A stretch of DNA of 64,000 nucleotides, taken from positions 62,001 through 126,000 of the forward strand of contig NZ_JABCQI010000001.1 of assembly GCF_015244745.1 (NCBI RefSeq), in the 5' to 3' direction. The position numbers and the translations under genes were made by a program. This DNA comes from Gluconobacter cadivus. GTDB taxonomy: Bacteria; Pseudomonadota; Alphaproteobacteria; Acetobacterales; Acetobacteraceae. A model generated the notes under the pieces. That model did no database searches and was not told where the DNA came from. It saw nothing but the letters and a program-made list of their open reading frames with translations. Positions 1 to 64,000 of this stretch are shown here, piece after piece. Position 1 is the stretch's first letter; each line of letters starts with the position of its first letter.

Positions 1-271
1 CCAGAACGCTCTCGCGGGACAGCAGACGCCCCGTACCGTCATAGATCAGAACCTCGATCGTGCCTTTCGGATGGCGATAATCGAACGCTTCGGCAAAGAC
101 ATACAGCTTTCCATCTCGCCACAGCCCAAAAGGATCTGCCAGAAAACGATGGTCCCCGATGTCGGGCAGCGTCGTGATGGGAAAACCGTTCAGGCTGGCC
201 GCATCGACGATCTCTGCCAGAGGCGCGTGAACGATGGCGCATCGCCAGTGATCTGTCCGCAGAAATGGCAT
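1..271 (-). CDS. GIPC-transferase N-terminal-like (five-bladed propeller) protein, 3' truncated by window edge
   Basis: The minus strand reads an open frame from an ATG at 269-271 to the window edge, 90 codons seen. The start is supported by a GGGAGGAG Shine-Dalgarno about 6 bases upstream. The visible peptide begins MPFLRTDHW and contains a DPFGLW-DGKLYVFAEAFDY segment. This resembles the propeller domain called the glucosamine inositolphosphorylceramide transferase 1 N-terminal domain, often found in bacterial sugar-transfer or formyltransferase-like proteins. That family assignment is from memory of the motif. The catalytic part lies outside the window, so substrate and role cannot be given. 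It is divergent from mmcB, with 83 bases between the two starts. Confidence 0.6.
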   Translation of the reverse strand, partial: MPFLRTDHWRCAIVHAPLAEIVDAASLNGFPITTLPDIGDHRFLADPFGLWRDGKLYVFAEAFDYRHPKGTIEVLIYDGTGRLLSRESVL

Positions 272-354
272 GAGGCACTCCTCCCGCAAAAATACAGCTT
301 CAAAAAATATCTGCCGGGGCAGACGTAGAGCGCAGATCGGGGCAGGATGGAACC

Positions 355-894
355 ATGAGTGAGGCTCTTTCCGCAATTCCCGCAGACATCGCCTGCGGTC
401 TGCCCGAAACGCAACTGGCCATCCGGCGCGCCGTTCTCCGCCTGTGCCGGACGATGAACTGGGCGGCCATCAATGAATTTTCCCTGCCCGCCGCAGGTCG
501 TCGCGCGGACGTGATGGCGCTTCTGCCCGACCACTCCCTGACCTGTATCGAGATCAAGTCCGGCCTGCGCGATTTTCAGACCGATCAGAAATGGCCCGAA
601 TACCGCGACTGGTCCGACCGTCTGTTTTTCGCCGTGGATGATGCTTTTCCCGTGGACATCATCCCGCCGGACGTAGGTCTGATCGTCGTCAGCGTCAGCG
701 CCGTCCCCCCTGCCCTGCGCGATAGCGTTCTGGCAGAATGCACGATCATCCGGGAACCGGCACTCCACAGACTCGCCCCTGCCCGGAGGCGGACACTGCT
801 GCATCTGTTCGCAACAACCGCCGCCAGCCGACTCATGGGCCTTGAAGACCCCGCCATCACCTCATCCCTCCGCGCCGCACGACGCGCTGAATAG
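355..894 (+). CDS. mmcB: MmcB family DNA repair protein
   Basis: A 179-residue protein of the MmcB family (formerly a DUF), known in alphaproteobacteria as a LexA/SOS-linked repair protein with a restriction-endonuclease-like fold. What is seen: an RADVMAL strand (Asp about 52) followed by IEIKSG (Glu66, Lys68), which fits a PD-(D/E)xK nuclease-type core. Then come the family hallmarks KWPEYRDWSDRLFFAV (80-94), a GLIV strand near 108, and LAPARRR near the C terminus. Length is usual for the family. It is followed after 9 bases by the inositol monophosphatase family gene, so the two may be co-transcribed. I see no LexA box in the short upstream gap. Nuclease activity is inferred from the fold, not shown. 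Confidence 0.88.
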   Translation: MSEALSAIPADIACGLPETQLAIRRAVLRLCRTMNWAAINEFSLPAAGRRADVMALLPDHSLTCIEIKSGLRDFQTDQKWPEYRDWSDRLFFAVDDAFPVDIIPPDVGLIVVSVSAVPPALRDSVLAECTIIREPALHRLAPARRRTLLHLFATTAASRLMGLEDPAITSSLRAARRAE

Positions 895-903
895 GACTGT
901 TCC

Positions 904-1692
904 ATGACCTTCGATCCGATTGCCGTCCGCCTCGAAGCCGCCCGCAGCGTCGTCCGCGACGCAGCCCAACTGGCCCTCTCCCTGCGCCCGGCCCCCGGCG
1001 GCCCGAGCGGCACTCTCAAGGGACGTCAGGACTATCTGACCGAAGCGGACGGCGCTGTCGAAGCCCTCGTCAGCCGCCGCATTCAGGAGCTTTTTCCCGA
1101 AGACGGTTTTCAGGGCGAAGAAAACGGTGCCACCCGCCAGGGCCGCTTCCGCTGGGTCGTAGACCCGATCGACGGGACATCGAACTATGCCCGTGGTCGG
1201 GACCGCTGGTGCGTCTCCCTCGGCCTTCTGGAAGGCGACGAACCTGTTGCGGGCGTGATCGAGGCCCCGGCTCTGGGTGAAGTCTTCACGGCCAGCAAAG
1301 GCAAGGGCGCGTTCCTGAACGGCAAGCCCATCAAGGCCTCTCCCATCACCAACACGCAGGAGGCCATGATCGAAATAGGCTGGTCCTCCCGCGTCCCTGC
1401 CGAAACGTTCAACGAAAAGATCGCCGCCATCATGGCTCTGGGTGCCATGCCACGCTCGGGCGGGTCCGGCGCGCTGGCTTTGGCGGATGTGGCCTGTGGT
1501 CGCTCCGACGGCTATCTGGAAATTGTCATCCAGCTCTGGGATGTCGCCGCCGCACTAGCCATTCTCGCGGAGTCCGGCGCGGCCGTCTCGCCCTTCCTTC
1601 AGACTGGTGGCCTGACCGGAGGGGCGACCATCCTCGCAGCCGCTCCGGGCGTTGCAAAGGCCCTCTCAGCCGCGGTCAACGTGGAAATCTGA
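904..1692 (+). CDS. Inositol monophosphatase family protein
   Basis: A 262-residue Mg-dependent phosphatase of the IMPase/SuhB/CysQ superfamily. All three metal-binding motifs are visible: GEENG at 71-75, the DPIDGTSNY signature at 87-95, and WDVAAA at 212-217. Members dephosphorylate inositol-1-phosphate, histidinol phosphate or 3'-phosphoadenosine phosphates, and the substrate cannot be read from these motifs. The frame starts at an ATG 9 bases after mmcB. Because the family includes HisN-type histidinol-phosphate phosphatases, a role in histidine synthesis is possible. Nothing nearby supports that, as hisI lies 24 kb away. Confidence 0.9.
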   Translation: MTFDPIAVRLEAARSVVRDAAQLALSLRPAPGGPSGTLKGRQDYLTEADGAVEALVSRRIQELFPEDGFQGEENGATRQGRFRWVVDPIDGTSNYARGRDRWCVSLGLLEGDEPVAGVIEAPALGEVFTASKGKGAFLNGKPIKASPITNTQEAMIEIGWSSRVPAETFNEKIAAIMALGAMPRSGGSGALALADVACGRSDGYLEIVIQLWDVAAALAILAESGAAVSPFLQTGGLTGGATILAAAPGVAKALSAAVNVEI

Positions 1693-1778
1693 CATCTCCT
1701 TTCCCGCACTCGTGATTTGGCCGCATTTGGCGCATAGTGCGGGAAACATCCTTTCGATGACTGCAGAAGGTATCTTTC

Positions 1779-2645
1779 ATGACCCTGTCCGGTCTCCTGC
1801 GTACGACCACGCTCGTCGCTTCGGGCTGTCTTGCCCTGTCAGCCTGCTCCGACGCACCCCAGACCACTGCCAGCCAGCAGCAGCTTATCGTTGATCGCGC
1901 CACACTGGCTGTTCAGGACCTTTTTGCGGGGACCACGCCCCAGTCGCGCTCGCAGAAACTGCTTGCCGAAGCCAAGGCCGTCATGGTCTGCCCGTCCGTG
2001 CTGAACATGTCGTTCGGGATCGGCGGCTCCGGCGGTCGCTGCCTGCTGCTCAGTCGCGACGCACGCGGCTCATGGTCCGATCCGGCATTCTATCGTCTGA
2101 GCACAGCTTCGCTGGGATTACAGGTTGGCGTGCAGAGCGCGGAAACCATCCTGTTCATCATGTCCCAGCGCGGCATTCAGGCCATTCTGGACAGCCAGTT
2201 CAAGTTTGACGCCTCCGCTTCCGCCTCCTTCGCCAGCATTGGCACGGGTCTGGAAAACAGTACGGCCGGTGCGCACAACACCGACATTTACGCTGCCCAG
2301 AAAAACGAGGGCCTCTATGCCGGTGCAGCTCTGGGTGGCTCCAAACTGACCGTCGATAGTGGTGCAAACCGCGCTTATTACAACCAGACGGTCGGCCCCG
2401 AGGACATCGTCGTGACGATGCGCGTCAACAACCCGTCTGCTGATCCGCTGCGCCGCGCCCTGATGTCGGTCGCCCAGACGCCAGCAGCCTCCACAGTCCC
2501 ATGGCGCGTGACGCAAGCGGCCACCACAACCGCACAGGATGTAGTCGGCAACAGTCCGTACCCGACGACCTACGATGCATCGCGCCCCTATTCGGCGCAG
2601 GCCGCAGGCGTCCAGAGCCAGAGCCTCGCTCCACTGAAGCACTGA
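1779..2645 (+). CDS. SYLF (Ysc84-like) domain lipoprotein
   Basis: A 288-residue exported protein. The N terminus has a signal peptide ending in the lipobox LSAC (Cys23), so the mature protein should be lipid-anchored. The central region (about 40-215) matches the SYLF/Ysc84 domain: AKAVMVCPSV, a Gly-rich GIGGSGG stretch, then GSWSDPAFYRLSTASLGLQ and VGVQSAETILFIM. This domain is a lipid- or phosphoinositide-binding fold in eukaryotes, and its bacterial role is poorly defined. The last 60 residues are Pro/Ala/Thr-rich and probably disordered. The gene is alone on its strand and ends at a bidirectional hairpin shared with mltG. Confidence 0.85.
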   Translation: MTLSGLLRTTTLVASGCLALSACSDAPQTTASQQQLIVDRATLAVQDLFAGTTPQSRSQKLLAEAKAVMVCPSVLNMSFGIGGSGGRCLLLSRDARGSWSDPAFYRLSTASLGLQVGVQSAETILFIMSQRGIQAILDSQFKFDASASASFASIGTGLENSTAGAHNTDIYAAQKNEGLYAGAALGGSKLTVDSGANRAYYNQTVGPEDIVVTMRVNNPSADPLRRALMSVAQTPAASTVPWRVTQAATTTAQDVVGNSPYPTTYDASRPYSAQAAGVQSQSLAPLKH

Positions 2646-2651
2646 AAACCC

Positions 2652-2678
2652 GTCCCGCTCTCTTCCAAAGAGCGGGAC
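2652..2678. terminator. Hairpin between SYLF gene and mltG
   Basis: A perfect 10-bp stem (GTCCCGCTCT pairing with AGAGCGGGAC, 7-base loop) sits in the 34 bases between two convergent genes. On the minus strand it is followed by GGGTTTTC, so it is a better terminator for mltG than for the SYLF gene. Confidence 0.7.
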
Positions 2679-2679
2679 A

Positions 2680-3729
2680 TCAGTTCGGGGTCTGCGTAGC
2701 CCCGGACAGATGCGCGCGATAGGCGCGGATGTTTTTATCCTGATCGGCAAGGGTTTCGGCAAAATTATGCCCGCCCGATCCTGTCGCCACGAAATACAGC
2801 ATTTTGCCATCAGCCGGATGCGCCGCCGCATCCAGAGAACTCTGCCCGGGTGAGCAGATGGGTCCGGGGGGCAATCCGGCCTGAAGATAGGTATTGTACG
2901 GCCCCGGTGTTTGCAGGTCCTCATGGGTCAGAGGCGCATCAAGCGTCCCCACGCCGTTGCTGAGCCCGTAAATTACGCTCGGATCTGTCTGTAGTCGCAT
3001 TCCCAGCTTCAAACGGTTGAGAAATACGCGCGCCACCATGGGGCGCTCCGATGGAACTGCCGTTTCACGCTCGATTAGAGACGCCAGAACCAACAGTTCC
3101 TGCGGAGACTGTATCAACCCGTCCAAAGCCTCGACATTGCGCCCGTCCCATGCGGCGGCCAGCCTGGTTGCCATCATTTTCTGCAATTTTTCGGCCAAAG
3201 CCTGACGCGACGTTCCCCAGACATAAGACACCGTCTGCGGAAAAACCGTTCCTTCAACGAGCGTCGGTAATGCACCACTCAGTGCCGGCGCCTTATCGAG
3301 AATGGTTGTGATTTTAAGCGCCGTCAGTCCCTCAGGTACCGTCACCTGATGGGAGACAGGCTTGCCGTGACGCAGGATCTCAAGAACATGCGCGACCGAG
3401 ACGCGGGAAGGAAACTGGAGTTCTGCCGCATGAATCTGACCGTCGCGATGCGTCAGAAAGGCAGCGATCCGGAAAAATGTGCCCGACGCCCAAGTCGGCG
3501 ACAGGATGCCATCGTCCTGCAGGGCTTTTGTCACGCGGGCATTGTTGCCGTGCGGAATAACAAATGTCTTCGCGTCCTGTAGCGGACCGGGATCGGTGTA
3601 ATGGCCATATCCCGCAACCAGTCCGGCCACGAGAAGCAAAGGCGCTCCGAAGAACGCCAGCTTGCGGCCAGCCTTTGGAGGAAGAACGAGCTTCCGCAGT
3701 TCCTCGCCGTCAGACTGACCTTCAGACAT
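2680..3729 (-). CDS. mltG: Endolytic murein transglycosylase MltG
   Basis: A 349-residue YceG-family protein that cleaves nascent glycan strands in the inner membrane and so sets chain length. Seen: a short cytoplasmic N terminus, one membrane anchor at about 24-42, and a LysM-like subdomain. The catalytic core contains LASLIERETA with the catalytic Glu220, and LQTDPSVIYG at 246-255, followed by GPYNTYLQAGLPPGPI. Residue spacing matches the E. coli enzyme. It is the last gene of the fabD-fabG-acpP-fabF cluster, starting 17 bases after fabF, a gene order that recurs in many proteobacteria. Confidence 0.95.
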   Translation of the reverse strand: MSEGQSDGEELRKLVLPPKAGRKLAFFGAPLLLVAGLVAGYGHYTDPGPLQDAKTFVIPHGNNARVTKALQDDGILSPTWASGTFFRIAAFLTHRDGQIHAAELQFPSRVSVAHVLEILRHGKPVSHQVTVPEGLTALKITTILDKAPALSGALPTLVEGTVFPQTVSYVWGTSRQALAEKLQKMMATRLAAAWDGRNVEALDGLIQSPQELLVLASLIERETAVPSERPMVARVFLNRLKLGMRLQTDPSVIYGLSNGVGTLDAPLTHEDLQTPGPYNTYLQAGLPPGPICSPGQSSLDAAAHPADGKMLYFVATGSGGHNFAETLADQDKNIRAYRAHLSGATQTPN

Positions 3730-3746
3730 GGGAAACGAACCCTTCC

Positions 3747-5033
3747 TCAGTCCTTGAAGCGCTTGAGGATGATGCTTGCATTCGTCCCGCCGAAGCCAAA
3801 GCTGTTGGACAGGGCGACGTCGATCTTGCGCTGCTGAGCGACATGCGCCACGCGATCGATCACGCTTTCCCGCGCCGGGTTATCCAGGTTCAGGGTCGGC
3901 GGCACAACGCCGTCACGGATGGCCTGAAGGCAGAAGATCGCCTCAACCGCACCGGCCGCCCCCAGAAGATGGCCAATGGCCGACTTCGTGGAGGACATAA
4001 CCAGACGCTTGGCGTCTTCGCCGAAGAAGCGCTCGACCGCATCAAGCTCAAGGTCATCCGCCATGGTGGAGGTGCCGTGCGCGTTGACATAGTCGATATC
4101 GGCCGTAGTCAGGCCACCGCTGTTGCGCAGCGCGGCCTTCATGGCACGGAACGCACCCTCATGCCCTTCAGCCGGAGCCGTGATGTGATGGGCATCGCCG
4201 GACATGCCGTAGCCGCCGATTTCACCGTAGATCTTCGCACCACGGCGCTTGGCGTGCTCAAGTTCCTCAAGCACGACTACACCGGCACCTTCACCCATGA
4301 TGAAGCCATCACGGTCCTTGTCCCAGGGGCGCGAAGCCTTGGTTGGATCGTCGTTGGAAGCGGTGGACAGCGCACGTGCCGAGCAGAACCCGGCAATGCC
4401 GAGCGAGCAGATCGCAGCTTCCGCACCACCGGCAATCATCACGTCCGCATCGCCATACTGAATCAGACGCGAGGCGTCGCCAATGGCATGAACGCCCGTC
4501 GCGCAGGCCGTCACGACCGCATGGTTCGGTCCTTTGAATCCGTAGCGGATCGAAAGATGGCCGGAAATCAGATTGATCAGGGCCGAGGGAATGAAGAACG
4601 GCGACAGACGGCGGGCCTTACCGCTCGAAACCGTCAGGGAGCCGTCATAAATCGTCTGAAGACCGCCGATCCCCGAGCCGATCATGACGCCAGTGGCGCA
4701 GCGATCGTCTTCGTCCTCAGGCTTCCAGCCTGAATCCTCGACAGCCTGAATGGCTGCGGCAAGGCCCAGATGGATGAAGCGATCCATCTTCTTCTGGTCC
4801 TTGACCGGCACCCAGTCGGACAACGTGAGACCACCTTCCGCCGTCGGGCCGTCCGGAACCTGTCCGGCAACCTGGGCAGGAAGTTCGGAGGGATCGAAAT
4901 GCGTGATCCGGCCAATGCCGGACTGTCCTTCGATCAGCCGCTTCCAGGTCAGTTCCGCGCCCACAGCCAGTGGGCTGACAACACCGATACCGGTTACGAC
5001 GACACGCCGCCCGTTAGTTGCAGTCCCGCTCAT
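3747..5033 (-). CDS. fabF: Beta-ketoacyl-ACP synthase II
   Basis: A 428-residue condensing enzyme that elongates acyl-ACP with malonyl-ACP in type II fatty acid synthesis. The thiolase-fold triad is complete: Cys177 in TACATG, His319 in NAHGTST and His355 in SAIGHLLGAAG. The ATG at 5031-5033 is preferred because AGAGG lies 5 bases upstream. An in-frame GTG at 5049-5051 would add six residues with poorer spacing. It follows acpP by about 134 bases containing two hairpins, and precedes mltG. Confidence 0.97.
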   Translation of the reverse strand: MSGTATNGRRVVVTGIGVVSPLAVGAELTWKRLIEGQSGIGRITHFDPSELPAQVAGQVPDGPTAEGGLTLSDWVPVKDQKKMDRFIHLGLAAAIQAVEDSGWKPEDEDDRCATGVMIGSGIGGLQTIYDGSLTVSSGKARRLSPFFIPSALINLISGHLSIRYGFKGPNHAVVTACATGVHAIGDASRLIQYGDADVMIAGGAEAAICSLGIAGFCSARALSTASNDDPTKASRPWDKDRDGFIMGEGAGVVVLEELEHAKRRGAKIYGEIGGYGMSGDAHHITAPAEGHEGAFRAMKAALRNSGGLTTADIDYVNAHGTSTMADDLELDAVERFFGEDAKRLVMSSTKSAIGHLLGAAGAVEAIFCLQAIRDGVVPPTLNLDNPARESVIDRVAHVAQQRKIDVALSNSFGFGGTNASIILKRFKD

Positions 5034-5125
5034 CGATGCCTCTTGTCTCACGTTATGTCCGGGTCTTGCAGCCGAACCTCATGACAAGGCCCGGCTGATC
5101 TTCCACCCCTGAATGGGGTAGGAAT

Positions 5126-5149
5126 CCGGGGCCGAAAAAGCAGCCCCGG
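5126..5149 (-). other. GC-rich hairpin between acpP and fabF
   Basis: Seven paired bases (CCGGGGC with GCCCCGG) around a 10-base loop, immediately downstream of acpP in the direction of transcription. No U-tract follows. It may act as an RNA-stabilising or attenuating hairpin that keeps acpP mRNA above fabF mRNA, rather than as a full terminator. A smaller ACCCC/GGGGT hairpin lies next to it. Confidence 0.4.
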
Positions 5150-5167
5150 TCAGTCTGAGGACTGGCC

Positions 5168-5407
5168 TCAGGCTGCTTTCTGCTTTTCGATATAGTCGAT
5201 GGCATCCTTGACGGTTGCGATCTTCTCGGCTGCATCTTCCGGGATCTCGACGGAGAAGGCTTCTTCGAAAGCCATGACCAGCTCAACCGTGTCGAGGCTG
5301 TCTGCGCCCAGATCGTCGATGAACGACGCGTCCGGCGTTACCTTGCTTTCGTCCACACCGAGGTGCTCGACAACGATCTTCTTTACCTTGTCAGCAATGT
5401 CGCTCAT
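5168..5407 (-). CDS. acpP: Acyl carrier protein
   Basis: A 79-residue acidic four-helix carrier. The phosphopantetheine attachment Ser37 lies in the invariant DSLD motif ([16 protein letters not shown]). The start at [10 protein letters not shown] (ATG 5405-5407) has AAGGA about 8 bases upstream. An in-frame ATG seven codons earlier lacks such a site and would add a non-family extension. It carries the growing acyl chain between FabD, FabG and FabF, encoded around it. Confidence 0.97.
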
Positions 5408-5629
5408 CTGTTCGTTCCTTATGCCCATCCGGGACCCTGTTGCCCGTCCGGTGCGTTACATCAAAACTCGTACTGCCGCCTGCCAGTCCGGAAGCCCAGT
5501 GGTTCCTCCAGAGCAGGGCCGCCCCCGTTGAAGGGGAGGCGTTGCCGCCGGAAGAACCGGACATCAGCCTTCAGCAGGCCGGGCAAAGCAGCGCGCGATT
5601 AGCATGCTTTAACCAAAAAGGCCAAGCAT

Positions 5630-6370
5630 TCACACCATCGCCATGCCACCATTGACATGCAGGGTCGTACCCGTGACCCATGCTGCCTCTTCGGAAGCCA
5701 GATATACCACTGCGGACGCCACGTCACCAGTATTCCCCATCCGACCGAGCGGAATAGAGCCAACCAGCTTTTCGCGGACTGCTTCCGGCAGCACATCCGT
5801 CATCGGCGTTTCGATGAAACCGGGTGCCACGACATTGACCGTGACACCACGCGGACCGGCTTCCTGCGCCAGAGATTTGCTCATGCCCACGATACCGGCC
5901 TTGGCGGCAGCGTAGTTGGCCTGACCGGCATTGCCCGTCGTTCCCACCACGGAGGCGATCGAGATGATCCGCCCCGCACGACGGCGCAGCATGCCCTTGA
6001 GCGCAGCGCGGGCCAGACGGAACGGGCTTTCCAGATCGACGGTCAGAACCTGCGACCAGTCGCTGTCCTTCATGCGGATGGCCAGCGTATCGCGCGTCAG
6101 ACCGGCATTGTTGACCAGAATGTCCAGCGGCGCGCCCGCAGCGGCTTCGGCCTTGGCCACGAGACCGTCGGCCTCGGTGGGATCGGACAGGTTGGCGACG
6201 GCGATGTGGACGCGCTCGCCCAGGCTGTCGGCCAGTTCCTGAAGAGCCGCTTCACGCGTGCCGCTGAGCACGACCGTCGCGCCCTGTTCATGAAGCTGGC
6301 GGGCGATCGCGGCACCAATGCCGCCTGATGCGCCCGTTACGAGGGCCGTCTTGCCGGTAAGAGAGAACAT
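5630..6370 (-). CDS. fabG: 3-oxoacyl-ACP reductase
   Basis: A 246-residue NADPH-dependent short-chain dehydrogenase for the first reduction of fatty acid elongation. Seen: the TGASGGIG cofactor loop near 12-19, NNAG near 88, and the Ser-Tyr-Lys triad in the SIASVVG and NYAAAKAG segments. The C terminus has the usual VTGTTLHVNGGMAMV ending. The position between fabD (12 bases upstream) and acpP makes the FabG assignment secure among many SDRs. Confidence 0.96.
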   Translation of the reverse strand: MFSLTGKTALVTGASGGIGAAIARQLHEQGATVVLSGTREAALQELADSLGERVHIAVANLSDPTEADGLVAKAEAAAGAPLDILVNNAGLTRDTLAIRMKDSDWSQVLTVDLESPFRLARAALKGMLRRRAGRIISIASVVGTTGNAGQANYAAAKAGIVGMSKSLAQEAGPRGVTVNVVAPGFIETPMTDVLPEAVREKLVGSIPLGRMGNTGDVASAVVYLASEEAAWVTGTTLHVNGGMAMV

Positions 6371-6382
6371 GATCGGTTGTCC

Positions 6383-7327
6383 TTAAAGGGTCTTGAGCAG
6401 GGCTTCGATTTCGGCAGGCGTTCCGGCATTGCTTGTGGCCAACTCGGGAGCGATACGACGTGCCAGACCGCACAAGACCTTGCCCGCACCAAGCTCGTGC
6501 ATGTTCGTCACACCCATTGCCACCATCGCCTGCACGCTCTCGCGCCAGCGCACAGTGCCCGTCACCTGCTTCACGAGAAGTTCGCGAATGGTTGCCGGAT
6601 CGGTCACCTTGGCAGCCGTGACATTGGCAATCACGGGAACGGACGGCGCATTCAGCGTCGCAGTCGCCAGTGCATCTTCCATCTCGCGTGCGGCAGGCGC
6701 CATCAGCGACGAATGGAAAGGTGCAGAGACCGGTAGCTTCACGGCGCGCTTGATGCCATGCTCTTTGGCGACAACGATGGCACGGTCGATGGCGCTCATC
6801 ACACCGGACACAACGATCTGACCACCGCCATTGTCGTTGGCGATTTCCAGCGTCTCGCCTTGGGAGGCCTCGTCACAGATCGCACGGGCCTGAGACGCAT
6901 CCACACCCAGAAGAGCCGCCATGCCGCCCTCCCCGGCCGGAACAGCGCGTTGCATGGCCTGACCACGCAGACGCAGCAGACGCGCACCTTCCGCAATCCC
7001 AAGCGTGCCAGCAGCGGCGAGAGCGGAATACTCACCCAGCGAATGCCCGGCCAACAGGGCTGCCTTGTCCGCCAGTTTGAAACCGCCTTCGCTTTCCAGA
7101 GCACGCACGGCGGCCAGCGAAACCGCGAACAGCGCGGGCTGGGCATTTTCCGTCCGCGTCAGTTCATCCGCATCACCAGTGAACATCAGGCGCGACAGAT
7201 GATCGCCAAGCGCCTCATCCACTTCCTGAAAAACCGCACGCGAGGATGCAAAAGCCTCGTGAAGGGCCTGTCCCATCCCGACGGACTGGCTCCCCTGTCC
7301 CGGAAAGACGAACGCGTGAACCGACAT
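6383..7327 (-). CDS. fabD: Malonyl-CoA:ACP transacylase
   Basis: A 314-residue acyltransferase that loads malonyl groups onto AcpP. It begins MSVHAFVFPGQGSQ. It has the nucleophile elbow GHSLGEY with Ser96, and SAPFHSSLM carrying the catalytic His. The ATG at 7325-7327 has GGGGGA 3-8 bases upstream. An in-frame ATG 19 codons further up gives an unrelated extension and is rejected. It is the first gene of the fab cluster, and a 72-base gap separates it from the upstream periplasmic protein gene. Confidence 0.96.
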   Translation of the reverse strand: MSVHAFVFPGQGSQSVGMGQALHEAFASSRAVFQEVDEALGDHLSRLMFTGDADELTRTENAQPALFAVSLAAVRALESEGGFKLADKAALLAGHSLGEYSALAAAGTLGIAEGARLLRLRGQAMQRAVPAGEGGMAALLGVDASQARAICDEASQGETLEIANDNGGGQIVVSGVMSAIDRAIVVAKEHGIKRAVKLPVSAPFHSSLMAPAAREMEDALATATLNAPSVPVIANVTAAKVTDPATIRELLVKQVTGTVRWRESVQAMVAMGVTNMHELGAGKVLCGLARRIAPELATSNAGTPAEIEALLKTL

Positions 7328-7399
7328 GGATCCCCCTGCTGGCAGTGAATTTAAGGTTTTGCGTGATGCGTCCTCACGCTCCATCTGTCAAATCCGGCA

Positions 7400-8146
7400 T
7401 CAGTTTTTACGCTTGAGCGTAAAGAATTCATCAGTCGGAATTTTCACACGGATCATGGAAAACGGCCTGTCGGAACGGAATACGGTGCCATTCTGATAAT
7501 CCTGCGGGCGGAGAATGAATGTGTAAGGCACCGCACCTTGATTATCGACCAGAAGCCGCGCCGTTCCGTTTTCCACGGCTTCAAAACGCGCGCCGGGAGC
7601 GACATCAATCTTCAGCCGATGTGCATCAGGCGCCAGAAAAGCAAGGATTACGCCAAAGAAATCGCGGATGGCGGCATTGATCTCCCCCATCCAGCCCACG
7701 GCCTGCTCTTTTGTAAAAGACGGCACCGGGAGAGGATCGACCTCGATCGCCAGCTCAAGCTGGACCTTCCGGTTGGGTGGCAGCGTCAGCAGAACGGGAG
7801 GATTTTCCGCCAGAAGGGCCGCGGAACGGGGAAAATGCATCTCCCGATCCTGACCAACAAAAAGCGGAATATCGCCCTCTTTGGTATGGAGGACGACCCG
7901 CGCCTCAGACGGTGCAGCATGGTCAGGCACGATATCGCCCAGAAAATGCAGCGACAGATTTTTCCCTGCCTTGTCCGGCAGGCGGTCAAACCGGTCATAC
8001 ACCCGGTAAATACCCTTGTAGCTCCCGACCCGCATAGCGTGCTGGCCAGTAACTGTGACAGTTTCTTCCGGTTCGGCAGAAACGCTGGAAAACGGTGCGA
8101 CCAGAAGAACTGCGAGCAATCCCATGCCGATGCCGGTTTTTTTCAA
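7400..8146 (-). CDS. Exported protein of unknown function (TTG start)
   Basis: A 248-residue protein I do not recognise. Reading from a TTG at 8144-8146 gives MKKTGIGMGLLAVLLVAPFS, a textbook signal peptide with likely cleavage after SVSA. GGGAGGAG lies just upstream. Starting at the later ATG (8125) would remove the positive N-region. The mature part is beta-rich in appearance, with an SLHFLGDIVPD segment, a polar middle, a WMGEINAAIRDFFGVI helix near 160 and an FILRPQDYQNGTVF stretch near the end. It is probably periplasmic. It follows the methyltransferase gene by 44 bases and may be its operon partner. Confidence 0.75.
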   Translation of the reverse strand: MKKTGIGMGLLAVLLVAPFSSVSAEPEETVTVTGQHAMRVGSYKGIYRVYDRFDRLPDKAGKNLSLHFLGDIVPDHAAPSEARVVLHTKEGDIPLFVGQDREMHFPRSAALLAENPPVLLTLPPNRKVQLELAIEVDPLPVPSFTKEQAVGWMGEINAAIRDFFGVILAFLAPDAHRLKIDVAPGARFEAVENGTARLLVDNQGAVPYTFILRPQDYQNGTVFRSDRPFSMIRVKIPTDEFFTLKRKN

Positions 8147-8190
8147 GCCCCTCTCCTCCCGCTCTGCCACATCTTCGTGACAAACGATGA

Positions 8191-9069
8191 CTATCCGATC
8201 TTCTGCATCACAATCAGGACCTGTGGCAACCGGACGGGATTGTCCATGTATTCGATCAGACGAAACAGACCGCCCCATGCCTTGATGATGTAATTCCGCG
8301 GAATGATCGCCTCACCATAATGCGACTGGGGCTGAGGCGGTTTCGAGGATGCTGCGTGAAGGAAACGCCCAGCCTCGAATTCCGCATTCGCACGTGCTTC
8401 ATCCGTGAAACTGTCAGCACAGGCTTCATGCCACGGATGCTCCAGGCGGATACCCGAGGCACGTTTGAGCCGCTGTTCGGCGCAGAAGGCGATGAACCGG
8501 CGGCTCTGCGTCGTCATGACCAGAATCCCGCCCGGTCTGAGCAGACGGTGAAACTCCCGCACCCAGTGCCCCGCAAGAAACTCGTCCAGATGCGAGAACA
8601 CTGACCATGACGTAATCAGATCAAAGCTCTCCGACGTCAGAAGCATAGGCGGCACCAGATCGCAGCCCAGAAAATTTAGCGCCGGATTGCTCAGTCGCGC
8701 CGCCATGAGAAAACGGTCCGTGGTTTCCGCGCCATACAGATTGGAGGGCCGGATATCTTTCATGAACAGCCGGGCAATACGTCCCCAGCCGCAACCGAAG
8801 TCCAAAAGACGTGTCTCGGGACGAACCGGCCGCCCGGCATAAGCACAGTACGCCTTGATTTCCCGGAAGAAGACATGCGCTTCGTGGATGGAAATTTCTC
8901 CATGATGCCCATGAATTTCCCGTTGCAGGTCATCGGGGGGGAAGGACGGCATCCTCACACCCTGAATTTCAGGAATGTGCACTGACGACACCAAAACCTG
9001 AAGCCATTCCTCATCGCTGATGCCACCGAAAGTTTCAAAGACGGCGCTAATACTTTCAGAATGGCTCAT
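8191..9069 (-). CDS. Class I SAM-dependent methyltransferase
   Basis: A 292-residue protein with a Rossmann methyltransferase core. Motif I is LLDFGCGWGRIARLF near 95-109, an acidic strand-2 end lies near YGAETTDRF, and FDLITSWSVFSHLDE resembles motif IV with a HLDE loop. GGILVMTTQSRRF follows. The substrate is unknown. About 85 residues precede the core and may contact the substrate. The ATG at 9067-9069 (MSHSES) is preferred to one eight codons earlier, which lacks a ribosome site. A putative partner gene for an exported protein follows. Confidence 0.82.
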   Translation of the reverse strand: MSHSESISAVFETFGGISDEEWLQVLVSSVHIPEIQGVRMPSFPPDDLQREIHGHHGEISIHEAHVFFREIKAYCAYAGRPVRPETRLLDFGCGWGRIARLFMKDIRPSNLYGAETTDRFLMAARLSNPALNFLGCDLVPPMLLTSESFDLITSWSVFSHLDEFLAGHWVREFHRLLRPGGILVMTTQSRRFIAFCAEQRLKRASGIRLEHPWHEACADSFTDEARANAEFEAGRFLHAASSKPPQPQSHYGEAIIPRNYIIKAWGGLFRLIEYMDNPVRLPQVLIVMQKIG

Positions 9070-9169
9070 TAATTCCCGCCGAAGCCGTGTCATAACGTTT
9101 ATTTAACGCATTCTTGCAGTCCCTGCCTTCCATGACCAGAGCTGGTTTATGAAAATTACGTCCTTCGCC

Positions 9170-9187
9170 AGCTCTGCGGGCAGAGCT
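9170..9187. other. Small inverted repeat in the 9.1-9.3 kb intergenic region
   Basis: AGCTCTG pairs with CAGAGCT around a four-base loop, between the divergent methyltransferase and SDR genes. No U-tract and no gene reads into it, so it is more likely a protein-binding or mRNA leader element than a terminator. Function is not known. The rest of the 255-base gap (9070-9324) shows only the SDR ribosome site. Confidence 0.3.
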
Positions 9188-9324
9188 TCTCCAGACCGAC
9201 ACAATTCCGTGTAACATTTAGAAAACAGGCGATTTTTTGTGGAATCCCGAAAATAAAGAACCGATGGTTTGGGCTGTCATGGCATTCACATGCGGATGAC
9301 GGACAATCGAAGGATCTTTTTTCA

Positions 9325-10104
9325 ATGTCCCTTTCTGGAAAAGTAGCTGCCGTCACGGGTGCCGCCCAGGGCATCGGCAAGGCCATCGCACTTCGTCTGG
9401 CCAAAGATGGCGCGGACGTCATTCTGCTGGACGTCAAACAGGACATTCTCGCCCAGACCGCCAAGGAGGTTGAAGCCCTCGGACGGCGTGCCGTCGCGCT
9501 TACGGCCGATATCAGCAACCGCGACCGGTTCGCCACGACCCTGCGCGAAGCCGCGGATACGCTGGGCGGGCTGGATATCATGGTCAACAATGCTGGTATC
9601 TGTCAGGTCAAACCGGTTCTGGAGATCGAGCCGACAGAGATCGAAAAGATCTTCAGCATCAACGTGCAGGGCGTGTTGTGGGGCATTCAGGCCGCTGCGA
9701 AGATTTTTCAGGAAAAGGGCACGAAAGGCAAAATCATCAATGCCTGTTCGATTGCCGGACATGAAGGCTACCCGCTTCTGGGCGCCTATTCCGCCACCAA
9801 ATTCGCCGTCCGCGCCCTGACACAGTCAGCAGCCAAGGAACTGGCGTCTTCGGGAATCACGGTCAATTCCTACTGCCCCGGCATTGTCGGAACCGATATG
9901 TGGGTCACGATCGACCAGCGCATGGCCGAAATCACCGGCACGGAAGTGGGCGCGACCTACAAGAAATATGTGGAGGGAATTGCTCTGGGCCGCGTGGAAA
10001 CTGCCGATGATGTCGCAGGTTTCGTGGCCTATCTCTCCAGCAGCGACGCCGATTACATGACGGGTCAGTCTGTGCTGATCGACGGTGGCCTCGTCTTCCG
10101 CTGA
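9325..10104 (+). CDS. budC: Acetoin/diacetyl reductase-type SDR
   Basis: A 259-residue short-chain dehydrogenase. The TGAAQGIG loop is at 11-18, with Asp36 in LLDVK, which points to NAD(H) preference. The catalytic residues are Ser142, Tyr155 and Lys159. NNAGICQ near 88 and the CPGIVGTDMW segment are typical of meso-2,3-butanediol dehydrogenase/acetoin reductases. I recall a biochemically studied Gluconobacter reductase of this type (Gox2036) acting on ketones. The symbol reflects family membership, as the substrate in vivo is inferred. AAGGA lies about 11 bases before the ATG. The gene is monocistronic. Confidence 0.85.
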   Translation: MSLSGKVAAVTGAAQGIGKAIALRLAKDGADVILLDVKQDILAQTAKEVEALGRRAVALTADISNRDRFATTLREAADTLGGLDIMVNNAGICQVKPVLEIEPTEIEKIFSINVQGVLWGIQAAAKIFQEKGTKGKIINACSIAGHEGYPLLGAYSATKFAVRALTQSAAKELASSGITVNSYCPGIVGTDMWVTIDQRMAEITGTEVGATYKKYVEGIALGRVETADDVAGFVAYLSSSDADYMTGQSVLIDGGLVFR

Positions 10105-10110
10105 GAGCAG

Positions 10111-10141
10111 AAAAAAGGGGGCCGGGTTCCCGCGCCCCCTT
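10111..10141 (-). terminator. Rho-independent terminator after the betaine-binding-like gene
   Basis: An 8-bp stem (AAGGGGGC with GCCCCCTT) with a GC-rich loop, followed on the minus strand by six T residues (A at 10111-10116 on the plus strand). It ends the minus-strand gene and can also stop the convergent SDR transcript. Confidence 0.85.
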
Positions 10142-10146
10142 ACATA

Positions 10147-10872
10147 TCAGCGCCCGATCAGACGGCCGCGCTGCCACGCTTCAGCCGCACTCTCAGGGTC
10201 CTGCCCGTCAACGGAAATGACGTAATCGAGGGCACTCATGACCTTGTTGCCCAGCATCATTTCCGAAAGTTCGTCCAGCAGATCGCTGTCCGCCTGACGC
10301 GCCACATCCTCACGCAGGATCATCCGCGCAGACATCTCGCCACCAAGCAGACGCGACGGGTCTTCGAGCACGGTCAGCAGATCGGTATGGAACACAGCGT
10401 GCGGCTGTGTTGCAACCACAAGCGGCCTTTCGCCAGCATCGCGAGCCTTCTCCAGACGCTCGATCAGAGCACCCTCGCCAATGCTTTCAATAGACAGAAC
10501 CGAAAGCGCCGGAAGCTGCTTGAGCGCCTCTTCCAATGCCTGACGGCTGTCATCGGCCACGATGATCCGATCCACATCCGTTGCAGTCAGGGTTCCGACA
10601 GCGCCCAGCGGCGTCAAGGCTGCGAAGCTGACAACCGGCTGATAGAGGTCTCCCAGAACCCGAAGGCCCGGGCCGGCGAGACGCTCGTCACGCGGGAACC
10701 AAGCGGAAACCAGAAGGTCGACCTCCCCCTGTTCCAGCGCATCTTCGACATCATCGGGATCAAGATCGACATACTCGACCTCGACCTCATAGGCCTCAAG
10801 CACGCGCGCGACCGCGCTGGCACATCCCGCATGCAACGAGGTGTACAGATGGCCGATCGTCATTTGTGTCAT
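10147..10872 (-). CDS. Glycine betaine substrate-binding (OpuAC)-like protein without signal peptide
   Basis: A 241-residue protein resembling the substrate-binding domain of betaine/choline ABC transporters. Seen: a VARVLEAYEVEVEYVDLDP opening, then EGEVDLLVSAWFP-type text (here EQGEVDLLVSAWFPRDERL), a hinge-like Leu-rich middle, and a C-terminal AAEAWQRGR helix. There is no signal peptide or lipobox, so it should be cytoplasmic. No permease or ATPase gene adjoins it. The usual aromatic cage for betaine cannot be identified with confidence. It could be a cytosolic ligand-binding protein. The gene ends at a strong terminator. Confidence 0.65.
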   Translation of the reverse strand: MTQMTIGHLYTSLHAGCASAVARVLEAYEVEVEYVDLDPDDVEDALEQGEVDLLVSAWFPRDERLAGPGLRVLGDLYQPVVSFAALTPLGAVGTLTATDVDRIIVADDSRQALEEALKQLPALSVLSIESIGEGALIERLEKARDAGERPLVVATQPHAVFHTDLLTVLEDPSRLLGGEMSARMILREDVARQADSDLLDELSEMMLGNKVMSALDYVISVDGQDPESAAEAWQRGRLIGR

Positions 10873-10946
10873 GAGAATGGGTCCGTCAGGCAGAAAATTG
10901 AAACGTGAGACCGTGATTAGGCCCCACGTTCCAGTTTGTCACGACC

Positions 10947-13031
10947 TTACCAGATCTTTACGCGCTGATCCGGTGCCAGATAGAGCTTCTGGCCGGGTTT
11001 TACATCAAACGCCCCATACCAGGCATCAATGTTATGAGCCGGGATGTTAACGCGCGTGATCGCCGGGGCGTGTTCGTTGGAGAGAACCTGCTGACGCAGC
11101 GCATCCGGACGGTCCTTCTCCCGCCAGACCTGCGCCCAGCCAAGGAACACGCGCTGATCGCCCGTCAGACCATGTACGACCGGCGCGGGCTGACCGTGCA
11201 GCGAGTCATGATAAGCCTGAAGGCCGAGGTTCAGACCACCGGAATCCGCGATGTTCTCGCCCATGGTCATCTTGCCGTTCACATACAGGCCCGGCAGGAC
11301 TTCCTGTGCATCGTACTGCGCGGCCAGACGGTCGGCCAGCTTCTGGAAGGCCTCTGTAGACGCCTTGCTCCACCAGTCGTTCAGACGTCCATGTTCGTCG
11401 TAGTGACGACCCTGATCGTCGAAGCCGTGGCTCATTTCATGGCCGATCACGCCACCGATACCACCGTAATTGACGGCTGTATCGCCCTTCGGATCGAAGA
11501 ACGGGGGCTGAAGGATCGCAGCCGGGAACACGATCTCGTTCATGGTCGGATCGTTATAAGCGTTCACCGTCTGCGGCGTCATGCCCCATTCGTCACGATC
11601 AACCGGCTTGTCGAGCTTGTCCAGATCGTGCTGCCAGCTGAACGCCGCACCACGCACGGCATTGCCGTAGACGTCGCCCTTGCGGATGTCGAGCTTGCTG
11701 TAATCCCACCATTTTTTCGGATAACCGACCTGAATGGCAAAATGATCCAGCTTGTTCAGAGCGGCCTTGCGGGTCGGCTCGTCCATCCAGCTGTTGTGCT
11801 CCAGACGGTCATGGAACGACGCTTTGACCTTCTGCACCAGATCCGTGATCTGCGCCTGTGCGGAAGGCGGGAAATAGCGCGCAACATATTCGCGGCCCAG
11901 TGCCCAACCCAGTGCACCATTCGTCACGCGCACGGCACGCTTCCAGCGCGGAGACTGCTGCGCCACGCCCGACAGCGTATGGCTGTTGAAGTCGAACGAC
12001 GCATCATAGAAGTTGCTGGACAGATAACCGGCAGCATTGTCTCCGAGATGGAACGCCAGCCAGGCGCGCAGCGTCGCAGGGTCAGCAGCCTTGAGAACGG
12101 CCGTCATCGCCTTGATTCCGGCGGGTTCACGCACGTCGATCTTGCGGCTTTCGAGCCCTTCTGCCGGAAGGCCGGCGCTGGTCAGGAACGTGACCCAGTC
12201 GAAGTCCGGCGCGAGCTTCTGAAGCTCGGACACCGGCATCGGGTTGTAAATTTTGAGCGGATCACGGGTCTGGTCGCGCGGCACTTCGACCTTGGCCAGA
12301 GCCGTTTCGAGATCAACCACGGCCTGCGCGTTCTTTGCAGCGTCCGGCCAGCCCTCAAGCGTCAGCATCTTGGCGATATAGGCCTGATAGGCCTTCTTTT
12401 TGTCCGCCAGCTTGGGGTTTGTGTAGTAGCTCGTGTCCGGCAGACCGAGGCCACCGCTCACGCCGATGCTCATGCCCTGATCGAGCATCAGCATATACCG
12501 TTCCGGGTCCTTTTGGTCCTGCTCCACGCCGATCTGGAACGTGGAGAACATCATGGACTTCAGAGACGCACCGAACGCTGCGGCAAGTGACTTGCCATCG
12601 TTAACGTTACGAATTATTTCAAGATCAGCTGCAAGAGGCTTGCCCCCAAGGCGGTCCACGGCCTTCTGGTCAAGGAAGCTGGCGTAATAGGTTCCGATTT
12701 TGCCCATGTCGTCCGTGGGCTGTTCAGTAACCTTCTTTGCGGCTTCGTCGAGAATGGTCTTCTGACGCGACAGGGAGAGTTCATACAGGATACGGAACGG
12801 GCCGTAGCTGCTCATATCCCCGGGGATTTTGAGGTTTTTGAGATAGGTACCGTTGGCATATTCGAAGAAATTGTTGCCCGGCTCAACGGCGCGGTTCATC
12901 CCGGCTTCATCAAAGCCCCAGCCCGCATTGTAGCCAGCAGCCTGTGCACCGGAAACCATCAGGCCTCCAGCGAGGGCGAGAAGGCTGGCCCCATATTTCA
13001 GAGTATGTCGTGACGTAAGGAATCGTTTCAC
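10947..13031 (-). CDS. M13 family (neprilysin/PepO) zinc metallopeptidase, exported
   Basis: A 694-residue secreted gluzincin. A GTG at 13029-13031 with GAGG six bases upstream gives MKRFLTSRHTL and a good signal peptide ending SGAQA. An ATG four codons earlier is possible but lacks a ribosome site. The zinc motif HEMSH is at about 531-535, followed by GFDDQGRHYDEHG. The third ligand is in ENIADSGGLN. The N-terminal half is the alpha-helical cap typical of M13. Length is as expected for the family. It probably degrades small peptides in the periplasm. It follows a Dabb gene by about 83 bases. Confidence 0.93.
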   Translation of the reverse strand: MKRFLTSRHTLKYGASLLALAGGLMVSGAQAAGYNAGWGFDEAGMNRAVEPGNNFFEYANGTYLKNLKIPGDMSSYGPFRILYELSLSRQKTILDEAAKKVTEQPTDDMGKIGTYYASFLDQKAVDRLGGKPLAADLEIIRNVNDGKSLAAAFGASLKSMMFSTFQIGVEQDQKDPERYMLMLDQGMSIGVSGGLGLPDTSYYTNPKLADKKKAYQAYIAKMLTLEGWPDAAKNAQAVVDLETALAKVEVPRDQTRDPLKIYNPMPVSELQKLAPDFDWVTFLTSAGLPAEGLESRKIDVREPAGIKAMTAVLKAADPATLRAWLAFHLGDNAAGYLSSNFYDASFDFNSHTLSGVAQQSPRWKRAVRVTNGALGWALGREYVARYFPPSAQAQITDLVQKVKASFHDRLEHNSWMDEPTRKAALNKLDHFAIQVGYPKKWWDYSKLDIRKGDVYGNAVRGAAFSWQHDLDKLDKPVDRDEWGMTPQTVNAYNDPTMNEIVFPAAILQPPFFDPKGDTAVNYGGIGGVIGHEMSHGFDDQGRHYDEHGRLNDWWSKASTEAFQKLADRLAAQYDAQEVLPGLYVNGKMTMGENIADSGGLNLGLQAYHDSLHGQPAPVVHGLTGDQRVFLGWAQVWREKDRPDALRQQVLSNEHAPAITRVNIPAHNIDAWYGAFDVKPGQKLYLAPDQRVKIW

Positions 13032-13114
13032 AATGTACCTCATTCCAGAGTGGTGCCTTTAGAATGAGGTATAAAGTATCATTTCGTCAAAAGGACAAAA
13101 CGCCTCCGCTCCGC

Positions 13115-13750
13115 TCAGCGGGTTTTGTGGACTTTTTTGGATTTTGCGCCCGTACCTTCCGGCGTCACGACAGCCGCGACCGGGTAATCGAAAGCGACGA
13201 CCTTTTCGAGATAAGGCGCGGCAAATTCCTTGAAGGCTTCATGGGCGGGATCAATGAACGCCACGTCCGTTACGACAGGTTTGCCGACATAATAATTCCG
13301 GTCTCCTTCGGAACGAAACGTCACAAGAAATGCCTGCTGAAGACCGGCATCTACCCCCTCGCCACTATTCTGAAAGCCGGTCTCGATGCTGACGACAACC
13401 GGCTTGCCATCAGAACGACGGCTGTCCTGCGCGAGATGCAGGAAACGGCCCGACACTTCAGCACGCTGGGCCGTTGTGGAATCCTTGGTGTAGCGAAACA
13501 TGACCATGTGCCGGACCGGACCAACACGCCAGTCTGGAGCAGTGAACTGCGCATAGCCGACCTGTTTGGCCAACTGCTGGGCAGACAGGGTGGCGGGGCT
13601 CACCGTATCGGTTTTGACCGGACCGGAGGACGCGATCGGCAGGGAATAAGGGTCCGCTTTCGCTGTCGGAAACTGATACAGTCCGGCGGCACAGAGGGAC
13701 AGGGTTGCGCCGTAGACGGCACGACGGGAGAAAATGGCGGAAACGGTCAT
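13115..13750 (-). CDS. Exported Dabb (stress-responsive alpha/beta barrel) domain protein
   Basis: A 211-residue protein with an N-terminal hydrophobic stretch (VYGATLSLCAAGLYQF) that reads as a signal peptide or Tat-like leader after FSRR. The central VRHMVMFRYTKDSTTAQR and late AHEAFKEFAAPYLEKVVAFDY are the beginning and end of a Dabb/stress-responsive A/B barrel, a dimeric ferredoxin-like fold. Ligand unknown. The C-terminal tail is Lys-rich. GGAG six bases before the ATG supports the start. It precedes the M13 peptidase on the same strand. Confidence 0.8.
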   Translation of the reverse strand: MTVSAIFSRRAVYGATLSLCAAGLYQFPTAKADPYSLPIASSGPVKTDTVSPATLSAQQLAKQVGYAQFTAPDWRVGPVRHMVMFRYTKDSTTAQRAEVSGRFLHLAQDSRRSDGKPVVVSIETGFQNSGEGVDAGLQQAFLVTFRSEGDRNYYVGKPVVTDVAFIDPAHEAFKEFAAPYLEKVVAFDYPVAAVVTPEGTGAKSKKVHKTR

Positions 13751-13851
13751 CGAAATCTCCGGACGCAGGCGAAAGAATCAGGCGTCTTTCATGGCACAGA
13801 CGCCCGGTTTCGTCTTCTGTTTTCCAGTTTCCGGATGTTGCGTGGAAGTCC

Positions 13852-14673
13852 TCAGGCCTGAACCTGTTTCCTGAAAACTTTCCGGCGCCACTGGATCAAC
13901 CGATAGACCAGCGAAGATGCCAGCTTCTGCCAGCGCGAATGCGGCGTAAAACCGATCGTCTTGAAAATCATCGCCGTCACGCGGTCGATATGTTTGGGCT
14001 GATAGAAGCCCATCGCCTTGGACATATAGGCCGCGATGCAGCGCTGATGGTCATAGGCCATGCCCGGTGGCTCGTTGGTCGTGTGATAGGCCGAGGCGAG
14101 TTCGTCGTCTTCGCTTTCCGTCACACGGCCCAAGGCAATGCGCGTCCGTGCCCACACGCCGAGCTTCTCGCGCTTCAGATAACGGCGCATGTGATCGTAG
14201 AACAGCTTGAAATGCCGGTATTCGTCCGCTGCGATCTGCTTGCAGATGGCCTTGAGCAATGGCTCGTCCGTCGCGTCCGCAAGTGCCGTATAAAAGGACG
14301 ACGTGCCGGTTTCGACCATACATCGCGCAATCAGTTCGCCAGTGCGGGAGCCACGGATCGAAGCATCCACATCGGCGTCGATCTTGTAGGACGCACGGTA
14401 GCGGTCGAAAGCCTTTTCATAGTTCCAAGACGGATCGGCCAGCATGGCCCAGCGGCCAAGCGCATCGCCGTGCTGAACTTCTTCGACGGCCCAGTTTGCA
14501 GCAGCAGCACTGAAATCCGGGTCTCCCACAAAAACGCGACGCAGATATTCGGCATAATCGAGACCGTTCTTTTCCACCACGGAAGCAGCCTTCACGAGGG
14601 GGATAATCTCGGGGTCCACGCGGGACGGATCAAAGGAGTTCCAGTCCATCTGATCGATATGCCAGTGTTTCAT
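13852..14673 (-). CDS. Ferritin-like di-iron protein (acyl-ACP desaturase-like)
   Basis: A 273-residue helical protein with two Glu/His di-iron clusters: Glu34, EEVQH at 64-68, Glu121, and DEYRH at 150-154. This spacing fits ferritin-like oxygenases, including soluble acyl-ACP desaturases and related AurF/MiaE-type enzymes. Substrate unknown. The ATG at 14671-14673 has GAGG seven bases upstream. A longer in-frame start would overlap the divergent bioB start and is rejected. The C terminus is basic (QWRRKVFRKQ), perhaps membrane-associating. Confidence 0.78.
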   Translation of the reverse strand: MKHWHIDQMDWNSFDPSRVDPEIIPLVKAASVVEKNGLDYAEYLRRVFVGDPDFSAAAANWAVEEVQHGDALGRWAMLADPSWNYEKAFDRYRASYKIDADVDASIRGSRTGELIARCMVETGTSSFYTALADATDEPLLKAICKQIAADEYRHFKLFYDHMRRYLKREKLGVWARTRIALGRVTESEDDELASAYHTTNEPPGMAYDHQRCIAAYMSKAMGFYQPKHIDRVTAMIFKTIGFTPHSRWQKLASSLVYRLIQWRRKVFRKQVQA

Positions 14674-14776
14674 TCTGCAACCTCGTCCGTTTTCCGGCTC
14701 ACCAATAGTGACGATCAGATGACACGGTGGGACAATTTTGGGTAGGTGTGATGCAGCAACCCTTGGAGATTGATCC

Positions 14777-15817
14777 GTGACGGCCACCCATACGCCCCTC
14801 CCAGACGTCCGCCACGACTGGACCCGCGACGAAGTCGAAGCCCTTATCAGCCTGCCCTTCCCCGAGCTGATGTACCGCGCACAAACCCTTCACCGCCGCT
14901 ATTTCGACCCCACGAAAGTGCAGATTTCCACGCTTCTTTCGATCAAGACGGGCGGCTGCCCGGAAGACTGCGCCTATTGTCCGCAGAGCGCGCTTCACGA
15001 AAAAAGCGTCAAGGCCGAGCGCCTGATGGCCGTGGAATCCGTCCTGAAGGAAGCACGCGCTGCCAAGAAAGCCGGTGCGGGCCGATTCTGCATGGGCGCC
15101 GCCTGGCGCACGCCGAAGGATCATGACCTCGACACCGTCTGTGAGATGATCGAAGGCGTGAAGTCGCTGGGGCTGGAAACCTGCGTGACGCTCGGCATGC
15201 TCGACGCGCAGCAGACGGAGCGCCTGAAGACGGCGGGCCTAGATTATTACAACCACAATCTCGACACGTCCGAAGAGTTCTACGGCTCCATCATTTCCAC
15301 CCGTACCTATCAGCAGCGTCTCGACACGCTTTCGAACGTGCGCGACGCGGGAATCAATGTCTGCTGTGGCGGAATCGTGGGCATGGGTGAAGACCTGTCC
15401 GACCGCGCCGGCCTACTGATGACGCTCGCCAACCTTCCCAAGCACCCCGAGAGCGTGCCCATCAACCTGCTCGTCCGCGTTGAAGGCACCCCGCTGGGCG
15501 AGGCCGAAGCCGTTGATCCGATCACCTTCGTCCGCATCATCGCCACGGCCCGCATCATGATGCCGGAAAGCCATGTCCGCCTTGCCGCAGGCCGCGAAAA
15601 CATGACCGACGAAGCCCATGCGCTGTGCTTCCTCGCGGGTGCGAACTCGATCTTCTGCGGCGAAAAGCTCCTGACCACGCCTAACCCGGCCGAACATCGC
15701 GACCGCCAGCTTCTCTCCGCGCTCGGAATGTCTCCGATGGTGCAGTCCGAAGCCGAAATGGGCACGATGCGCCCGGCTGTGGTGGAAGAAGCCGTCTGCG
15801 AGATGGCTGCGTCCTGA
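14777..15817 (+). CDS. bioB: Biotin synthase
   Basis: A 346-residue radical-SAM enzyme that inserts sulfur into dethiobiotin. The SAM [4Fe-4S] ligands are Cys61, Cys65 and Cys68 in [20 protein letters not shown] and the late LAAGRENM carry residues binding SAM and the [2Fe-2S] cluster. It starts with GTG, with GGAG about 9 bases upstream. No other bio genes adjoin it, and I see no BioR-like palindrome in the 103-base upstream gap. It ends at a strong terminator. Confidence 0.97.
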
Positions 15818-15836
15818 CCGTCAGATCGACCGCTAT

Positions 15837-15871
15837 GGGGAAGCACTCGAAAGGGCGCTTCCCCTTTTTTT
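15837..15871 (+). terminator. Rho-independent terminator of bioB
   Basis: GGGGAAGC pairs with GCTTCCCC around a 12-base loop and is followed by seven T residues. It starts 19 bases after the bioB stop codon. Confidence 0.93.
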
Positions 15872-15940
15872 ATGCTTGGCGTGCGGCCGCTTCTTCCCTA
15901 AACCCACGCCCTTTGCCCATACCGGAAGAAAGCAGAACCG

Positions 15941-17242
15941 ATGACGACGCCCGGACACAACCAGACCAAAATCCGCGTCGGAATTGACTTCGGCACCACC
16001 AACAGCGTGGTCGTGATTGCGGATGAGAATGGCAATACCCACCCTGCCCGCTTTGTCTTCACGGATCACGCCACCAGCGAAACCTGCCGCACGCTGCTCT
16101 GCCTGTGGATGGATCAGGACGGACGCCGCCGTATCATGAAAGACGCGATCGGGCTGGACGCCATCGAGGCTTATCTGGACGACCCGGCCGAGAGCCGTCT
16201 GATCATGTCCATGAAGACCTATCTCGCGCAGGGGTCTTTTCGTGAGACGCGGGTTTTCAGCAATGTCATGACGCTCGAAGCCCTGATCGCACGCTTTCTG
16301 ACGTCTCTCATGGACAAGGCCGGACTGAACCCGTCTGATGTGAGCGCCACGATCGGTCGCCCCGTGCGATTTGCGGGTGAGCTGGCCGATGATTCGCTCG
16401 GTGTGGACCGTCTGCGGGAAAGTTTTCTGGAAGCGGGTTTTCCCGAACCCAATATTGTTCTTGAACCCGAAGGCGCGGGCTGGCGCTTCATGCAGCGCCT
16501 CGACCGTCCAGCAACTGTTCTGGTCGGCGATTTTGGCGGCGGCACCAGCGATTTCTCGATCATGCGCTTTGATCCGCAGGCGACCCAGCGGGTTACGACA
16601 CTGGGCCATTCGGGTGTGGGCATCGCGGGCGACCAGTTCGACTACCGTATCATCAGCCATGCCGTAGCCCCGGCGCTGGGCCGGGACGCAACCTATCGCG
16701 TCATGGGTGGACAACCCCTGCCCGTCCCGGCGGAATGGTTCGCAAGCCTCGGCCGCTGGCATCGGCTGTCGCTGATGCGGACTCCCCAGACGCTGCGGGA
16801 CATTGCGGACGTCGCCAAAACATCGTCAGAGCCGGAGAAGCTCCGCAGCCTGTTGCGTCTGATCGAAGATCAGGAAGGCCAGAATCTTTATCGTGCGGTT
16901 GGACAGGCCAAGAGCGATCTGTCGCGTCAGGACAGCACTGTTCTGCGCTTCATCCATCGGGATCTGAAAATCGAAGAAACCATCACCCGCGCGGATTTTG
17001 AAAGCTGGATTGCCCCTGATCTGAGCCGTCTGGACGACGCGATCGAAGACGCCATGCGTCAGACTGGTCTGGGGCCGAGTGATATTGACCGGGTCTTCCT
17101 GACAGGGGGCACATCTTTCGTCCCCGCAGTCCGCAACCTGTTCGACCGGCGTTTCGGCGCGGAACGCGTGGATGGAGGGTCAGAGTTTGTGTCAGTTGCC
17201 GAAGGGTTGGCCTTGATTGAACGTGAGCGCCATCTGGCCTGA
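15941..17242 (+). CDS. Short Hsp70-family protein (YegD-like)
   Basis: A 433-residue actin/Hsp70 ATPase-fold protein. The phosphate-1 loop is DFGTTNSVV near 15-23, the phosphate-2 region is GDFGGGTSDFS near 193-203, and the adenosine motif is FLTGGTSFVPAVR near the C terminus. It stops right after the nucleotide-binding domain, so there is no substrate-binding domain of the DnaK kind. This is the known architecture of YegD-type proteins, whose clients are unknown. It is transcribed alone between the bioB terminator and an AT-rich gap. Confidence 0.88.
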   Translation: MTTPGHNQTKIRVGIDFGTTNSVVVIADENGNTHPARFVFTDHATSETCRTLLCLWMDQDGRRRIMKDAIGLDAIEAYLDDPAESRLIMSMKTYLAQGSFRETRVFSNVMTLEALIARFLTSLMDKAGLNPSDVSATIGRPVRFAGELADDSLGVDRLRESFLEAGFPEPNIVLEPEGAGWRFMQRLDRPATVLVGDFGGGTSDFSIMRFDPQATQRVTTLGHSGVGIAGDQFDYRIISHAVAPALGRDATYRVMGGQPLPVPAEWFASLGRWHRLSLMRTPQTLRDIADVAKTSSEPEKLRSLLRLIEDQEGQNLYRAVGQAKSDLSRQDSTVLRFIHRDLKIEETITRADFESWIAPDLSRLDDAIEDAMRQTGLGPSDIDRVFLTGGTSFVPAVRNLFDRRFGAERVDGGSEFVSVAEGLALIERERHLA

Positions 17243-17501
17243 ACCGACGCCTATACAATCAAAATCACTATCCCATTCAGGACGATACAAAAGACAATTA
17301 CTTAAAGAACACTATATTATACTTTTTTATTTAGTGAAGAAGGTTCCAGATTATGTGATTGGGAATTTTCTTCAATAAGGATTTTATCTTTCCTTGGAGA
17401 ACCAGAAACGCACCGTGGGAATCCCTAAGCGTTCTGCTTTTACAGGCCAGATTTACAGTCATGCATCATGCAGGCCATGATCGCAGGAAAGAACAGCAGA
17501 C
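17243..17501. other. AT-rich intergenic region upstream of the porin gene
   Basis: 259 bases without a gene and far more AT-rich than the surroundings, especially around 17290-17400, where A/T runs such as TATATTATACTTTTTTATTTAG occur in short pieces. It probably holds the porin promoter and may be bent. No confident -35/-10 pair can be fixed by eye. A CATGCATCATGCAGGCCATG stretch lies close to the porin start. Confidence 0.4.
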
Positions 17502-19052
17502 ATGTCTCGCCCGCGTTTTTTGAAAATATTCCTGCAGATCAACATTTTTTCAGTATTCAGCATCCTTCCCCTGACTGTTCATGCGCAAGGTACGGAGCCA
17601 GGTCTTCAAGAGCGCGCGCGCCAGCCAACGGCCCGGGTGCTGCCCTCGACCGCACCCGGGATTTCACATCCAGCCAGCGCGGCGCAGCATAAGCATCCCC
17701 CCGCCCCTTCGGCAGACCATCTGGGCGCGATTTTTGATACGGAGAGCATTTCCTCGCTCCTGAACCGCAACAATGACGCCCTGCGCCGCAGCGATCTGAC
17801 AGCCGGTTATTATGTGCCAGCCGAAGCCTTCGGCCATCTCGTGCCCCAGCTTTCGCCTTATCGAAACTGGTTGTCGGAACGCGGCTTCAGCTTTGAGTTC
17901 TCCTACAAGGGAGAAGCCATGGCGAATGTTGGCGGCGGCATCAGCAAGGGAATGTCCTACGCCCACGAACTGACGTTCAACACGCGCTGGGATCTCGGAC
18001 GACTGCTCGGGCTGGATGGCTGGATTCTGCACGCCGTGATGATGGAACGCGCGGGTCGTCAGATCTCTTACGACCATGTCGGGGAGCATCGCATCCTGCT
18101 GAGCGAGGTCTACAGCCTTTCGGGCCATGCAGCCGCGCATCTGGCGGATATCTATGTTGAGAAGTCGTTCTTCAACAATCGCGTCAACATCAATATCGGT
18201 CGCATCACGCTGACGCATACCTATGCAACGTCGGTGCTGCTCTGCACCTTTATGGTCCAGTGTTCTGCTCCCCCAGCAATCAAGGCTGACGAAGGCTGGA
18301 GCGTCTACCCTAAGGCCACATGGGGCGGCACGCTGCGAATCAAGCCCACCCGCGACCTCACGCTACGCACCGGCGTCTACAAAGTCGGGCCGCTGACGGA
18401 AAATCCGAGCGGCTGGGCCTGGGGCAGTGAAACCTCCACGGGAGTCATGCTTCCCATCGAGCTGACCTGGGAGCCCTTTATCGGTAAAGACAATCTGCCG
18501 GGTCATTACAAACTCGGCTTCGGCCACGATACCTCCCCTTATGCTGATCGTCTGGGAACGATCCCGGCAATGTTCGCGCATGACGTTTTCCATGATGCCA
18601 ACAAACCGCGGGATACGTTCTATATCGAGGCCGACCAGATGGTTTACCGCAAGGGTGGCCAGCACCAGATGGCGGGCGGATACATTCTTGCGGGCTATGT
18701 CCACAATACGCCTAGTGTTTCGACATTTTCCGATCAGGTCTATGTCGGCGCATCGCTTCTGGGCATCATTCCGCGCAGACCGTTCGACCGTTTTGGCGTG
18801 ATGTATTCTTACTACCAGATGAGTCCCGCCATTACGCTCGGGCAGCGTCTGAGACAGCTTGCAGGCATGTCCATGGGGGCTTTCGTCAACGGCCCACAAA
18901 CCCATTCCGCCATTCTGGAAGCGTATTACGGTATTCCCATCCACCCCGGCCTCGTGGTGCAGCCTGAGTTCGAATACATGATGCGCCCCGGCGAGACGTC
19001 CATCATTCCGAATGCAACGCTGATCGGTCTCAAGGTTCTTGGAAACCTTTAA
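17502..19052 (+). CDS. OprB-family carbohydrate-selective porin
   Basis: A 516-residue outer-membrane protein. An N-terminal signal peptide ends near VHAQG. A Pro/Ala/His-rich linker of about 60 residues follows, then the OprB barrel begins: WLSERGFSFEFSYKGEAMANVGGG near 127-150, NTRWDLGRLLGLDGW, and late ALIVQPEFEYM-like text (here GLVVQPEFEYMMRPG). OprB porins admit sugars and polyols, which fits a sugar-oxidising acetic acid bacterium. The long linker before the barrel is a little unusual. Flanking DNA on both sides is AT-rich. Confidence 0.9.
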   Translation: MSRPRFLKIFLQINIFSVFSILPLTVHAQGTEPGLQERARQPTARVLPSTAPGISHPASAAQHKHPPAPSADHLGAIFDTESISSLLNRNNDALRRSDLTAGYYVPAEAFGHLVPQLSPYRNWLSERGFSFEFSYKGEAMANVGGGISKGMSYAHELTFNTRWDLGRLLGLDGWILHAVMMERAGRQISYDHVGEHRILLSEVYSLSGHAAAHLADIYVEKSFFNNRVNINIGRITLTHTYATSVLLCTFMVQCSAPPAIKADEGWSVYPKATWGGTLRIKPTRDLTLRTGVYKVGPLTENPSGWAWGSETSTGVMLPIELTWEPFIGKDNLPGHYKLGFGHDTSPYADRLGTIPAMFAHDVFHDANKPRDTFYIEADQMVYRKGGQHQMAGGYILAGYVHNTPSVSTFSDQVYVGASLLGIIPRRPFDRFGVMYSYYQMSPAITLGQRLRQLAGMSMGAFVNGPQTHSAILEAYYGIPIHPGLVVQPEFEYMMRPGETSIIPNATLIGLKVLGNL

Positions 19053-19200
19053 GACAAAATCACAGGTAAGCGATCCGTTATTTGTGAGTTAACAGCATTG
19101 TTATTCTTCAACACTGACATTACCCCTTCGTGATTGGAGTATAAATATTTATTTACATACCCTGACAACAGATAAGGACACCTGACAAAGGATTTTCCGA

Positions 19201-19491
19201 ATGAAAACGATGTTCGCTTCTTTTCTGGTTCTTGGACTTCTGGGCGGAACCGCACTCGCACAGGATCCGAAAGTCGAAAACGCGGTGGCCAGCGCTTCTT
19301 CAGACGCGAAGGTCCCTGTCACGCAGGTCGCGGACACAAAGAACAGCGAGACCTGCACTCAGGTCTGGGTCAACACAGTGACCCATGTCTATCATGTACC
19401 GGGCAGCTTCTGGTACGGCGCGACGGCGCATGGAACCTATATGTGCGAAGACGACGCCAAGCGGGCGGGGAATACACGCGGCCAGTTCTGA
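19201..19491 (+). CDS. Small exported protein of unknown function
   Basis: A 96-residue protein with a clear signal peptide (MKTMFASFLVLGLLGGTALA). After a 40-residue polar stretch comes a compact C-terminal module: a Cys, then VYHVPGSFWYG, TAHGTYMCEDDAKRAGNTRG. This H-x-PGS-x-YG-x(3)-G-x-YM-x-E-x-DA pattern recurs in small proteobacterial exported proteins that I know only as hypothetical. Two Cys (SETC and YMC) could pair. AAGGA lies 8 bases before the ATG. The upstream 148 bases are AT-rich. Function not assigned. Confidence 0.78.
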   Translation: MKTMFASFLVLGLLGGTALAQDPKVENAVASASSDAKVPVTQVADTKNSETCTQVWVNTVTHVYHVPGSFWYGATAHGTYMCEDDAKRAGNTRGQF

Positions 19492-19496
19492 GCCTG

Positions 19497-20303
19497 TCAG
19501 GGGGTTTTTGCAGCCCCCGCTTGTTTTGCTTCCACCTCCCGGCTGGCACTTTCCTGTTGCCGCAGGGCTTCCGCCTGACGTGGATGTCCCGCGGCCTCCG
19601 CAGCATCCGCTGCCAGAGTGAGCGCCTGACGCATTCCGCGATAATCCAGAGCATCACGGCGGTTTTTCACGACTGAAAGCGCCTCCTTGGAAGCGAGTTC
19701 GGACTGCCCCTGTAACAGATACAGACGGGCCAGAAGTTCCTGCCGGTCAGTCGCAGCCCCATTGTCATGGAAGGTCGCCAGATCGTTAACACGCTGCGTC
19801 AGAGCAGCAGACTGCTTCTGATCTGCGGCAATCAGGCCAGACAGATAGAGCGCTCTCTCGCGGATGCCGATATCGGGGGATTGCAGCGCGCGCTGTACGG
19901 CCTGCGACGCGAACACCGTATCATGCAGCCTGTACAGGGCAGCCGCGCGGATCACCGCCAGATCAGACGTGTCGGAGACATTGCGCAGGCTCAGCGCGGT
20001 CTCGGTTTCGCCGAGACTCTGAAGAGCCTTCTGAGGCTTGTCCTGCGCCAGAAGCACCGTCGCAAGATTGAACCCGGCTTCATGAATGGCGACTGCATCG
20101 TCCCGCATCAGCGCCCGATCCATGGCCGTTCGATACTGCGCCTCAGCCTGAGACGCCTGACCGATCCCATAAACGGCTTTGCCCGTATCCATGGCATCTT
20201 CATAGGACTGATCGGGCTTGGGTCCCTTCGTTGCAGTTGAAGACGAACAGCCGCCCAACGTCAGAACGACCAAAGCCGTGCAGACCAGAAAACCGTCCCT
20301 CAT
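19497..20303 (-). CDS. TPR-like lipoprotein, last gene of the MCE operon
   Basis: A 268-residue lipoprotein. The signal peptide ends in the lipobox LGGC, followed by SSS. The rest is Ala/Leu/Gln-rich helix pairs that read as degenerate TPR repeats (for example SQAEAQYRTAMDRALM and KPQKALQSLGETETAL). The ATG overlaps the mlaD-like stop by four bases. MCE operons often end with a periplasmic carrier (MlaC) or a PqiC-type auxiliary lipoprotein. Neither is recognisable here, so this protein may be a structural substitute. That is inference from position. Confidence 0.75.
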   Translation of the reverse strand: MRDGFLVCTALVVLTLGGCSSSTATKGPKPDQSYEDAMDTGKAVYGIGQASQAEAQYRTAMDRALMRDDAVAIHEAGFNLATVLLAQDKPQKALQSLGETETALSLRNVSDTSDLAVIRAAALYRLHDTVFASQAVQRALQSPDIGIRERALYLSGLIAADQKQSAALTQRVNDLATFHDNGAATDRQELLARLYLLQGQSELASKEALSVVKNRRDALDYRGMRQALTLAADAAEAAGHPRQAEALRQQESASREVEAKQAGAAKTP

Positions 20304-21256
20304 GGCCGCACCGCCTCAGCCGGAAGACGACGGGAAGGCTCCTGTTTTGCACCTCCGCCTCCCAGCAGCCACAACCCCCGGAGCTGATCGGTCAGCTTCC
20401 GTAGACTGCTCGCACTTGCTTCGGCCTGCGCAAGCAGGGCCGGAAGCTGAGCCGTAGCGGTGTTGGCATGGCTGATGGTCTGCTGGATCTGGGGTATGCT
20501 CTGACGCAGACCCGCAGTCGCGGCCCGCGCGTTGTCCATCGTTCCGTCAGCCTTGGTCATAATCCCCCCGACCTGTTTTTCAATGGGCCGTAGATCCGCA
20601 ATGACGGCATCAAGATGCGCCAGAGCCGCGTTGGCCTTGTCCAGAACATCATCCTTCACCAGTAGGCCGCCGATCGTACCCTGTCCCTTGCGCATATCGG
20701 TCATCATGTCATTCACCTGCGCCGTGATGAGCTGGACGTTGTTCATGGCCGGTACCAGCTTGCTGCGTAGATCCATGACGGTCTGGGTAATCACATCCGC
20801 CGGGTTGGCCTCCACCGTGGCCTGAAGGACCGCATAGTCCCAGTCCAGCGGCTTGCCCTTGCCGCGCCCGAGTTCGATATAGCTCGCCCCGGCCACGATC
20901 AGGCGATGGCGGATGACGGCCGTGCTGTCCTGACGGATGAAGTTTGCAAATTGCGGGTCCAGATCCCCTTCGGCATACATCCGTCCCGTCTCGTTGAGTT
21001 TGAGGCGGCGGATTTCACCGGCATGGACGCCCATGACTTCGATATCGTTGCCGATCGCAAGCCCCGCCACGCCGCTTTCGGGCAGAATGAAATGCAGCTT
21101 CTTTTCCGGGGTCAGCCACTGACGCAGGAATCCGGCCTCCACGACCGCAACCGCGAACATGACGATCGCGGCAAGGACAAGCAGTCCGACCCATTCATCC
21201 GCATAGCGGTTCTGAAAGAGCGGACGGGCGGTCTCGGTCTGGCGCAGGCGGAACAT
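20300..21256 (-). CDS. MCE-domain (MlaD-like) lipid-transport protein
   Basis: A 318-residue protein anchored by one membrane helix at about 25-45 (VGLLVLAAIVMFAVAVV). The MCE domain follows at about 52-135, with SGVAGLAIGNDIEVMGVHAGEI and RHRLIVAGASYIELGRG. The last 170 residues are a long helical region with Ala/Gln heptads, like the tunnel-forming helices of other MCE proteins, ending in a Pro/Arg-rich tail. MCE proteins form hexamers that ferry phospholipids across the periplasm. Start and upstream stop overlap as TGATG. Confidence 0.92.
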   Translation of the reverse strand: MFRLRQTETARPLFQNRYADEWVGLLVLAAIVMFAVAVVEAGFLRQWLTPEKKLHFILPESGVAGLAIGNDIEVMGVHAGEIRRLKLNETGRMYAEGDLDPQFANFIRQDSTAVIRHRLIVAGASYIELGRGKGKPLDWDYAVLQATVEANPADVITQTVMDLRSKLVPAMNNVQLITAQVNDMMTDMRKGQGTIGGLLVKDDVLDKANAALAHLDAVIADLRPIEKQVGGIMTKADGTMDNARAATAGLRQSIPQIQQTISHANTATAQLPALLAQAEASASSLRKLTDQLRGLWLLGGGGAKQEPSRRLPAEAVRP

Positions 21257-21975
21257 CAGGAACCTCGCATCGAAAACAGTCCATCATCGTACAGTCTCAG
21301 GCGGATCGTGGCATCGGACGCATAATCCCCCCACCCACTTTCATCCGGAGCCATCCACACCACCGCGCAGCCACGGTCCCGCAGATCGGTTACAAGAGAC
21401 AGAAACGCATTCATCAGGCTGGCGGAAGCCCCTTCCATCGGGTGTTCCAGCAGCAGGAGCGCCGGTTCCCCCAGCATGGCCCGCACACAGGCCGCGCGCT
21501 GCCGGTCCATCGCCGACAGGCGTCCCGGCGGAACCACCGGCAGGCCCGGCAGACCCAGCGTGACCGCCAGATGCACGGCCTGTGCCTGAAGTTTTTCAAT
21601 CGGCGTGCGTGTATGATGAAGCTGCGGCCACAGGATATTCATATGCGTCCCATACAGGTCCACCCAGCCTCCTGTAACCACGATCCGTCCGATCCGCCCC
21701 CGCAAGGCGTTGGCGCGCCGCTCGTCCAGATCGGCCCAGTCCATGCCCATGCAACGCACATGGCCGTCATCAAGCGGAATAAGGCCCACGCACATATCGG
21801 CGAACAGTGCCGCCTGCCCCATGTCCCGACACTCGATCAGCGCGCACTCGCCGGGGTTGAGACGCAGATTATAGCGGCTCGACACCAACCCGCTTTCATC
21901 AAACCGCGGACGCGCATCCACCAGTTCGAGCCGGGCTTCCAGCGCATCGGACAGGACGTCGTCGTTTTCAGCCAT
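21256..21975 (-). CDS. Degenerate MlaF-like ABC ATPase
   Basis: A 239-residue protein in the ATPase position of the operon. The overall ABC fold is recognisable: NPGECALIE strand, GLIPLDDGHVRCMGMDW, then a conserved helix after RAMLGEP. The functional residues are gone. Walker A (about 48-57) reads IECRDMGQAA with no GKS/T. The signature (153-157) is LSAMD instead of LSGGQ. Walker B (173-179) is LLLLEHP instead of LLLLDEP. The H-loop His is replaced (WMAPDES). The ATG at 21973-21975 overlaps the permease gene by 8 bases. The frame is intact, so it is not simple decay. It probably binds nucleotide weakly or not at all. Confidence 0.85.
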   Translation of the reverse strand: MAENDDVLSDALEARLELVDARPRFDESGLVSSRYNLRLNPGECALIECRDMGQAALFADMCVGLIPLDDGHVRCMGMDWADLDERRANALRGRIGRIVVTGGWVDLYGTHMNILWPQLHHTRTPIEKLQAQAVHLAVTLGLPGLPVVPPGRLSAMDRQRAACVRAMLGEPALLLLEHPMEGASASLMNAFLSLVTDLRDRGCAVVWMAPDESGWGDYASDATIRLRLYDDGLFSMRGS

Positions 21976-22792
21976 CGAAGCACACGCTGAACACGACATT
22001 GATGACCATGATCGACAGCATTCCGCGCGCAAACCCGCGCGGCAGCATGCTTGCCAGATCGTCTTCGGTCGTCACATCCATGCCGGAGAGGCACGAACAG
22101 ACACCCACCGCGTAGCCGCTGAAAACGAACTTGGCCGGAATCACGAAATAGTCGATCGGCTTTACGCTCCCCGCGACCTGATCCATGAACGCCCAGATCG
22201 GCATCGTGATCGCATCTTCCACACGACAGACTGCATAACCCACGACAAGCGCCGTCAGACTGAAGATGATGCCCAGCGTAAAGCCGCTGATCGTCATGGC
22301 GAGGCTGCGCGGCACCAGAAAGGAAATGAAGGGATCGACCCCCATTCCGGTCATGGCGCGCATCTGCCCACCCGTCGTGAGGGTTCCAAGTTCGGTCAGC
22401 ATCAGCATCCCCGAACGTCCCAGCAGGATCACACCCACCAGAACCGGCGCGATTTCACGCACCAGCACAGTGGACAGGATGGACCCCGTCATCTGTGCCA
22501 TGCCTGCAAAGCCGAGCCAGTAGACAGTCTGCGCCACGATCCCGAACCCTGTCAGCGCGGCGGTCACGAGCGTACTCAGTAGCCCTCCGCCCACAGCCTG
22601 ATGCAGGGATGCCCAGAATTCGATCCGTACCGTCCGCCGCCATGTCGTCAGGCGGGTCGCTTCGCGCATGATGCCCCATCCGGCCCCGATCATCATTAGC
22701 GTAAAACGCATCTGCGTGCGGGAAAAATATCCCAGATGGACCAGCATGGTCCGGACCATCGTAATCCGGTCGAGGTTGCGCAGACCTTTCAT
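21968..22792 (-). CDS. MlaE-family ABC permease
   Basis: A 274-residue inner-membrane permease of the MlaE/YrbE family, which forms the dimeric membrane core of MCE transporters. Seen: an amphipathic N terminus and about five hydrophobic segments. The conserved cytoplasmic coupling region is LTELGTLTTGGQMRAMTGMGVDPFISFLVPR, with the Glu and Thr-Gly-Gly typical of the family. Length is usual. Its ATG overlaps the cyclase-like gene stop by four bases (ATGA). The coupling helix is well kept although its expected ATPase partner is degenerate. Confidence 0.93.
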   Translation of the reverse strand: MKGLRNLDRITMVRTMLVHLGYFSRTQMRFTLMMIGAGWGIMREATRLTTWRRTVRIEFWASLHQAVGGGLLSTLVTAALTGFGIVAQTVYWLGFAGMAQMTGSILSTVLVREIAPVLVGVILLGRSGMLMLTELGTLTTGGQMRAMTGMGVDPFISFLVPRSLAMTISGFTLGIIFSLTALVVGYAVCRVEDAITMPIWAFMDQVAGSVKPIDYFVIPAKFVFSGYAVGVCSCLSGMDVTTEDDLASMLPRGFARGMLSIMVINVVFSVCFDG

Positions 22793-25149
22793 CGGCGGCC
22801 AGCCAGAATGAAGCTGCGGGTAATGCCGCTATTGGGAAGATAGAACATGCCGCGGGCCCGGAAGAGGAAATGCTCCCGCAGGATCAGATAGGCCTGTTCG
22901 GACACCTGGATCGTCCCTGCATCCGGCGCACTCCCGGTCAGGAGTTCGGCTCCGTTGAGCGCATCGCCCCAGATGTTGAAGACGGAGGGAGCCTCTCCCA
23001 GTTCGGAGGCCATGACAGACCCCACATCCATCCCGATCCGGAACACGGGGTCCAAATCCGCTGCCGCCAGAGACGACAGGCAGGCCTCACGGATCGACAC
23101 CGCCGCATCCGCAAGACGCACGGCGGCTGACGGGTCCGGCGTTTGCGAGCAGCCGCCCACGAGAACGAGCCTGTTGCTTACCACCTGCACGGAGAACAGC
23201 CCGCTGTCGCGGGCGATTTTCTGGATTTCCAGACTAAGCGTGCGGATGACAGTCATAGCGCGCGTGATGCTGTCACGATCCGGCGCATATGGGTCTACGA
23301 AGGAAATAACCATGACCGGAACCTGCGGGTAGAACCCGGCCGCAACCGGCTCTCCCGCTGTGGGCGACGGCTCCAGAAGGAAGCCTTCGCCAAAACGCGT
23401 CTCGTATTTCTCGGCCGGAACCGCAAATCCGGACGTGCCGTCACCCGCCGCATCGAACGGCTTGGCAAAGCGCAGGGCGACGACCGATCCCACGATGGCA
23501 ATGATATGCTCCATCGTTTCGACCTGCCCCGGATCTTCCAGAACAATGGCGCCGACCGTCCGGTGAGCATTGCGGACCGGCTGGAACAGCAGCGTGCTGG
23601 CACCCACGGCCCGCATGATGACGCGCTGGAAGTTCTGCGTCCGCTCGTCCTGCGAGGCATCCGCGATCGAGAGCGTATGTCCTTCGTCCAGAGCCTCGAA
23701 CAGCTTGCCGTTTTCACGACGGCTGATCTCAACGCCCGTACTGTGAACATCGCGCGACGGATCGAACGCATCTTCACATAATAGGCGGTCGCCATCCGGC
23801 AACAGTCGCCACAGGCTGGCGCGACGTGCGCTGGTCCGCGCGGTCAGGGCTTCAGTCAGAATAGGCGCTTCATGGGCAGGGTCGAACAGATCCGGCGTGC
23901 TGGCGATCTCCAGCAACGAGGCATTTTCCGCCCTGATCTGCTCCCGTCCGCGCAGGATCCGCTTTCGCAGACGCTCCACATGCCGCCCCTGCGCCACCAG
24001 CGCGAACGCCAGAACGGACGCCAGCATGACGATCAGGAGCGAAAACCCGATATTCTGCCGCCGTGCCGTCTGCGCGAAATCGGCAAAATCGCTTTCAGGC
24101 GCATTCAGCAGCAGAACCCACTGCCGGTGTACGAAGGGCAGTTCGGAGGCAATCGTAACGTAGTTCTTCCCCCGGGCCCGCACCGTCCCTGTCCCGGGCC
24201 CCTCGATGCGATACCGGTTGAGCGCCTGCGTGAAGACAGGCTGCGTCTTGGGATCGAGAAAGACATTTCCCGGATCGAAGGTTTTCGGGTCCTGTCCGGG
24301 AGCCATATTATGACCAGCAATTATCTGGCCGTGCATGTTCACGATTACGGCCTGACCACTGCGTCCGACCTGAAGTTTATTGAGAAACGACGTCAGCTGG
24401 TTCAGCGAAACATTGATCGCAAACACCGATTTATGCCCGTCATGCCCATCATAGGCGAGAGACGCCGTGATGATGAACTGGCGCGTTGACACAAAGGCAT
24501 AAGGATCGGTCCAGTGGAGCTGACGACCCGGGTCGTTCTGATGCTTGATGGCCTTGGCGAACCACGGACGCACCACGACATTATAGCCGTCAGCCGGGTC
24601 CGCCGCTTCTCCCGTAATATTGCCATCACGATCTGTATAAACGTGATGATAGACCTGCTTGCCATCGTCGGTCTGGAAATGGGTTTGCTCGAAACCATCC
24701 TTTCCATGCCGCGTGATCATCCAGAACTGTCCCTGATCGTTCGCGATATAGAAGCTGTCCACCTGAGGCGCGTGGGCCAGAATGGAGCGTCCGTAGAGCA
24801 TGAACGTCGTGGGGGTGGCGTTGGTCAGCGGATCGCGGAACATGTCCCGTGCGATCATGGCGCCGACAGAGGCCGGGGCCAGATAGTCGCTCACTTCCTG
24901 CGTCACATAGCGCTGCTGGCTGCGCAGAAGATCGTTGGACAGCGCAATCGCGCCTCTCCGGGTTGTCTGGTAATTGTGAAGACTGATGCCCGTGATCGCC
25001 GCGATGACCAGCAGAACGCCCACGAACGGCCCCAGAATCTGAAAGATCCGACGACGGTCGCTGGCGGGGCTCTGTGTAGGGTCCACGATCTCTGCGGCTG
25101 ACAACGTCTTTTCTCTCCGGACAGGCACGGGGTCGCGGAACAGGGCCAT
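22789..25149 (-). CDS. Membrane sensor with dCache, GAF and degenerate class III cyclase domain
   Basis: A 786-residue protein starting at the ATG at 25147-25149. The in-frame upstream 196 codons lie antisense to ygfZ and look non-coding. Layout: TM1 about 36-58, a periplasmic double-Cache-like sensor about 60-340, TM2 (SLLIVMLASVLAFALVA) after it, a GAF domain about 410-560, and a class III cyclase domain 611-786. In the cyclase domain Asp619 (FVDPY) matches the first metal ligand. The second is Asn659 (VSNRLVLV where GDAVM is expected). IWGDALN keeps Asp729 and Asn732, but the transition-state Arg is Leu736. The usual adenine-selecting Lys is also not evident. It is the first gene of the MCE operon. 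Confidence 0.85.
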   Translation of the reverse strand: MALFRDPVPVRREKTLSAAEIVDPTQSPASDRRRIFQILGPFVGVLLVIAAITGISLHNYQTTRRGAIALSNDLLRSQQRYVTQEVSDYLAPASVGAMIARDMFRDPLTNATPTTFMLYGRSILAHAPQVDSFYIANDQGQFWMITRHGKDGFEQTHFQTDDGKQVYHHVYTDRDGNITGEAADPADGYNVVVRPWFAKAIKHQNDPGRQLHWTDPYAFVSTRQFIITASLAYDGHDGHKSVFAINVSLNQLTSFLNKLQVGRSGQAVIVNMHGQIIAGHNMAPGQDPKTFDPGNVFLDPKTQPVFTQALNRYRIEGPGTGTVRARGKNYVTIASELPFVHRQWVLLLNAPESDFADFAQTARRQNIGFSLLIVMLASVLAFALVAQGRHVERLRKRILRGREQIRAENASLLEIASTPDLFDPAHEAPILTEALTARTSARRASLWRLLPDGDRLLCEDAFDPSRDVHSTGVEISRRENGKLFEALDEGHTLSIADASQDERTQNFQRVIMRAVGASTLLFQPVRNAHRTVGAIVLEDPGQVETMEHIIAIVGSVVALRFAKPFDAAGDGTSGFAVPAEKYETRFGEGFLLEPSPTAGEPVAAGFYPQVPVMVISFVDPYAPDRDSITRAMTVIRTLSLEIQKIARDSGLFSVQVVSNRLVLVGGCSQTPDPSAAVRLADAAVSIREACLSSLAAADLDPVFRIGMDVGSVMASELGEAPSVFNIWGDALNGAELLTGSAPDAGTIQVSEQAYLILREHFLFRARGMFYLPNSGITRSFILAGRR

Positions 25150-25338
25150 ACTGCCGCGATAGGTTAATATCCTCCGAGTATTGCGAGACTGCAACCCGCC
25201 GTCACGGACTGAAACAACCCTGCGCTCGAAAATACCCTCATGTTCCCGAACTGGCGGTTTGCAGGGTTCCTCGTTATGGTCAGACGTTTTTCCGGCAGGA
25301 TGGTTTTGCTGGACGCTGTCGGAATTGCGGTCTCTCCC

Positions 25339-26148
25339 ATGAATCAACATCTTTCCCACCGCGCCGTCCTGTCCTTCACAGGTGCGGACCGGACCAGCTT
25401 TCTTCAGGGCCTCATCACGAATGACGTCCAGAGCCTCATGCCCGCGACCTCCGTTTGGAGCGCACTTCTGACGCCGCAGGGCCGCTGGCTGAGCGAATTT
25501 TTCCTGTATGACGCATCCGACCGTATCCTGATGGATTGCGCGGTCGATCATGCCGACATGCTGGCCAAACGCCTCTCCCGTTTTCGCCTTCGCGCCGATG
25601 TGCAGATCGAAAAAACAGACCTGCGCGTCATCACTGGCGCAGAAAGCCGACCCGTTCCACCCGATACGATCACACATGCCCCGGACCCGCGCTGTGATGG
25701 CGCGGGCTGGCGGGCCATCGTGACCGGAACGGGGCAAAACGAGGAAACACCTACTGAATTTCTGGAACGCCGACTCACGCTGGGCCTGCCAGACGTCATG
25801 GATTTCGAAAGCGAGCAGACACTGGCGCTTGAAGCCGACATGGACCTTCTGAATGGCGTCTCATGGAAAAAGGGCTGCTACATGGGGCAGGAACTGACCG
25901 CCCGCACCCATTACCGTGGCCTTGTCAAACGCCGCCTGTTGCCCGTTGTGCTGTCGCACGGGACGTTTCCCGATGAAGGCGGCATCATCATCGCGGGAGA
26001 CCGCGAGGTTGGAGACATCCGCTCCCGCAGCGGCAACCGAGCACTCGCGATGCTGCGGCGGGACGCCTGGTCTTCCCCCGAACTGACCTGCAACGGGCAA
26101 CCGCTTTCTGTCGTCTGGCCCGCCTGGTTCCCACCGGAAATGCGTTGA
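25339..26148 (+). CDS. ygfZ: YgfZ/GcvT-like folate-binding protein
   Basis: A 269-residue GcvT-fold protein that supports repair or assembly of iron-sulfur enzymes such as MiaB, with tetrahydrofolate. The family hallmark KGCYMGQE with its reactive Cys is near 180. VLSFTGADRTSFLQGLITNDV opens the folate-binding domain. The ATG at 25339 is chosen because family similarity begins there, but no strong ribosome site is visible and longer in-frame starts exist. It is divergent from the cyclase-like gene and 12 bases upstream of hisI. Confidence 0.92.
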   Translation: MNQHLSHRAVLSFTGADRTSFLQGLITNDVQSLMPATSVWSALLTPQGRWLSEFFLYDASDRILMDCAVDHADMLAKRLSRFRLRADVQIEKTDLRVITGAESRPVPPDTITHAPDPRCDGAGWRAIVTGTGQNEETPTEFLERRLTLGLPDVMDFESEQTLALEADMDLLNGVSWKKGCYMGQELTARTHYRGLVKRRLLPVVLSHGTFPDEGGIIIAGDREVGDIRSRSGNRALAMLRRDAWSSPELTCNGQPLSVVWPAWFPPEMR

Positions 26149-26160
26149 GGAGATGCGTTC

Positions 26161-26571
26161 GTGACCTATACCCCCCCTTCCCCAGCGATTGTCGATGACA
26201 TCATCGCGCAGGTGAAATTCGATGCGAACGGCCTGATTTCAGCTCTCGCGCAGGCGCCGGACGGCATGGTGCTGATGCTGGCATGGATGAATGCGGATGC
26301 CCTGCGCGAGACGCTTCTGACCGGTCGCGTCTGTTACTGGTCCCGCAGTCGCCAGAAGCTCTGGCGCAAGGGCGAGACTTCGGGCCAGCAACAGAAACTG
26401 ATCGAAGCGCGCCTCGACTGTGACATGGACGCCATTCTCATGATCGTGGATCAGACCGGCGTAGCTTGCCACACCGGACGCCGGAGCTGTTTCTATCATG
26501 GCGTGACGCCGGACGGACTGCGCGATACCGCACAGCCCGAAATCAGCGCCGAAGAACTTTACGGACGCTGA
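26161..26571 (+). CDS. hisI: Phosphoribosyl-AMP cyclohydrolase
   Basis: A 136-residue enzyme for the third step of histidine synthesis. It carries the cyclohydrolase domain only, without a HisE fusion. MLAWMNADALRET, the Mg site DCDMDA and the zinc site CHTGRRSCFY are all present. It starts at a GTG with GAGGAG eight bases upstream, and that ribosome site overlaps the ygfZ stop. The 3' end overlaps the convergent RNase T2 gene by 13 bases. The other his genes are not in this window. Confidence 0.95.
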   Translation: MTYTPPSPAIVDDIIAQVKFDANGLISALAQAPDGMVLMLAWMNADALRETLLTGRVCYWSRSRQKLWRKGETSGQQQKLIEARLDCDMDAILMIVDQTGVACHTGRRSCFYHGVTPDGLRDTAQPEISAEELYGR

Positions 26572-27323
26572 GCAGCCTGACCCGACAGGCTCCAGCCCGG
26601 TACGAGGAACGTAGCCGGGCAGCCATTCTGGTCGTCCGGTGAAGACAGATAGGCGCCCTCATAAGGGAAGCGCGACAGCTTCTTCGGGTCCAGCGTGAAC
26701 CAGAGCTGCGTCAGGACCATCTGTCCGTTATGCGCGGGCTCGCAGCGGACCTGCAGCGCCCGGTCGTCATGCACGTTCATCAGGCGCGAGAACATGACGA
26801 GAAGATCGTCGCGCTTGACCTGAAAACCCTCCTGCTGCGACAGCCACACTCCGAAAGCCGACGCCGCGAACCGGTCCCGCAGTTGCATGGATGTGACGAA
26901 AAAGCTGTCCGCATCATAGCCGAAGCAACGGGCATGCTTGGTGTATTCATGCACATAAAGCGGCTTTTTCAGATGCGGCACGACGCCCCGCAACGCCTCG
27001 ACCGTCGTCGGCAGGAGTTGGGGCGGGGTGTCGTCATGGTCGTAAAGATCGCAACCTTTCGACCACCATTCCTGTACCGGCACGCCCTGCGCCTCCAGAG
27101 CATGCGGTTCCGAGGCCCACAGCCCGTGCAGACCAATCGAGATCCGATGCGTCTGGTCCCATTCGCACCCGCCGCCCGTGGCGCAGAACCCCGGCTGCCA
27201 GGTCAGCGCCAGCGTGTCGTGCCGGAAATCGGTATGGGCGGTGGGCGTAAGCGAAGGCCCGGTTGGCGCCTGAGACACACAGCCTGCCATCAGAAGGAAA
27301 GCAGCAAGAACGGAACGCTTCAC
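26559..27323 (-). CDS. RNase T2-family lipoprotein
   Basis: A 254-residue exported ribonuclease. The signal peptide MKRSVLAAFLLMAGC has a lipobox with Cys15, so it should be a lipoprotein rather than a free periplasmic enzyme. The two catalytic segments are GLHGLWAS (CAS I, His) and HEYTKHARCFGY (CAS II, Glu/His/Lys His, in the usual E-x2-KH-x-xC pattern). Several Cys can form the family disulfides. Its ATG overlaps the fghA stop by four bases, an unexpected partner. T2 enzymes cut single-stranded RNA with little base preference. Confidence 0.9.
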   Translation of the reverse strand: MKRSVLAAFLLMAGCVSQAPTGPSLTPTAHTDFRHDTLALTWQPGFCATGGGCEWDQTHRISIGLHGLWASEPHALEAQGVPVQEWWSKGCDLYDHDDTPPQLLPTTVEALRGVVPHLKKPLYVHEYTKHARCFGYDADSFFVTSMQLRDRFAASAFGVWLSQQEGFQVKRDDLLVMFSRLMNVHDDRALQVRCEPAHNGQMVLTQLWFTLDPKKLSRFPYEGAYLSSPDDQNGCPATFLVPGWSLSGQAAQRP

Positions 27324-28168
27324 GCAGAAAGCCCTTTGGCATGATGGGTCAGATGGTCGGCAATAAAGCTCTGCACAAACCAGTAGGAATGGTCATAGGC
27401 GGTATGGCGACGCAGTTCGAGCGCCTGTTTGCCCTCTTTTGCCGCCGCCTCCAGCGCGTCGGGGCACAGATCTGCCAGATATTGATCCATCAGCCCCTGA
27501 TCCACGAGAATGGTTGAGGGATGCGTGCGCCCTGAGCGCAGAAGCAGCGTGGGATCGCAGCTCTGCCATTTCGCCGGATCGCCGCCGAAATAGGCATCGA
27601 ACGCTTTCTGGCCCCAGGGAACAGTACTCGGATGACAAATCGGCGCAAAGGCCGAGACCGTCTTCCAGCGGTCTGGGTATTTCAACGCCTGTATCAGCGC
27701 ACCCATACCGCCCATGGAATGTCCCATGATGCCGCGTCGGGTACCATCCAGCGGATAGAGCCGTTCCGTCAGGGCCGGAAGCTCTTGCCCGACATAGGTT
27801 TCCATCCGGTAGTGATGGCTCCACGGAGCGGACGTGGCGTCAATATAGAACCCGGCCCCCGATCCCAGATCATAAACGTCATCCTCGCCCTCGATCCCGG
27901 TATGGCGCGGGGAGGTGTCGGGCGCGACCAGAGCGATGCCGTGTTCGGCGGCAAAACGCAGGGCATTGGCCTTGATGAGGAACGTCTCCTGCGTCGCCGT
28001 CAGCCCGCCAAGCACATGAATGACCGGAACCTTCTGCCCCGCCAGCGCCTCTTTCGGCAGAAATACGCCGAAAGTCGCGGGTATGCCGAGCGCGTCTGAC
28101 TGATGCCGTACGAACCTGAGTGAACCGTCAAAACAGACGTGGTGCGCCAGAACTTCAATATCCGACAT
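27320..28168 (-). CDS. fghA: S-formylglutathione hydrolase
   Basis: A 282-residue alpha/beta hydrolase of the esterase D family that splits S-formylglutathione to formate and glutathione. The nucleophile elbow GHSMGGMGAL holds the Ser near 149. GLTATQETF and the C-terminal AYDHSYWFVQSF, which contains the catalytic His, are typical. GGAG eight bases before the ATG lies within the end of the dehydrogenase gene. It works with the adjacent class III alcohol dehydrogenase in formaldehyde detoxification. Confidence 0.96.
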   Translation of the reverse strand: MSDIEVLAHHVCFDGSLRFVRHQSDALGIPATFGVFLPKEALAGQKVPVIHVLGGLTATQETFLIKANALRFAAEHGIALVAPDTSPRHTGIEGEDDVYDLGSGAGFYIDATSAPWSHHYRMETYVGQELPALTERLYPLDGTRRGIMGHSMGGMGALIQALKYPDRWKTVSAFAPICHPSTVPWGQKAFDAYFGGDPAKWQSCDPTLLLRSGRTHPSTILVDQGLMDQYLADLCPDALEAAAKEGKQALELRRHTAYDHSYWFVQSFIADHLTHHAKGLSA

Positions 28169-28170
28169 GC

Positions 28171-29286
28171 TCAGTACTCCACGACGGTGCGGATGCTTTC
28201 GCCGCGGCTCATCATGTCAAAGCCCAGATTGATGTCCGCCAGCTTCAGCTTGTGCGTAATCAGGGAGTCGATATCGATCCGGCCCTCCATGTACCAGTCC
28301 ACGATTTTCGGCACATCGGTCCGGCCGCGTGCGCCACCGAAGGCCGAACCGATCCAGCGTCGTCCTGTCACGAGCTGGAAGGGCCGCGTGCTGATTTCCT
28401 GTCCGGCACCGGCGACACCAATGACGCAGGATACACCCCAGCCGCGATGCGCGCTTTCCAGCGCCTGACGCATCAGGGTCGGATTACCGACACACTCGAA
28501 TGTGTAGTCCAGACCGCCCCCCGTCATCTCGATCAGATGTCCGACAAGGTCTCCATTCTGTCCCAGTTCCTTCGGGTTCACGAAATCCGTCATGCCGAAC
28601 TCGCGCGCAATCGCCTCGCGCTCGGGATTGATGTCGATGCCGATGATCCGGTTCGCCCCGACCATTTTCGCACCCTGAATGACATTGAGACCAATGCCGC
28701 CCAGCCCGAACACCGCAACCGTCGAACCGGCTTCAACCTGCGCCGTAAACAGCACAGCCCCGATGCCCGTCGTCACGCCGCAGCCGATGTAGCAGACCTT
28801 ATCGAACGGCGCGTCAGATCGGATTTTCGCCAGTGCAATTTCCGGCAGCACCGTGAAATTCGCGAAGGTCGAACAGCCCATATAATGATGGATCGGCTGG
28901 CCTTTGTAAGAGAAACGGGACGTCCCATCCGGCATCAGCCCCTTACCCTGCGTGCTGCGAATGGCCGTACACAGGTTGGTCTTGCGTGACAGACAGGACG
29001 GACATTCCCGACATTCGGGCGTGTAGAGCGGAATGACATGATCGCCGGGCTTGAGATGCTTCACACCGGCCCCGACCTCCCGAACGATGCCCGCTCCTTC
29101 ATGGCCCAGAATGGCCGGAAACAGACCTTCAGGGTCCTGACCGGACAGCGTGTACTTGTCGGTATGGCACAGCCCCGTGGCCATAATCTCGACGAGAACT
29201 TCCCCGTCGCGTGGGCCTTCAAGCTGAACCGTATCGATTTCCAGCGGCCGACCGGCCTCGAACGCAATGGCTGCGGTCACGTCCAT
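28171..29286 (-). CDS. frmA: S-(hydroxymethyl)glutathione dehydrogenase / class III alcohol dehydrogenase
   Basis: A 371-residue zinc- and NAD-dependent enzyme that oxidises S-hydroxymethylglutathione. It has catalytic zinc ligands in GLCHTDKYT and GHEGAGIV, structural zinc Cys in CRECPSCLSRKTNLC, and the GLGGIGLNVIQG nucleotide loop with VGANRIIGIDIN. The ATG at 29284-29286 has GAGGAGAG seven bases upstream, so the longer frame to 29361 is rejected. It is two bases upstream of fghA, so the two form one unit. Confidence 0.95.
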   Translation of the reverse strand: MDVTAAIAFEAGRPLEIDTVQLEGPRDGEVLVEIMATGLCHTDKYTLSGQDPEGLFPAILGHEGAGIVREVGAGVKHLKPGDHVIPLYTPECRECPSCLSRKTNLCTAIRSTQGKGLMPDGTSRFSYKGQPIHHYMGCSTFANFTVLPEIALAKIRSDAPFDKVCYIGCGVTTGIGAVLFTAQVEAGSTVAVFGLGGIGLNVIQGAKMVGANRIIGIDINPEREAIAREFGMTDFVNPKELGQNGDLVGHLIEMTGGGLDYTFECVGNPTLMRQALESAHRGWGVSCVIGVAGAGQEISTRPFQLVTGRRWIGSAFGGARGRTDVPKIVDWYMEGRIDIDSLITHKLKLADINLGFDMMSRGESIRTVVEY

Positions 29287-29469
29287 AACATCACTCTCCT
29301 CTGAAACGGTGAGAACAGGGTGTCGTATTGGAGGGCATGGCGGCAAGAGGTGCGGCTGCAAAAGAAAGTAAAAAGACAGACACCCTTTGCTGTTGGCCGG
29401 ACAGACTGTTCGCCGCTACGCTCGACGGGGACTTGTCTGCGTATTCCGCCCATCCGAGGAGACAGCCGT

Positions 29470-30345
29470 TTGATCGTCAACCGTCCACATGGACTGGCCA
29501 TTCTTTTCCGGGAATCCCTGCCCCCGCTGTTCATCCTGACACTGTGGGATTTCGTGGTGGTCATCCTGTTCCAGATCTATCATCAGGACTGGATGGAGCA
29601 GCCCTCCCTGCCGGTGCCACTCATGGGTACCGCGCTGGCCATCTTTCTGAGCATGCGTAACAACGCCGCCTATAACCGCTGGTGGGAAGGCCGAACCCTG
29701 TGGGGCGCGATCACCAACAACTGCCGCTCTTTCGGACGTGAAGCCGCGACACTGCTGGGAGGCCGTCCGGATCTGGCCCGCGCCATGGCTGCGTATCCGC
29801 ATGTCCTGCGCGCTGCTCTCAGAGGCGATCCCCCCAATGAAGACGCCAAAAGACTCCTGGCGCCAGAAATGTATGAGAAGGTCTTTTCCTGCTCGAATAC
29901 CGCCAACATGCTGCTTTACCAGATCGGTCTTGGTGTCCGTGAGGAAGTTGAGCTACGCGGAATCGATGGCGCCGTTCACGGTACGGTAGACCGCATCCTG
30001 TCAGATATCGCCAACGCACAGGGCGGTCTTGAGCGCATCAAGAACACGCCCCTTCCTGCGCAGTATTCCATGCTGCCCGAAATCGCGACGCATCTGTTCT
30101 GCATCATCCTGCCGCTCTCCGCCGTACAGACCCTCGGCTGGATCACGCCGCTTGGATCCAGCATCATCGGGATGCTGTTCCAGATGCTCGACCGCAGCGG
30201 CCGTGACCTTCAGGAACCGTTTATAAAGAGCGTTCACGCCCTGCCCATGCTCACCATGGCGCGCACGATCGAGCGCGACCTGCTCCAGCCAATCGGCGAT
30301 ACACCGCCCCCGGCCATTCAGGCCAGCAACGGAGTCCAGCCCTGA
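29470..30345 (+). CDS. Bestrophin-family membrane protein (TTG start)
   Basis: A 291-residue homologue of bacterial bestrophins, pentameric ion channels. From a TTG with GAGGAG exactly eight bases upstream the protein reads MIVNRPHGLAILFRES. Family landmarks are SMRNNAAYNRWWEGR near 73-87, QYSMLPEIATHLFCIILPL and LDRSGRDLQEPF near the C terminus. The channel neck is expected at FxxxF-type positions after the second helix. Ion selectivity cannot be read. Transcription probably ends at the hairpin at 30380. Confidence 0.9.
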   Translation: MIVNRPHGLAILFRESLPPLFILTLWDFVVVILFQIYHQDWMEQPSLPVPLMGTALAIFLSMRNNAAYNRWWEGRTLWGAITNNCRSFGREAATLLGGRPDLARAMAAYPHVLRAALRGDPPNEDAKRLLAPEMYEKVFSCSNTANMLLYQIGLGVREEVELRGIDGAVHGTVDRILSDIANAQGGLERIKNTPLPAQYSMLPEIATHLFCIILPLSAVQTLGWITPLGSSIIGMLFQMLDRSGRDLQEPFIKSVHALPMLTMARTIERDLLQPIGDTPPPAIQASNGVQP

Positions 30346-30379
30346 GGCAGTAGTAAAAAGCACTCCGGGACCGAAAATA

Positions 30380-30414
30380 CCTCTTGCGATCAGACAAGAC
30401 AGCAAGGGGTTTTT
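30380..30414 (+). terminator. Rho-independent terminator between bestrophin gene and carD
   Basis: CCTCTTGC pairs with GCAAGGGG (one T-G wobble) around a 14-base loop, followed by five T residues. It lies only 19 bases before the first possible carD start, leaving little room for a separate carD promoter. Confidence 0.75.
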
Positions 30415-30432
30415 CTGCTATGAACCGAGCCT

Positions 30433-31020
30433 ATGAACACGTTCAAAAGCCCCCAGAAGGGCGGCATGACCGATGAAATGGCTCGTGTCGCAGCCAACAA
30501 CACGGCCCGTCAGACCGATCCCGAGCAGGATGCTGACCCTTTCCACGAAGGTGACTCCATTGTCTACGCCGCCCATGGCGTTGGCCGCGTGGAAAAGATC
30601 GGCATGGTCGAAGTCGCCGATACCGTGATCGAGATGATCCAGATCTCTTTTCCCGGCAACCAGATGATGCTGCGGATCCCCCTCGCCAAAGCCCGCAAGG
30701 CCGGTCTGCGCAAGATCGTCACGCGCGATATCGTCGACAAGGCGATGACCGTCATCAAGGGCAAGCCGCATGTCAGCAAGGGCATGTGGGCCCGTCGCGC
30801 TGTGGCCTATCAGGAAAAGATCAACTCTGGCGATCTGATCCAGATTGCCGAAGTGCTGCGCGACCTGCGTCGCAATGTGGATAGTCTCGATGGCAGCTTC
30901 TCGGAGCGAAAGCTGTTCGAAGCCGCGCAGGAACGCTTCGTGGCCGAGGTTGCCGTTCTGGAAAATGCCGATCCGGCACAGGTTCTTGAAAACCTGACCA
31001 AGACGATGAAGGCCGCCTGA
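30433..31020 (+). CDS. carD: CarD/CdnL-family RNA polymerase-binding regulator
   Basis: A 195-residue transcription regulator that binds the RNA polymerase beta subunit and stabilises open complexes. The Tudor-like domain starts at FHEGDSIVYAAHGVGRVEKI (about 37-56). The C-terminal helical DNA-binding domain follows, with KGKPHVSKGMWARR, AEVLRDLRRN and SERKLFEAAQERF. An alternative ATG twelve codons later (30469, MTDEM) has AAGG upstream and may be the true start. The N-terminal 35 residues are probably disordered. Two hairpins follow the gene. Confidence 0.92.
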   Translation: MNTFKSPQKGGMTDEMARVAANNTARQTDPEQDADPFHEGDSIVYAAHGVGRVEKIGMVEVADTVIEMIQISFPGNQMMLRIPLAKARKAGLRKIVTRDIVDKAMTVIKGKPHVSKGMWARRAVAYQEKINSGDLIQIAEVLRDLRRNVDSLDGSFSERKLFEAAQERFVAEVAVLENADPAQVLENLTKTMKAA

Positions 31021-31101
31021 AACGCAGCCTGGGATGCGGTTTGAAAAGCCTGCATTTCTTCAATATGGATCAGGGTGTGGTTTTCTTCGCATCCCGGACG
31101 G

Positions 31102-31134
31102 GGTTTCTCGCGTTGGCGACACGAGAAACCTTTT
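31102..31134 (+). terminator. Terminator of carD
   Basis: A perfect 9-bp stem (GGTTTCTCG with CGAGAAACC) with an 11-base loop and four T residues. A second, weaker hairpin (CCGTGA with TCACGG at 31135-31157, then TTTC) follows at once, giving a tandem arrangement. Confidence 0.88.
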
Positions 31135-31193
31135 CCGTGATGTGTTTTCAGTCACGGTTTCAAACCTGCATTCTAAAGGAGAGGTGAGGCCAT

Positions 31194-31994
31194 ATGCCTG
31201 CCCCTTACAAAAACCGTTTCGCCGGCAAGAAAGTCCTCGTTACCGGGGCATCCCAGGGAATTGGCGAGGCCACCGCGCTTCGTTTTGCCGAAGAAGGCGC
31301 GCAGGTCGCCCTCAACGGCCGCAAGGAAGACAAGCTGATCGCCGTCCGCGACAAGCTGCCTAAAGTCCCTGGCGGAGAACACCCGATCGCCACGGGTGAT
31401 ATTTCCAAGGAAGACGACGTCAAACGTCTGGTCGCTGACAGCATCAAGGCCATGGGCGGTCTGGACGTTCTGGTCTGCAATGCGGGCTATCAGATCCCGT
31501 CCCCTTCCGAAGACATCAAGCTCGAAGATTTCGAAGGCGTGATGGCCGTCAACGTCACGGGCGTGATGCTGCCGTGCCGGGAAGTCATCCGCTACTGGCT
31601 GGAGAATGGCATCGAGGGCGCGATCATCGTGAACTCCTCCGTTCACCAGATCATCCCTAAACCGCATTATCTCGGCTATTCCGCCTCCAAAGGTGCGGTT
31701 GGCAACATCGTCCGGACGCTGGCGCTGGAATATGCAGGGCGTGGTATCCGGGTGAATGCCGTGGCACCGGGCGCCATCGTAACGCCGATCAACATGTCGT
31801 GGATCAACGATCCGGAGCAGTACAAGGCCGTTTCAAGCCATATTCCGATGAAGCGTCCCGGTGAAAGCCGCGAAATCGCGGACGCCATCACCTTCCTTGC
31901 CGCCGAGGACAGCACCTACATCACGGGCCAGACCCTGTATGTCGATGGTGGTCTGACCCTCTATGGCGACTTTGAAAAGAACTGGTCCTCGTAA
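31194..31994 (+). CDS. NADP-dependent glucose 1-dehydrogenase (SDR)
   Basis: A 266-residue SDR that I recognise as the soluble NADP-preferring glucose dehydrogenase of Gluconobacter (GOX2015 type), oxidising D-glucose to gluconolactone in the cytosol and feeding the pentose phosphate pathway. The cofactor loop TGASQGIG is at 17-24. Arg43 and Lys44 in LNGRKED favour NADP. Ser149, Tyr162 and Lys166 form the catalytic set. The identification rests on remembered overall sequence as well as the motifs. AAGGAGAGG lies 11-19 bases before the ATG. A response regulator gene follows after 5 bases. Confidence 0.85.
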   Translation: MPAPYKNRFAGKKVLVTGASQGIGEATALRFAEEGAQVALNGRKEDKLIAVRDKLPKVPGGEHPIATGDISKEDDVKRLVADSIKAMGGLDVLVCNAGYQIPSPSEDIKLEDFEGVMAVNVTGVMLPCREVIRYWLENGIEGAIIVNSSVHQIIPKPHYLGYSASKGAVGNIVRTLALEYAGRGIRVNAVAPGAIVTPINMSWINDPEQYKAVSSHIPMKRPGESREIADAITFLAAEDSTYITGQTLYVDGGLTLYGDFEKNWSS

Positions 31995-31999
31995 TCCAA

Positions 32000-32380
32000 A
32001 TGCCCTCTTCCCTGACTGTCCTGCTGATCGAAGACGATTTCCTCATCCGGACATGTCTGGCGGAATTTCTGCTGGATAATGGCCTGACAGTCAGGGAGGC
32101 GGATCATTGCGCCGAAGCCCGCGCCATCATCGGCGCGGAGCCTAAACTCGACGCCCTCGTGGCGGACATGACCCTTCCGGACGGGGATGGCATGACGCTT
32201 GTCCAGCCTGCCCGGGAACGCTGGCCGGACCTTCCGGTCATTTATATCAGCGGTCATGGGGATTTGCGCCGAGGGGAAACATCCGGTGACCCGGCCCGGG
32301 ACCGTTTCATCTCAAAGCCTTATACGCTAGCCAGTATTCTGGAGGCTCTTGAGGATATGACATCAGCGGCCTCGGACTAG
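32000..32380 (+). CDS. Single-domain response regulator
   Basis: A 126-residue receiver domain with no output domain. The acidic pocket is Glu11-Asp12-Asp13, the phospho-acceptor is Asp56 in VADMTLPDGDG, the switch Ser84 is in YISGHG, and Lys106 is in ISKPY. All residues needed for phosphorylation are present. No histidine kinase is encoded nearby. It begins five bases after the glucose dehydrogenase stop and 9 bases before the TPR glycosyltransferase gene, so all three are probably on one transcript. It may be a CpdR/DivK-like signalling relay, which is inference. Confidence 0.9.
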   Translation: MPSSLTVLLIEDDFLIRTCLAEFLLDNGLTVREADHCAEARAIIGAEPKLDALVADMTLPDGDGMTLVQPARERWPDLPVIYISGHGDLRRGETSGDPARDRFISKPYTLASILEALEDMTSAASD

Positions 32381-32389
32381 GAGATCCGC

Positions 32390-34030
32390 ATGTCCGACAG
32401 TCTGGACAAATCCGCCCTCGATACTCCGGTCCCCACGATCGAGGACAACCAGCCTGACCCATCGGACATTCTGAACCGCGCACAAAACGCCATGACCCGT
32501 GGCGCTCCGGAAGAAGCACTTGCCATAGCGCGCGCGCCTCTTGATGGAACGCCTGAAATCCCGGCCCTGCATTACGTCAGGGCGCGGGCATATTTTCATC
32601 TTCGCCGCTATCAGGACTGCGCGGTGGAGCTTGAAGAGGCCAGTACGAATACAGGGCCTCATGCGATTTCCCTGCTGCTGGATGAAGCTGTTGCCATGCG
32701 GCGGCGGGACGATCTTGTCCCGCTTCTGAAAATCTGCCGCAAGCGCAAGCCTGACGATTTTCGCCTGATGAATGCCGGAGCCGCCGTCCTGATCCAGCTT
32801 GCGCGGTTTGATGAGGCCGAACTGCTCCTGCGCCTGAGCCTGCAACGGCGCCCCGAAGATCCGTCCACCCTCAATCTGCTCGCTTTGCTCCTGACAGAAA
32901 CCGGCCGCTTCGACAGCGCGCTTTCAGTAATGAACCGTTTGCGGGACGCGGACCCGCAGGATTGGGAACCGCTCTGCAATATGGCCTGCATTCTCAGCAA
33001 CATGGGCCGGATGGAAGAAGCCGCCAATCTGTACCGGCAGGCCGTTCCGATGGCGCCCCAGAATGCCCGCCTGCGCCTGAACCATTCTATCACCATGCTC
33101 AAAAGCGGCCGGATGGCTCAGGGCTGGACAGAGCATGAATGGCGCTTCGGTCTCCCCGGCCATACCAGCATGCCGCTGGATCGCCTGTTGCCCAACATTT
33201 CTCCATCACTGGACCTGAGGGGCAAGCGCGTCCTCATCACGCAGGAGGAAGGTTTAGGCGATACGCTTATGTATCTGCGCTACATCCCGCCCCTCGCCCG
33301 TACGGGTGCCATTATTCATATCTGGGGTACGGAAACGCTGGCTGCGATCTGCGACCGCGTGGCCGGGGTTTCGGAAGTGCAGTTCGGTGGTGAGACGCCC
33401 GATTATGACTATCACTGCCCGTTCATCAGCCTGCCCCGCGCTTTTTCGGGAACGCCGGATGCCATGGGAGCGCCTGTTCCCTATCTCAGCGCCGATCGCC
33501 GGAAGGCCGAAGCATGGCGCCAGCGGTTTCAGGACGATCACAAGTTGAGGGTCGGGCTGGTCTGGGCCGGTGCGGCGCGGCCCGAAGATACGGCGGCGCT
33601 TATGGTGGATCGCCAGCGCTCCATGCCACTCTCGGAACTTGCGCCCCTGGCAGGGATTGAAGGTGTGAGCTTTTATTCCCTTCAGAAAGACACCCCAGCC
33701 GAACAGATCCCGGATTTTCCGGCCGCGCTGGTAAATGTCATGCCAGACTGTCACACGATGGATGACACGGCGGCCCTGATGGTGAATCTCGACATCATCG
33801 TCTCGGTCGATACGTCAGCCGTTCATCTGGCCGGGGGCTTGGGCAAGCCCGTCATCATGATGGACCGCATCAACAACTGCTGGCGCTGGCTGCACGGGCG
33901 GGACGACACGCCCTGGTATCCACAGATGCGGATCGTCCGCCAGACCCGTTTTCAGGACTGGTCGGACGTTGTGGCGCGGGTCAAACAGCTTCTCGAAGAC
34001 GCCGTTACTGCCCGCCGCCACAAACCTTAG
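32390..34030 (+). CDS. TPR-repeat glycosyltransferase-like protein (GT41/GT9-like)
   Basis: A 546-residue protein. About 25-250 is a row of TPR helix pairs (for example DEAELLLRLSLQRRPEDPSTL and NMGRMEEAANLYRQAVPMAP). About 280-540 is a GT-B-like domain beginning RVLITQEEGLGDTLMYLRY. It ends with the nucleotide-sugar site SVDTSAVHLAGGLGKPV and WRWLHGRDDTPWYP. Such proteins modify other proteins or surface polymers, and the acceptor is unknown. GGAG lies six bases before the ATG. The stop codon overlaps the convergent tamB stop. Confidence 0.87.
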   Translation: MSDSLDKSALDTPVPTIEDNQPDPSDILNRAQNAMTRGAPEEALAIARAPLDGTPEIPALHYVRARAYFHLRRYQDCAVELEEASTNTGPHAISLLLDEAVAMRRRDDLVPLLKICRKRKPDDFRLMNAGAAVLIQLARFDEAELLLRLSLQRRPEDPSTLNLLALLLTETGRFDSALSVMNRLRDADPQDWEPLCNMACILSNMGRMEEAANLYRQAVPMAPQNARLRLNHSITMLKSGRMAQGWTEHEWRFGLPGHTSMPLDRLLPNISPSLDLRGKRVLITQEEGLGDTLMYLRYIPPLARTGAIIHIWGTETLAAICDRVAGVSEVQFGGETPDYDYHCPFISLPRAFSGTPDAMGAPVPYLSADRRKAEAWRQRFQDDHKLRVGLVWAGAARPEDTAALMVDRQRSMPLSELAPLAGIEGVSFYSLQKDTPAEQIPDFPAALVNVMPDCHTMDDTAALMVNLDIIVSVDTSAVHLAGGLGKPVIMMDRINNCWRWLHGRDDTPWYPQMRIVRQTRFQDWSDVVARVKQLLEDAVTARRHKP

Positions 34031-37000
34031 TAACTGTAGCCATAGGACAGGCCGATGCTCGATCCCGGATCGTTTTCCGGCGTCGTGAAGCCCGTGACCT
34101 GACCACCCGTCCCGACCGTCGTGTTGAACTTCAGCCGCTTCGTCAAGTCGATCTGCACCTGAGCCTGCGTGCCCGAGCCGGATGTCGCCTGTTTGGCGCC
34201 AACATAGACGCCCTTCATGACGTATTTTCCGGCCTCGACACTGGTGCCCCCGTTATCGACACCGCTGCCCCCGCCAACAGCCAGACGATCCAGTCCCAGC
34301 AGGTTCTGAACCTTGGCCAGCGGATCGAACGCCGAACCGCCTGCAAGCTGCACCACCGCCGCACCCAGTTCCGCAAGCTGCGTGGTGGAGAGCGAATGGG
34401 TGTCTGTTCCGAACAGCAGAATGGACAGTACCTGATCGCGCGGCAGGCTGGGCGAGGAGACGAAATCCAGTTTCGGTGCGCTGGCATAGCCCGTCACCAG
34501 AAGGCTTGCGAGCGTGCCACTGGCATTGCGGTCCGCCCGGAAATCCAGCGTCGGATCGAGTTTATGGTTCACGCCCGAGCCGTTGAACGCCACGCGCCCG
34601 TTCGTGAAGTTGAGGTTGATCCCACCCAGATTGAAATTGCCGCGCTTGAGATCAAACCCACCATTGATCAGAGGCACCGCACTTGTCCCACGAATCCGCA
34701 GACGGCCCTGCATTTCAGCGAACACACCGTGCCCGCGCACGAAGAACTCGCCGGGCGAAATCACATCCACGCCCAGTCCGATGATCAGGCTTGATCCCGT
34801 CCCGGAGGCTGGCTTCTGCCCCGGACGGATCACGTCCAACTGCGGCACGGAGGCGGGCATGGAATTCGGAATATTGACGGTCGCGTTGGGAATATTGACC
34901 TTCCCGTCCACATCCAGTCGTGTCGTGGCCTGACCGTGAATGTGCAGATCGGTATTGATCGTCGCGGTCAGCAGTTCACTGGATACGGGACGGGCTTTGT
35001 CGGACGTAATGTGCAGATCAACGGGCAGATCGGGCCGGAAAGCTCCGACCGTGCCGTCGAGCGTGATCGTGCCGGGCCCTGCATGGGCGATGATGTGGTT
35101 GACGTTGATCGTATCCCCCGAGGCAACGAGCGCCCCGTTGATCCGGCTGAGATGCACGCCCTGCGCATAATTGTCGAAAGAGGCATTCTCCAGCCCGATC
35201 TGGCCTGACGCCCGCAGCTGCGCGGCTGTCCCTGCGACATTGAGGTTGATGCCGATTTTCCCGGCCACAGCCATGCCGTTCGCGCCCAGAACGGCATTTC
35301 CAACCGACAGATCGACATGGCCCGTGGTTGCAAGGGCGATCGCACCCGTTTTGGAAAGCGGCGCGGTTCCGCGGACTGCGAGCGCGACGGACGGGCCCGC
35401 ACCAAATGTTGCATCCACCTTCGCGGACTGTCCCGCAAGGCCGATATTCGCGAGGATCTGCGCCGCTGGAAGGGACGCCGCCGGGCCGGTCTTCATCCGC
35501 AGATCACGCCCGTTCAGCGAGACCGTTCCGGTTGGTGCTTCCAGCGTGCCGCCCAGTTTCGCCGCAAGCGAGATTGCACCCGTGGCTGACAGATCCGGCG
35601 CAAAAGGCTTTGCGATGGCGGGTGTGAGGTGATCCAGCCGCGCCGTGAGCGCGAGTGCGGGCTTGAACGTGCCCGCAATATCAACCGTTGCGGGCGACAC
35701 ACCCTGCGGTGCGAGGGTCGCTACCAGATGATCCACGCCCATCACATCGCCAAACGATACCACCGCAGGGCGGCTCAGACGCAGGCTCTCTCCTTTAACC
35801 AGAGCCGCCAGTCGGCCGAGGCGCACTGTCTTTTCGGGGACGTTCAGGACAAGGGCGGTGTCGATATTGGCCGGGGCATCCATCACGTTCTGGAAAGCCG
35901 CATTCAGCGCGACGGCCATTGCGGTCTGGGGTCCCTTGATCGTGGCATGCGCCCTGCCCGTCATGGCCTGATAGCGCAGTCCGGCGAGATCCAGCACCAG
36001 AGAGGGTTCGGGCGCATCAATCGGGTTCGCGATGGTTCCGCTGACCTTGAGAGACTGGACGGCGGCCTGCGCCATCCCCAGCATGCCGTCCAGCCCGACC
36101 TTGACGACAGGCGGCGCGCCCTCGGTCTCCGTCGTGTGCAGTCCCAGCGTCAGATGGCCGGAAATCGCCTGCCCGATCAGGCGGCGGAAATCACCCAGAT
36201 TGCGGATCGAGACATCCAGATCCCCGAGCGGGACCTTCGCCCCTTTCGGGAGGCGCAGCTTGCCTTTGCCGCTGAGGCTATTCCAGTCCAGCGTGTTGAG
36301 ATCCAGATGGTATGCACCCGCGTCATCCTGCTGGAACGCGGTATCAAGCACCAGTGGCGCATGATCGAGCGTTCCCTTAGCCGTCAGCACACCTCCCGGA
36401 TGAGATGGCAGATGCTGGACATCGGCATGGAGCGCCACAGGACCTTTCGCCACGTCTTTCGTGCCGAACTCCCCGCTCAGATCGGCTTTGACGGCCAGAT
36501 CGTCGGTCGGGCCATCGGCCGTGGCGGTCAGCGTCGTATTGCCAAGAATGGCGGGGCTGGCCTTTGCAAGATCCGGAAGCTGAACGGAAGCCTTCGTCTG
36601 CATCCGGTTGCCATGCGCCATGTCGATCGCGGACGACACCAGCATGTGCAAGGCCGCCCCCTCCAGCGCGAAACTCTTCAGCGTCAGGACATTGGCTGGA
36701 GATTTCGCCAGATCGAGCGAGAACGTGCCGCTTTTACCGACCAAATTCAGGGCCTGCGGCTGCCCGCCAGTGATCGCAAGCGTTCCTGTGCTTTTCAGCG
36801 TCAGGTCATCCTGTTTCGTCACCGGCATGGCAAAATCGGTATGCAGTCCGGCTGTGCCGCTGAGATCCGTGCTGCCCATTGCCGCCAGCGGATGCAGATC
36901 CGGCAGAGCGAGGTCCAGCTGACCTTTCGGCGCAGGCTTCAGATCCGCCGTTGCCGCGGCGTGCAGGAGAGGATGATCCAGCTTCGCCACGACCGGGACA

Positions 37001-38172
37001 GAGGCCGCCAGCGGATGCGCCAGAACGTCCAGCGTCAGCGGTGCGGACGCCAGAAGCGTGGGCTGTGAACCCGGAATACGCAAGCCATCCAGCACAGCCG
37101 CCAGATGAGCGGTCGTGTCTTCGGGTCGTGTACCTTCCACACCGTCAAACCGCGCATGCAGATGCCCGATTCCGGCCCCTGCTGCGGTCAGGGCATCGAT
37201 ATCCAGCACGCCCTGACCGTTCGGCGCCATGAGCGGGCCATGTAGATCCGTGTCCAGCGCGATGCTGTTCCACGCAATGCCCGGACGCAGCGTCATGGAC
37301 GGCGCATCCGCCTTCACATGCAGGTCCGCAACCATGCTCAGCAGGTTCATCGTTCCGCTGGCGACGGCCTTCACCGGCCCCGCCCCCAAACCGAAATCCA
37401 GCACAGCCGCCGTGAGCGGTCCGTTGAGATTCAGATGCAGATCCAGCGGGTCAAGCTGCGGCATCTGGCCCAGCGTGGTGGCAAAGCCGTTTTCACCTTC
37501 CTGATATCGCATGCCCACCGCGATGCGGTTTTTGGGCGTCTGGACACCAAGCGTCAGATTACCCGGCTGATCCAGCCGCTTCAGGGCCAGAGCGATGTCC
37601 ATGACCGGGAGCGTACGCATCGTCACGCCGTCCAGAAACGGCGCGATGCTGTGGATATGGGCGTGTCCGTCCGCTGAAAAGACGGTCGGGGTGACGGTAT
37701 AATCCGGGCTGATTTCCAGCCGCCCGACATGCAGCGATGCCAGATCGACCCGCAGATGCAGCTTTGACGGCGCAGTACTTGCAGGTGTCGGCTGCGCGGG
37801 CGCGGTGTCGGGAGCCGACACCATCTTGCGCAGAACGGTCACACGCGATGCGCTCAGGTTGGTAATCTTCGCATCCAGATGCAGCAGCGACAGCGGAGAC
37901 CAGCGCAGATCCGCGTTGTCCAGTTCGATCCAGGGGCCTTTCTCATCCTTGATGAGGAGTTTCGTCACCGCGAGATGTTGCGGCAGAAAGCCTGAAAGCC
38001 CCGAAATCTCGACCATACCGCCTGTCAGCGGGCCGATTTTCTGTTCGATCAGCCGTTGCCCAACGGGCAGGTTGATCCCGACCAGAACTCCCGTAACCGC
38101 CACGACCACCAGCCCGGCAGGAACGATGACCAGACCGGCCGCGACACGGAGAAGAACCTTGCGAACCCGCAT
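34027..38172 (-). CDS. tamB: Translocation and assembly module protein TamB
   Basis: A 1381-residue AsmA-like inner-membrane-anchored protein that spans the periplasm as a long beta taco and moves lipids or helps outer-membrane assembly with TamA. It has an N-terminal anchor (LRVAAGLVIVPAGLVVVAVTGVLVG) and thousands of bases of repeating short beta segments rich in Gly, Ala, Asp and Leu. The C-terminal DUF490 domain has VNHKLDPTLDFRADR and ends RLKFNTTVGTGGQVTGF and SIGLSYGYSY. The ATG at 38170-38172 shares a base with the tamA stop (TGATG). Confidence 0.95.
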   Translation of the reverse strand: MRVRKVLLRVAAGLVIVPAGLVVVAVTGVLVGINLPVGQRLIEQKIGPLTGGMVEISGLSGFLPQHLAVTKLLIKDEKGPWIELDNADLRWSPLSLLHLDAKITNLSASRVTVLRKMVSAPDTAPAQPTPASTAPSKLHLRVDLASLHVGRLEISPDYTVTPTVFSADGHAHIHSIAPFLDGVTMRTLPVMDIALALKRLDQPGNLTLGVQTPKNRIAVGMRYQEGENGFATTLGQMPQLDPLDLHLNLNGPLTAAVLDFGLGAGPVKAVASGTMNLLSMVADLHVKADAPSMTLRPGIAWNSIALDTDLHGPLMAPNGQGVLDIDALTAAGAGIGHLHARFDGVEGTRPEDTTAHLAAVLDGLRIPGSQPTLLASAPLTLDVLAHPLAASVPVVAKLDHPLLHAAATADLKPAPKGQLDLALPDLHPLAAMGSTDLSGTAGLHTDFAMPVTKQDDLTLKSTGTLAITGGQPQALNLVGKSGTFSLDLAKSPANVLTLKSFALEGAALHMLVSSAIDMAHGNRMQTKASVQLPDLAKASPAILGNTTLTATADGPTDDLAVKADLSGEFGTKDVAKGPVALHADVQHLPSHPGGVLTAKGTLDHAPLVLDTAFQQDDAGAYHLDLNTLDWNSLSGKGKLRLPKGAKVPLGDLDVSIRNLGDFRRLIGQAISGHLTLGLHTTETEGAPPVVKVGLDGMLGMAQAAVQSLKVSGTIANPIDAPEPSLVLDLAGLRYQAMTGRAHATIKGPQTAMAVALNAAFQNVMDAPANIDTALVLNVPEKTVRLGRLAALVKGESLRLSRPAVVSFGDVMGVDHLVATLAPQGVSPATVDIAGTFKPALALTARLDHLTPAIAKPFAPDLSATGAISLAAKLGGTLEAPTGTVSLNGRDLRMKTGPAASLPAAQILANIGLAGQSAKVDATFGAGPSVALAVRGTAPLSKTGAIALATTGHVDLSVGNAVLGANGMAVAGKIGINLNVAGTAAQLRASGQIGLENASFDNYAQGVHLSRINGALVASGDTINVNHIIAHAGPGTITLDGTVGAFRPDLPVDLHITSDKARPVSSELLTATINTDLHIHGQATTRLDVDGKVNIPNATVNIPNSMPASVPQLDVIRPGQKPASGTGSSLIIGLGVDVISPGEFFVRGHGVFAEMQGRLRIRGTSAVPLINGGFDLKRGNFNLGGINLNFTNGRVAFNGSGVNHKLDPTLDFRADRNASGTLASLLVTGYASAPKLDFVSSPSLPRDQVLSILLFGTDTHSLSTTQLAELGAAVVQLAGGSAFDPLAKVQNLLGLDRLAVGGGSGVDNGGTSVEAGKYVMKGVYVGAKQATSGSGTQAQVQIDLTKRLKFNTTVGTGGQVTGFTTPENDPGSSIGLSYGYSY

Positions 38173-40328
38173 CAGAACGTCTCCCCGAGGCCGAAATACA
38201 GTTCCCATTTATCGCCCTGCGGCGGCCGGTTCATCGGAAGCGCCACGTCAACGCGGATCGGACCGATCGGCGTGAAATATCGTACGCCCCCACCATATCC
38301 GACCCGGAGCGTTCCCTGCCCCGGCCGTGATCCCGTTCCGACCTGCCCGGCATCCACGAAGCCGGCAAAACCCAGATTCATTGGCAGACGCTGACGGAAT
38401 TCGACACTGCCCGCATCCATGGACGTCCCGCCGATCGCATATTTTGTGCGGCCGTATTGCGGCCCCACGCCCTGATAGCGGAAGCCGCGCACCGTTGCCG
38501 GGCCACCCGCATAGAGCCGCTGATCGGGCGGGATCTGATAGGTCGACGCGCCCTGCACGGAACCGACGATACCCCTGACTGCAATCACGCTACGGCCGGG
38601 TCTGGAAATCCCGAGATGGTGCAGATCGAAATAGGTCGAAGCCTGTGCGGAGAGAAGCGTGAAGAACGTCGATCCGCTTTCCAGAGATTCCGAGGGCGTG
38701 ATGGACAGCGACGCCCGCACGCCGTGCGTGGCCGGGTCGATCGGATTGGACAGGCGCGTATTATCGAATGTCGCGTTCAAAGGCGCTGCAACGATGAAAT
38801 AACTGCGTGTGTCGCCGAACTGTTTGATCTGTTCCTGCTCGCCCATCAGGCTGCCCGAGAGGTTCCAGTATTTCCCCACATGCCGGTTCAGCCCTGCGCG
38901 GGCGATGATGGCGGTCTGGTGGTAGGAATAGAGAAGCTGACGCACCCCTTCGAGGCGCACGCTCAGATTCTGTCCTTTCGACAGAAAGTCCGGCTTCATG
39001 AAATCCGCATAGACATCGTAGCCCAGCCCCTGCTGTGCGGAGCCGCCAAGCCCCGTGACCAGAGCTGTCAGTTTTAGCTGCTCGGCATTGCCGAACAGAT
39101 TGTGATGCGTCCAGCTTGCCCCCAGACGGCCGCCAAGATCGGTCGAATAGCCAACTTCAGCCGAAAGCGTACGCCGCTTGGCTTCCTTGAAGCTGAACTC
39201 GATGGGCATGGCCTGAAGAATTCCCGGCATCAGGGTACGACTGGGCGGCAGGGTAATGATGGGCGGGGCATTGCGAACCTGCACGGACGCGAACACACCC
39301 GTACTCACCAGATCCTGACGCGCGGCCTCGATCCGGGAGGGGCGATACAGTTCGCCCTCTTTCAATTCCAGCCGGTTACGCAGGAAGCTCTGGTTGGTAT
39401 GGACCAGCCCCTCCATTCCTATGGGACCAATCACCACCCTTGGCCCGCGCTGGACGCGGAACACGATGTCGAGCTTTTGTGCCTGAGGCTCCAGATAGGC
39501 CACGGGCGTCGAGACACTTGCGGTCGCGTAGCCGTCTTCCTGGAGCTGATTGAGAAGGGTGTTCTGAGCGGCCAAAACGGTCTCGGCCACTGCGGGCTGG
39601 CCGGAGGACAGATCAAACGCCTTACGCTCATCTGGTGCGAGCGTGACGGACTGAGACTGTGCAACGGCCTGCGCGAAGGTTACCGGAGCAGTGGCGGCAG
39701 AAGCGGCTTCGGTCGGGACTTTGGTTTTGGCTTTGGACGTGGAGGCCTTCGTGGTGGGCGCTTTCGCGATTTGAGAGCCTGCTACGGGTGCCGGTGCGAC
39801 AGCCTTTTCGAGGGGCGCAAGGAGCGCGATGCTTCCAAGACTGAAGCGTGGCCCAAGAGTGGCGGAAATCGTGATGGCGACTTTCTGGTTTTTTTCCAGC
39901 GCCTTGAGAATATCCGGCAAGGATGGGTCCTTGCCGTTTACGACCCGCGTCCCGACCCTGACGCTGATCTGCACGGAACCCGCATAATATCCCTGCGATT
40001 CCAGCGCGATATTCACCCGGTCATAATCGCTGCGGATCCGCCCGGCGAGCGCATAGGCCCCGACGGCATGGGATGCCTGAAGGGACTCAAGCTGGGATGA
40101 TGCGCTGATCGCGGCATCCAGTTCCGGATGCTTCGTGGGGGTCAGTGTCACGGTGTAAGGGATGGCGGGCTCGGAAGTTCCATCTGAAACCGGCTGAGCG
40201 GTCGCAGCCGTTTTGGGTGCCTTCGCATACAGGGGCAACGGCGCACAGAACACCGTTACGACACCCAGCATGCAGGACATCGAAACGACTGATACAGAAT
40301 AAGAAACTGAGCGGCGGCCTGACTTCAC
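38172..40328 (-). CDS. tamA: Outer-membrane assembly protein TamA (BamA superfamily)
   Basis: A 718-residue protein. The start is a GTG at 40326-40328 with AGGA six bases upstream, giving MKSGRRSVSYS and a signal peptide ending in LYAKA. POTRA domains occupy about 40-400, and the 16-strand barrel with GYSTDLGGRLGASWTHHNLFGNAEQ, RGFRYQGVG and RVDVALPMNR occupies the rest, ending in Phe. An Ala/Lys/Thr-rich low-complexity insert (around nt 39655-39810) interrupts the POTRA region. It is paired with tamB as usual and divergent from plsC. Confidence 0.93.
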   Translation of the reverse strand: MKSGRRSVSYSVSVVSMSCMLGVVTVFCAPLPLYAKAPKTAATAQPVSDGTSEPAIPYTVTLTPTKHPELDAAISASSQLESLQASHAVGAYALAGRIRSDYDRVNIALESQGYYAGSVQISVRVGTRVVNGKDPSLPDILKALEKNQKVAITISATLGPRFSLGSIALLAPLEKAVAPAPVAGSQIAKAPTTKASTSKAKTKVPTEAASAATAPVTFAQAVAQSQSVTLAPDERKAFDLSSGQPAVAETVLAAQNTLLNQLQEDGYATASVSTPVAYLEPQAQKLDIVFRVQRGPRVVIGPIGMEGLVHTNQSFLRNRLELKEGELYRPSRIEAARQDLVSTGVFASVQVRNAPPIITLPPSRTLMPGILQAMPIEFSFKEAKRRTLSAEVGYSTDLGGRLGASWTHHNLFGNAEQLKLTALVTGLGGSAQQGLGYDVYADFMKPDFLSKGQNLSVRLEGVRQLLYSYHQTAIIARAGLNRHVGKYWNLSGSLMGEQEQIKQFGDTRSYFIVAAPLNATFDNTRLSNPIDPATHGVRASLSITPSESLESGSTFFTLLSAQASTYFDLHHLGISRPGRSVIAVRGIVGSVQGASTYQIPPDQRLYAGGPATVRGFRYQGVGPQYGRTKYAIGGTSMDAGSVEFRQRLPMNLGFAGFVDAGQVGTGSRPGQGTLRVGYGGGVRYFTPIGPIRVDVALPMNRPPQGDKWELYFGLGETF

Positions 40329-40547
40329 CGTGCGTCCTGAAAATCTGTCTTGAGGGTATTTCCGGCCTGTAAAAGCCGGATACGGGCGCGCAGACCGAAC
40401 GACAGGACTGCATAATCCGAGGAACCTTGCACGGCGCTCCCTGTCAAGCCCTCCATGGCGGAGACAGCCCGGAAAAATGCTCTGTTTGAAGGCGTGGAAA
40501 CAAACAAGATTGTGTCGTCCCTGCGAAAACCGTATCACTCAGCACCC

Positions 40548-41504
40548 ATGTCCCATCGTGATGCCAAGACCCCGAAGAGCCGACGCGGTCACAACCGTCC
40601 CGTCGTGGATGAAAATGCCGCCTTCCCGGCTTTTCAGCCGACAACATCCACATCCTTCTACAGCCGTCTACGCTGTGCGCTGCGCCTCTCCCTCGTCCTG
40701 ATCTGGACGTTCTGGGCGTGCAGTCTTCAGGCCGTTCTGGTGCGTCTGCCCGGGCGGTTGAAAATCATGATGCCGCGCATTTACTGGAGAGGCGTGTGCC
40801 GGATTCTGGGCATCAAGACAAAAGTCATCGGCCAGAGCGCGGGTGGCGTCCGGACTGCAAAGGACGTCCGGAACGGCAAACGCCCGGTGGTGTTCGTGGC
40901 CAATCACTGCTCCTGGCTGGACATCGCCATTATCGGCAGCGAGCTTCCTGTCGTCTTTGTCGCCAAGGGCGAGGTCGGCAAATGGCCCCTCATCGGTACG
41001 GCGTCCCGTCTGGGCCGCACGATTTTCGTCAGCCGCAACCGTCAGGATACCGGCCGCGAGCTTCAGGAAATGGCCGCACATCTGTGGGATGGGGACGATA
41101 TTGTTTTGTTCCCCGAAGGCACGTCCTCGGACGGCTCGCGCGTTCTGCCGTTCCTGTCGTCGTTTTTCGCGGTCGCGAAACCCGGACGTCTGGAAAAAGT
41201 CGGCCTGCCCAAGGCCCCGCCCGTTCTGATCCAGCCCGTTTCCGTCGTTTATGACAGTCTGGAAGGCCTGCCGGTCGGACGAAGTCGCCGGAATGTGTTT
41301 TCATGGTATGGCGACATGGACCTTGCGCCGCATCTCTGGTCCTTCGGCCAATGGCGGACCATGGGAGCATCTTTGATGCTGCATGAACCGATCACGCCGG
41401 ATGAGTTCCTCTCCCGCAAGGACCTGTCCCGCGCGACGTACGAGGCCGTCAATACCGGCGCCGCAGACCTCCGCCGCGGCCAGCCCAAAGCGGCCGGGGC
41501 CTGA
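40548..41504 (+). CDS. plsC: 1-acyl-sn-glycerol-3-phosphate acyltransferase
   Basis: A 318-residue membrane acyltransferase making phosphatidic acid from lysophosphatidic acid. Seen: a membrane segment LRLSLVLIWTFWACSLQAVLV, block I NHCSWLD (the catalytic NHx4D-type His and Asp), block II GRTIFVSRNR and block III FPEGTSSDG. The ATG at 40548 is chosen over one at 40455 because similarity begins later and the earlier one would crowd the divergent tamA promoter. Neither has a clear ribosome site. The N-terminal 45 residues are basic and probably disordered. Confidence 0.87.
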   Translation: MSHRDAKTPKSRRGHNRPVVDENAAFPAFQPTTSTSFYSRLRCALRLSLVLIWTFWACSLQAVLVRLPGRLKIMMPRIYWRGVCRILGIKTKVIGQSAGGVRTAKDVRNGKRPVVFVANHCSWLDIAIIGSELPVVFVAKGEVGKWPLIGTASRLGRTIFVSRNRQDTGRELQEMAAHLWDGDDIVLFPEGTSSDGSRVLPFLSSFFAVAKPGRLEKVGLPKAPPVLIQPVSVVYDSLEGLPVGRSRRNVFSWYGDMDLAPHLWSFGQWRTMGASLMLHEPITPDEFLSRKDLSRATYEAVNTGAADLRRGQPKAAGA

Positions 41505-41749
41505 AATGCAGGCTGCAATCCAGTCTGCCATCAGGTTTATCTTGACTTGAAGCCTGCCTCCACGCCACTTTCGGATTATGACACGGCGGCAACCCGGCTT
41601 TCGTGTCCGGAGGTGGTATTACCCATTCAGGCCCGTCTGATCATCCGTCGGCCCGTTGTGCTCGGCCAGCCGTTCTCCGGAACAGGCTTGACCCCGAGGA
41701 TGCCTGCCCCGATGTGTGTGCCTGATTCTGCCATTCCCGGACCGAGACC

Positions 41750-43177
41750 TTGACCGCCACGCCGACTTCCCCAGCCATGCCCGCTTCTTCCGATCCCGCG
41801 TCCGCCGTGCAGGCACCGCGCGGCCTTCATGTCATCACATGGGGCTGCCAGATGAACGTGTATGACAGCGCACGCATGGCCGATGTCCTGCGTCCGCTTG
41901 GATATGGTCCGGTCGAGCGTCCCGAAGACGCGGACATGGTCATTCTCAACACCTGTCACATTCGCGAACGGGCGACCGAAAAGGTCTTTTCCGAACTCGG
42001 ACGCCTACGCAAAATCCGTGACGAGCGGATCGGCAACGGTCAGGATCGGACCATTATCGCGGTGGCAGGCTGCGTCGCACAGGCCGAGGGCGAGGTCATT
42101 CTCTCCCGCGCGCCTTATGTCGATCTGGTTCTCGGCCCGCAGACCTATCACAAACTGCCCGAAATGGTGGCCCGCGCCGCCCGTGCGGGTGGTGCGGTGA
42201 TCGAGACGGACTTTCCGGTCGAGCAGAAATTCGATTTTCTGCCCACGGAAGCAGCTCCCCAGACGCAGGGCAATCTCACGGCGTTCCTCACCATTCAGGA
42301 AGGTTGTGACAAGTTCTGCTCGTTCTGCGTCGTGCCCTACACCCGTGGCGCGGAAACGAGTCGTCCGGTTTCTTCCGTTCTGGCGGAAGCGCGACGGATG
42401 GCTGAAAGTGGCGTGCGTGAAATCACGCTGCTCGGGCAGAACGTCAATGCCTATCATGGCGATGACGGCAACGGCGGCAGTGCGACGTTGGCGGGACTGG
42501 TCGAGCAGCTCGCACAGATCCCCGGTCTGGGCCGCATCCGCTACATGACGTCCCATCCCCGCGACGTGGATCAGAGCCTGATCGACGCGCATCGGGACAA
42601 TCCGGCACTGATGCCATTCCTGCATCTGCCGGTGCAGAGCGGCTCGGACCGGATCCTCAAGGCCATGAACCGTGGCCACACGGCGGACGAATATCGCGAG
42701 AGCGTCCGCAAGCTGCGCGAAGCCCGCCCGGATCTGGCCCTGTCGTCCGATTTCATCGTCGGTCATCCCGGCGAGACGGAAGAAGATTTCGAAGCAACCA
42801 TGCAGCTCGTGCGCGATATCGGTTTCGCCATGGCCTACAGTTTCAAATATTCTCCCCGTCCGGGCACCCCCGCCGCAGGCCAGCCGATGCAGGTGCCCGA
42901 GGACGTGAAGGACCGTCGTCTGGCTGAGTTGCAGGCGCTTCTGCGCGAACAGCAGGACGCCTTCAATGCCGACATGGTCGGGACGGTGCAGGAAATCCTG
43001 GTGACGAACCGGGGCCGCAAGCCCGGGCAAATCGCCGGACGTTCGCCTTACCTTCAGCCAGTTCACTTCGACGGCCCCGATCATCTGATCGGCTCCACCG
43101 TCAAGGTCGCCATCACCACACGCCGCACCAATTCCCTGGGCGGCACCCTGATCCGGGAGACAGCCTTCGCTTGCTGA
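41750..43177 (+). CDS. miaB: tRNA-2-methylthio-N6-dimethylallyladenosine synthase
   Basis: A 475-residue radical-SAM methylthiotransferase acting on A37 of tRNA. The N-terminal UPF0004 domain has the three Cys of the auxiliary cluster ([22 protein letters not shown]). The SAM cluster is in [28 protein letters not shown] is strongly conserved, and a TRAM domain ends the protein. The TTG at 41750 gives MTATPTS. An ATG nine codons later is an alternative. The 245 bases before it show no other gene I can support. It starts the miaB-phoH-ybeY-corC unit. Confidence 0.95.
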
Positions 43178-44355
43178 CAACGCACCCGACCCGTCCCGTC
43201 GCCACCAGCAGTGGCTCCGAAGGCAACCGCACCGTTGCCTTGCGTTTCAACGACAACATCCTGCTCCAGCGCCTGCTGGGAGACCATGACCGGCATCTCG
43301 TCCGATTGGAGGAAGGGTTCAACGTCAAGCTGTCCTGTCGTGGCAACAAGATTGCCATTTCCGGCGAAACGGACACGGTCGGGCGCGCGCAGGCGGCCAT
43401 CATCGCGCTGTACAACCAGCTCGAACAGGGCGGTACGATTGATGCCTCGCAGGTCGATGGCGTCATTCGCCTGACGGCCCTCCCGAGCCGTCCGGAGCGT
43501 CCGGTCGATACACGGCAGGCCCGGCCGATTGCTTCGCAGGAGCCTCCTTCGCGCGGCAATGGCCAGCGCCGTCCGGAAAAGGGTCATGGCAAACCGCAAA
43601 CGCTGCCTGCCGCTCCGTTCGGGGACCTACCCGCCATCCGGACCAAACGCGGTGTCATCGCGCCGCGCTCGCACGGTCAGGCCGCCTATATGGAAATGCT
43701 GGCCAATACCGACATGGTGTTCGGCATCGGTCCGGCTGGCACGGGCAAGACCTATCTCGCAGTCGCACAGGCCGTTGGCATGCTGCTCGCGGGACAGGTG
43801 GACCGGATCGTGCTGTCACGACCGGCCGTCGAAGCTGGTGAGCGCCTCGGCTTCCTGCCCGGCGATATGCGCGAAAAGATCGACCCCTATCTGCGCCCGC
43901 TTTACGACGCCCTGCATGACATGATGCCGGGCGATCAGGTGGTGCGCCGCATGGGGACGGGTGAGATCGAAGTGGCGCCGCTCGCCTTCATGCGTGGACG
44001 CACGCTTGCTCATTCCTACGTCATTCTGGACGAAGCCCAGAATACGACCGCAGCCCAGATGAAGATGTTCCTCACCCGCATGGGCGAAGGCACACGCATG
44101 GCCATTACGGGCGATCTGAGTCAGATCGACCTGCCGAATGGTGTATCATCCGGTCTGCGCGAAGCGGTCGAGACCCTCGAAGGCATCAAGGGAATCGGCA
44201 TAACGCGTTTTTCTTCCGAAGATGTGGTGCGCCATCCGCTGGTTGCCCGTATCGTCGATGCCTATGAACAGAAAGCGCCAGCCCCCCGGGACGTGTTCCG
44301 GAACAGGCTGCGCCGGGAAAACAATGGAACCTCCAAGTCGACACGCCGGCACTGA
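43171..44355 (+). CDS. phoH: PhoH-like ATPase
   Basis: A 394-residue PhoH/YbeZ family protein. An N-terminal KH-like segment (about 20-95) is followed by a Pro/Arg/Gln-rich linker and the P-loop [16 protein letters not shown] near 190. LDEAQNTT is Walker B and [11 protein letters not shown] is the sensor. YbeZ partners with YbeY, encoded next, in rRNA maturation. The TTG start overlaps the miaB stop by seven bases, and a GGGAGA lies 11 bases upstream. An ATG start is not available near the family N terminus. Confidence 0.94.
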
Positions 44356-44830
44356 CATCATTATCGAGGACGCGCGCTGGCGCGCCTCGGTGCCGGGAAC
44401 GGAGCGTGCAATCCGGCGCGCTCTCATCGCGGTCGCCCGTCAGGGCGGCCTCGATTTCACGCAGTCTCCGGCCCCTTCGATCCTTCTGGCAACGGACCGG
44501 GTCGTCAAGCGCCTCAATGCGCGCTTCCGGGACAGGAACAAGCCCACGAACGTCCTGACGTTCGAGCCGCTTTCGCCGGAGCATGGCGGAGACATCGTGC
44601 TGGGCTACGAAACTGTCCGCCGGGAAGCAGACGCCGCACGACGCTCGCTGAAGGCGCATCTGTCGCATCTTGTGGTGCATGGCGCATTGCATCTCGCTGG
44701 CTATGACCACCATCATCCCGGTGAAGCCCGGGAAATGGAGGGCATCGAAACCCGGACGCTCCGCTCCCTCGGCTTTGGCGATCCATGGCAGCAGGGCAAC
44801 GGGCAGATGGCGGGGAGTGTCCGGATATGA
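44324..44830 (+). CDS. ybeY: Endoribonuclease YbeY
   Basis: A 168-residue zinc-dependent rRNA maturation factor. The metal motif HGALHLAGYDHH is near 122-133, and NVLTFEPL is the conserved NVLSFP-type strand. The ATG at 44324 overlaps the phoH 3' end by 32 bases. Its stop forms ATGA with the corC-type gene. The N terminus ([19 protein letters not shown]) fits the family length. It acts with PhoH/YbeZ and Era in 16S rRNA processing. Confidence 0.94.
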   Translation: MEPPSRHAGTDIIIEDARWRASVPGTERAIRRALIAVARQGGLDFTQSPAPSILLATDRVVKRLNARFRDRNKPTNVLTFEPLSPEHGGDIVLGYETVRREADAARRSLKAHLSHLVVHGALHLAGYDHHHPGEAREMEGIETRTLRSLGFGDPWQQGNGQMAGSVRI

Positions 44831-45774
44831 GTGACGATACCAACGACCGCTTATCGGAAGAGTCGGGCAAAAGCCGCTCCTCACGCGGACTTTTCGGACT
44901 ATTCAACCGTCGCAACCGCGATCAGGGCCTGCGCGAATCTATCGCGACCCTCGTTCACGAAGCCAGCCAGCCGACTGAGGATTCCAGCGACGAGCCCGAA
45001 CTCGACCGGCAGGAACGTGCCCTCATCATGAACGTGCTGCGTCTGCGCGACATCACGGCGGATGACGTCATGATCCCGCGTGCAGACATCATTGCCATGC
45101 CCGAGGCCCTGCCTTTTCAAGAAGCGCTGGATCTGATGCGTCGGGAGAACCACTCCCGCCTTCCGGTCTATCGCGACCAGCTCGACGACATTGCGGGCAT
45201 GATCCATGTGAAGGATCTGATTGCCTATGTCGGCGAACCGGACGCCTTCGACATCCGCCCGCTGCTCCGTCAGCCACTGATGATCGCGCCCACGATCCCG
45301 GTGCTGGACCTGCTGCTCCAGATGCGTCAGCGCCAGATGCACATGGCCCTCGTCATTGACGAATATGGCAGCATCGACGGGCTCGTGACGATCGAAGATC
45401 TGATTGAGACCATCGTTGGCGATATTTCGGACGAACATGATGACCCGGTGACGACCATGTGGGTGGAGCGTCCGGACGGGTCCTTCGATATCGACGCCCG
45501 CCTTCCCGTGCGGCAACTTGAGGAGCGGCTCGGCGCTGTCCTGACGGATGCCGAACGCGAAGCCGAAATCGAAACGGTGGGTGGTCTGGTGTTCCGTCTG
45601 GCCGAACATGTCCCGGCCCGGGACGAGGTTCTGACGCATGAAAGCGGTCTTGAATTCCGCGTTCTGGATGCGGATGCCCGGCATATCCGTGCCCTGCGAA
45701 TGCGGGTTCCGGAAGGCTGGGAAAACAAGCCTCTTCCCGCTCTCAAGACACAGGAAGACGACCGGGGCTCTTGA
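44827..45774 (+). CDS. corC: CorC/HlyC-type CBS domain protein
   Basis: A 315-residue soluble protein with a tandem CBS pair (about 75-195, from DVMIPRADI to TIEDLIETIVGDI) followed by a CorC_HlyC domain with a DARLPVRQLEERLG segment. There is no DUF21 membrane domain, so this is the short soluble form. CorC proteins are linked to Mg/Co efflux and adenosyl-nucleotide binding. The place after ybeY is the same as in E. coli. The ATG overlaps the ybeY stop. Confidence 0.92.
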   Translation: MSDDTNDRLSEESGKSRSSRGLFGLFNRRNRDQGLRESIATLVHEASQPTEDSSDEPELDRQERALIMNVLRLRDITADDVMIPRADIIAMPEALPFQEALDLMRRENHSRLPVYRDQLDDIAGMIHVKDLIAYVGEPDAFDIRPLLRQPLMIAPTIPVLDLLLQMRQRQMHMALVIDEYGSIDGLVTIEDLIETIVGDISDEHDDPVTTMWVERPDGSFDIDARLPVRQLEERLGAVLTDAEREAEIETVGGLVFRLAEHVPARDEVLTHESGLEFRVLDADARHIRALRMRVPEGWENKPLPALKTQEDDRGS

Positions 45775-45830
45775 CGGAGCCGCGCGTTCGTCGTTCGAGT
45801 ATCTCCATCGATTCCAGCGGAGCCCCGTTC

Positions 45831-46460
45831 ATGCCTGCCGCCCAGCTTCTCGGCCGCCGTACTCTCCTCGCCTCCGGAATGGCCCTTGTAGTGGCCGCGC
45901 CCTTCGCCCACGCAGACGATGTGCCTGCCAGCGACCCGCGCATGGGACCACGCGTTATCGGCTCGCCGGATGCGAAGATCATCGTGGACGAGTGGTTCTC
46001 CCTGACATGTTCGCACTGCGCCCATTTTTCGAAAGAGATCTTTCCGCAGATCCGCAAGAATCTGATCGACACAGGAAAGATCCGTTACCGCTTTCATGAT
46101 TTCCCGATCGATCAGGTCGCCCTGCTGGCTGCCATGGTAGCCCGCTCCCTGCCGGCGGACCGCTACGAAGCCTTCGTGACGGATCTGCTGGACCATCTGG
46201 ACGAGTGGGCGTTCGCACAGAATATCGATCCGGTTGCCGAACTGAAGAAGCGTGCTGCCCTGTTCGGGGTGAATTCTGCAGAATTTGACCGGATCAACGC
46301 GGATAATGCCCTGCGTGAGGCCATTATCAACAAGCAGGATCACGACGGCGCTTTCCTCCAGATCCAGGGCACGCCATATTTCCGCATCAATGATGTTCCC
46401 GCGCCTGACGTGGTCGGGAGTTATGATGATTTCGCAAAAGCAGTCGCAAAGGCTTCCTGA
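45831..46460 (+). CDS. Periplasmic DsbA-like thiol oxidoreductase, copy 1
   Basis: A 209-residue exported thioredoxin-fold protein. The ATG at 45831 gives a signal peptide (RRTLLASGMALVVAAPFAHA) and has CGGAG about ten bases upstream. A TTG at 45771 would add a non-leader extension. The redox motif is CSHC (Cys60, Cys63) in WFSLTCSHCAHF. The cis-Pro loop is QGTPYFRI. The helical insert and WFSLTC context match the DsbA/DsbG-like thioredoxin_4 group. A paralogue follows with no gap. Confidence 0.9.
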   Translation: MPAAQLLGRRTLLASGMALVVAAPFAHADDVPASDPRMGPRVIGSPDAKIIVDEWFSLTCSHCAHFSKEIFPQIRKNLIDTGKIRYRFHDFPIDQVALLAAMVARSLPADRYEAFVTDLLDHLDEWAFAQNIDPVAELKKRAALFGVNSAEFDRINADNALREAIINKQDHDGAFLQIQGTPYFRINDVPAPDVVGSYDDFAKAVAKAS

Positions 46461-47096
46461 ATGACCCGTATTTCCCTTTCCCGCCGCTTTTTCGTTTCCG
46501 CCGCTCCGGTTCTTGCTGTTGCGGGAACCGCTGTTGGTACGGCCCACGCCGCCGATGCAAGCTCCACTGACGCCCGGCTGAGCCCGCGCATTCTCGGCAA
46601 CCCGAATGCCAAGGTTCTGGTGCAGGAATGGTTCTCGCTGACCTGCACGCATTGTGCGCATTTCGCGACGGAAGAATTCCCCAAGATCAAGGAAAAGCTG
46701 ATCGACACGGGAAAGATCCGCTATCAGTTCCATGATTTCTGCGGCGATCGCGTGGGCCTGACGGCGGCTATGGTGGCCCGCTCCCTGCCGGAAGAACGCT
46801 ACGTTCCGTTCATTGAGGCCCTGTTCTCCAGCCAGATGCAGTGGGCTTTCGCCGCAGGTGGCGATCCGATGCAGCGCCTTCAGCAGATGTCTGCTCTCGC
46901 AGGCGTCTCCGCAGCCCAGTTCGACGCCATCAGCAAGGACAATGCCTTCGCCGAAGCGCTGTTCGATCAGGTGAAGAAGGATGCGGACACCTACAATATC
47001 CAGGGTACGCCGTATTTCCGCTTCAACAATACGCATTACGACCAGGACCCGGAAACCTACGAAAAGTTTGCCGATCTCGTCGCCAAGGCGTCCTGA
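46461..47096 (+). CDS. Periplasmic DsbA-like thiol oxidoreductase, copy 2
   Basis: A 211-residue paralogue of the preceding gene, starting on the base after its stop. It has the signal peptide SRRFFVSAAPVLAVAGTAVG, then WFSLTCTHCAHF with Cys62 and Cys65, and QGTPYFRF as the cis-Pro loop. It differs in having an extra Cys94 (HDFCGD where copy 1 has HDFPID), which could confer isomerase, reductase or partner specificity. Sequence identity between the copies is clearly high over the mature region. smc follows after 34 bases. Confidence 0.9.
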   Translation: MTRISLSRRFFVSAAPVLAVAGTAVGTAHAADASSTDARLSPRILGNPNAKVLVQEWFSLTCTHCAHFATEEFPKIKEKLIDTGKIRYQFHDFCGDRVGLTAAMVARSLPEERYVPFIEALFSSQMQWAFAAGGDPMQRLQQMSALAGVSAAQFDAISKDNAFAEALFDQVKKDADTYNIQGTPYFRFNNTHYDQDPETYEKFADLVAKAS

Positions 47097-47130
47097 TCCA
47101 CCTCTCTAGGACCGGTATTTCCCTCCCCTG

Positions 47131-50100
47131 ATGTCGAGCCGTACCACGACGATCGACCGCCTGAGCATTGGCGGTTTCAAGAGTTTCGCCGATGAGGTGC
47201 GTCTCGATATCCTTCCGGGCCTGACGGGGATTATCGGGCCGAACGGCTGCGGCAAATCCAATGTCGTCGAAGGTCTGCGATGGGCGATGGGCGAAACCTC
47301 CGCCCGCGCCCTGCGGGGCGGAGAGCTTGATGATCTGATTTTCGCGGGGACTGGCGCCCGCTCGGCCCGAAACATCGCACAGGTGACGCTGCATCTCAGC
47401 AATGCGGCAGGACTGGCGCCCTCGCCGTTTCAGGACGCGGAGGAGCTGGAAATCAGCCGCCGGGCCGAACGCGGATCGGGCAGCGAATACCGCATCAACG
47501 GCCGCGTCATGCGCGCGCGTGACGTTCAGACCCTGTTCGCCGATCTGGCGTCCGGCGCACGCAGCTCCGCCATCATAAGCCAGAACCGCGTTGGCCAGCT
47601 CATCGCCGCCAAGCCCGAGGAACGGCGACTGCTGCTGGAGGAAGCCGCGGGCATCACAGGTCTGCATGCCCGTCGCCACGACGCCGAACTCAAACTCCGC
47701 CAGACCGAAACCAATCTCTCCCGCGCCGAAGATCTGCGTCTGCAACTTGAGGAACGGCTTGCGAGCCTCGAAGGCCAAACGGTTCAGGCCCGGAAATACC
47801 GTGAGCTTTCCGAAAAAATCCGCGAGACGGAAACCGCGCTTCACGCCCTGCTTCATGCCCGCGCCAATCTGGCCGTGCAACGCAGCCGAGACGATCTGGC
47901 CAAGGCGCGCGAAGATCTAAAAAAAGCCGAGCGCACCGCAGAAACCGCAGCCATCGCCGAATTCGAAGCCCGCAAGGCCGCCCCGCAGGCGCGCGAGGAA
48001 ACGGACCGTCTGCGCAGTACGCTTGAACGCCTGAAAGTACAATCTGAGACCCTGAAACAGGATCTCGACCGCGCCCGACAGGCTGAGTCCGAAACACGCC
48101 TGCGCCTCGAACAGGCGGAAGGGGATCTGGCCCGAAGCCATGCCAGTCTGACGGCGGACTGGGCGACACAGGAAACGACTGCCGCAGACTGTGAGACGCT
48201 TGAAGCAGAGATAGCTGCGCTCCCGCAACTTCGCTTGGCCTGCAGCGCTGAATGCGAGCGTTTGGATGCGCTCGAAAAGGAGCAGGCGCTTGCGCTGGAA
48301 GACGCAATCCGTCTGCGGGATGCCGAAGCCATCCGCAGGGATGCGATGGTGGAAGGGCTTGAGGCCCTGACACTGCGGCTCGATACGGAAGCCAGCGCAC
48401 TCGACGCGATTCAGGTGGAAATCGCTGCTCTGGACGCAGCCACGCCCGATGATGCAACGCTGAACGCGCTGCGCCAGAATGCCGCCTCGATGCAGGAACA
48501 GTCCGAAGCCGACAGCCGCAGGGAACAAGACTGTATAACGGCCTTGCAGGAGGCACGCCTGAAAGCAGAACTGGACGGACGGGCGCTGACAGACGGCAAC
48601 AATCGTCTTCAGGCGCTGGAAGCTACGGAAGCCGATCTGGACAGACGCTTGCAGACGACGCAGACCCAGATCACGCAGGATCGGACAACGCGTGAGACTG
48701 CTCAAGCCGGTCTGCTGACGGAGACGGCCCGAACGGATCTTGAAAAAAACCGTGACATCACAACACTGGCGCTAAGCGAAGCCCACGCTCAGGAAGCGCA
48801 GGCAAGGCAGGAACAGGAACGCCTTGGCACGATCTGGCTGGAAGCCCGTGCGGCAGCGGAAGAAGGCACTCAACGCCATAAAACGCTGCTGCGGGCCGTC
48901 GAACAGAGCCGCCAGACACGCGATCAGGCGCGCCAGAAAGTACAGATCGCCGCAACGGCGGAGGCTACAGCCCGAACCGCTCTGGTTCCCGAACAGACGG
49001 TTCAGGACGTCCGCGATGCCGTGATGCAGGCGGAAGAGCGCCTGAAAACCCTTCAACAGTCTCTTGCGGACGCAGACCCCACCCTCACGACCGCTCGTGA
49101 GCGGGAGGGACAGGCCCGGCAGGCACTTTCCGTGCTGGAAACGCTGATCCTGCGCACACAGGGCGAGTGTGAAGGGCTGGAGCAGAGCCTCAATGCCGTG
49201 GCCGCGCAGCCCGACCCGCTTGAAGATGTGCTGGACCTTCCCGCAGACATGGCGCGGGCCGTCGCAGCAGTTCTGGCGGACGGGCTGGATGCCTCCCTCG
49301 CTCCGGATAATGTTCCAGCCGATCGGCGCTGGCGCTCTCTGGAGCGGCTTACCCCTGCAAAACTGCGGGACTGCGCTCGGCTTTCGATGCTGGTTCAGGT
49401 TCCTGAGGCGCTGCAACGCTGTCTGGACGCCGCTTTCCTGCTGGACGATGAGTCCGCAGGGCCTAATTTGCAAAAAACTCTCCAGCCGGGACAGGTTCTG
49501 GTCTGCCGCAGCGGGGCGCTCTGGCGCTGGGACGGCTTCACACGCTCGGCCGATGCCCCGGATTCCGGTGCGGCACGGCTGGAGCAGCGTCGCCGTCTGA
49601 CGGACGCCCGCGCGCTTCTTCAGTCCCATCTTGCCTCACAGCCCGCACTGGAAGAAAGTTGTGCCGCAGCCTTGCAGGCCCGCGAGCGGGCGGAAGTGGC
49701 TCTCACCGTCCTGCGACAGGAACGCGCGACACTCGAACCCCAACTGGCCGAAGCCCGGACCGTCTCGTCGCGGATGGAACAGAAAGCGGCCCTTGCGCTC
49801 GCCCACTGGGAACAGGCCAGCGAACGCCTGAAAGACGCGGAAGGCGCGCTGACAGCCGCACAGACCAGCGTCACGCAGACAGAAGCCGAACTGGCCGCCC
49901 ATCCCGATCCCGAGAACCTTCAGGCGCAGGCCCGAAACAGCACAAAGGATGCCGAAGCCGCCCGCGAAACGCTCCGGGTGGCGGGAACGAGACTTCAGGA
50001 CGCCCGAAATGCCGCCGATACCGCCGCCCGGACTCTGGATCAGGCTCTTCTGCGCCACGACACCACGCTGGCGCGTCTGCGGGATCTGGATGAAGCCGTA

Positions 50101-51666
50101 GCGCGGCTGGAATTGGAGCAGGCCCGTCTTGCAGAACAGCGTGCCTCTCTTCAACAGCAGGAAAACCGTCCTGACATTTCCGCCCTGAGGACCGCCGCCG
50201 AAACCTCGCAGCAGGTTTTCGATCTGGCACGATCTGTGGCGGATGCGGCGACACAAACCGCACGAAACAGCCGTGAAGAAACCCAGCGCCTGACGCGCGA
50301 ACTCCAGACTCTGAACCAGACCGCCGCAACCGCACTCGCCCGCCGCTCCGCACTGCAACCGCGCCAGACGGAGCTTCAGGCGCTCGTCACCCGCCTGCAG
50401 GACGACCATGCGAAACGAATGGCCGAGCTGGCGGATCGTCCCGAACCCGAACTGCTGGAACAGTCTGTTCTGGACGCCACGGCCCCGCTCCATGAAACCC
50501 GGCATCTTCTTGAAAGCGCCCGAGCCGAAAGCGGGCGCCTTTCCCTTGAGGACGTTCGCCTGACCGGCGCGCTGACTGCGATCCGTGCCAGACTTGAGGT
50601 GCTGGGCAGCCAGATCGCGGCCGGAGAAGCCAGCCTTACGCATCTGCGGGAGCGACGGGACGAACTGCACACCAGCTTCCAGACAGTCAGCGCAGTTCCT
50701 GCCGAACTGGAGCGCAAACTCGCCGGACACGACCAGATTCTGATGGACGCCCAGAGCGCTTACGATGCGGCACGGGCTGCTGATGAGGCAGCGGGCGCAG
50801 CCGGGCTTGAAGCACAGGAACAGCGCCGCAACGCCGATCTGGCGCTGGCTGCGGGGCGTGAGGCGATCGCACGTCTGACCGAACGCGCGGAACAGGCTGT
50901 TGCCGCCCGAGAGCGCCTGCTGGCCGATAGCGAACCCCCGGAAGGCGGCGCTCAGGGTGCGGCTTATCCGTCCGACCTCTCCGAACAGGCCGAGACCGCG
51001 ACCCGCCGGCGCCTCTCCCGCCTGACACGCGAGCGCGAAGACCTTGGTGCGGTCAATCTGCGCGCCGAAGCCGAATTCGAGGAAGCTCGCGAGACGGCGG
51101 AAACCATCGCCCGCGAGCACGCTGAACTGACGGCTGCCATCAACAGGCTGCGCGGCGGGATTGGCACGATCAACCGCGAAGGACGTGAGCGCCTTCTGGC
51201 CGTCTTTTCGGAAGTGGACCGGCATTTCCAGTCCCTGTTCGCCCGGATGTTTGGCGGCGGACGCGCCCATCTGGGTATGGTCGGAAGCGATGACCCGCTG
51301 GAAGCCGGGTTGGAAATCTTCGCGCAGCCTCCGGGCAAGAAGCTCTCCACGCTGTCCCTGCTATCGGGTGGCGAACAGGCCCTGACCGCACTGTCGCTGA
51401 TCTTTGCGACCTTCCGCTGCAATCCGGCCCCGATCTGCGTGCTCGATGAAGTGGACGCGCCGCTCGATGACGCCAATGTGGAGCGGTTCTGTTCGCTCCT
51501 GTCCGACATGACCAAGGAAGCCGGAACGCGGTTTCTGGTCGTGACGCATCATCAGCTGACGATGGCGCATATGGATCGTCTTTATGGTGTCACGATGCAG
51601 GAGCGTGGTGTAAGCCGGGTTCTGTCAGTCGATCTGGGGCGCGCAGCCGCGTTGATGGACGGCTAA
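47131..51666 (+). CDS. smc: Chromosome segregation protein SMC
   Basis: A 1511-residue condensin ATPase. Head domain: Walker A GPNGCGKSNVVEGLRWAMGE near 31-50 and, at the C-terminal end, the signature LLSGGEQALTALS and Walker B PICVLDEVDAPLDDANV. Two very long coiled coils rich in Glu, Arg, Ala and Gln flank a hinge-like globular region at about 690-800 with GALWRWDGFT at its end. The length is well above the usual 1150-1200, through longer coils. ScpA/ScpB genes are not next to it. Confidence 0.96.
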   Translation: MSSRTTTIDRLSIGGFKSFADEVRLDILPGLTGIIGPNGCGKSNVVEGLRWAMGETSARALRGGELDDLIFAGTGARSARNIAQVTLHLSNAAGLAPSPFQDAEELEISRRAERGSGSEYRINGRVMRARDVQTLFADLASGARSSAIISQNRVGQLIAAKPEERRLLLEEAAGITGLHARRHDAELKLRQTETNLSRAEDLRLQLEERLASLEGQTVQARKYRELSEKIRETETALHALLHARANLAVQRSRDDLAKAREDLKKAERTAETAAIAEFEARKAAPQAREETDRLRSTLERLKVQSETLKQDLDRARQAESETRLRLEQAEGDLARSHASLTADWATQETTAADCETLEAEIAALPQLRLACSAECERLDALEKEQALALEDAIRLRDAEAIRRDAMVEGLEALTLRLDTEASALDAIQVEIAALDAATPDDATLNALRQNAASMQEQSEADSRREQDCITALQEARLKAELDGRALTDGNNRLQALEATEADLDRRLQTTQTQITQDRTTRETAQAGLLTETARTDLEKNRDITTLALSEAHAQEAQARQEQERLGTIWLEARAAAEEGTQRHKTLLRAVEQSRQTRDQARQKVQIAATAEATARTALVPEQTVQDVRDAVMQAEERLKTLQQSLADADPTLTTAREREGQARQALSVLETLILRTQGECEGLEQSLNAVAAQPDPLEDVLDLPADMARAVAAVLADGLDASLAPDNVPADRRWRSLERLTPAKLRDCARLSMLVQVPEALQRCLDAAFLLDDESAGPNLQKTLQPGQVLVCRSGALWRWDGFTRSADAPDSGAARLEQRRRLTDARALLQSHLASQPALEESCAAALQARERAEVALTVLRQERATLEPQLAEARTVSSRMEQKAALALAHWEQASERLKDAEGALTAAQTSVTQTEAELAAHPDPENLQAQARNSTKDAEAARETLRVAGTRLQDARNAADTAARTLDQALLRHDTTLARLRDLDEAVARLELEQARLAEQRASLQQQENRPDISALRTAAETSQQVFDLARSVADAATQTARNSREETQRLTRELQTLNQTAATALARRSALQPRQTELQALVTRLQDDHAKRMAELADRPEPELLEQSVLDATAPLHETRHLLESARAESGRLSLEDVRLTGALTAIRARLEVLGSQIAAGEASLTHLRERRDELHTSFQTVSAVPAELERKLAGHDQILMDAQSAYDAARAADEAAGAAGLEAQEQRRNADLALAAGREAIARLTERAEQAVAARERLLADSEPPEGGAQGAAYPSDLSEQAETATRRRLSRLTREREDLGAVNLRAEAEFEEARETAETIAREHAELTAAINRLRGGIGTINREGRERLLAVFSEVDRHFQSLFARMFGGGRAHLGMVGSDDPLEAGLEIFAQPPGKKLSTLSLLSGGEQALTALSLIFATFRCNPAPICVLDEVDAPLDDANVERFCSLLSDMTKEAGTRFLVVTHHQLTMAHMDRLYGVTMQERGVSRVLSVDLGRAAALMDG

Positions 51667-51698
51667 GGTCAATTTTCTCAAACAGATAAATTGACCTT
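51665..51698. terminator. Long AT-rich hairpin at the end of smc
   Basis: An 11-bp perfect stem (AAGGTCAATTT with AAATTGACCTT) with a 12-base loop. The last bases of the smc stop codon lie in the 5' arm. There is no U-tract, so it is either a weak terminator or a binding site. Confidence 0.5.
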
Positions 51699-51778
51699 GG
51701 ACCGTTCTGGCCCTTTGATAGAAGGAAAATCAGAAAGCACGCGCCATCTTCGTTGATCCTCCCCTTCCCGACCCTGTC

Positions 51779-52465
51779 ATGACGCGAATCCGTGAACACG
51801 GCATTCGCGTGGTGGGGGACGTGCATGGCGATCTGAATGCTTTTCGGCATGCGACGGCGACGGAACGCTTCGTCATCCAGCTTGGAGACCTCGTCGATCA
51901 CGGACCGGACAGCGCGGGCGTGATGGAGCTGATGCTCGATCTTCTGGAGCAGCAGCGCGGGCTTTTCATTCTCGGCAATCATGACCGCAAACTCGGCCGC
52001 GCCCTTGAAGGCCGTCGCCTGAGACGTGATCCGCCGCTTGAGGAAACGCTGCGTCAGATTTCGCTGCCGGAATATGACGGCCTCCCCGAACGCATCTACA
52101 GGGCAATCGATCAGGCCCCGACATGGCTGCGGATCGGGCGCTCGCTGTTCGTCCATGGAGGGTTTCATACCGCCATGCTGTCCCACTCCCCCGTGCCGGG
52201 TCTGGGCGAGATGTCCGCGCCCTTGTCCCGCGCCCTTTTTGGAGAAACCACCGGCCGCATGCAGCCGGATGGCTATCCCGAACGCCGCCTGACCTGGATC
52301 AACCGTATCCCAGAAGGGATGACGGTGTATGTCGGCCATGACCGCCGCTCGACCGACGGACGCCCCTGGCGCCGAACGGGACGTCTGGGGGGCACGGCCG
52401 TCTTTACCGATCTTGGCGCCGGAAAAGGCGGCCATCTTGCATGGATTGATCTGAATGAGCCCTGA
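51779..52465 (+). CDS. Calcineurin-like metallophosphoesterase
   Basis: A 228-residue protein with all the two-metal motifs in order: GDVHGD near 13-18, GDLVDHGPDS near 36-45, GNHDRK near 65-70, then HGGF and a late GHDR. This pattern is that of protein Ser/Thr phosphatase-like or ApaH/PrpE-like enzymes. The substrate (phosphoprotein, Ap4A or RNA cap) is not determinable here. The stop overlaps the chorismate mutase start by 11 bases. Confidence 0.9.
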   Translation: MTRIREHGIRVVGDVHGDLNAFRHATATERFVIQLGDLVDHGPDSAGVMELMLDLLEQQRGLFILGNHDRKLGRALEGRRLRRDPPLEETLRQISLPEYDGLPERIYRAIDQAPTWLRIGRSLFVHGGFHTAMLSHSPVPGLGEMSAPLSRALFGETTGRMQPDGYPERRLTWINRIPEGMTVYVGHDRRSTDGRPWRRTGRLGGTAVFTDLGAGKGGHLAWIDLNEP

Positions 52466-52799
52466 GCCTGTGTCTTCCACATCCCGCACTCCCGATCCTG
52501 CTCTGGCTGAACTCGAACGCCTGCGCGGCAGCATCGACAATATCGACGCCGCCCTGATCCATATGCTTGCGGAACGGTTCCGCTGTACGCAGGAAGTCGG
52601 ACAGCTCAAGGCCCGCGCCCACCTGCCGCCTGCGGACCCCTCCCGCGAAACACGGCAGATAGAACGCCTGCGCCAGCTCGCCCGCGATGCGCATCTCGAT
52701 CCGGATTTCGCCGAAAAGTTTCTGGCCTTCGTCATTCACGAAGTCATCCGCCATCATGAAGCCATCGCCGCCAATGCGCGCAAGGCTTCGGAAGCCTGA
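52455..52799 (+). CDS. Chorismate mutase (AroQ type)
   Basis: A 114-residue all-helical monofunctional mutase converting chorismate to prephenate. LERLRGSIDNIDAALIHMLAERFRC (in pieces 20-44) holds the first catalytic Arg and the RxxID pattern, and EVGQLKARA carries the Lys near 52. There is no signal peptide and no fused prephenate dehydratase. It overlaps both neighbours, by 11 bases with the phosphoesterase and by one base (TGATG) with sixA. aroC lies 10 kb away. Confidence 0.92.
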   Translation: MSPEPVSSTSRTPDPALAELERLRGSIDNIDAALIHMLAERFRCTQEVGQLKARAHLPPADPSRETRQIERLRQLARDAHLDPDFAEKFLAFVIHEVIRHHEAIAANARKASEA

Positions 52800-53314
52800 T
52801 GCCCCTGCACCGCCTCCTGTTGCTGCGCCACGCGGAGGCCATCCCGCACGTCCTGACGGAAGACGGCGACCGCAGTCGCGCGCTGACGTCCAGAGGGCAC
52901 GAACAGGCCGCGAGCATCGGCAGACAGCTTGCTGCACTCAATCTGCTCGATCCAATACAAATTCTGTGTAGCCCTGCCATCCGCACCCGACAAACGGCTC
53001 AGGGCGTGATGGACGCGCTGGATCAGGCGGCTTCAGTCTCAATCGAAGACAGTCTCTATTCCGCCACCCCGGACACGCTTTACAGCCTCGTACACGCCGC
53101 ATCCGAAACCGTACGAACGCTTCTGATCGTTGGACATAATCCGACCATCGGTGAGTTCGCCTGCGACCTCCTTGGCCCGGCGCTTCAGAATACGCGTTTC
53201 TCGGCTCTTTCCCGGGGCTATCCGCTCGCGGGTCTGACAATTCTCGACATTCCGGGACACTGGCTGGATGTTCGTCCGTCGACCATTCAGCCGGCCACAC
53301 TTCTTTTGCCCTGA
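52799..53314 (+). CDS. sixA: SixA-type histidine phosphatase
   Basis: A 171-residue phosphohistidine/phosphoglycerate mutase-like enzyme. The catalytic RHAEA motif (Arg10, His11) and GHNPT (His113) are present, with SPAIRTRQTA typical of SixA. It removes phosphate from His residues of phosphotransfer proteins or from small molecules. The real partner is unknown here. It is translationally coupled to the chorismate mutase gene. Confidence 0.9.
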   Translation: MPLHRLLLLRHAEAIPHVLTEDGDRSRALTSRGHEQAASIGRQLAALNLLDPIQILCSPAIRTRQTAQGVMDALDQAASVSIEDSLYSATPDTLYSLVHAASETVRTLLIVGHNPTIGEFACDLLGPALQNTRFSALSRGYPLAGLTILDIPGHWLDVRPSTIQPATLLLP

Positions 53315-53337
53315 AAGCTCTGTTCAGAGACGCTCTC

Positions 53338-53365
53338 TGGACACAAAAAACCTTTCAGAGATAAA
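53338..53365 (+). promoter_or_regulatory. Candidate sigma-70 promoter of gltA
   Basis: TGGACA (53338-53343, five of six to consensus), a 16-base spacer and GATAAA (53360-53365, four of six) lie about 40 bases before the gltA start. A CAGAGA/TCTCTG mini-hairpin precedes it and may end sixA. Confidence 0.5.
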
Positions 53366-53406
53366 ACGGAATAACATTCTTACATTTCAGGCGGGTTATC
53401 TTCTGC

Positions 53407-54702
53407 ATGTCCGAAAATCGTTCCGCGACCCTTTGCCTCGATGGCCTCAGCCGCCAGTTTCCGCTGCTGGAAGGAACGATCGGCCCGGACGTCATGGACA
53501 TGCGTGCCCTGTCCCAGAAAACAGGGGTGTTTTCCTTCGATCCCGGGCTGGGCAGCACCGCCACCTGCACCAGCGCCATCAGCTATATTGATGGTGACAA
53601 GGGCGTCCTATTGCATCGCGGCTATCCGATCGAAGATCTGGCCCTGAATGCGAGCTTCACGGAAACGGCTTATCTGCTGCTTTACGGCGAACTGCCGACG
53701 GCCGCGCAGTATCAGGCCTTCAGCAAGGACATGAACACCCACCGGCTGCTCAACGAGCAGATCCGGAACTTCTTCAACGGCTTTCGCCGCGACGCGCATC
53801 CCATGGCGATCCTGTGCGGGACCGTAGGCGCTCTGTCCGCATTCCATCACGACGGGCTGGATATTTCCCAGCCGGAGGCGCGCGACCTTTCCGCCCGGCG
53901 TCTGATCGCCAAAGTTCCAACCATCGCGGCCTGGGCCTATAAATACTCCATCGGCGAACCGTTCATCTATCCCGATGAGGAGATGTCCTTCTCCGAGAAC
54001 TTCCTGCACATGCTCTTTGCCCGACCCGGTAACCATTACCGCGTCAATCCGGTTCTGGCCCGTGCGATGGATCGCATTCTGCTCCTTCATGCCGATCATG
54101 AGCAGAACGCCTCCACCACCACCGTGCGGCTTGTCGGTTCAACCGGCGCGAACCCTTACGCCTGCATTGCGGCAGGCATTGCAGCCCTCTGGGGACCTGC
54201 GCATGGAGGGGCCAATGAGGCGGCTCTGGGTATGCTGGAATCCATCGGCAGCCGCGACGGCATTCCGGCATTCCTCAATGAAGTCAAGAACCGCAATTCC
54301 GGGGTGCGCCTGATGGGCTTCGGCCATCGCGTCTACAAGAATTTCGACCCGCGGGCGAAAATTCTTCAGGCGACCTGCCACGAAGTCATTGAAGAACTCG
54401 GACTCAAGCGTGACCCGCTGCTGGATCTGGCGATGGAGTTGGAGCGTGTGGCGACCGAGGACGACTATTTCGTCAGCCGCCGTCTCTATCCGAATGTGGA
54501 TTTCTATTCCGGACTGATCCTCAAGGCTCTGGGCATTCCCAAAAGCATGTTCACCGTCCTGTTCGCTGTCGCGCGGACGGTTGGCTGGGTCAGTCAGTGG
54601 AAGGAAATGATCGAGGAACCGTCCGTCCGCATCAGCCGCCCCCGACAGCTCTATATCGGTGCGGCAGAGCGGAGTTTCGTTCCGATGAGCGAGAGGAGCT
54701 AA
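53407..54702 (+). CDS. gltA: Citrate synthase
   Basis: A 431-residue hexameric-type citrate synthase, condensing acetyl-CoA and oxaloacetate. Landmarks: [22 protein letters not shown] near 55-76, [14 protein letters not shown] carrying the first catalytic His, [12 protein letters not shown], and [12 protein letters not shown] with the second His near 307. Length matches E. coli GltA. Acetic acid bacteria have an incomplete TCA cycle in Gluconobacter, so here it mainly serves glutamate synthesis, which is inference. The gene stands alone. Confidence 0.97.
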
Positions 54703-54718
54703 GGCTCCTCTCCAAAAT

Positions 54719-54955
54719 TCAGCAGTCGCAGCCCGGGGTCTGGCCTCTGGCCTGACGGACGACGTGGTGGTCGATCCATTCCGCCACGAGGCGGCGGGCT
54801 TCCTTGACGGAAGATTCGGGGTGATGGATGCGGTACAGCGTCGTGCATGCGGCGAAGGCCTGCATGTCCGGCTGTCCGACCTCTCGCAGTTCCTGATAGG
54901 CCGTGACAACAGCGCGTTCGCATTTCCGGCCGATCCGGCTGGTCTCTATGCTCAC
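54719..54955 (-). CDS. Small conserved-looking protein of unknown function (GTG start)
   Basis: A 78-residue protein I do not recognise. A GTG at 54953-54955 with AGGA six bases upstream gives MSIETSRIGRKCERAVV. Helical text follows (AYQELREVGQPDMQAFAACTTLYRIHHPESSVKEARRLVAEWIDHHVV, in pieces), and the tail ends TPGCDC. Four Cys in total and a His-rich helix allow a metal-binding guess, no more. It sits alone, convergent to gltA with a 16-base gap. Composition matches the neighbours, so coding is plausible. Confidence 0.6.
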   Translation of the reverse strand: MSIETSRIGRKCERAVVTAYQELREVGQPDMQAFAACTTLYRIHHPESSVKEARRLVAEWIDHHVVRQARGQTPGCDC

Positions 54956-55163
54956 TTCTGATCCTGCCGTAAATGAGAATGAATATCGATATCCCTCCCT
55001 AGAACTCCCCGGCCTCCCATGCAAGCAGGAAGATCGGAACAGCCTGTGACACTGACAGGCAGCGGATAAAATTCACACAGTCCGAAAGGGGCGCGATATT
55101 GCCCCTACCCTTCCCGGCGACAGGCCGGTAAACCACGAGAAAACGACGTCAGCGGAGACAAGC

Positions 55164-55910
55164 ATGACCCAGTTCGCCGAGAGCCCGATGGCGGGCCGCA
55201 CCCAGTGGGACCGCGACGCGGCCCTCACCACGGCCCGTATCCTGCTTGAGATCAAGGCCATCAACTTCCGCCCGGAAGACCCCTACACCCTGACGTCAGG
55301 CTGGAAGTCCCCGGTCTATATCGACTGCCGCAAGATCATTTTCTTCCCGCGTGCGCGCACCAAGATCATGGAACTGGCCGTCGAAAAGATCGGCCGCCAT
55401 ATCGGCTATGAAAGCATTGACGCCGTCGTGGGTGGCGAAACCGCCGGGATTCCGTTCGCCGCCTGGATCGCGGACCGGATGATGACGCCCATGGCCTATG
55501 TCCGCAAAAAGCCCAAGGGTTTTGGCCGCAACGCACAGATCGAAGGCGATGTGCCCGAAGGCATGCGCACCCTGCTGGTCGAAGATCTGACGACGGACGG
55601 CGCATCCAAGATCCGATTCGCCAATGCCCTGCGCGATGCGGGAGCCATCGTGAACCACACCTTCGTTGTCTTCTTCTACGGCGTCTTCCCCGGCGCTCAC
55701 AAAACGCTGGCGGACATGGACATTTCTCTCCATGCGCTGTGCACCTGGTGGGACGTGCTGGAAGCCTGTGCGGGAGCGAACTACTTCTCTGAAAAAGACA
55801 GCGCCGAGGTTCGCCGCTTCCTCGAAGATCCGTGTGGCTGGTCGAAGAAGCATGGCGGCGTGAGCAGCGCCGAAGAAGCGCTGGCCCTCAAGGCCAAAGC
55901 CGAAGCCTGA
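55164..55910 (+). CDS. pyrE: Orotate phosphoribosyltransferase
   Basis: A 248-residue enzyme making orotidine 5'-phosphate. The PRPP motif is TLLVEDLTTDGASKIRF near 133-149. The flexible-loop MAYVRKKPKGFGRNAQIEG precedes it, and TSGWKSPVYIDCRK is the orotate site. It is longer than the E. coli enzyme by about 35 residues, as in other alphaproteobacteria. GGAGACAAGC before the ATG supports the start. The stop overlaps murI as TGATG. Two short inverted repeats lie in the 139-base leader gap upstream. Confidence 0.95.
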   Translation: MTQFAESPMAGRTQWDRDAALTTARILLEIKAINFRPEDPYTLTSGWKSPVYIDCRKIIFFPRARTKIMELAVEKIGRHIGYESIDAVVGGETAGIPFAAWIADRMMTPMAYVRKKPKGFGRNAQIEGDVPEGMRTLLVEDLTTDGASKIRFANALRDAGAIVNHTFVVFFYGVFPGAHKTLADMDISLHALCTWWDVLEACAGANYFSEKDSAEVRRFLEDPCGWSKKHGGVSSAEEALALKAKAEA

Positions 55911-56758
55911 TGGAGACTGGCGCATCCGTGCCAGCAGGTCGGAGTCTGGTTTTTGACTCCGGCATCGGGGGGATGGGCGTCGTGCAGGCCCTGCGCGATC
56001 TCCTTCCCGCTCTTCATATCGACTACCTCGCCGATACGGCGCTCTTTCCCTATGGCGAACAGCCGGATGACCTGCTGACAGCGCGTATCGTTAGCCTGCT
56101 GGTCGCGGCCTGCAACGATCTCCAGCCCGATGTGCTGGTCATTGCGTGCAATACCGCCAGTACGATCGCCCTCCCCGCCCTGCGTGCACGACTCAACATC
56201 CCGGTGGTCGGATGCGTCCCCCCCATCCGCTGGGCCGGGCGGGTTTCGGAAACCCGCGTGATCGGCCTGCTTTCGACCTCCGCCACTGCACGACGCCCCT
56301 ACACCCTTCGGCTCCATCAGGAATTTGCTGCGGATTGCCGTCTGATTACTCATGGCGCGCGCAGGCTGGCTGATCTGGCGGAACGTGCTTTTCTGGGTGA
56401 GGTTATTGCGGATACGGACATTCAGCACGAACTGGACTGCCTGTTCGGGCAGCCTTATGGCAGCGAACTTGATACGGTCGGGCTGGGCTGTACCCACTAC
56501 ACCTTTCTGATGGATGCTTTCCAGCGTCTCTCCCCGAAGGACGTCCGCTGGCTGGACCCGGCTGCCGCCGTTGCCCGACAGGTCGGAACTGTCCTTCAAG
56601 CGGTGACTCACGGAGCAGAAACAGCGCAGAAAGGCCGTCTCCTGATGACCCGGCTGCCGCATACTGCGCCGGGGCTTGAAGCCGCCGCCGCAAGGCTCGG
56701 CTTCAGGAAGTGGGAGTTGCTCACCGCCCCCGTTCCGCCCATGACAGCGGACAGCTGA
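55910..56758 (+). CDS. murI: Glutamate racemase
   Basis: A 282-residue cofactor-independent racemase supplying D-glutamate for peptidoglycan. Asp16 lies in FDSGIGGMGV. The two catalytic Cys are Cys80 (ACNTAS) and Cys194 (GCTHYTF), with His196 beside it. The start is the ATG overlapping the pyrE stop. A longer in-frame reading would lie inside pyrE. A bidirectional terminator follows. Confidence 0.95.
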   Translation: METGASVPAGRSLVFDSGIGGMGVVQALRDLLPALHIDYLADTALFPYGEQPDDLLTARIVSLLVAACNDLQPDVLVIACNTASTIALPALRARLNIPVVGCVPPIRWAGRVSETRVIGLLSTSATARRPYTLRLHQEFAADCRLITHGARRLADLAERAFLGEVIADTDIQHELDCLFGQPYGSELDTVGLGCTHYTFLMDAFQRLSPKDVRWLDPAAAVARQVGTVLQAVTHGAETAQKGRLLMTRLPHTAPGLEAAAARLGFRKWELLTAPVPPMTADS

Positions 56759-56786
56759 AAAGCCCCCGCCCGATCAGGCAGGGGCT
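56758..56786. terminator. Bidirectional terminator between murI and the polyprenyl synthase gene
   Basis: AGCCCC-C-GCC pairs with GGC-A-GGGGCT around a six-base loop. On the minus strand the stem runs into a TTTT, so it best ends the prenyl synthase gene. Confidence 0.75.
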
Positions 56787-56794
56787 AACACGCT

Positions 56795-57850
56795 TCAGCG
56801 GGCGCGGTCGACGGTGTACTGGACCGTCTCTGCCATCAGACGCCGCAATTCACTATCCGGAAAAATGGACAGCGCTTCGACGGCCTCGGCAGCGTAAACC
56901 CGTGCACGGGCAATGGTCGTAGCAATGGCACCTGTCTTCTCGATCAGGGCCAGCGCATGCGGCAGGTCGGCGTCCGTCTGCTCACCCTTTTCAATGACAC
57001 GCTCCCAGAACGCCCGGTCTTCGGGGGAGCCCGCTTCGTAGGCCGCCAGAACCGGCAGCGTGATCTTGCCCTCGCGCATGTCGTCGCCAACGGTCTTGCC
57101 CAGAACCTGCTGATCGGCAGCATAATCGAGCGCGTCGTCAACGAGCTGGAACGCCATGCCCAGATTGGTGCCGAAACGGTCCAGGGCGACTTCTTCAACT
57201 TCGGGACGATCGGCAACGACCGCGCCGACGCGACAGGCCGCCGCGAACAGGGCCGCCGTCTTGCCGTGAATGACTTCCAGATAACGCTCAACCGGTGTGG
57301 AAAGGTCGTTCTGCGTCACCATCTGAAGCACTTCGCCCTCGGCAATCGTCGCCGAAGCATCGGACAGGATCGCCATGACTTTGAGCGAGCCATCGGCCGT
57401 CATCAACTGGAACGACCGTGCGAACAGGAAGTCGCCAACCAGAACGGACGCCTTGTTGCCAAAAACTGCATTGGCCGACGCCAGCCCACGACGCAGATTG
57501 CTTTCATCGACCACGTCATCGTGAAGCAGCGTTGCGGTGTGGATGAACTCCACACAGGCTGCCAGTCCGACATGACGCTGGTTTTCAGGAGTCGACTGAT
57601 AGCCACACAGGCGGGAGGCGGCGAGCGTCAGCAGTGGCCGCAAGCGCTTGCCACCCGCTGCAACAAGATGGGCGCCAAGCTGCGGAATGAGTGGGACCGG
57701 GCTCTCCATCCGCGCGATGATGGCGCGGTTGCAGGCCTGCATGTCCTGTTCCAGATAGGCGGACAGAGCGGAAAGGGCGCTCTCGCTCCCTGCATCCCTG
57801 AGCACAGCTTTATCAACGGTCGCAGAAACGTCCGGTGCGGCAGAATCCAA
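56795..57850 (-). CDS. ispB: All-trans polyprenyl diphosphate synthase (octa/decaprenyl type)
   Basis: A 351-residue trans-prenyltransferase making the ubiquinone side chain. The first Asp-rich motif LLHDDVVDESNLRRG is near 110-124 and the second, DDALDYAAD, near 238. The small residues before the first motif favour a long product. Acetic acid bacteria use Q10 (Gluconobacter) or Q9, so decaprenyl is likely here, by inference. The start is TTG at 57848-57850 with GGAG nine bases upstream. Confidence 0.92.
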   Translation of the reverse strand: MDSAAPDVSATVDKAVLRDAGSESALSALSAYLEQDMQACNRAIIARMESPVPLIPQLGAHLVAAGGKRLRPLLTLAASRLCGYQSTPENQRHVGLAACVEFIHTATLLHDDVVDESNLRRGLASANAVFGNKASVLVGDFLFARSFQLMTADGSLKVMAILSDASATIAEGEVLQMVTQNDLSTPVERYLEVIHGKTAALFAAACRVGAVVADRPEVEEVALDRFGTNLGMAFQLVDDALDYAADQQVLGKTVGDDMREGKITLPVLAAYEAGSPEDRAFWERVIEKGEQTDADLPHALALIEKTGAIATTIARARVYAAEAVEALSIFPDSELRRLMAETVQYTVDRAR

Positions 57851-57999
57851 GGGTCATTACTCCAGTTCCCGCAACGGCTCCGGGGGCTGGCCCAGGAGCG
57901 CACGGGCACGATATGATGTGGCGTAGCCCGTTCTTTCTCTCCTGTCGCGACAAGAACGAACGGACCATGTAACGCCGGACGACAGGTTGGAAAGACCAT

Positions 58000-58866
58000 A
58001 TGAGCGGCAGCAGGAAGACGGTCAACCCATTGCCCCCTCCGAACATCTTCTCCGGGCATGCATTTTCCGCTCCCGGCCCAGCCCACGAAGAAGGATCGCT
58101 GTTGGGAGGGCGCGTGCGCTACGACCAGTTCACCGAAGGTTACAGGACGGGTCTGGAACCTGTTCTGATGGCAGCCTCCATCCCGGCAAAAGATGGCGAA
58201 ACGGTTCTGGAAGCGGGTTGTGGGGCTGGAGCAGCCCTGTTGTGCCTCACCGCGCGTCTTCCGGGAGTCCGTGGAGTCGGGTTGGAAGCCGATCCGGAGA
58301 CTCTGGCATTGGCCGAGCGCAATATCCGCGCCAATGCTGATCCCGACGGTGAAACGCGGATTCAGGTGGTCCACGCCCATCTGCCCGACATCCCCAAAAG
58401 CCTGCGCGCCCTCACACCAACCGCCAATGGTCGTTTTCATCATGTGATGGCCAACCCACCCTGGCACAGTCCGCACGGCACGCCCTCTCCCGACAGCCGA
58501 CGCCGCCTCGCCCTGAGTGCGGAAGCGACCGCACCGGAAGACTGGGCGCGCACCCTGATAAAGTGGGTTATGCCGGGCGGAACGCTGACATTCGTCCTGT
58601 CAGCCGCCAGTGCGGACAGGATCTGTCGAACTTTACTGGAAAATGGGTGTGGCTCGATCCAGTTCTATCCCTTCTGGCCACGAGCGAGCCGCGAAGCGAA
58701 GCTGGTTCTGGTCCGCGCCGTTTATGGCGGACGGGGGATCTTCCGGCTTAGGGCCGGACTGGTTCTGCATGAAGCAGACGGGCGTTTCACCGCCGCCGCA
58801 GAGCGTGTTCTGAGAGACGGAGAAGCCCTTCCTGAAAGTCAGGACCTCTCCAGACCTTGTTTTTAG
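58000..58866 (+). CDS. N6-adenine-type methyltransferase (TrmN6-like)
   Basis: A 288-residue class I methyltransferase. Motif I is VLEAGCGAGAALLCL near 69-83, and the substrate motif NPPW (HHVMANPPWHSP) near 150 is that of enzymes acting on planar amino groups. The closest known match is the tRNA1(Val) A37 N6-methyltransferase family (YfiC/TrmN6). The N-terminal 35 residues are Pro-rich. The stop overlaps the convergent nrdB stop by four bases. Confidence 0.85.
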   Translation: MSGSRKTVNPLPPPNIFSGHAFSAPGPAHEEGSLLGGRVRYDQFTEGYRTGLEPVLMAASIPAKDGETVLEAGCGAGAALLCLTARLPGVRGVGLEADPETLALAERNIRANADPDGETRIQVVHAHLPDIPKSLRALTPTANGRFHHVMANPPWHSPHGTPSPDSRRRLALSAEATAPEDWARTLIKWVMPGGTLTFVLSAASADRICRTLLENGCGSIQFYPFWPRASREAKLVLVRAVYGGRGIFRLRAGLVLHEADGRFTAAAERVLRDGEALPESQDLSRPCF

Positions 58867-59882
58867 CTGAAAACGTTTCCTTCGAACGCTTCTTCCCATG
58901 TGCCGGAGGTGGAGGCACGGGAATATTCGGTCGAACGGTTCTCGAAGAAATTGGCGTGCTCGACGGCGTTGAGCATGTCATCGATCCACGGCAGCGGATT
59001 GCTTTCCTGCCCATAGACCGGATCCAGACCAAGCTGCGTCAGGCGGCGGTCAGCGATGAAACGGATATAAGCCTTCACATCGTCCGACGACATGCCCTCG
59101 ACCGGGCCCATCTCGAACGCCAGATCGATGAACGCATCCTCATGCTCGACCGTGGTGCGGCAGACCTGCGTGAGTTCGTCGCGGAAATCTGCGGTCCACA
59201 GTTCCGGGTTTTCGCGGATGAACGTCCGGAACAGGCGGATCATGGACAGGCAGTGCAGCGTCTCGTCACGCACCGACCAGGACACGATCTGCCCCATGCC
59301 CTTGAGCTTGTTGAAACGCGGGAAGTTCAGCAGAATCGCGAAGGACGCGAAAAGCTGAAGGCCTTCCATGAACGCCCCGAAGGCCGCCATCGTCTTGGCG
59401 ATTTCACGCTTGCTGTCGATGTTGAACGACTGCATGAAATCGTATTTGTCCTTCATCTCCTTGTATTTCAGGAAGGCCGAATACTCGGTTTCAGGCATCC
59501 CAATGGTATCGAGGAGATGGGAATACGCGGCGATATGAATCGTCTCGATGTTCGAGAACGACGACAGCATCATCAGCACTTCGGTCGGTTTGAAAACCTG
59601 ACTGTAGTACTTCATGTACGCGGAATTCACTTCCACGTCGGCCTGCGTGAAAAAGCGGAAAATCTGCGTGACGAGATGCTGCTCGGCCGCCGTCAGTGTC
59701 CGGTGCCAATCCTTCACGTCATCGGCCAGCGGCACTTCCTCGGGCAGCCAGTGGACACGCTGCTGGGTCAGCCAGGCGTCATAGGCCCAAGGGTAGCGGA
59801 AGGGCTTGTAGACCGGGTTGGCGGTCATCAGGTCGAAATGCTGCTCGTCCGGCGTGCCGGAGATCGGGGTGGTGTCGCTCAT
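58863..59882 (-). CDS. nrdB: Ribonucleotide reductase beta subunit, class Ia
   Basis: A 339-residue R2 protein holding the di-iron tyrosyl-radical cofactor. Ligands in the order of E. coli R2: Asp82 (TQADVEVN), Glu113 and His116 (NIETIHIAAYSH), with the radical Tyr120 present, then the later VRDETLHCLSM pair. AAAGGA lies eight bases before the ATG. It is 25 bases downstream of nrdA and in the same unit. The C-terminal tail ends VFS. Confidence 0.96.
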   Translation of the reverse strand: MSDTTPISGTPDEQHFDLMTANPVYKPFRYPWAYDAWLTQQRVHWLPEEVPLADDVKDWHRTLTAAEQHLVTQIFRFFTQADVEVNSAYMKYYSQVFKPTEVLMMLSSFSNIETIHIAAYSHLLDTIGMPETEYSAFLKYKEMKDKYDFMQSFNIDSKREIAKTMAAFGAFMEGLQLFASFAILLNFPRFNKLKGMGQIVSWSVRDETLHCLSMIRLFRTFIRENPELWTADFRDELTQVCRTTVEHEDAFIDLAFEMGPVEGMSSDDVKAYIRFIADRRLTQLGLDPVYGQESNPLPWIDDMLNAVEHANFFENRSTEYSRASTSGTWEEAFEGNVFS

Positions 59883-59907
59883 GATCGCGTCCTTTCACAT
59901 CCCGCCA

Positions 59908-61884
59908 TTACTGGCAGGACAGGCACTCTTCGTAATCGCCGCTGCTCATTTCGCCGCGCGGGGCGGCCTGAGCCGTGGCTTCGTATTTCTCGTCTTCCAG
60001 AATGTCGCTCTTTACCGCCAGCGTGGACACCGCATCGGCGCGCTGCACGGACAGGGAGCGGCAGTAATAGAGAGATTTCAGCCCCTTTTTCCAGGCCTGG
60101 AAATGGATCTGATGCAGGTCGCGCTTATGTACATCGGCTGGCAGGAACAGATTGACCGACTGCGCCTGACAGATGAACGGTGCACGGTCTGCGGCATGTT
60201 CCACGACCCAGCGCTGGTCGAGCTCGAACGCCGTTTTGAACACGTCTTTCTCGTCCTGCGTCAGGAAGTCGAGGTTTTGCACCGAGCCCTTGTTCAGCGT
60301 GATCGCCGACCAGACTTCATCCGTGTCCTGCCCACGCTCTTCCAGAATTTTCTTCAGGTGGCGGTTGCGCACCGAGAACGAGCCCGAAAGCGTTTTCTGC
60401 AGGAACACATTGGCGCTGATCGGCTCAATGCCGGGGCTGGCATTGCCCGTGATGATCGAAATCGAGGCCGTCGGCGCGATGGCGAGCTTGTGCGAGAAGC
60501 GCTCCATAAAGCCGTATTCCTCGGCATCCGGGCACGGACCACGCAGTTCTGCCAGATGCTTCGACGCAGCATCGGCCTGCTTGCGGATATATTCGAAAAT
60601 CTTCCGGTTCCAGACCTTCGCCATCACGGACTCGAACGGGATCATCCGGGCCTGCAGGAATGAGTGAAAACCCATTACGCCTAGCCCGACCGAACGCTCA
60701 CGGGCAGCAGCGTATTTGGCACGCGCCATGTCATCCGGAGCGCGGTCGATGAAGTCCTGCAACACGTTATCGAGGAACAGCATGACGTCCTCGATGAACT
60801 GCGGATCATCCTTCCATTCGTCCCAGGTCTCGAGATTGAGCGAGGACAGGCAGCAGACAGCCGTGCGGTTCTTGCCGTGATGATCGATGCCGGTCGGCAG
60901 GGTGATCTCGGCGCAGAGATTGGAGGTCTTCACTTCCAGACCAGCCAGCTTGTGATGCTCGGGCCGCGCACGGTTCACATGATCGGAATAGATGATGTAG
61001 GGCTCGCCCTGCTCCATCCGGGCCGTCAGGATCCGGATCCACAAACCGCGCGCCGAAACTTTGCGGATCGTGCTGTGATCCTTCGGCGACAGCAGCGCCC
61101 ATTCTTCGTCGTTTTCCACAGCACGCATGAACGCATCGGTCACGAGCACGCCGTGATGAAGGTTCAGCGCCTTTCGGTTCGGATCACCACCCGTCGGGCG
61201 GCGCATCTCGACAAATTCTTCCACTTCCGGATGCCAGACGGGCAGATACACCGCCGCTGAACCACGACGGAGCGAACCCTGCGAGATGGCCAGCGTCAGG
61301 CTGTCCATGACGCGAATGAAGGGAATGACGCCGGAGGTCTTGCCGTTGCGACCGATATTTTCGCCGATGGACCGCAGATTACCCCAGTAAGACCCGATGC
61401 CGCCGCCCTTGGACGCCAGCCAGACGTTCTCGTTCCACAGCCCCACGATTCCCTCGAGGCTGTCCTCGGCTTCGTTCAGGAAGCAGGAAATCGGCAGTCC
61501 ACGCTCGGTTCCGCCATTGGACAGAACGGGCGTGGCCGGCATGAACCAGTGGCGGGAAATGTAGTCATAGATCCGCTGCGCATGACCTGCATCCGCGCCG
61601 TAATAGGAGGCGACGCGGGCGAAAAGTGACTGATAATCCTCGCCCGGAAGCAGGTAGCGGTTGTTGAGTGTCGCCTTACCGAAATCCGTCAGCAGAGAAT
61701 CGCGCGAACGATCGACGCGTACGGCATGATGGCCCGGAAGCTGCACCACATCGTCGAACATGTCCGCCGAATTGGCATCTCCGGGAATCGGCGTCTCGCC
61801 CACAGGATGGTCGGAAAGCGGACGCACATCATGCGGTCGGTCGGACTGATCGGACACGTCCATCGTCACGTCATGAAGGGTCAT
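59908..61884 (-). CDS. nrdA: Ribonucleotide reductase alpha subunit, class Ia, short form
   Basis: A 658-residue R1 subunit. Active-site segments: SCFLNEAEDSLEGI, TSNLCAEITLPT with the catalytic N-x-C-x-E, and a C-terminal redox tail ending CLSCQ. Unlike the roughly 760-residue E. coli protein, no ATP-cone precedes the core. The first 65 residues are acidic and low in structure, then RYLLPGEDY begins the domain. GGAGAG five bases before the ATG at 61882-61884 supports this start over one 14 codons earlier. Transcribed from a promoter region with paired NrdR boxes. Confidence 0.95.
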   Translation of the reverse strand: MTLHDVTMDVSDQSDRPHDVRPLSDHPVGETPIPGDANSADMFDDVVQLPGHHAVRVDRSRDSLLTDFGKATLNNRYLLPGEDYQSLFARVASYYGADAGHAQRIYDYISRHWFMPATPVLSNGGTERGLPISCFLNEAEDSLEGIVGLWNENVWLASKGGGIGSYWGNLRSIGENIGRNGKTSGVIPFIRVMDSLTLAISQGSLRRGSAAVYLPVWHPEVEEFVEMRRPTGGDPNRKALNLHHGVLVTDAFMRAVENDEEWALLSPKDHSTIRKVSARGLWIRILTARMEQGEPYIIYSDHVNRARPEHHKLAGLEVKTSNLCAEITLPTGIDHHGKNRTAVCCLSSLNLETWDEWKDDPQFIEDVMLFLDNVLQDFIDRAPDDMARAKYAAARERSVGLGVMGFHSFLQARMIPFESVMAKVWNRKIFEYIRKQADAASKHLAELRGPCPDAEEYGFMERFSHKLAIAPTASISIITGNASPGIEPISANVFLQKTLSGSFSVRNRHLKKILEERGQDTDEVWSAITLNKGSVQNLDFLTQDEKDVFKTAFELDQRWVVEHAADRAPFICQAQSVNLFLPADVHKRDLHQIHFQAWKKGLKSLYYCRSLSVQRADAVSTLAVKSDILEDEKYEATAQAAPRGEMSSGDYEECLSCQ

Positions 61885-62001
61885 TCGCTCTCTCCGCAGG
61901 GCATCTATTTTTGAAATCTTGAGCACTCATTTCCATCACTCCGAACCCGATCGCAAGCACGAAGTTCGCTTGCAAAATCCAAAGAGCTGTGAATGCGAAC
62001 T

Positions 62002-62047
62002 ATCCCATATCTAGGGAAGGAATTCGTTAATGCCCCTAGATATAGTG
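62002..62047 (-). promoter_or_regulatory. Paired NrdR boxes upstream of nrdAB
   Basis: Two copies of one motif in opposite orientation: CCCATATCTAGGG at 62004-62016, and CACTATATCTAGGGG read on the minus strand at 62033-62047. The second fits the CACWATATWTWGTG-like NrdR consensus well. Centres are about 31 bases apart, three helical turns, as in other bacterial nrd promoters. NrdR should repress nrdAB when dNTPs are high. Confidence 0.8.
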
Positions 62048-62115
62048 CTGATCGCAGAAAACCGCCCCTAAGCGTTGTTATCCCAAGAGTTTTCCCCCGA
62101 GGCATTTTCCCGGTG

Positions 62116-62131
62116 TGTGATAGCGGTCACA
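62116..62131. promoter_or_regulatory. CRP/FNR-family palindrome
   Basis: A perfect TGTGA-N6-TCACA site (TGTGATAGCGGTCACA), identical in its half-sites to the classical CRP consensus. It lies 92 bases upstream of the OsmC-family start and 232 bases from nrdA, so the OsmC-family gene is the likelier target. Confidence 0.6.
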
Positions 62132-62222
62132 GAATTGGGAAATTTCATGAACATCGCGTCGAGCAACGATCCGAACGGCATCGCGTTTGGATTACGAAAC
62201 CCAGATTGCGAAAGACCCAATC

Positions 62223-62654
62223 ATGACGATCAAAAAGACAGCTTCGGCCCATTGGAGCGGCGGTCTCAAGGACGGCAAAGGCACGATTTCCACCCAGAGC
62301 GGCGCTCTGCATGACCAGCCTTACGGCTTCAACACCCGCTTTGAAGACAAGCCCGGCACGAACCCCGAGGAACTGCTCGGTGCGGCCCATGCCGGGTGTT
62401 TCACGATGGCGCTGTCCATGATGCTCGAACAGGCTGGCTTCAAAGCCGAGTCACTGGAAACGAAGGCGACCATCTCACTGGACAAGTCCGGCGAAGGCTT
62501 TGCCATCACTCAGTCTCATCTCACGTTGCGCGGCAAGGTTCCGGGCGCGTCCGAGACACAGTTTCTCGACATTGCAAACAAAGCCAAGGCGGGTTGCCCG
62601 CTGTCGCAGGTCATCAAGGCGAACATCACGCTGGACGCCACCTTCGAACACTAA
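62223..62654 (+). CDS. OsmC/Ohr-family peroxiredoxin-like protein
   Basis: A 143-residue protein of the OsmC family, which reduces organic hydroperoxides using two Cys. Cys59 (HAGCFTMALSMML) and Cys125 (KAGCPLSQ) are both present, with the Arg/Glu-bearing N terminus (TRFEDKPGTNPEELLGAAHA). The first half fits OsmC better than Ohr. The ATG at 62223 removes an unrelated N-terminal extension. It is convergent with aroC and separated by 22 bases. Confidence 0.93.
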   Translation: MTIKKTASAHWSGGLKDGKGTISTQSGALHDQPYGFNTRFEDKPGTNPEELLGAAHAGCFTMALSMMLEQAGFKAESLETKATISLDKSGEGFAITQSHLTLRGKVPGASETQFLDIANKAKAGCPLSQVIKANITLDATFEH

Positions 62655-62666
62655 AACGTCGTGTGC

Positions 62667-62692
62667 TGGCTGGGGTCTAACGGCCCCAGCCA
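62667..62692. terminator. Hairpin at the osmC-aroC junction
   Basis: A 9-bp stem (TGGCTGGGG with CCCCAGCCA) with an eight-base loop overlaps the 3' end and stop codon of aroC. No U-tract is seen, so termination efficiency is uncertain. Confidence 0.5.
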
Positions 62693-63759
62693 CATTGCGC
62701 ATGATCGCGCAGCAGATGATCGGCCAGTACACAGGCCATCATCGCTTCCGCCACAGGAACGGCGCGGATTCCGATACAGGGATCATGCCGCCCCTTGGTC
62801 ATCACTTCGACAGACTCGCCATCACGTGTGATGCTGGGAACGGGCGTGAGGATCGAACTGGTCGGTTTAATCGCAAAACGCGCCACGATGGGCTGCCCTG
62901 TGGAAATGCCGCCCAGAATGCCACCTGCATGGTTGGATGCGAACTGCGGCCCCGGCGAAATCGGATCGGCGTTCTGCTCGCCGCGAAGGGCGGCCACGGC
63001 AAAACCATCCCCGATCTCGACACCCTTCACACCATTAATCCCCATCATGGCACCCGCAAGATCGGCATCCAGCTTGCCATAAACCGGCGCACCGAGTCCG
63101 GCGGGCAGACCTTCCGCCACGACTTCGACAGTCGCCCCAATCGACGAACCCTCTTTGCGAACGGAGTCGAGCAGAGCCTCCCACGAGCCCACGGAACCCG
63201 CATCGGGACACCAGAGCGGATTGCGCTCCACCTCGTCCCAGTCCCAGCGGGACGGATCGATGGTCTGACCACCAATGCCGGTCAGAGCAGCGCGGATTTT
63301 CACGCCCTCGCCCACGAGTGTCTTCAGCAGTACGCGCGCCACGGCACCCGCCGCAACCCGCATGGCCGTCTCGCGCGCCGAGGAGCGGCCGCCCCCGCGA
63401 TAATCGCGGATACCGTATTTCATGTCATAGGCAATGTCGGCATGACCGGGACGATAGCGGGTTGCGATATCGCCGTAATCCTTGGAGCGCTGATCGGTAT
63501 TTTCGATCATTAGCGAAATGGGGGTGCCGGTCGTCTGGCCTTCGAACACGCCCGACAGGATACGGACCTGATCCGCCTCCCGGCGCTGCGTAGTAAAACG
63601 GGACTGCCCCGGCCGACGACGGTCGAGCCAGGGCTGGATGTCCTCTTCGGACAGCTTCAGGCGGGGCGGGCAGCCATCAATGACGCAGCCAATGGCTGGT
63701 CCGTGACTCTCACCCCAGGTGGTGACGCGAAAGAGCTTCCCGAAGCTGTTGTCCGACAT
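62677..63759 (-). CDS. aroC: Chorismate synthase
   Basis: A 360-residue FMN-dependent enzyme making chorismate, the last shikimate step. It begins [20 protein letters not shown], with the family His in [20 protein letters not shown], the Ser/Arg-rich [10 protein letters not shown] segment and the late [21 protein letters not shown] are all typical. The ATG at 63757-63759 follows the fabI stop with one base between. An earlier in-frame ATG lies inside fabI. Confidence 0.97.
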
Positions 63760-63760
63760 G

Positions 63761-64000
63761 TCAGGTCCCGGAACCAACCGCTGCGATATCCGGAGCGTCC
63801 GGGTTCTTCATGCCGACCGTGTGGTAGCCGCAATCCACATGATGGATTTCGCCCGTCACGCCGCTGGACAGGTCAGAGAGCAGATACATGCCCGAACCGC
63901 CGACATCCTTGAGCGTCACGTTGCGCTCCATCGGAGCGTTGAGCTGGTTCCAGCGCAGGATGTAGCGGAAATCGCTGATCCCGTTGGCGGCCAGCGTCAT
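63761..64000 (-). CDS. fabI: Enoyl-ACP reductase (NADH), 5' truncated by window edge
   Basis: The last 79 codons of an SDR-type enoyl reductase that completes each fatty acid elongation round. Seen: KTLAA-type text (here [18 protein letters not shown]), then [42 protein letters not shown], in pieces. These are the FabI C-terminal helix and dimer strand. The stop lies one base before the aroC ATG, so the two are coupled. The catalytic Tyr region is outside the window. Confidence 0.9.

Follow-up and report, generated by a model that had tools for sequence, protein, structure and literature searches.

An operon in which both the motor and the sensor enzyme appear catalytically dead, found in the stretch of the Gluconobacter cadivus genome that we analysed (64,000 nucleotides, hereafter the window), suggests a lipid bridge between the inner and the outer membrane that is worked by a sensor and not by ATP. 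Five overlapping genes encode a dCache receptor, a MlaE-family permease, a degenerate ABC subunit, an MCE protein and a lipoprotein, and their order is conserved among acetic acid bacteria. These features are best explained, in our view, by an MCE envelope complex of the Mla type that is coupled to a receptor and has given up ATP, a reading to which we give slightly less than even confidence.

All five open reading frames lie end to end on the minus strand at 19497-25149, as do all features located below. The first encodes a receptor-like membrane protein of 786 aa (22789..25149), followed by the MlaE-family permease of 274 aa (21968..22792), a pseudo-nucleotide-binding subunit of 239 aa in the MlaF position (pseudo-NBD, 21256..21975), a MlaD/MCE protein of 318 aa (20300..21256) and a putative TPR lipoprotein of 268 aa (19497..20303). 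The sensor and MlaE genes overlap in an ATGA at 22789-22792 and the MlaE and ABC subunit genes by 8 bp at 21968-21975; the ABC subunit and MlaD genes meet in a TGATG with base 21256 common to both, and the MlaD and lipoprotein genes again share an ATGA at 20300-20303. The coordinates and overlaps given in a preliminary description of the stretch proved exact. That description had also read the overlaps as a sign of a fixed-ratio complex, which they alone do not prove, because overlapping stops and starts are frequent in compact bacterial operons; the conserved gene order is better support for it. Among the NCBIfam matches listed for the five proteins (for the ABC subunit, the best 25 of 68), none lies above cut-off. 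In acetic acid bacteria, database annotation uses names such as 'ABC transporter ATP-binding protein' and 'adenylate/guanylate cyclase domain-containing protein' for members of the system.

What most sets the system apart, and was overlooked in the preliminary description, is that its 'MlaF-like ATPase' is, judged by its residues, a pseudo-ATPase. The subunit scores 14.7 bits against Pfam ABC_tran, for which the cut-off is 25. At the Walker A position, where two MlaF paralogues from the same genome read GGSGSGKSV and GGSGCGKST, it has the eroded P-loop CRDMGQAAL (aa 49-57, 21805..21831), and its altered Walker B reads ALLLLEHP (aa 172-179, 21439..21462) in place of the FFDEP of its own-genome paralogues. 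In alignment with relatives and paralogues, Walker A and the LSGG signature are both absent from it, as are the H-loop His and the DE pair that marks Walker B. The same loss runs through an alignment of 169 rows (163 distinct), made up of 49 sequences from genomes and 120 from the protein database, the latter being the best 120 of 253 homologues that were themselves the best of 8000 scored candidates. Across the 169 rows the catalytic Glu of Walker B survives in 53 and the H-loop His in 15; the first signature Gly is left in 3, the Walker B Asp in 2 and the Walker A Lys in none. Counting these five key residues together, 97 rows keep none, 71 keep one and a single row keeps two, against all five in both paralogues. 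An [LI]SGG string occurs in one relative (P0111). Walker A is likewise missing, as judged by eye on the alignment, in all 8 additional deep relatives inspected, of which two belong to other families within the class. That the motifs are merely hidden by alignment error is ruled out: a search for the pattern GxxxxGK[ST] also found it in 0 of the 169 aligned rows and in both canonical paralogues.

The ABC fold itself has been kept. The AF2 model of the subunit (pLDDT 92.2) has this fold, with LolD, FtsE and MlaF among its structure matches. Conservation is highest in the segment that precedes the former Q-loop, at an invariant Trp and in the helical subdomain, not in the P-loop. The Walker B stretch, at 0.72 against a protein mean of 0.57, is more conserved than average, which, like the Glu left in 53 rows and the His left in 15, counts against the loss of ATP use. 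The subunit is under purifying selection, with dN/dS ratios of 0.03-0.32 (median 0.067; 20 pairs, of which the 19 whose dS is finite were used) that are similar to those of the MlaE and MCE proteins and rough, because dS exceeds 1 in many pairs. In a maximum-likelihood tree, a branch with 100/100 support splits 57 pseudo-subunits from 29 canonical MlaF sequences, which dates the motif loss far back and makes a single event probable. The subunit has probably lost nucleotide binding as well, a step that sequence by itself does not prove.

The product of the first gene repeats this combination of preserved fold and eroded active site. Its parts follow one another as a first transmembrane helix, a periplasmic ligand-binding domain of the dCache_1 family (aa 112-335, 24145..24816; Pfam 8e-16 and structure matches), a second transmembrane segment continuing into a long helix, a GAF domain (aa 430-558, 23476..23862; Pfam E 5e-6) and a class III cyclase fold that is devoid of the catalytic set (aa 603-786, 22792..23343; Guanylate_cyc 3.7e-11 and a structure match). 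Hydrophobic helices at aa 35-53 and 367-385 flank the dCache domain. The Arg-Pro-Trp core of the dCache amino-acid motif, the part of the motif that was compared, is seen in the sensor consensus. The structure model of the whole receptor has a pTM of 0.43, at which the placement of its domains is poorly informed. The sensor with a cyclase-type domain proposed in the preliminary description is thus upheld by its domain matches, and a catalytic cyclase is not: across 126 aligned rows (116 distinct) between 0 and 3 of six catalytic residues are kept, against all six in 5 of 5 active cyclase controls. By these residues the domain reads as a pseudocyclase, which makes cAMP or cGMP output unlikely. 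A sensor that makes either messenger was rejected on the same count, with the first metal Asp, aligned in 77 of the 126 rows including the window's own sensor, as the counterpoint.

This Asp is also one of the points that could be raised for unorthodox but live enzymes, in which the NBD or the cyclase domain would still bind and use nucleotides through other residues. Both folds are complete, and the aligned position of the Walker B Asp holds Asp or Glu in 161 of 169 rows (Glu in 159 of them), and the position after it holds Glu in 53. We nevertheless regard live enzymes as very improbable: the P-loop is the least conserved of nine stretches measured in the pseudo-NBD (0.45 against 0.57 for the whole protein), and of the 126 cyclase rows, 121 have no second metal Asp and 119 no transition-state Arg.

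The periplasmic parts of the system have the look of a transport path. The MlaD/MCE protein (Pfam MlaD 1.8e-9) has one N-terminal membrane helix (aa 23-41) and a single MCE domain (aa 63-129, 20870-21070), which is followed by a long C-terminal region; it also matches TIGR00996, a model of the Mce family of Mycobacterium type, over aa 23-281 (3.9e-13), at 49.2 bits with a cut-off of 140.5. The last gene encodes a lipoprotein whose lipobox Cys19 is invariant in alignments of 37 and of 52 lipoproteins. The window's protein itself matches no Pfam family; those of the 52 aligned members that have any Pfam match belong to TPR families, with 17 members matching each of two such families. Assignment of the lipoprotein to the PqiC (PF03886) or MlaA type was ruled out, neither giving a Pfam match, and none of MlaB, MlaC and MlaA is matched among the five operon genes in Pfam. 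It is this resemblance to a transport path, through the lipoprotein and the MCE protein with its long C-terminal region, that speaks against a sensory complex without transport, in which MlaE, the MCE protein and the pseudo-NBD would detect the state of lipids or of the envelope together with the dCache receptor, and the GAF and pseudocyclase domains would signal to a cytoplasmic partner. ABC modules used as sensors do exist, for instance in Bce-type systems, and such a role would suit an operon headed by a receptor gene and with two seemingly dead enzymes; but the core also persists without the receptor in two genomes (see below), and we find the sensory complex distinctly unlikely.

Could the missing ATPase be supplied from elsewhere in the genome? 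The permease of the operon is a member of the MlaE family (Pfam MlaE 2.8e-37, aa 60-270) with no match to a STAS domain in Pfam over its 274 aa. Its coupling helix (aa 138-147, 22352..22381) reads LTTGGQMRAM, as opposed to MRVTDQIDAL in the genome's own Mla permease, and comparison among 75 permeases shows the changes to be general: an acidic residue has become Gly in 69 of them, and an Asp has become Arg or Lys in 66. Elsewhere in the window's genome there are MlaE/MlaF genes of the ordinary kind, genes for MlaA and MlaC, and a Mpc-like operon (L060) whose permease frame measures 471 aa and whose ATPase motifs are intact, together with an MCE protein and a PF03886 lipoprotein. This Mpc-like permease, which has room for a STAS domain, gives no Pfam STAS match. 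A further frame of 562 aa carries three MCE domains, a count by which it appears PqiB/LetB-like. Since the genome holds these other systems, the operon constitutes an additional MCE system. In a control set of 18 genomes with the operon, one of them (G267) with its core alone, 30 ordinary MlaE loci lie above cut-off, at least one in each genome. An intact Walker A adjoins MlaE in 29 of the 29 ordinary loci examined (28 by pattern and L238 by reading), and the sole operon locus in that locus set (L257) has none.

The presence of at least one other MlaE in all 18 genomes leaves room for an ATPase in trans, in which case the pseudo-NBD would be the half with a regulatory or scaffolding role, joined or replaced by a canonical MlaF out of a Mla or Mpc-like operon that drives the MlaE pair; the intact Walker A of all 29 MlaF neighbours would fit such lending. 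Mixed pairs of active and degenerate NBDs and shared Mce ATPases are known. However, degenerate half-sites usually retain part of the nucleotide site, unlike the subunit described here, and 168 of the 169 aligned rows keep at most one of the five key residues, so that little is left from which to build a composite site. The coupling helix of the operon permease, too, is unlike that found in the ordinary permeases of the genome. An ATPase acting in trans is in our judgement unlikely.

The gene order of the operon is conserved. We fetched 69 loci, one per genome, chosen by sensor match from about 98 genomes besides the window's own. All five genes are complete (profile coverage >0.8) in 59 of them, and the MCE-domain protein reaches this coverage in 65. 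Of the incomplete loci, six (L102, L111, L113, L122, L125 and L126) are truncated at the edge of a contig, the lipoprotein of L114 runs past the end of the fetched stretch, and L103, L129 and L131 are split or decayed; in L129 all five genes are fragmentary, and a genus mate (G086) has a complete operon. Decaying pseudogenes as a general account of the operon were ruled out by the 59 complete loci together with the low dN/dS of the pseudo-NBD, true decay, as in L129 and L131, looking different. A MlaE gene or gene piece lies 3' of the sensor gene on the same strand in 68 of the 69 loci, three of these being broken copies. The conservation of the sensor beside the MCE genes, on which the preliminary description had staked its proposal, thus holds in most relatives, in loci that were themselves found through the sensor, and the sensor is supported as a long-standing neighbour of the MCE genes.

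The carriers are acetic acid bacteria, namely Gluconobacter, Acetobacter and relatives. G304 and G619, which belong to other families within the class, show the operon order too; in a class sample of 385 genomes these 2 are the only ones beyond the family to have a full-length sensor, and both have the whole operon. The pseudo-NBD was detected (E 1e-35) in 153 of 299 genomes in a sample of the order and, at the same threshold, in 6 of 398 genomes in a sample of the phylum, all six belonging to the window's class, the share of other classes in that sample not being stated. A spread far beyond the family was rejected on these figures, with two outside sensors among 385 class genomes and six carriers among 398 of the phylum.

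Two genomes, G267 and G706, keep the permease, pseudo-NBD, MCE protein and lipoprotein, and no receptor was found in them, either adjoining these genes or elsewhere in the genome at E 1e-10. The sensor is therefore not an obligatory subunit, contrary to its casting as first subunit of the complex in the preliminary description. These genomes also lend some weight to a looser relationship, in which the receptor would share a transcript with the transporter and do separate work, leaving the transporter as an ATP-free lipid bridge on its own. The spacing is of the same tenor: the gap from the receptor stop to the start of the permease domain exceeds 150 bases in 10 of 68 loci and reaches 1042 in L114, two of the ten being broken copies. 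Mere co-regulation of neighbours is still improbable in our view, since the receptor heads the operon in the loci we fetched (though these are receptor-selected), is retained even where the genome is about 2 Mb in size and no longer has the output on which a free-standing cyclase would depend.

How might a receptor-coupled complex work once ATP has been given up? We tentatively propose that an ABC-type lineage has turned into a ligand-gated, ATP-independent lipid channel between the membranes, in which the NBD and the cyclase serve as mechanical parts and the dCache signal opens a conduit formed by MlaE, the MCE protein and the lipoprotein. A MlaE dimer in the inner membrane would be seated on a pair of pseudo-NBDs, which keep the ABC fold and presumably the side that docks to the permease, with no ATP binding or hydrolysis of the usual kind. 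The MCE protein would span the periplasm from the permease towards the TPR lipoprotein, which is probably located in the outer membrane, and the two together may provide a hydrophobic path joining the membranes. The dCache receptor would read a small periplasmic ligand, and the resulting change might pass through the long TM2 helix and the GAF domain to the pseudocyclase, probably dimeric, which could then act as a protein-protein switch by contact with the pseudo-NBD/MlaE side, making no second messenger. The loss of the ATP motifs makes such direct gating by a periplasmic signal more plausible. With no ATPase of the operon's own, lipid would most likely move down its gradient, a mode that may also apply to Pqi, in a conduit opened or closed by the receptor. 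The layout of MCE protein and lipoprotein points to a bridge from the inner to the outer membrane, as is proposed for Mpc (PMC12436622). In this picture the gene order, the folds, the missing catalytic sets, the purifying selection and the changed coupling helix come from the data, and the stoichiometry, the assembly of a complex, the gating, the direction, the lipid cargo and the outer-membrane site of the lipoprotein come from inference.

How MCE systems are powered and which way the lipids move is an open question, and acetic acid bacteria, whose envelopes withstand acid and ethanol, may offer a natural test of it. An NBD that looks dead in every relative examined and yet remains under selection would allow ATP-free lipid carriage by MlaE and MCE proteins to be put to the test, as well as any role of an NBD beyond burning ATP. 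The paired dead cyclase makes a case for a receptor that acts on a transporter by contact as against a second messenger.

The preliminary description put the arrangement forward as a candidate for an undescribed system. Our literature searches, with most subscription journals and bioRxiv outside their coverage, agree with this: no paper listed describes an MCE system whose NBD is dead or an MCE operon that includes a dCache/pseudocyclase receptor. In the portion of a Gluconobacter oxydans knockout study that was covered (PMC8602642), the sole match is irrelevant to the operon. The receptor has its closest counterparts in dCache adenylate cyclases (L207-L210 and L166), which match the sensor profile over the dCache-TM part (about 16-373) and differ in keeping all six catalytic residues; the operon profiles for the MCE protein, permease and lipoprotein find no match in these loci. 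Among the related systems, Mpc of Hyphomicrobiales, described in Brucella abortus, has an ATPase homologous to MlaF, a STAS-extended permease and a PqiC-like lipoprotein, is proposed to bridge both membranes, and has the four-gene layout of permease, ABC subunit, MCE protein and lipoprotein in common with the operon (PMC12436622). The operon departs from it in the dead NBD, the 274-aa permease, the TPR-type lipoprotein and the receptor gene in front. With the Mla system of E. coli (MlaFEDB) it shares a MlaE-family permease, an MCE protein and an ABC NBD fold at the MlaF position, whereas its NBD is without catalytic motifs, its coupling helix is altered, its five genes give no match to MlaB, MlaC or MlaA, and a dCache/GAF/pseudocyclase receptor and a TPR-type lipoprotein are added. 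Pqi, which is ATP-independent, and Let are bridges across the envelope built on MCE proteins, and neither is known to include an ATPase; the proposed ATP-free operon resembles both in this, with Pqi as a precedent. For Pqi, three components are named in the part of the source consulted, and none of them is an ATPase (PMC10897342). The inner-membrane partner in these two systems is PqiA or LetA, whereas the operon combines a MlaE-type ABC permease with a pseudo-NBD.

Comparison of two genomes of the same genus, one in which the operon is complete (G086) and one in which only fragments are left of each of its five genes (L129, G165:C1:298500-307500), reveals a natural co-loss of the five-gene unit. 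The sensor was not found in the whole genomes of G267 or G706 (E 1e-10); the four-gene transport core, pseudo-NBD included, is kept in both (L200 and L201, respectively), and these loci are useful material for testing the contribution of the receptor. The N-terminal half of the sensor is shared with dCache histidine kinases (L205 and L206, assigned by eye) and with dCache adenylate cyclases whose catalytic residues are intact (L207-L210 and L166), and the receptor module may derive from such kinases or cyclases.

Beyond the sensor end lies a gene for a ribonuclease T2 family protein (26559-27323, - strand; PF00445, 5.7e-9) with a lipoprotein-like N-terminus, as judged by eye, with a PRA-CH (hisI-type) gene on one side of it and, on the other, an ORF recognized by eye as esterase-like. 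At the lipoprotein end, an OprB-family porin (17502-19052, + strand; PF04966, 1.2e-100) and a 96-aa ORF (19201-19491, + strand), which has a possible signal peptide by eye and no match in a Pfam search, both converge on the end of the operon. Positions 15941-17242 (+ strand) encode a protein of 433 aa that matches Hsp70 in part, over two stretches (PF00012, 5.2e-21).

The same genome carries another MCE operon, resembling the Mla-Pqi chimera (Mpc) system (L060:2638-6423), with a permease frame of 471 aa, an MCE protein, a PF03886 lipoprotein and intact ATPase motifs; a similar layout has already been published for Hyphomicrobiales (PMC12436622).
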